DNA of 12,534 bases from NCBI GenBank assembly GCA_020851615.1, contig JADZCL010000186.1:1-12534 (forward strand). The letters run 5' to 3'. Position 1 is the stretch's first letter. Each line of letters starts with the position of its first letter. The notes below the pieces were generated by a model. The model did no database searches, was not told the DNA's origin, and was given only the letters and a program-made list of their open reading frames with translations. Made by a program: the position numbers and the translations under genes. Below, in pieces: positions 1 through 12,534 of this stretch. This DNA is from Rubrivivax sp. (GTDB lineage: Bacteria > Pseudomonadota > Gammaproteobacteria > Burkholderiales > Burkholderiaceae_C).

Positions 1-93
1 GACAAGCGCGAGAGCGAGAAGAAGAAGGACTGGGAACGCGAGAAGGGGCGGCTGATGCGCCACAAGATCTCCGGCCCCAAGGCCGGCGGCTGA
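1..93 (+). CDS. smpB: SsrA-binding protein SmpB, C-terminal end (5' truncated by window)
   Basis: Only the last 30 codons are present, starting DKRESEKKKDWEREKGRLM and ending at TGA 91-93. A lysine/arginine-rich tail with the DKR...DWEREK...LM pattern is the conserved C-terminus of SmpB. SmpB binds tmRNA (SsrA) and brings it to stalled ribosomes for trans-translation; its basic tail enters the empty mRNA channel. After the conserved helix come a few extra small residues (ISGPKAGG). The gene is convergent with metC, with only 25 bases between the stop codons. The call rests on this short tail alone, but the pattern is distinctive. Confidence 0.85.
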   Translation, partial: DKRESEKKKDWEREKGRLMRHKISGPKAGG

Positions 94-102
94 ATACCGG
101 CC
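71..102. terminator. Candidate terminator between convergent smpB and metC
   Basis: CCGGCC (71-76), GGCCGG (81-86) and CCGGCC (97-102) can pair in two alternative ways: a 6-bp stem with a CCAA loop, or a 6-bp stem with a 10-base loop. The element overlaps the smpB stop codon and sits just beyond the metC stop. There is no T-run on either side, so a classical intrinsic terminator is not proven; GC-rich hairpins between convergent genes are suggestive only. Confidence 0.3.
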
Positions 103-118
103 GTGCCACGCGCCGCGC

Positions 119-1282
119 TCAAGCCAGCTTGCGCAGCGCCTGCTCCAAGTCGGCCTGCAGGGCTGCAACCGACTCCAGGCCGATCGAGAAGCGCACCAGC
201 GAGCCGGCGTAGGCCCTGTCGCCACGCATGGCCTTGAGGTCGTAAGGCACGGCCAGGCTCATCGGCCCGCCCCAGGAATAGCCGATTCCAAACAGGGTCA
301 GTGCATCAACGAAGGCATCGACCTGCGCCTGGCTGTAGCGCGCATCGAGCATCACCGAGAACAGGCCGGCGGCGGAACTGCACAGGCTCTTCCAGTGCGC
401 ATGTCCGGGGCAGGACTCGAAGGCCGGGTGCAGCACCCGCGCCACCTCGGGCCGCGCACCCAGCCATGCAGCAAGCTGGCGCGCCGTGGCGTCGTGGGCG
501 GCGTAGCGCACGCCGATCGAGGGCAGCGAGCGCAGGATCAGTTCGGCGTCGTTGGCGGCCACGCCCAGACCCAGGTGCATGTGCGTGAGCTTGAGGCGCT
601 CGTGCAGCGTCGCGTTGCGCGTTGTCACCGAGCCCATCAGCACGTCTCCACCACCGGAGGGAAACTTGGTGAGCGCCTGCATGACGATGTCGATGCCGAG
701 GTCGAACGGCCGGAACGCCAGGCCGGCCCCCCAGGTGTTGTCCAGCGCCGTCGTCACGCCACGCGCCTTTGCCGCGGCAACGAGGTTGACGAGGTCAGGA
801 AACTCCATCGTGACCGAACCTGCGGCCTCGAGCCAGACGAGCTTGGTCGCCGGCGTGATCATGAACGCCAGGGCGGCGGCATCCATCGGGTCGTAGAAGC
901 GGTGCGCGATGCCCCAGCGCAGCAGTTCGTTGCGCGCCAGTTCCCGGCTGGGCCCGTAGACGTTGTCGGGCAGCAGCACCTCGTCGCCGCTGGCCAGCAG
1001 CGCCTGGTCGACGAGCGCGATCGCGGCCAGGCCGCTGGGTGCCAGCACGCACTCGCTGCCGCCCTCCAGCGCCGCGAGTCGTTCCTCGAGCAGGAAGGTG
1101 GTGGGCGTGCCGTGCAGACCGTAGGTGTAGCCGCTGCGGCTGCGCCAGTCGCGGTTGCGCATCGCCGCCACGGTCGGGAAGAGCACCGTCGAAGCCTTGT
1201 GCACCCCCGCCTGCGGCGCGCTGAAGCCCTCCGGCGGACGATAGGGATGGTGGATCAGCGGGGTGATGTCGAATTCGCTCAT
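119..1282 (-). CDS. metC: Cystathionine beta-lyase (PLP-dependent)
   Basis: A 387-residue protein of the Cys/Met-metabolism PLP family (fold type I). Such enzymes cleave cystathionine to homocysteine, pyruvate and ammonia in methionine synthesis, in the cytosol. Visible features: YGLHGTPTT at 54-62 (E. coli MetC has YGRRGT here), the PLP-binding aspartate in DNTW (181-184), the Schiff-base lysine in QALTK (Lys206), the SVTMEFPD segment (156-163) and the late SWGG motif, all typical of MetC rather than MetB. The loop after the lysine reads PSGGGD instead of GHSD, and the phosphate-contacting Arg of the E. coli enzyme (Arg58, from memory) is Leu56, so it is a subgroup variant. I chose the ATG at 1282 (MSEFDITPLI); the frame stays open upstream to 1390, but that would overlap rimO and looks unrelated. 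No strong ribosome-binding site is seen. It lies 55 bases after rimO on the same strand. Confidence 0.88.
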   Translation of the reverse strand: MSEFDITPLIHHPYRPPEGFSAPQAGVHKASTVLFPTVAAMRNRDWRSRSGYTYGLHGTPTTFLLEERLAALEGGSECVLAPSGLAAIALVDQALLASGDEVLLPDNVYGPSRELARNELLRWGIAHRFYDPMDAAALAFMITPATKLVWLEAAGSVTMEFPDLVNLVAAAKARGVTTALDNTWGAGLAFRPFDLGIDIVMQALTKFPSGGGDVLMGSVTTRNATLHERLKLTHMHLGLGVAANDAELILRSLPSIGVRYAAHDATARQLAAWLGARPEVARVLHPAFESCPGHAHWKSLCSSAAGLFSVMLDARYSQAQVDAFVDALTLFGIGYSWGGPMSLAVPYDLKAMRGDRAYAGSLVRFSIGLESVAALQADLEQALRKLA

Positions 1283-1337
1283 GGCAGGCGGCAGACGGTG
1301 AATGCGGAAAGACGGGCGGGGTCCTGACACGGACGCT

Positions 1338-2765
1338 TCAAACCGGCACGCCCACGAGGTCATGCCCCTGGGCACGGACGATACGGGCACGCGTGAACTC
1401 GCCGACCTTCAGGGTCTTGCTCGCCTTCTCGGGCGGCAGCAGGTGGACGATGCCGTCGATCTCGGGTGCGTCGGCATAGCTGCGGCCGCGCCCGCCCTTG
1501 CGGCCCAGCGCCGGTGCGTGGTCGACGAGCACCTGCATCGTGGCGCCGACTCGCCGCTGCAGCCGCTGCGCCGACACCTCTTCGGCCACCGCCATGAAGC
1601 GCGCCCGGCGCTCCTCGCGCAGCGCCTGCGGCAACTGGCCGGGCAGATCGTTGGCCTGTGCGCCGGCGACCGGGGAATACGCAAAGCAGCCGGCACGGTC
1701 GATCTGCGCCTCGCGCATGAACTGCAGCAGGTACTCGAACTCGGCTTCGGTCTCGCCGGGAAAGCCGGCAATGAAGGTCGAGCGCACGACCAGTTCGGGG
1801 CAGGCCTGGCGCCAGGTCGCCAGGCGCTCGAGGTTGCGCTCGCCGCTGGCGGGTCGCCTCATCCGCGCCAGCACGTCCGGGTGTGCGTGCTGGAAGGGCA
1901 CGTCAAGGTAGGGCAGGATGCGCCCGTCGGCCATCAGCGGCAGCACCTGGTCGACATGGGGATACGGGTAGACGTAGTGCAGCCGCACCCAGGCACCATG
2001 CCCCTGTGCCAGCGCAGCCAGCGCCTCGCACAGCTCGAAGAGGCGCGTCTTCAGGGGTCGCCCGTCCCAGAAGCCGGTGCGGTACTTGAGGTCCACACCG
2101 TAGGCACTCGTGTCCTGGCTGACGACGAGCAGTTCCTTCACGCCCGACTCGAACAGTGCCCGCGCTTCGGCCAGCACGTCGCCGATCGGCCGCGAGGCGA
2201 GTGGGCCGCGCAGGCTTGGGATGATGCAGAAAGTGCAGCCGTGGTTGCAGCCTTCGCTGATCTTCAGGTAGGCGTAGTGCCGCGGCGTGAGCTTGATCCC
2301 GGCGACACCGCGGAACTGCGCCCGCGCCGCAGGCACGAGGTCGACGAAGGGGTCGTGCGGCTTGGGCACCGCACGATGGACCGCATCCATCACTTCCTGC
2401 GTCGCGTGCGGGCCGGTGACCGCCAGGACCTTGGGATGCACGTCCTGCACGAGCGTGCCGCCGGCCTGGCCCGGCTTGGCACCCAGACAGCCGGTGACGA
2501 TCACACGACCGTTCTCGGCCAGCGCCTCGCCGATGGTGTCCAGGCTCTCCTTCACCGCCTCGTCGATGAAGCCGCAGGTATTGACGATGACGAGGTCCGC
2601 GCCCTGCAGGGTCTTGCTCGTCTCGTAGCCCTCGGCACGCAACTGCGTGACGATCAGCTCGGAGTCGGTCAGCGCCTTGGGGCAACCCAGCGAAATGAAA
2701 CCGACCGTCGGCGCACGCACCGGCACTTGGGGCACGCCGGCCTGCAAAGTCTCGGGAGAAGGCAT
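1338..2765 (-). CDS. rimO: Ribosomal protein S12 methylthiotransferase RimO
   Basis: A 475-residue radical SAM methylthiotransferase, the normal length for RimO, which adds a beta-methylthio group to the conserved Asp of ribosomal protein S12. The N-terminal MTTase domain carries its three cluster cysteines in SLGCPK (Cys28), NTCGF (Cys64) and TGCLG (Cys93). The radical SAM domain has the CxxxCxxC motif in [10 protein letters not shown] (Cys173, Cys177, Cys180). The last ~75 residues look like the TRAM domain that docks on S12. The early SLGCPK...DSE and IPSLRG signatures favour RimO over MiaB. The frame stays open to 2846, but the residues before MPSPETLQ are low-complexity and would overlap phaR, so I start at the ATG at 2765. 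The gene follows phaR by 77 bases and precedes metC by 55, so the three may be cotranscribed. Confidence 0.95.
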
Positions 2766-2788
2766 GCCCCGATTGTCGGTGATCGCGT

Positions 2789-2824
2789 GCCCGGGGCCGG
2801 GCCCTTCCTGCGCGCAAGGCGCAG
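2789..2824 (-). other. Two small GC-rich hairpins in the phaR-rimO gap
   Basis: GCCCGG/CCGGGC (2789-2794 and 2797-2802) and CTGCGC/GCGCAG (2808-2813 and 2819-2824, 5-base loop) lie between the phaR stop and the rimO start. Neither is followed by a T-run. They could attenuate or stabilise a phaR-rimO transcript, or simply reflect base composition. Confidence 0.2.
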
Positions 2825-2842
2825 CGCCAGCCCGCCCTGCCC

Positions 2843-3424
2843 TCACTCCCCCTTGCCCGCAGGCGGGAAGCCCGGCACGCCGGGAAAGAGCACGCCCTTG
2901 TGCAGTTGCTCCTGCATCTTGTCGAAGAGGGCCCGTGACTGCTCGAGGTAGGGTCCCATCAGGCCTTGCATCAGCGGGGCCTGGGCGCCCATGAACTGCG
3001 ACCAGAGCTCGGGGGTGAAGGCCTTGGGATCGCCCAGGCCCTTGCCCTGTGCGGCCATGCGCTGCTGCAGGTCGGCGAAGGCACGCAGGTTGTGCTCCAT
3101 GAAGCCGCCCATCATCCCCTGCATGGCGTGGCCGTAGAAGCGAATGATCTGCGCCAGGGTCTGCGTGCTGAACATCGGCACGCCGCCGGATTCCTCTTCC
3201 AGGATGATCTGCAGCAGGATGCTGCGCGTGATGTCCTCGCCGGTCTTGGCGTCACGTACCTCGAAGTCCTCCATCGCAAGCACCATCTTCTTCACGTCGG
3301 CCAGCGTGATGTAGCTGCTGGCCCGCGTGTCGTAGAGGCGTCGATTGGGGTACTTCTTGAGCACGCGCACGTCGCTGGCCGGAGTCTCGAGGCCGGGTTC
3401 CGGCTTGCGGCGGGTGGCGGACAT
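2843..3424 (-). CDS. phaR: Polyhydroxyalkanoate synthesis repressor PhaR
   Basis: A 193-residue regulator of PHB granule formation. Residues ~19-80 form the PHB/PHA accumulation regulator DNA-binding domain, with the signature [11 protein letters not shown] (23-33) and the SYITL...V...V(R)D...GEDITR pattern. Residues ~83-125 match the PHB accumulation domain ([13 protein letters not shown]...GGFME). The C-terminal part is rich in Met, Gln and Phe, as in granule-contacting PhaR proteins. In characterised relatives PhaR represses the phasin gene phaP and itself, and is titrated off DNA by PHB granules. The start ATG at 3424 has a good GAGGAG site nine bases upstream (3434-3439). The gene heads the phaR-rimO-metC run. 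phaC, phaA, phaB and phaP are not in this window, though bdhA lies 8 kb away. Confidence 0.95.
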
Positions 3425-3433
3425 GCGATGGGG

Positions 3434-3461
3434 CTCCTCGGGGCGTCGGCGGGCAATTCTA
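3434..3461 (-). promoter_or_regulatory. phaR ribosome-binding site and candidate -10 box
   Basis: Read on the minus strand, TAGAAT (3461-3456) matches the sigma-70 -10 consensus at five of six bases, and GAGGAG (3439-3434) is a good Shine-Dalgarno nine bases before the phaR ATG. Transcription would start near 3449, giving a ~25-base leader. No convincing -35 is found (best 3/6 with a 16-base spacer), so the promoter is tentative while the ribosome-binding site is solid. Confidence 0.4.
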
Positions 3462-3485
3462 GGAGCGCCCTCTGCGGCTCACGCA

Positions 3486-3529
3486 CGGGGAGTTACCCCG
3501 CTGCAGCTGCGCCTCTGATCTTCATCAGA
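3486..3529 (-). terminator. Candidate terminator hairpins at the end of the pga-like operon
   Basis: Two inverted repeats follow each other: TCTGAT/ATCAGA with a 4-base loop (3514-3519 and 3524-3529, overlapping the pgaA-like stop codon) and CGGGG/CCCCG with a 5-base loop (3486-3490 and 3496-3500). They lie upstream of the predicted phaR -10, where a terminator would be expected. No T-run follows either. Confidence 0.25.
3500..3510. promoter_or_regulatory. TGC-rich palindromes upstream of phaR, possible PhaR operator
   Basis: GCTGCAGC (3500-3507) and GCAGCTGC (3503-3510) are overlapping perfect palindromes about 50 bases before the predicted phaR transcription start. PhaR of Paracoccus denitrificans is described as binding TGC-rich sites of the form CTGC-N3-GCAG and as autoregulating. 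The site here is TGC-rich but does not have that exact spacing, so this is only a candidate. Confidence 0.2.
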
Positions 3530-5291
3530 ACCAGACGTTGGCGCTGAGGTTGATGTAGCGCCGCCAGTAGCCGGTGCCCCCGCCGCTGCCCGCAGCCACG
3601 CCCAGGCCTTGCCCTGAGCCGCCCGCGGCCAGGCGCAGGCGCAGTTGCGGCGCAAGGTCCCAGCCCAGGCCGATTTCCCAGAGATGTGGCGAGCCATGGC
3701 TGCGGCGGCCGCTGCCGTCGGTCTCGCTGGCCGTTCCCAGGCCGATGCGTGCCTGCACGTCAAAAGGCCGAAACTCGTGCGTCAGCGCCGCGTAGAGGCG
3801 GCCCTCCACGTAACGCTCGGGGTTCCAGTAGCCGCGATCGATCTGCGGATCTCCGGAGACACGCTGGAAGCCCATGCCCTCCACACCCACGGCCACGCGG
3901 GGTCGCGCCAGCAGGCGCCGTTCGATGCGACCGGCCGCCCGCAGGCGCGTGCTGCCGTCATCGAAACGCAGCACGGCTGCCGAGCCGGCATAGACCCACA
4001 GCGGATCGGGACGAGCCTCGACGCCTGCCGAGACGGTGTCGACATGGACGCGGTTGGACACCGCGCGGGGTGCCTCGACGAGTTCACGCGCGGCTTCGGC
4101 ATCGACACGCCAGCCGTCATCGGGCACCCAGCGCACCCGCGCACTCGCCGTGACCGGATTCCAGTCCGGAAAGTGCGTGGCCTTCAGCGCCACGGTGGGC
4201 CACCAGGTGCCACTGGCGCTGTCCGGTTCGCCGATGCGCCAGCCGTACACGCCCTGGATCTGCGTGGCCCGCGGCGTGCCGAAGGCGTCATCCAGATGCA
4301 GTCGGCGCAGTTGCAGCTCGAGCGTCGAGCCCGCGCGCGGATGCCAGCCGGCACCGATGGCCAGCGCGTCGGCTTCCAGCCGGTCGCGGTCCTCGGCGTG
4401 CTCGAGCGTCAGGTAGCCATAGGGGCGCACTTCCCGCCGCACACGGTAGTCACGCAGCCAGGCGGCCTCGGCATCGGTGGGCTCGACCAGGAGCGGCAAG
4501 GCCCGATCTTCGTAGCCCGCCCAGCGCCAGGCACGGGCAAGGTCGGCGCGCTCACCCGGATGCGTCGGCGCCGCCTGCGCAAGAAAACCGCGCAGCGCCG
4601 CCCGATGCTGCCCGTTGAAGTTGCGCGCGTTGGCCAGCGCCCAGGCCAGGTCGCGATCAGCGGGCTGCTGCGCGACCAGCGCCTGCAGCTCGCGGATCGC
4701 GCCGGCCTCGTCGCCATTCCAGAGCAGCGACATCGCATAGCGTCGATGCAGACGCACGACGCCCGGCGTCAAGGCATGGGCCTCGCGCAGCGCCTGCAGC
4801 GCGCCAGGCTGATCGCCCTGCGCCTGCCGGGCCTGGCCCAGTCCATCCAGCCATTCGGCGCGCCCGGCTCCGCGCGTTGCGGCAGCCAGCTCGGTGAACA
4901 TGGACGCAGCCGCCGCAGCGTCGCCGCCCCACAGGCTCTGCCAGGCCAGCGCCGGCAGCAGCTCGCTGCGTCGTGCCGGGGCCAGCACCAGGACCCGACG
5001 ATAGAGCGCCGCGGCCTGCGCATTGTGGTCGGCGTAACCGTTCACGCGCGCTGCCTCGACCAGCAACTCGACGTCGTCCGGATGGCGCTGCACGAGGCGC
5101 TCGAAGTCCGCCAGCGCCTGCGGCCAGGCCCGGTGCTCGGCCGCGGCACGCGCGCGGGCGCGCAACGCCGCGGTGGGGACTTCATCAGGCGCCGTGGCGT
5201 GGACCGGCGCGGCCACGGTTTGCGCCTGCGCCTGCGCCACCGGCACCAGCACCAGCCACAGCACGCCAAGCAGCGGACGTACCGTGCTCAA
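3525..5291 (-). CDS. pgaA: PgaA-like outer-membrane TPR/beta-barrel exopolysaccharide porin
   Basis: A 588-residue protein with a signal peptide (hydrophobic 6-18, cleavage near AQAQA, ~20-24), a helical TPR-like region (~40-270, repeats such as WPQALADFERLVQRHPDD) and a C-terminal ~300 residues of alternating amphipathic strands ending in a terminal Phe (NLSANVWF), the mark of a Bam-assembled beta-barrel. This is the PgaA architecture: a periplasmic TPR scaffold plus a porin that exports poly-N-acetylglucosamine. E. coli PgaA is ~807 residues with a barrel of similar size, so the TPR part here is about half length. The start is a TTG (5291-5289) whose last two bases overlap the pgaC-like stop (TTGA); no in-frame ATG is available, and the open frame further upstream is a shadow of pgaC. 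The next in-frame GTG is codon 10, inside the signal peptide. A BcsC- or other TPR-porin relationship is possible; the partner genes favour PgaA. Confidence 0.75.
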   Translation of the reverse strand: MSTVRPLLGVLWLVLVPVAQAQAQTVAAPVHATAPDEVPTAALRARARAAAEHRAWPQALADFERLVQRHPDDVELLVEAARVNGYADHNAQAAALYRRVLVLAPARRSELLPALAWQSLWGGDAAAAASMFTELAAATRGAGRAEWLDGLGQARQAQGDQPGALQALREAHALTPGVVRLHRRYAMSLLWNGDEAGAIRELQALVAQQPADRDLAWALANARNFNGQHRAALRGFLAQAAPTHPGERADLARAWRWAGYEDRALPLLVEPTDAEAAWLRDYRVRREVRPYGYLTLEHAEDRDRLEADALAIGAGWHPRAGSTLELQLRRLHLDDAFGTPRATQIQGVYGWRIGEPDSASGTWWPTVALKATHFPDWNPVTASARVRWVPDDGWRVDAEAARELVEAPRAVSNRVHVDTVSAGVEARPDPLWVYAGSAAVLRFDDGSTRLRAAGRIERRLLARPRVAVGVEGMGFQRVSGDPQIDRGYWNPERYVEGRLYAALTHEFRPFDVQARIGLGTASETDGSGRRSHGSPHLWEIGLGWDLAPQLRLRLAAGGSGQGLGVAAGSGGGTGYWRRYINLSANVWF

Positions 5292-6553
5292 GCCGCGCCC
5301 CCGGTCCGTGCGGTGCTCCAGCGCACGGCCTCGCGGGCGGGCGCCTTGAACAGATAGGGCAGCGCGCGTACCGTCGTCAGCGCCAGGAAGGCCCAGTAGA
5401 CCAGCGGATACCACACGGCGTAGGGCAGGAAGCGCACGATGCCGCGGTCGTAGCGGCGGTCGATCAGCACGCCCGTGAGCAATTGCAGCAGGCACAAGGT
5501 GGCGATCGCCATACCCCACAGGTTGGGGATCGGGGATGCGCCCACCGGGGGCAGGCCAACGGCATAGGACAGCGTCCACAGCGAGGCGAGGAAGACGAAG
5601 CACACCGACCACAGGATGGACAGCGAGGACTCGACGAACACCGGCCACAGGCGGCGGCTCTTCCAGGTCACCATCACGTCGGCATGCTTGCGCAGCACCT
5701 GCGCCAGCCCCCGCGCCCAGCGCAGCCGCTGGCGCCACAGGCCGCGCCAGGACAGGGGTACCGTCATCCAGCAGATCGCGCGCGGCTCGTAGCGGACGTC
5801 GTAGTGCCGCTTCTGCAGCTTCCAGGTCAGCTCGATGTCCTCGGTGGGCATGTTCGCGCTGTAGCCGCCGACGTCCTGGACCGCACTGCGCCGCAGGGCC
5901 GCGACCACGCCCGAGACCGTGACGATGCGGCCCCACACCCGCTGTGCCCGGCGCAGCAGGCTGATGATCGACGAGAACTCCACGGCCTGCAGCCGCGAAA
6001 GGAAGCTGCCGGTGTTGCGCACGCGCGGGTTGCCGGTGACAGCGGCCACGCGCGGTGAATCGAAGTGCGGCACGATGTAGCGCAGCATCAGCGGGTCGGG
6101 CTCGGCGTCGGCGTCCAGCCCCATCAGGATGTCCCCGCGCGCCAGCGGCAGCGCATCGTTGAGCGCCATCGCCTTGCCCTCGTTGGTGGCCTTGTGCACG
6201 ATGCGCAGCCGGGTGTCGGCCAGCAGCGGTTGCAGGGCGGCCAGCGTGCCGTCGGTGGAGCCGTCGTCGATGACGATGACCTCGAAGGCCGGGTAGTCCA
6301 TGCGCAGCATCGCCAGCACCGAGCGGGCGATGACGGCCTCCTCGTTGTGCGCGGGCACGAGCACGCTCACCAGCGGCCAGTCCCGCTCGCTGCGCTCGAT
6401 GGGTGCGGCGGCGGCATCCTCCCAGCGCAGGCGGAAGATCAACGCCGTGATCATCCACATGATGCTGGTCACGATGGGATAGGCGGCAAAGAAGGCCAGC
6501 ACCAGCGCGTACGGCCAGCTGTGCTGCACCGCGTAAAGCCAGGACTCGATCAT
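5288..6553 (-). CDS. pgaC: PgaC-like poly-beta-1,6-N-acetylglucosamine synthase (GT2)
   Basis: A 421-residue processive family-2 glycosyltransferase of the inner membrane; E. coli PgaC is ~441. Two membrane segments at ~12-40 precede a cytosolic catalytic domain and about three more follow at ~305-400. Catalytic signatures are intact: SVLVPAHNEE (63-72), DDGSTDGT (96-103), the metal-binding DAD (147-149), the base motif TED (237-239) and QRLRW (275-279), the QxxRW motif of processive synthases. The family uses UDP-GlcNAc to build beta-1,6-GlcNAc chains and needs PgaD and, in E. coli, c-di-GMP. The start ATG (6553) overlaps the pgaD-like stop in ATGA, with a modest GAGAG upstream. The linkage and sugar made here cannot be told from sequence alone; hyaluronan- or chitin-type synthases share these motifs, but the PgaD and PgaA partners point to PNAG. 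Confidence 0.92.
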   Translation of the reverse strand: MIESWLYAVQHSWPYALVLAFFAAYPIVTSIMWMITALIFRLRWEDAAAAPIERSERDWPLVSVLVPAHNEEAVIARSVLAMLRMDYPAFEVIVIDDGSTDGTLAALQPLLADTRLRIVHKATNEGKAMALNDALPLARGDILMGLDADAEPDPLMLRYIVPHFDSPRVAAVTGNPRVRNTGSFLSRLQAVEFSSIISLLRRAQRVWGRIVTVSGVVAALRRSAVQDVGGYSANMPTEDIELTWKLQKRHYDVRYEPRAICWMTVPLSWRGLWRQRLRWARGLAQVLRKHADVMVTWKSRRLWPVFVESSLSILWSVCFVFLASLWTLSYAVGLPPVGASPIPNLWGMAIATLCLLQLLTGVLIDRRYDRGIVRFLPYAVWYPLVYWAFLALTTVRALPYLFKAPAREAVRWSTARTGGAA

Positions 6554-7050
6554 GAAACGCTCTCGGTGAGCCGCACCGCCGGTTGCGGCAGGCGGTCCGC
6601 ATCGACAAAACGCTTGCGCGAGCCGTCGACGACGATGTCCACGCGCCTGGCCTGCGCCAGTGCGGTCCAGTCGGCCTCGATGGATCGACCGTTGAAGTCG
6701 GCCTCGTAGCGCACCTCGACCACTGGCACGCTGCGCCGCGGCCCCTTGCGGCGATGGATGCCGACGTTGTGGGCCACCCAGGCCAGCGTGAGCAGGGGCA
6801 CCACGATCAGCGCCCCCATCATCAGCCAGCGCAGTTCACCCAGCTCGGGTCGATCCGCGGTGACGCGTTGCCAACTCCAGGCGAACAGCACCCATCCGGC
6901 CAGCACCAGCAGCGTGTGCCACACCCTCTGCCGCAGCGACAGCGGCGCCTGCGCCGGCTTTCGTCCGACCTGCCCACGGGGGCCGGCGGCTGCGGCGGCC
7001 GTGGCCGCCGCCGCGGGCCTGACCGACCGGGAGGAGTCGGGATTGATCAT
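6550..7050 (-). CDS. pgaD: PgaD-like inner-membrane accessory protein
   Basis: A 166-residue protein with an Ala/Pro-rich N-terminal tail, two transmembrane helices (~44-60 and ~75-95) preceded by the LRQRVWHTLLVLAGWVLFAW stretch, and a basic, then mixed, cytosolic C-terminal domain (~96-166, containing ALAQARRVDIVVDG). Size and two-helix topology fit PgaD, which in E. coli (137 residues) joins PgaC to form the c-di-GMP-responsive polymerase. Sequence conservation in this family is low, so position directly before pgaC carries part of the call. The start ATG (7050) overlaps the stop of the PEP-CTERM gene (ATGA) and has no clear ribosome-binding site, so translational coupling is likely. The cytosolic tail is longer than in E. 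coli. Confidence 0.8.
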   Translation of the reverse strand: MINPDSSRSVRPAAAATAAAAAGPRGQVGRKPAQAPLSLRQRVWHTLLVLAGWVLFAWSWQRVTADRPELGELRWLMMGALIVVPLLTLAWVAHNVGIHRRKGPRRSVPVVEVRYEADFNGRSIEADWTALAQARRVDIVVDGSRKRFVDADRLPQPAVRLTESVS

Positions 7051-7922
7051 CGACTCGGGCGTCGCCGGGTACCGGCCACAAGGGCCAGACCCAGCGCCAG
7101 CAAGGCCGGCAGTGCGGGCTCCGGCACGAGGTGGGCGATGTGGTCGACCGGGACCAGCTCCCAGGCCCCGCCGTCGCGCGACCACCGCAGGTCGACCACC
7201 CCCGCACCCAGGCGGTTCCAGCTGCCCAGCTCGAAGGCGTACAGCCCCTCGGAGAGCAGCAGGTCGTCCGTGAAGCCCTGGCGGTCACGCGGATTCAGGA
7301 AGTCGCGCCCCATGTCCAGCGCCCCGTCGGCTCCGATGAGCCGGAAGAAGAAGCCGTCGTCGAAGAGGACGCTGAAGTTGTAGCTGCCGGCATCGGTGAT
7401 GCGGATGAGGCCGTTGAACGCCGTCGCCCAGTTCATCTGGTCGGCGGCACCCGCCTCCTTGTCGCTGCAGGGAATGCCCGTCACCGTGTTCGTGAAGAAG
7501 GGGCTCAGGTCCGCGGCGCCCCAGGTGCCCGCATAGCATTCGTTGTAGCGCGCGTTGCCGAAGTTGATCTGGTCAACGACGCCCGACCACTGCTGCACGG
7601 GTGTGGACGCACCGGCCATCACCTGATCCCAGTCGGCGCGACCCCACAGGCCGCTGCCCCAGCCAAAGCCGCCGATTGCCGTCCCCTGCCCGTAGGCCTT
7701 GGCGTCCTCGTCCCACAGGACCTGGCTGCCGTGCCAGGCATTGTCGACGCGGCGGAAGTCGGCTTGCGCCCCGGCTTGGGTGGCGACCGCCCCGGTATAG
7801 AGCGGATTGAAGGTGATGGGCGCCGCGACCGCCGGGCCTGCCACCAGCACCGCGCAGGCCAGCACACGCGCCGCGAGGGTGACAAGTCGGGGCGCCGGGA
7901 GACGATTCGATTGAAGCAGCAT
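7047..7922 (-). CDS. PEP-CTERM sorted secreted protein with PA14-like domain
   Basis: A 291-residue secreted protein. It has a signal peptide (hydrophobic 14-29, cleavage after AVAA, residue 34) and at the C-terminus a full PEP-CTERM sorting tag: VPEP (266-269), a hydrophobic helix (~270-284) and the basic end TRRRPSR. Such tags are recognised and cut by exosortases, and are known to co-occur genomically with exopolysaccharide loci. Residues ~165-262 resemble a PA14 beta-barrel: GLIRITDAGSYNF, the VLFDDGFFFRLIG strand, LLLSEGLYAFEL and VVDLRWSRDGG...LVPVDHI. PA14 domains often bind carbohydrate. Cys129 and Cys152 are the only cysteines in the mature part and could form a disulfide. I start at the ATG at 7922, which gives a normal signal peptide; no good Shine-Dalgarno precedes it, and a GTG at 8033 in the same frame adds unrelated residues. 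It is the first gene of the operon and overlaps pgaD by four bases. Confidence 0.85.
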   Translation of the reverse strand: MLLQSNRLPAPRLVTLAARVLACAVLVAGPAVAAPITFNPLYTGAVATQAGAQADFRRVDNAWHGSQVLWDEDAKAYGQGTAIGGFGWGSGLWGRADWDQVMAGASTPVQQWSGVVDQINFGNARYNECYAGTWGAADLSPFFTNTVTGIPCSDKEAGAADQMNWATAFNGLIRITDAGSYNFSVLFDDGFFFRLIGADGALDMGRDFLNPRDRQGFTDDLLLSEGLYAFELGSWNRLGAGVVDLRWSRDGGAWELVPVDHIAHLVPEPALPALLALGLALVAGTRRRPSR

Positions 7923-7932
7923 GGTGTGGCTT

Positions 7933-7959
7933 GTTACTGTTTGCAACAGATGTCGTAAC
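7933..7959 (-). promoter_or_regulatory. Nested inverted repeat in the leader of the PEP-CTERM gene
   Basis: GTTAC (7933-7937) and GTAAC (7955-7959) are inverted repeats enclosing a second pair, CTGTT (7937-7941) and AACAG (7945-7949), with TGC between. In the transcript this gives a 5-bp stem with a 3-base loop, extended by a 4-bp stem across a one-sided bulge. It ends 11 bases before the start codon, where a ribosome-binding site would normally lie, and is AT-richer than its surroundings. It could be an operator or a translational control hairpin. Confidence 0.25.
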
Positions 7960-8181
7960 CTTACAGGAGCGTCCCGTGTCCGATCGGCCCTGCACCCCCC
8001 GACTTGAGCGTAAACCCGACATGCATCCGCCACCGCCGTGAAGGACGCACGCGTGGCCAGCCGCAGCGGATCGGATCAGGAGAAGTGGCGACCGCACGTG
8101 TGGACATGGCGCAAGACTAGCCGGCCAAACTGCCCGCGTCGCTCAGGGAACGGCTGAATCGCGCTGGGGCTGCACACACGC

Positions 8182-8200
8182 GCGAGCACTTTCGTGCCGC
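8182..8200 (-). terminator. Hairpin with GNRA loop downstream of relA
   Basis: On the minus strand GCGGCAC (8200-8194), loop GAAA (8193-8190), then GTGC-T-CGC (8189-8182) forms a 7-bp stem with a single bulged T. It lies about 30-50 bases beyond the relA stop. No T-run follows; it could be a 3' end stabiliser or a weak terminator. Confidence 0.3.
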
Positions 8201-8231
8201 GGTGCACGCCCGCGCAAGCCGGTGATCTCCT

Positions 8232-10499
8232 TCAGCGCCGGCGCGCCTTGCCCACGCCGGCCACACGGGCAACCGCACGCAGCGCGTGTGCGATGCGGCC
8301 GGCATCCTCGGCCTCGACCGTGAAGACCATGCGCGCGCTGGCGCCATGCGGGCCGCGCTGCGACTGGGTGTTGACCGCCGTCACATTGAGGCGCTCCTTG
8401 GCGAAGACCTCGGAGATGTCACGCAGCAGGCCCTGGCGGTCCTCGGCCTCGACCAGCACATCGACGGGATAGACCGCCCGCCTGTCGCCACCGGGCACAG
8501 CACCCCACTGGACCTCGATCTCGCGCCCGGGAAAGCGCTCGGCCATGTGCCGGAAATTGCTGCAGTCCCGGCGGTGGATGGCCACTCCCTTGCCGCGCGT
8601 GACGAATCCACCGATCGGGTCCGGCGGCGCGGGCCGACAGCAGCGTGCCAAGGTCGTCATCAGGGAACCGACGCCCACCACCAGCACGCCGCCGCCGCCC
8701 TTGTCGCTGCGCACGCGCTTGAGCAGGGGGGCCTCGGCTTCCGCCCCTTGCACCGGCGCCGGGCGCAGGAGGTTCTCGATGTTGCGCAGCGAGTATTCGT
8801 CCTTGCCGACGACCTCGAACAGCGCCTCGGCCGACTTGAAGCCCAACTGCTCGGCCAGGTGCTCGAGCTTGAGCGCGGTGCGGCCTTCCCGCTGCAGCAG
8901 CTTCTCGACCTGCTCGCGTCCACGCGCCAGCGTCTGCGCCAGCGCCTGGGCGTTGAACCACGCCCGCACCTTGGCGCGCGCACGCGGGCTCTGCAGGTAG
9001 TGCAGCTCCGGATTGAGCCAGTCCAGCGAGGGCCCACCGTCCTTGGCGACGATGATGTCAACCGTCTGGCCGTTGGCCAGGGGCGTACTCAGCGGCACCA
9101 TTGCCCCATCCACCCGCGCACCGCGGCAGCGATGGCCGAGGTCGGTGTGCAGCGTGTAGGCGAAGTCCACCGGCGTTGCGCCCGCAGGCAGGTCGATGAG
9201 CGCGGCCTGCGGCGTGAAGACGTAGATGCGGTCGTCCAGATCGACGCCGACCGCCGGCTCGGCCTGCGCCGATGGCGGCGAGGCCGTCGTGCCCCGGTGC
9301 TGCGTGCGGCTGAAGTCCCGCTCCCAGGCCAGCAGCTCGCGCAGCACCGCCTTGCGCGCATCGGCCAGGCGCTGCTGGTAGGCCCCGCTGGCGGCCACAC
9401 CGCCAGGGCCGCGCGTGCCGGCCTCCTTGTACAGCCAGTGCGCGGCCACGCCGTACTCGGCGTGATCGTGCATCGCGCGGGTGCGGATCTGCACCTCGAG
9501 CGGGCGCCCGTCCTGGCCATGCACCACCGTGTGCAGCGACTGGTAGCCGTTGGCCTTGGGGCGGGCGATGTAGTCATCGAACTCGCCCGCGACCGGCGTG
9601 TAGGCCTCGTGCACGCGGGCCAGCGCCGCGTAGCAGGCCGCGGCGTCCTCGACGATCACGCGCAGCGCGCGCACGTCGAAGACGCGCTCGAAGGACAGGC
9701 CCTTGCCCTGCATCTTCTTCCAGATGCTGTAGAGGTGCTTGGGCCGACCCAGCACCTCGGCACGGATGCGCGCATCGGACAGCAGTGCGGCCAGGTGCTG
9801 GCGCGCCTGCTCCACACCCTGCTCGCGCTCGGCGCGCTTCTGGTCGACCAGCTGCGCCATGTGGCGATAGGCCTGCGGGTCCAGGAAGCGGAAGGCCAGG
9901 TCCTCCAGCTCCCACTTGATCTGCCAGATCCCCAGGCGATTGGCCAGCGGCGCGAACACGTCCTGCGACTCATGGGCCAGCTCACGCGGGCACTGGCGCT
10001 TGCTGGCGGCGAACCAGCGCAGCGTCTGCAGCCGCGAGGCCAGACGCAGCAGGACGACCCGCAGGTCGCGGCCAAAGGCAAGCAGCATCTTGCGCACGCG
10101 CTCGGTCTGCTGCGCGCGCGCGGCCCCGCCGATCGCCGCGTCGCGCGCGGCACGCTGGATCTGCACCAGCTGCCGCGTCAGCATCACCAGGCTGGCGTTG
10201 GATGGCCCGAATGCCCGTGCGATGACCTCCTGCGGGCGTTGCAGGTAGTCGCTCGCGTAGACCAGATAGGCCGCCGCCTGCATGCCCGGGGCAGCGCCGA
10301 TCGCCGCCAGGATGCCTGCCACCCCGTCGGCATGCGCGAGCGCCTCCTCGCCCGAGCCGCGCACCTGCCCGGACAGCAGGGGTTCGGCAAAGGCGCGGGC
10401 GCGCTGCAGCGTCTGGGCGCCCTCGGCCGCGGCCACGGTATCGGTCAGCTGGACGATGGGTGCCGCCAGCGCCTGCGCCTCGGCCACACCGGTCTTCAT
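8232..10499 (-). CDS. relA: GTP pyrophosphokinase RelA ((p)ppGpp synthetase)
   Basis: A 755-residue long RelA/SpoT homologue (E. coli RelA is 744). It makes (p)ppGpp from GTP/GDP and ATP when uncharged tRNA enters stalled ribosomes. The N-terminal hydrolase-like domain keeps the leading His (HADGVAGIL, 56-64) but lacks the paired HD motif, so it should not degrade ppGpp. The synthetase domain has GRPKHLYSIWKKMQ (251-264), YIARPKANGYQSLHT (310-324) and EVQIRTRAMHDHAEYG (335-350). The ExDD motif EFDD (306-309) is the RelA type; bifunctional SpoT/Rel enzymes have RxKD there. TGS spans ~424-485, a zinc-finger-like CC...DC segment ~615-650 and an ACT domain ~675-750. An AGGGGG site sits six bases before the ATG at 10499; a GTG one codon earlier (10502) is the alternative start. 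It follows the alpha/beta hydrolase by 45 bases on the same strand. Confidence 0.95.
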   Translation of the reverse strand: MKTGVAEAQALAAPIVQLTDTVAAAEGAQTLQRARAFAEPLLSGQVRGSGEEALAHADGVAGILAAIGAAPGMQAAAYLVYASDYLQRPQEVIARAFGPSNASLVMLTRQLVQIQRAARDAAIGGAARAQQTERVRKMLLAFGRDLRVVLLRLASRLQTLRWFAASKRQCPRELAHESQDVFAPLANRLGIWQIKWELEDLAFRFLDPQAYRHMAQLVDQKRAEREQGVEQARQHLAALLSDARIRAEVLGRPKHLYSIWKKMQGKGLSFERVFDVRALRVIVEDAAACYAALARVHEAYTPVAGEFDDYIARPKANGYQSLHTVVHGQDGRPLEVQIRTRAMHDHAEYGVAAHWLYKEAGTRGPGGVAASGAYQQRLADARKAVLRELLAWERDFSRTQHRGTTASPPSAQAEPAVGVDLDDRIYVFTPQAALIDLPAGATPVDFAYTLHTDLGHRCRGARVDGAMVPLSTPLANGQTVDIIVAKDGGPSLDWLNPELHYLQSPRARAKVRAWFNAQALAQTLARGREQVEKLLQREGRTALKLEHLAEQLGFKSAEALFEVVGKDEYSLRNIENLLRPAPVQGAEAEAPLLKRVRSDKGGGGVLVVGVGSLMTTLARCCRPAPPDPIGGFVTRGKGVAIHRRDCSNFRHMAERFPGREIEVQWGAVPGGDRRAVYPVDVLVEAEDRQGLLRDISEVFAKERLNVTAVNTQSQRGPHGASARMVFTVEAEDAGRIAHALRAVARVAGVGKARRR

Positions 10500-10544
10500 C
10501 ACCTGCCCCCTTCCGCCTTCATCCGCCGCGCCGGCAGTACCTGC

Positions 10545-11420
10545 TCAGGGCGCGAGCAGGAAGTCGCGCACCGCCTGCCGCTGCTCGGGCTGCACGAGCG
10601 TGGGTGCGTGCCCCACGCCGCTGAATTCGACCAGCCTGGCCTTGGGGCCGCGCGTGACCATGGCCTGCGCCGTCGCCGCAGAAAGCAGATCCGACTGCGC
10701 ACCGCGCAGCAACAGGACCGGCAGGCGCAGGCTGTCCCACGCCGCCCAGAGCGCGGCCTCGCCGGCGCGCACCAGCTCCGGCGTGATGGCCTTGAAGGGC
10801 ACCGCGATGGCCGGGTCGTAGTGCGGCCTGAAGCCATCGCCCTCGGCCACCAGTTGCGGGCGTGTCAAGGCCAGCCACTGCTCGCGCGAGTGCGGGCCAA
10901 AGCTCTGGCTGATGGCCCACAGCGCGTCGGCGGCCTCCTCGACCGTGCGCCAGCGCACCGCAGCGCCGATATAGGTGCCAATGCGCGCCAGCGCTGCCGG
11001 CTCGATCGCCGGCCCGACATCGTTGAGCACCAGGCGATGCAGCGGTGATCCAGCGAGCGCGGCCACGCCCAGGCCGATCAAGCCGCCCATCGAGGTGCCA
11101 ACCCAGTCCAGCTGCGTCGCATCCAGGCGCGCCAGCAGCGTCACCATGTCGGCAACGTAGGCCGGGATCGAGTAGCCCATCGGGTCAGCCAGCCAGTCGC
11201 TGCGCCCGCGACCGACGACGTCCGGGCAGACGACACGGTAGTGGCCGCACAGGTCCGCCGCCAGGGTGTCGAAGTCGCGGCCCTGGCGCGCCAGGCCGTG
11301 CACGCAAACCAGCACGCGCCCGTTGGACGGGTCGCCCCACTCCCAGTAGGCCATGCGGTGCAGGCCACGGGTGTCCAGGCACTGGACTTCGCGCAGGCGG
11401 GGTGATGCAGGCTGGCCCAT
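10545..11420 (-). CDS. Alpha/beta hydrolase, possibly a 3-hydroxybutyrate oligomer hydrolase
   Basis: A 291-residue cytosolic alpha/beta-hydrolase fold protein without a signal peptide. The catalytic triad is visible: nucleophile Ser110 in GTSMGG (108-113), Asp244 in the GAQSD turn and His271 in GVGHAP. HG (41-42) supplies the oxyanion-hole region and DVVGRGRSD (67-75) is the usual post-strand-4 motif. The family covers esterases, lactonases, C-C hydrolases and intracellular PHB oligomer hydrolases. It is divergent from bdhA with 60 bases between starts, and from memory PhaZc/PhaY2-type 3HB-oligomer hydrolases of Cupriavidus are also linked to 3HB dehydrogenase genes; I infer a similar role but sequence alone cannot prove it. 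The start ATG at 11420 (MGQPASPRL) is preferred; the frame is open to 11948, but that would run through bdhA. It has no good ribosome-binding site. Confidence 0.85.
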   Translation of the reverse strand: MGQPASPRLREVQCLDTRGLHRMAYWEWGDPSNGRVLVCVHGLARQGRDFDTLAADLCGHYRVVCPDVVGRGRSDWLADPMGYSIPAYVADMVTLLARLDATQLDWVGTSMGGLIGLGVAALAGSPLHRLVLNDVGPAIEPAALARIGTYIGAAVRWRTVEEAADALWAISQSFGPHSREQWLALTRPQLVAEGDGFRPHYDPAIAVPFKAITPELVRAGEAALWAAWDSLRLPVLLLRGAQSDLLSAATAQAMVTRGPKARLVEFSGVGHAPTLVQPEQRQAVRDFLLAP

Positions 11421-11441
11421 GATGCGTTGCAGTCTGAATTC

Positions 11442-11472
11442 GATAATGCGGGCATCGTAACCACAGCAGGAG
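11442..11472 (+). promoter_or_regulatory. bdhA candidate -10 box and ribosome-binding site
   Basis: GATAAT (11442-11447) matches the -10 consensus at five of six; 17 bases upstream ATGATG (11419-11424) is a weak -35 (3/6) that overlaps the start codon of the divergent hydrolase. AGGAG (11468-11472) is a good Shine-Dalgarno eight bases before the bdhA ATG. The leader would be ~27 bases. The whole divergent control region is only 60 bases. Confidence 0.4.
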
Positions 11473-11480
11473 CGCCCCGC

Positions 11481-12251
11481 ATGCTCAGCGCAAAGACCGC
11501 CCTCATCACGGGCTCCACCAGCGGCATCGGCCTGGGAATCGCGCTGGCCCTGGCGCAAAACGGCGCCCGCGTGATGCTCAACGGCTTCGGCGATGTCGAA
11601 GGCGCGCTGGCGCAGGCCCGCCGCCACGACCCCGGCGCCATCCACGACGGCGCGGACATGAGCCAGCCCGAGCAGATCGAAGCCATGGTGCGCCGTTGCG
11701 AAGCGGAGCTGGGCAGCTGCGACATCCTCGTCAACAACGCCGGCATCCAGCACGTTGCGCCGATTCCCGAGTTCGCACCCGAGCGCTGGGACGCGATCAT
11801 CGCGATCAACCTCAGCTCGGCCTTTCACGCCATGCGGGCTGCATTGCCGGGCATGCAAAGGCGCAACTGGGGGCGCGTCCTCAACGTCGCCTCGGTGCAT
11901 GGCCTGGTCGCCTCGGTGAACAAGAGCGCCTACGTCGCGGCCAAGCACGGCATCGTCGGGCTGACCAAGGTGGCAGCACTCGAGAACGCGACCACCGGTG
12001 TCACCGTCAATGCCATCTGCCCGGGGTGGGTGCTGACGCCGCTCGTGCAGAAGCAGGTCGATGCGCGCGCCCTCGCCGAGAGCGTCGACAACGACGAGGC
12101 CAAGCGTCGTCTGCTGGCCGAGAAGCAGCCCTCACTGCAGTTCACGACCCCCGAGCAGCTGGCCGCACTGGCCGTGTTCCTGTGCTCGCCGGCGGCCGAC
12201 AACATCCGCGGCACGGCGATCAACGTCGACGGCGGCTGGCTCGCCCAGTAA
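11481..12251 (+). CDS. bdhA: (R)-3-hydroxybutyrate dehydrogenase
   Basis: A 256-residue classical short-chain dehydrogenase that interconverts (R)-3-hydroxybutyrate and acetoacetate with NAD(+)/NADH in the cytosol, the step by which PHB breakdown products enter central metabolism. The nucleotide motif TGSTSGIG (10-17), NNAG (85-88), Asn110 and the catalytic Ser138-Tyr151-Lys155 are all present. The four residues that hold the substrate carboxylate in the Pseudomonas fragi enzyme (from memory Gln94, His144, Lys152, Gln196) align at a constant offset of four: Gln90, His140, Lys148, Gln192. The C-terminal signatures EKQPSLQFTTPEQL and NVDGGW complete a typical BdhA. The ATG at 11481 has an AGGAG eight bases upstream. 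It is the only complete plus-strand gene here and is divergent from the alpha/beta hydrolase. Confidence 0.96.
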   Translation: MLSAKTALITGSTSGIGLGIALALAQNGARVMLNGFGDVEGALAQARRHDPGAIHDGADMSQPEQIEAMVRRCEAELGSCDILVNNAGIQHVAPIPEFAPERWDAIIAINLSSAFHAMRAALPGMQRRNWGRVLNVASVHGLVASVNKSAYVAAKHGIVGLTKVAALENATTGVTVNAICPGWVLTPLVQKQVDARALAESVDNDEAKRRLLAEKQPSLQFTTPEQLAALAVFLCSPAADNIRGTAINVDGGWLAQ

Positions 12252-12256
12252 CGCCC

Positions 12257-12279
12257 GCCAGGCCCGGCCTGGGCCTGGC
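12257..12279. terminator. Strong hairpin between convergent bdhA and SIMPL genes
   Basis: GCCAGGCCC (12257-12265) and GGGCCTGGC (12271-12279) form a perfect 9-bp stem with a GGCCT loop, filling almost all of the 31-base gap between the two convergent stop codons. Symmetry lets it act in both directions. There is no T-run, but the position and the all-but-fully GC stem make a bidirectional terminator likely. Confidence 0.6.
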
Positions 12280-12282
12280 CGC

Positions 12283-12534
12283 TCAGCGCGCGGAGAGCTG
12301 CACGCTGCCGCTGACGCTGGCGCTCACGGTGGCCTTGCCGGCCTCGATCGGCAGCGCGCCCTCACCGGCGGCTGCCGCCGCCATCGCCATGCGCGGCATC
12401 GGCTGCATGGGCGGCAGGTCCACGCCCTGCACGGTCACCTCGCGCAACGCCCAGCCGGCAAAGCCGAACTGACGCGCCAGGTCGGCGGCGCGCTGCTTGA
12501 ACGCGGCCACCGCCTGCCCGGTGAGCTCGGCATC
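12283..12534 (-). CDS. SIMPL-domain (DUF541) protein, C-terminal part (5' cut by window)
   Basis: The last 83 residues of a protein whose start lies beyond the right edge; the frame is open to the final base. The segment DLARQFGFAGWALREVTVQG, then a Pro/Met/Ala-rich linker, then PIEAGKATVSASVSGSVQL is the characteristic end of SIMPL (DUF541) proteins, periplasmic or secreted proteins of poorly known role, some linked to oxidative-stress defence (YggE). The gene converges on bdhA. A GTG at 12510 could be read as a start but would cut off the conserved helix, so the gene is taken as truncated by the window. Confidence 0.8.
   Translation of the reverse strand, partial: DAELTGQAVAAFKQRAADLARQFGFAGWALREVTVQGVDLPPMQPMPRMAMAAAAAGEGALPIEAGKATVSASVSGSVQLSAR

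Follow-up and report, generated by a model that had tools for sequence, protein, structure and literature searches.

In Gram-negative bacteria PgaB is a standard component of PNAG systems, where it is linked with export and with the firmness of the biofilm. It deacetylates PNAG, and the resulting charge keeps the polymer on the cell. PepA, a PEP-CTERM protein of Aquincola involved in flocculation, is tied to polysaccharide retention on cells, and a sigma-54 promoter has reportedly been found for it. E. coli PgaB is described as periplasmic and as binding residues 221-515 of the TPR region of PgaA (PMC9384988), and export is said to depend critically on its C-terminal domain (PMC5933820). PEP-CTERM proteins reach the outside of the cell through the action of exosortases, according to PMC12188702. 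A 2020 operon survey noted pga operons that lack pgaB (PMC7112194); its passages on them name no partner gene, and the word 'exosortase' is absent from its main text. These are possibly the same operons as those described below. In a limited open collection of the literature, neither PEP-CTERM together with PgaC, PNAG or poly-N-acetylglucosamine, nor pgaACD, was found, and PEP-CTERM with a PA14 domain led only to work on myxobacterial TraAB.

The window (the whole stretch of DNA analysed, 12,534 nucleotides) carries on its minus strand four genes, for a PEP-CTERM/PA14 protein and for PgaD-like, PgaC-like and PgaA-like proteins, with a 4-base overlap at each junction (Table 1). On re-check, the gene content, order, overlaps and coordinates given in the original prediction proved exact. 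No pgaB was found within the window. Like E. coli pgaABCD, the operon comprises a GT2 synthase (PgaC), a small membrane protein in the role of PgaD and a TPR/barrel exporter (PgaA), and it shares the layout. Unlike pgaABCD, it has no PgaB and begins with the PEP-CTERM/PA14 gene, the order being PEP-D-C-A in the PgaC clade of the window (the window clade); moreover, PgaA of this clade is shorter, and its PgaD falls outside the corresponding Pfam model. A 27-base inverted repeat of the window, a candidate shared upstream operator, occurred in none of 19 other loci, two of which (L013 and L030) had little or no upstream sequence. Upstream of the lectin gene, no sigma-54 site scored clearly above shuffled sequences on a home-made score (best 0.08, L028).

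Table 1. Positions of the operon's genes, junctions and protein features in the window
Feature	Position	Strand	Length	Remarks
PEP-CTERM/PA14 lectin-like protein	7047..7922	-	291 aa	first gene of operon; ATG at 7922, stop at 7047
Signal peptide, N-terminal	7821..7922	-	residues 1-34	by eye; model helix 13-27
D188-D189-G190	7353..7361	-		probable DcisD calcium/sugar site of PA14 fold, from alignment conservation
PEP-CTERM sorting signal	7059..7127	-	residues 266-288	VPEP, hydrophobic stretch, Arg cluster
PgaD-like membrane protein	6550..7050	-	166 aa	kept in 19/19 loci
PgaC-like glycosyltransferase family 2 synthase	5288..6553	-	421 aa
PgaA-like exporter	3525..5291	-	588 aa	TPR + 16-strand barrel; TTG start
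PEP-PA14/pgaD overlap	7047..7050	-	4 bases	ATGA
pgaD/pgaC overlap	6550..6553	-	4 bases
pgaC/pgaA overlap	5288..5291	-	4 bases	TTGA

The window PgaC scored 418.9 bits against TIGR03937, just below the cut-off of 422.3. Among the NCBIfam models PgaC_IcaA was far ahead for this protein, the next one scoring 108 bits, and alignment with E. coli PgaC gave 152 identities over 415 aligned residues. The PgaC proteins of a second clade (four genomes) exceeded the TIGR03937 cut-off with more than 580 bits, the match in G039 having one internal stop. For the window PgaD-like protein there was no Pfam or NCBIfam match, PF13994 (PgaD) included, while PF13994 was matched in the second-clade loci L066 and L067. 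A profile link between the window-clade proteins and E. coli PgaD was tried and set aside as unconvincing (E 0.069 in a four-protein search). The name PgaD-like is based on position, on two stretches judged hydrophobic by eye, and on an invariant asparagine aligned to N75 of E. coli PgaD. R222 of PgaC is retained as well. The window PgaA-like protein matched the barrel model PF21197 (36.6 bits, cut-off 27) and fell short of the full-length model TIGR03939 (52.8 against 366.65). Its structure model matched 4y25, a polysaccharide secretin that we take for the PgaA barrel of E. coli. The TPR part is shorter in the window clade, E. coli residues 38-127 and 186-346 having little counterpart in one alignment; PgaA of the second clade is about full length (an 830-residue frame).

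In the window protein the PEP-CTERM motif fell just short of the cut-offs of TIGR02595 (15.9 against 16) and PF07589 (15 against 20.7). With a signal peptide and a C-terminal tail of PEP motif, hydrophobic stretch and Arg residues, the protein was classed as PEP-CTERM; four second-clade relatives exceeded the Pfam PEP-CTERM cut-off. PF07691 (PA14) gave no match for the window protein alone, and 29 of the 33 family members matched it at E<=0.1. Two of five other PEP-PA14 proteins scanned matched this model, one of them above the cut-off (L069, 24.2 against 24), and a precomputed match was present in 16 of 80 second-clade homologues. When the structure model of the window protein was searched against the PDB with Foldseek, the best matches were PA14 lectin domains. 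The predicted fold is thus a PA14-like beta-sandwich, as had been claimed from the sequence.

The DDG motif was invariant in the 33 rows of alignment A1 and the 21 rows of alignment A2, and that of the window protein aligned with the DDG of MpPA14, the lectin domain of a Marinomonas primoryensis adhesin. A role for the DcisD pair in a PA14 lectin is described in PMC8092209. Judged by this conservation, DDG probably represents the DcisD pair and is a candidate calcium/sugar site, and the PEP-CTERM/PA14 protein looks like a calcium-dependent sugar binder. MpPA14, with which it has the PA14 fold and the aligned DDG in common, sits within a 1.5-MDa adhesin, whereas the window protein is small, carries a sorting tail, is encoded in a polysaccharide operon and has its own conserved N-terminal region. 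PepA shares with it the PEP-CTERM signal; against the PepA model NF033554, the match of the window protein was confined to its sorting tail (14.2 bits against 80).

In a scan of a genome collection, the genes for PEP-PA14, PgaD and PgaC stood in identical order in all 19 loci, and this common order argues that the arrangement in the window is not due to chance. The word patterns of that scan came from the window clade, and the second clade was invisible to it. Further PEP-PA14 operons were found in four genomes of the sample of the bacterial order and in three genomes outside it, and a second gene order (PEP-PA14, pgaA, pgaC, pgaD) in four genomes with canonical PNAG synthases. A strain-specific accident is ruled out by this recurrence. 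None of the three refuting conditions named in the original prediction (a pairing unique to the strain, a pgaB homologue normally in the locus, no PA14-like fold) was borne out. It had also suggested checking such genomes for the absence of pgaB and the presence of an exosortase: no PgaB above the TIGR03938 cut-off was detected in any of 28 distinct PEP-PA14 genomes (20 plus eight further ones, the three outside the order excluded), and an exosortase was encoded in 27 of the 28. The host assembly, 75.9% complete, gave no match to PF14883 or TIGR03938 and has an exosortase (G000:C392, E 2.8e-74). The window and the genomes G039, G111, G162 and G175 all contribute rows to alignment A2, so that their hits with the A2 profile are partly by construction; query P0001 alone recovered all four genomes. 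G108 and G143, two genomes with no PgaC match, gave weak hits to PA14-like proteins of another kind, which were left uncounted. The PEP-PA14 type, found in a group of environmental bacteria, occupies two separate PgaC clades, that of the window having a long branch. This association with two lineages, like the genome-wide exclusion described below, was an observation beyond the original prediction.

PgaC was present in 46 genomes of two samples (200 and 399 genomes), counted at E<=1e-90 after scoring, for each genome, the 4 to 8 top candidates of a first look (5 in one further scan). PgaB without PEP-PA14 was found in 34 of them and PEP-PA14 without PgaB in 12; none had both or neither. In the PgaB counts, the matches of G313, G413 and G500 are confined to roughly the first half of the model, that of G500 being below the cut-off; PgaB and PgaC lie on different contigs in two genomes, G413 and G558. 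An exosortase accompanied PEP-PA14 in 12 of 12 genomes and PgaB in 13 of 34, some of these 13 matches being weak or partial. That PgaB was overlooked through MAG incompleteness was rejected, because it was detected in 34 of the 46 genomes and in none of the 12 with PEP-PA14, and 45 of the 46 were at least 90% complete. A CE4 deacetylase was sought in the neighbourhood of 29 loci with a home-made profile and none was detected; the profile recovered 22 of 22 test-pool loci, 14 of which were its own seed sources.

We consider it somewhat probable that the locus is an operon for synthesis and export of a PNAG-type polymer, with a secreted PA14 lectin that occupies the genetic place of PgaB and retains the polymer in acetylated form. 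PgaC and the PgaD-like subunit would polymerise the chain, probably beta-1,6-GlcNAc, and move it across the inner membrane, and the PgaA-like TPR/barrel protein would export it. With no deacetylase/hydrolase encoded alongside, the polymer would stay acetylated and neutral. The PEP-CTERM tail may serve as a signal for the exosortase of the genome. The PEP-CTERM/PA14 protein would then use its putative calcium DcisD site to bind the chain as it emerges or once it is exported, recognising the free 3,4-diols of GlcNAc in the beta-1,6-linked chain, and so keep the neutral polymer on the cell or cross-link it in the matrix. We infer that a calcium-dependent lectin has here been exchanged for the charge made by PgaB.

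It is unlikely that the PEP-PA14 protein acts instead as a periplasmic stand-in for PgaB, guiding or loading the chain onto PgaA during export and not holding polymer outside. Such a role would suit the exclusion without exception in 46 genomes, the periplasmic site of E. coli PgaB and its contact with the PgaA TPR region, the importance of its C-terminal domain for export, and the shorter TPR part of window-clade PgaA, as if the partner of PgaA had changed. However, PEP-CTERM proteins are described as being sent outside by exosortases, one of which accompanies these operons, and PgaA of the second clade is about full length. We regard it as distinctly improbable that the window-clade polymer is not PNAG, with the lectin matched to another glycan and the loss of PgaB merely reflecting a different polymer. 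The PgaC score below the curated cut-off, the long branch, the divergent PgaD and the shortened PgaA point that way, but PgaC_IcaA outscores every other NCBIfam model by a wide margin, R222 of PgaC and the asparagine at PgaD N75 are retained, and the second clade, whose PgaC exceeds the cut-off, has a lectin of this same family and likewise lacks PgaB. Continued deacetylation by an unlinked CE4 enzyme, with PEP-PA14 as an extra matrix adhesin unrelated to the loss of PgaB, is very improbable: a CE4 protein scoring 93-127 bits against the PgaB model occurs in six of 20 genomes, and weaker matches in nine more, but 14 of the 20, the window's included, have no hit of the higher strength, no such gene lies near the operons, and nine of ten sub-cut-off hits (E<=1e-25, family sample) fall in genomes without a PgaC match.

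If the lectin does retain the polymer, deacetylation would not be the sole route in PNAG-type systems, and a PEP-CTERM/exosortase substrate would gain a specific partner polymer. Tentatively, a Gram-negative cell may have two ways to keep a PNAG-type polymer, the charge produced by PgaB or a calcium-dependent PA14 lectin, sorted by an exosortase, that binds a fully acetylated chain, with one per genome. The occurrence of the lectin with two separate synthase lineages would mean that the lectin solution was adopted twice or moved between operons. Named cultured strains with such an operon, for example Rubrivivax benzoatilyticus JA2 and Azohydromonas sediminis, permit direct testing.

The original prediction of four overlapping minus-strand genes was borne out: those for a PEP-CTERM protein with a PA14-lectin-like fold (PEP-PA14, or the lectin) and for PgaD-, PgaC- and PgaA-like proteins follow one another with 4-base overlaps at each junction. 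The draft genome that holds them (2.56 Mb, 435 contigs; the window is contig C186) is 75.9% complete. The operon flanks are unrelated in content: a gene for a RelA/SpoT protein lies upstream, and those for PhaR, RimO and cystathionine beta-lyase follow downstream. The inverted repeat ahead of the lectin gene was found in none of the 19 other loci, among them two with hardly any upstream sequence or none.

Features of the window and of related loci
Feature	Position	Strand	Remark
Operon	window 7922 to 3525	minus	four genes
PEP-CTERM protein, 291 residues		minus	first gene of operon
PgaD-like membrane protein		minus	second gene of operon
PgaC-like synthase		minus	third gene of operon
PgaA-like exporter		minus	fourth gene of operon
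Imperfect inverted repeat, 27 bases	window 7933-7959		GTTAC...GTAAC, 10 bases ahead of lectin start codon
PhaR repressor	window 2843-3424		directly downstream of operon; polyhydroxyalkanoate metabolism
3-hydroxybutyrate dehydrogenase	window 11478-12251		farther from operon; polyhydroxyalkanoate metabolism
Second full-length relative in genome G761	L133:9327-10349		pga genes not found within about 9 kb
Lectin with VPLPA-CTERM signal	L134:9064-9939		32.1 bits, cut-off 25.35; in place of PEP-CTERM
Second GT2-like genes, convergent	L135:4097-5518, L136:13163-14623		just past pgaA; both genomes of one family

When the contigs of the genome collection were scanned with the PEP-PA14 family alignment, 19 loci were obtained, Rubrivivax benzoatilyticus and Azohydromonas sediminis being among the named members. 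PEP-PA14, pgaD and pgaC occurred in that order in all 19, and pgaA came next in 18 (the contig of L017 stops before it). The same order was found in four more genomes, from the order-wide sample (G424, G453, G482, G383) and, beyond the order, at L134, L135 and L136; L137 was a weak match (56 bits), unlinked to pga genes. Four further genomes (G162, G175, G111, G039) form a second clade with PEP-PA14, pgaA, pgaC, pgaD, which is the E. coli order without pgaB. Their PgaC proteins all exceed the curated cut-off, the G039 match containing one internal stop; the G039 operon lies in two pieces at the ends of two contigs, its pgaA being cut, and Rhodoferax koreense has a protein identical to the PEP-PA14 protein of G162. 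Pfam models for PgaA and PgaD were matched at L066, and for PgaD at L067. The pairing is thus not peculiar to this strain, and PEP-PA14 is a conserved partner of these pga genes. Since no pga genes were found near the second copy in G761, members of the lectin family also occur away from the operon. The VPLPA-CTERM signal on the L134 lectin indicates that the pairing can persist when the sorting tag changes. The L135 and L136 lectins carry DEG in place of DDG at the presumed calcium site. NCBIfam matches to the window protein were confined to its C-terminal part, and those to five scanned relatives were mainly C-terminal.

PgaC was counted at E<=1e-90. In the family sample (200 genomes) it was present in 14, six with PgaB over the cut-off and the remaining eight with PEP-PA14; in the order sample (399 genomes) it was present in 35, 30 with PgaB (29 over the cut-off, G500 at 250 bits) and the remaining five with PEP-PA14. 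Three genomes being common to both, the 46 PgaC genomes comprised 34 with PgaB only, 12 with PEP-PA14 only, and none with both or neither (Fisher 2.6e-11, ignoring relatedness). When the order sample was searched with the family alignment (E<=1e-15), exactly the five PEP-PA14/PgaC genomes were recovered from the 399. Across the sampled PgaC genomes, therefore, PgaB and PEP-PA14 are mutually exclusive, and the predicted absence of pgaB held in all 12 PEP-type genomes. The expected exosortase was likewise present in 12/12 PEP-type genomes versus 13/34 PgaB-type ones (Fisher 1.4e-4), and, when the window's genome is taken together with those of the scan, in 19 of 20 (all but G214).

In a tree of 55 PgaC proteins, 16 PEP-type rows grouped with full support in one clade, set on a long branch; the remaining four made up another fully supported clade, amid PgaB-type rows. 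The tree needs two changes of type, and none of 200 bootstrap trees had one change. A single origin of the PEP type is still compatible with the well-supported branches taken alone.

No CE4 domain was found across 29 PEP loci (470 kb). Matches to the PgaB model (TIGR03938) below its cut-off occurred in 15 of the 20 genomes, in six of which the match was an unlinked CE4 protein (93-127 bits); of the ten such matches at E<=1e-25 in the family sample, nine came from genomes without a PgaC match. A dedicated deacetylase is therefore not a regular companion, and one may act from elsewhere in the genome. At L031-L036 (G204, G203, G202, G201, G200, G216) an unlinked CE4 deacetylase is the best PgaB-like match of each genome; in the loci inspected in full by eye, it has a LysM-like segment and adjoins HAMP/kinase-like and TPR/LysM genes.

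According to one source, a deacetylase mutant of S. epidermidis sheds fully acetylated polymer, suggesting that charge holds PNAG on cells, and in E. coli lacking deacetylase activity the polymer stays in the periplasm (PMC6307706). For Bordetella bronchiseptica, deacetylation is described as apparently dispensable for outer-membrane transport and required for robust biofilm (PMC5933820). MpPA14, the lectin domain of a Marinomonas primoryensis adhesin, is described as binding GlcNAc (Kd about 150 uM) via the 3,4-diol, with the N-acetyl group as an extra contact (PMC8092209). On chemical grounds this diol should be free in every residue of a beta-1,6-linked chain but not of a beta-1,4 chain, so that a PA14 lectin would be well matched to acetylated PNAG; its calcium-dependent binding would then take over from charge. 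The main alternative, that PEP-PA14 stays in the periplasm and fills PgaB's place at the PgaA TPR domain, draws on the binding of E. coli PgaB to that domain (PMC9384988), and we consider it rather unlikely. Bearing on the surface lectin that we prefer, over-expression of another PEP-CTERM protein in Aquincola shifted polysaccharide from soluble to bound, although several other PEP-CTERM genes failed to rescue flocs and PepA had no involvement in biofilm formation (PMC9850573). A 2020 survey describes, in environmental bacteria, pga loci in which pgaC is rearranged and pgaB and pgaD are missing, its accessible part naming no partner gene (PMC7112194). Openly accessible literature yielded nothing joining PEP-CTERM with PgaC, PNAG or poly-N-acetylglucosamine, and nothing on pgaACD.

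The window PgaC scored 418.9 bits to TIGR03937 against a cut-off of 422.3 (next model, 108) and is identical to E. coli PgaC at 152 of 415 aligned positions. The exporter exceeded the PF21197 cut-off (36.6 versus 27) but not that of full-length TIGR03939 (52.8 versus 366.65). Its predicted structure (pLDDT 90.3) combines a region of helical repeats with a barrel built from 16 main strands, and matched E. coli BcsC, PelBC and the polysaccharide secretin 4y25, which we take to be the E. coli PgaA barrel. In one alignment, residues 38-127 and 186-346 of E. coli PgaA had little counterpart in it. A Pfam scan gave no match for the PgaD-like window protein. PgaC R222 is kept in 21/21 rows, E. coli among them, and an asparagine in the second hydrophobic stretch of the PgaD-like protein, aligning with E. 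coli PgaD N75, in 20/20 family rows; both positions presumably matter for cyclic-di-GMP control.
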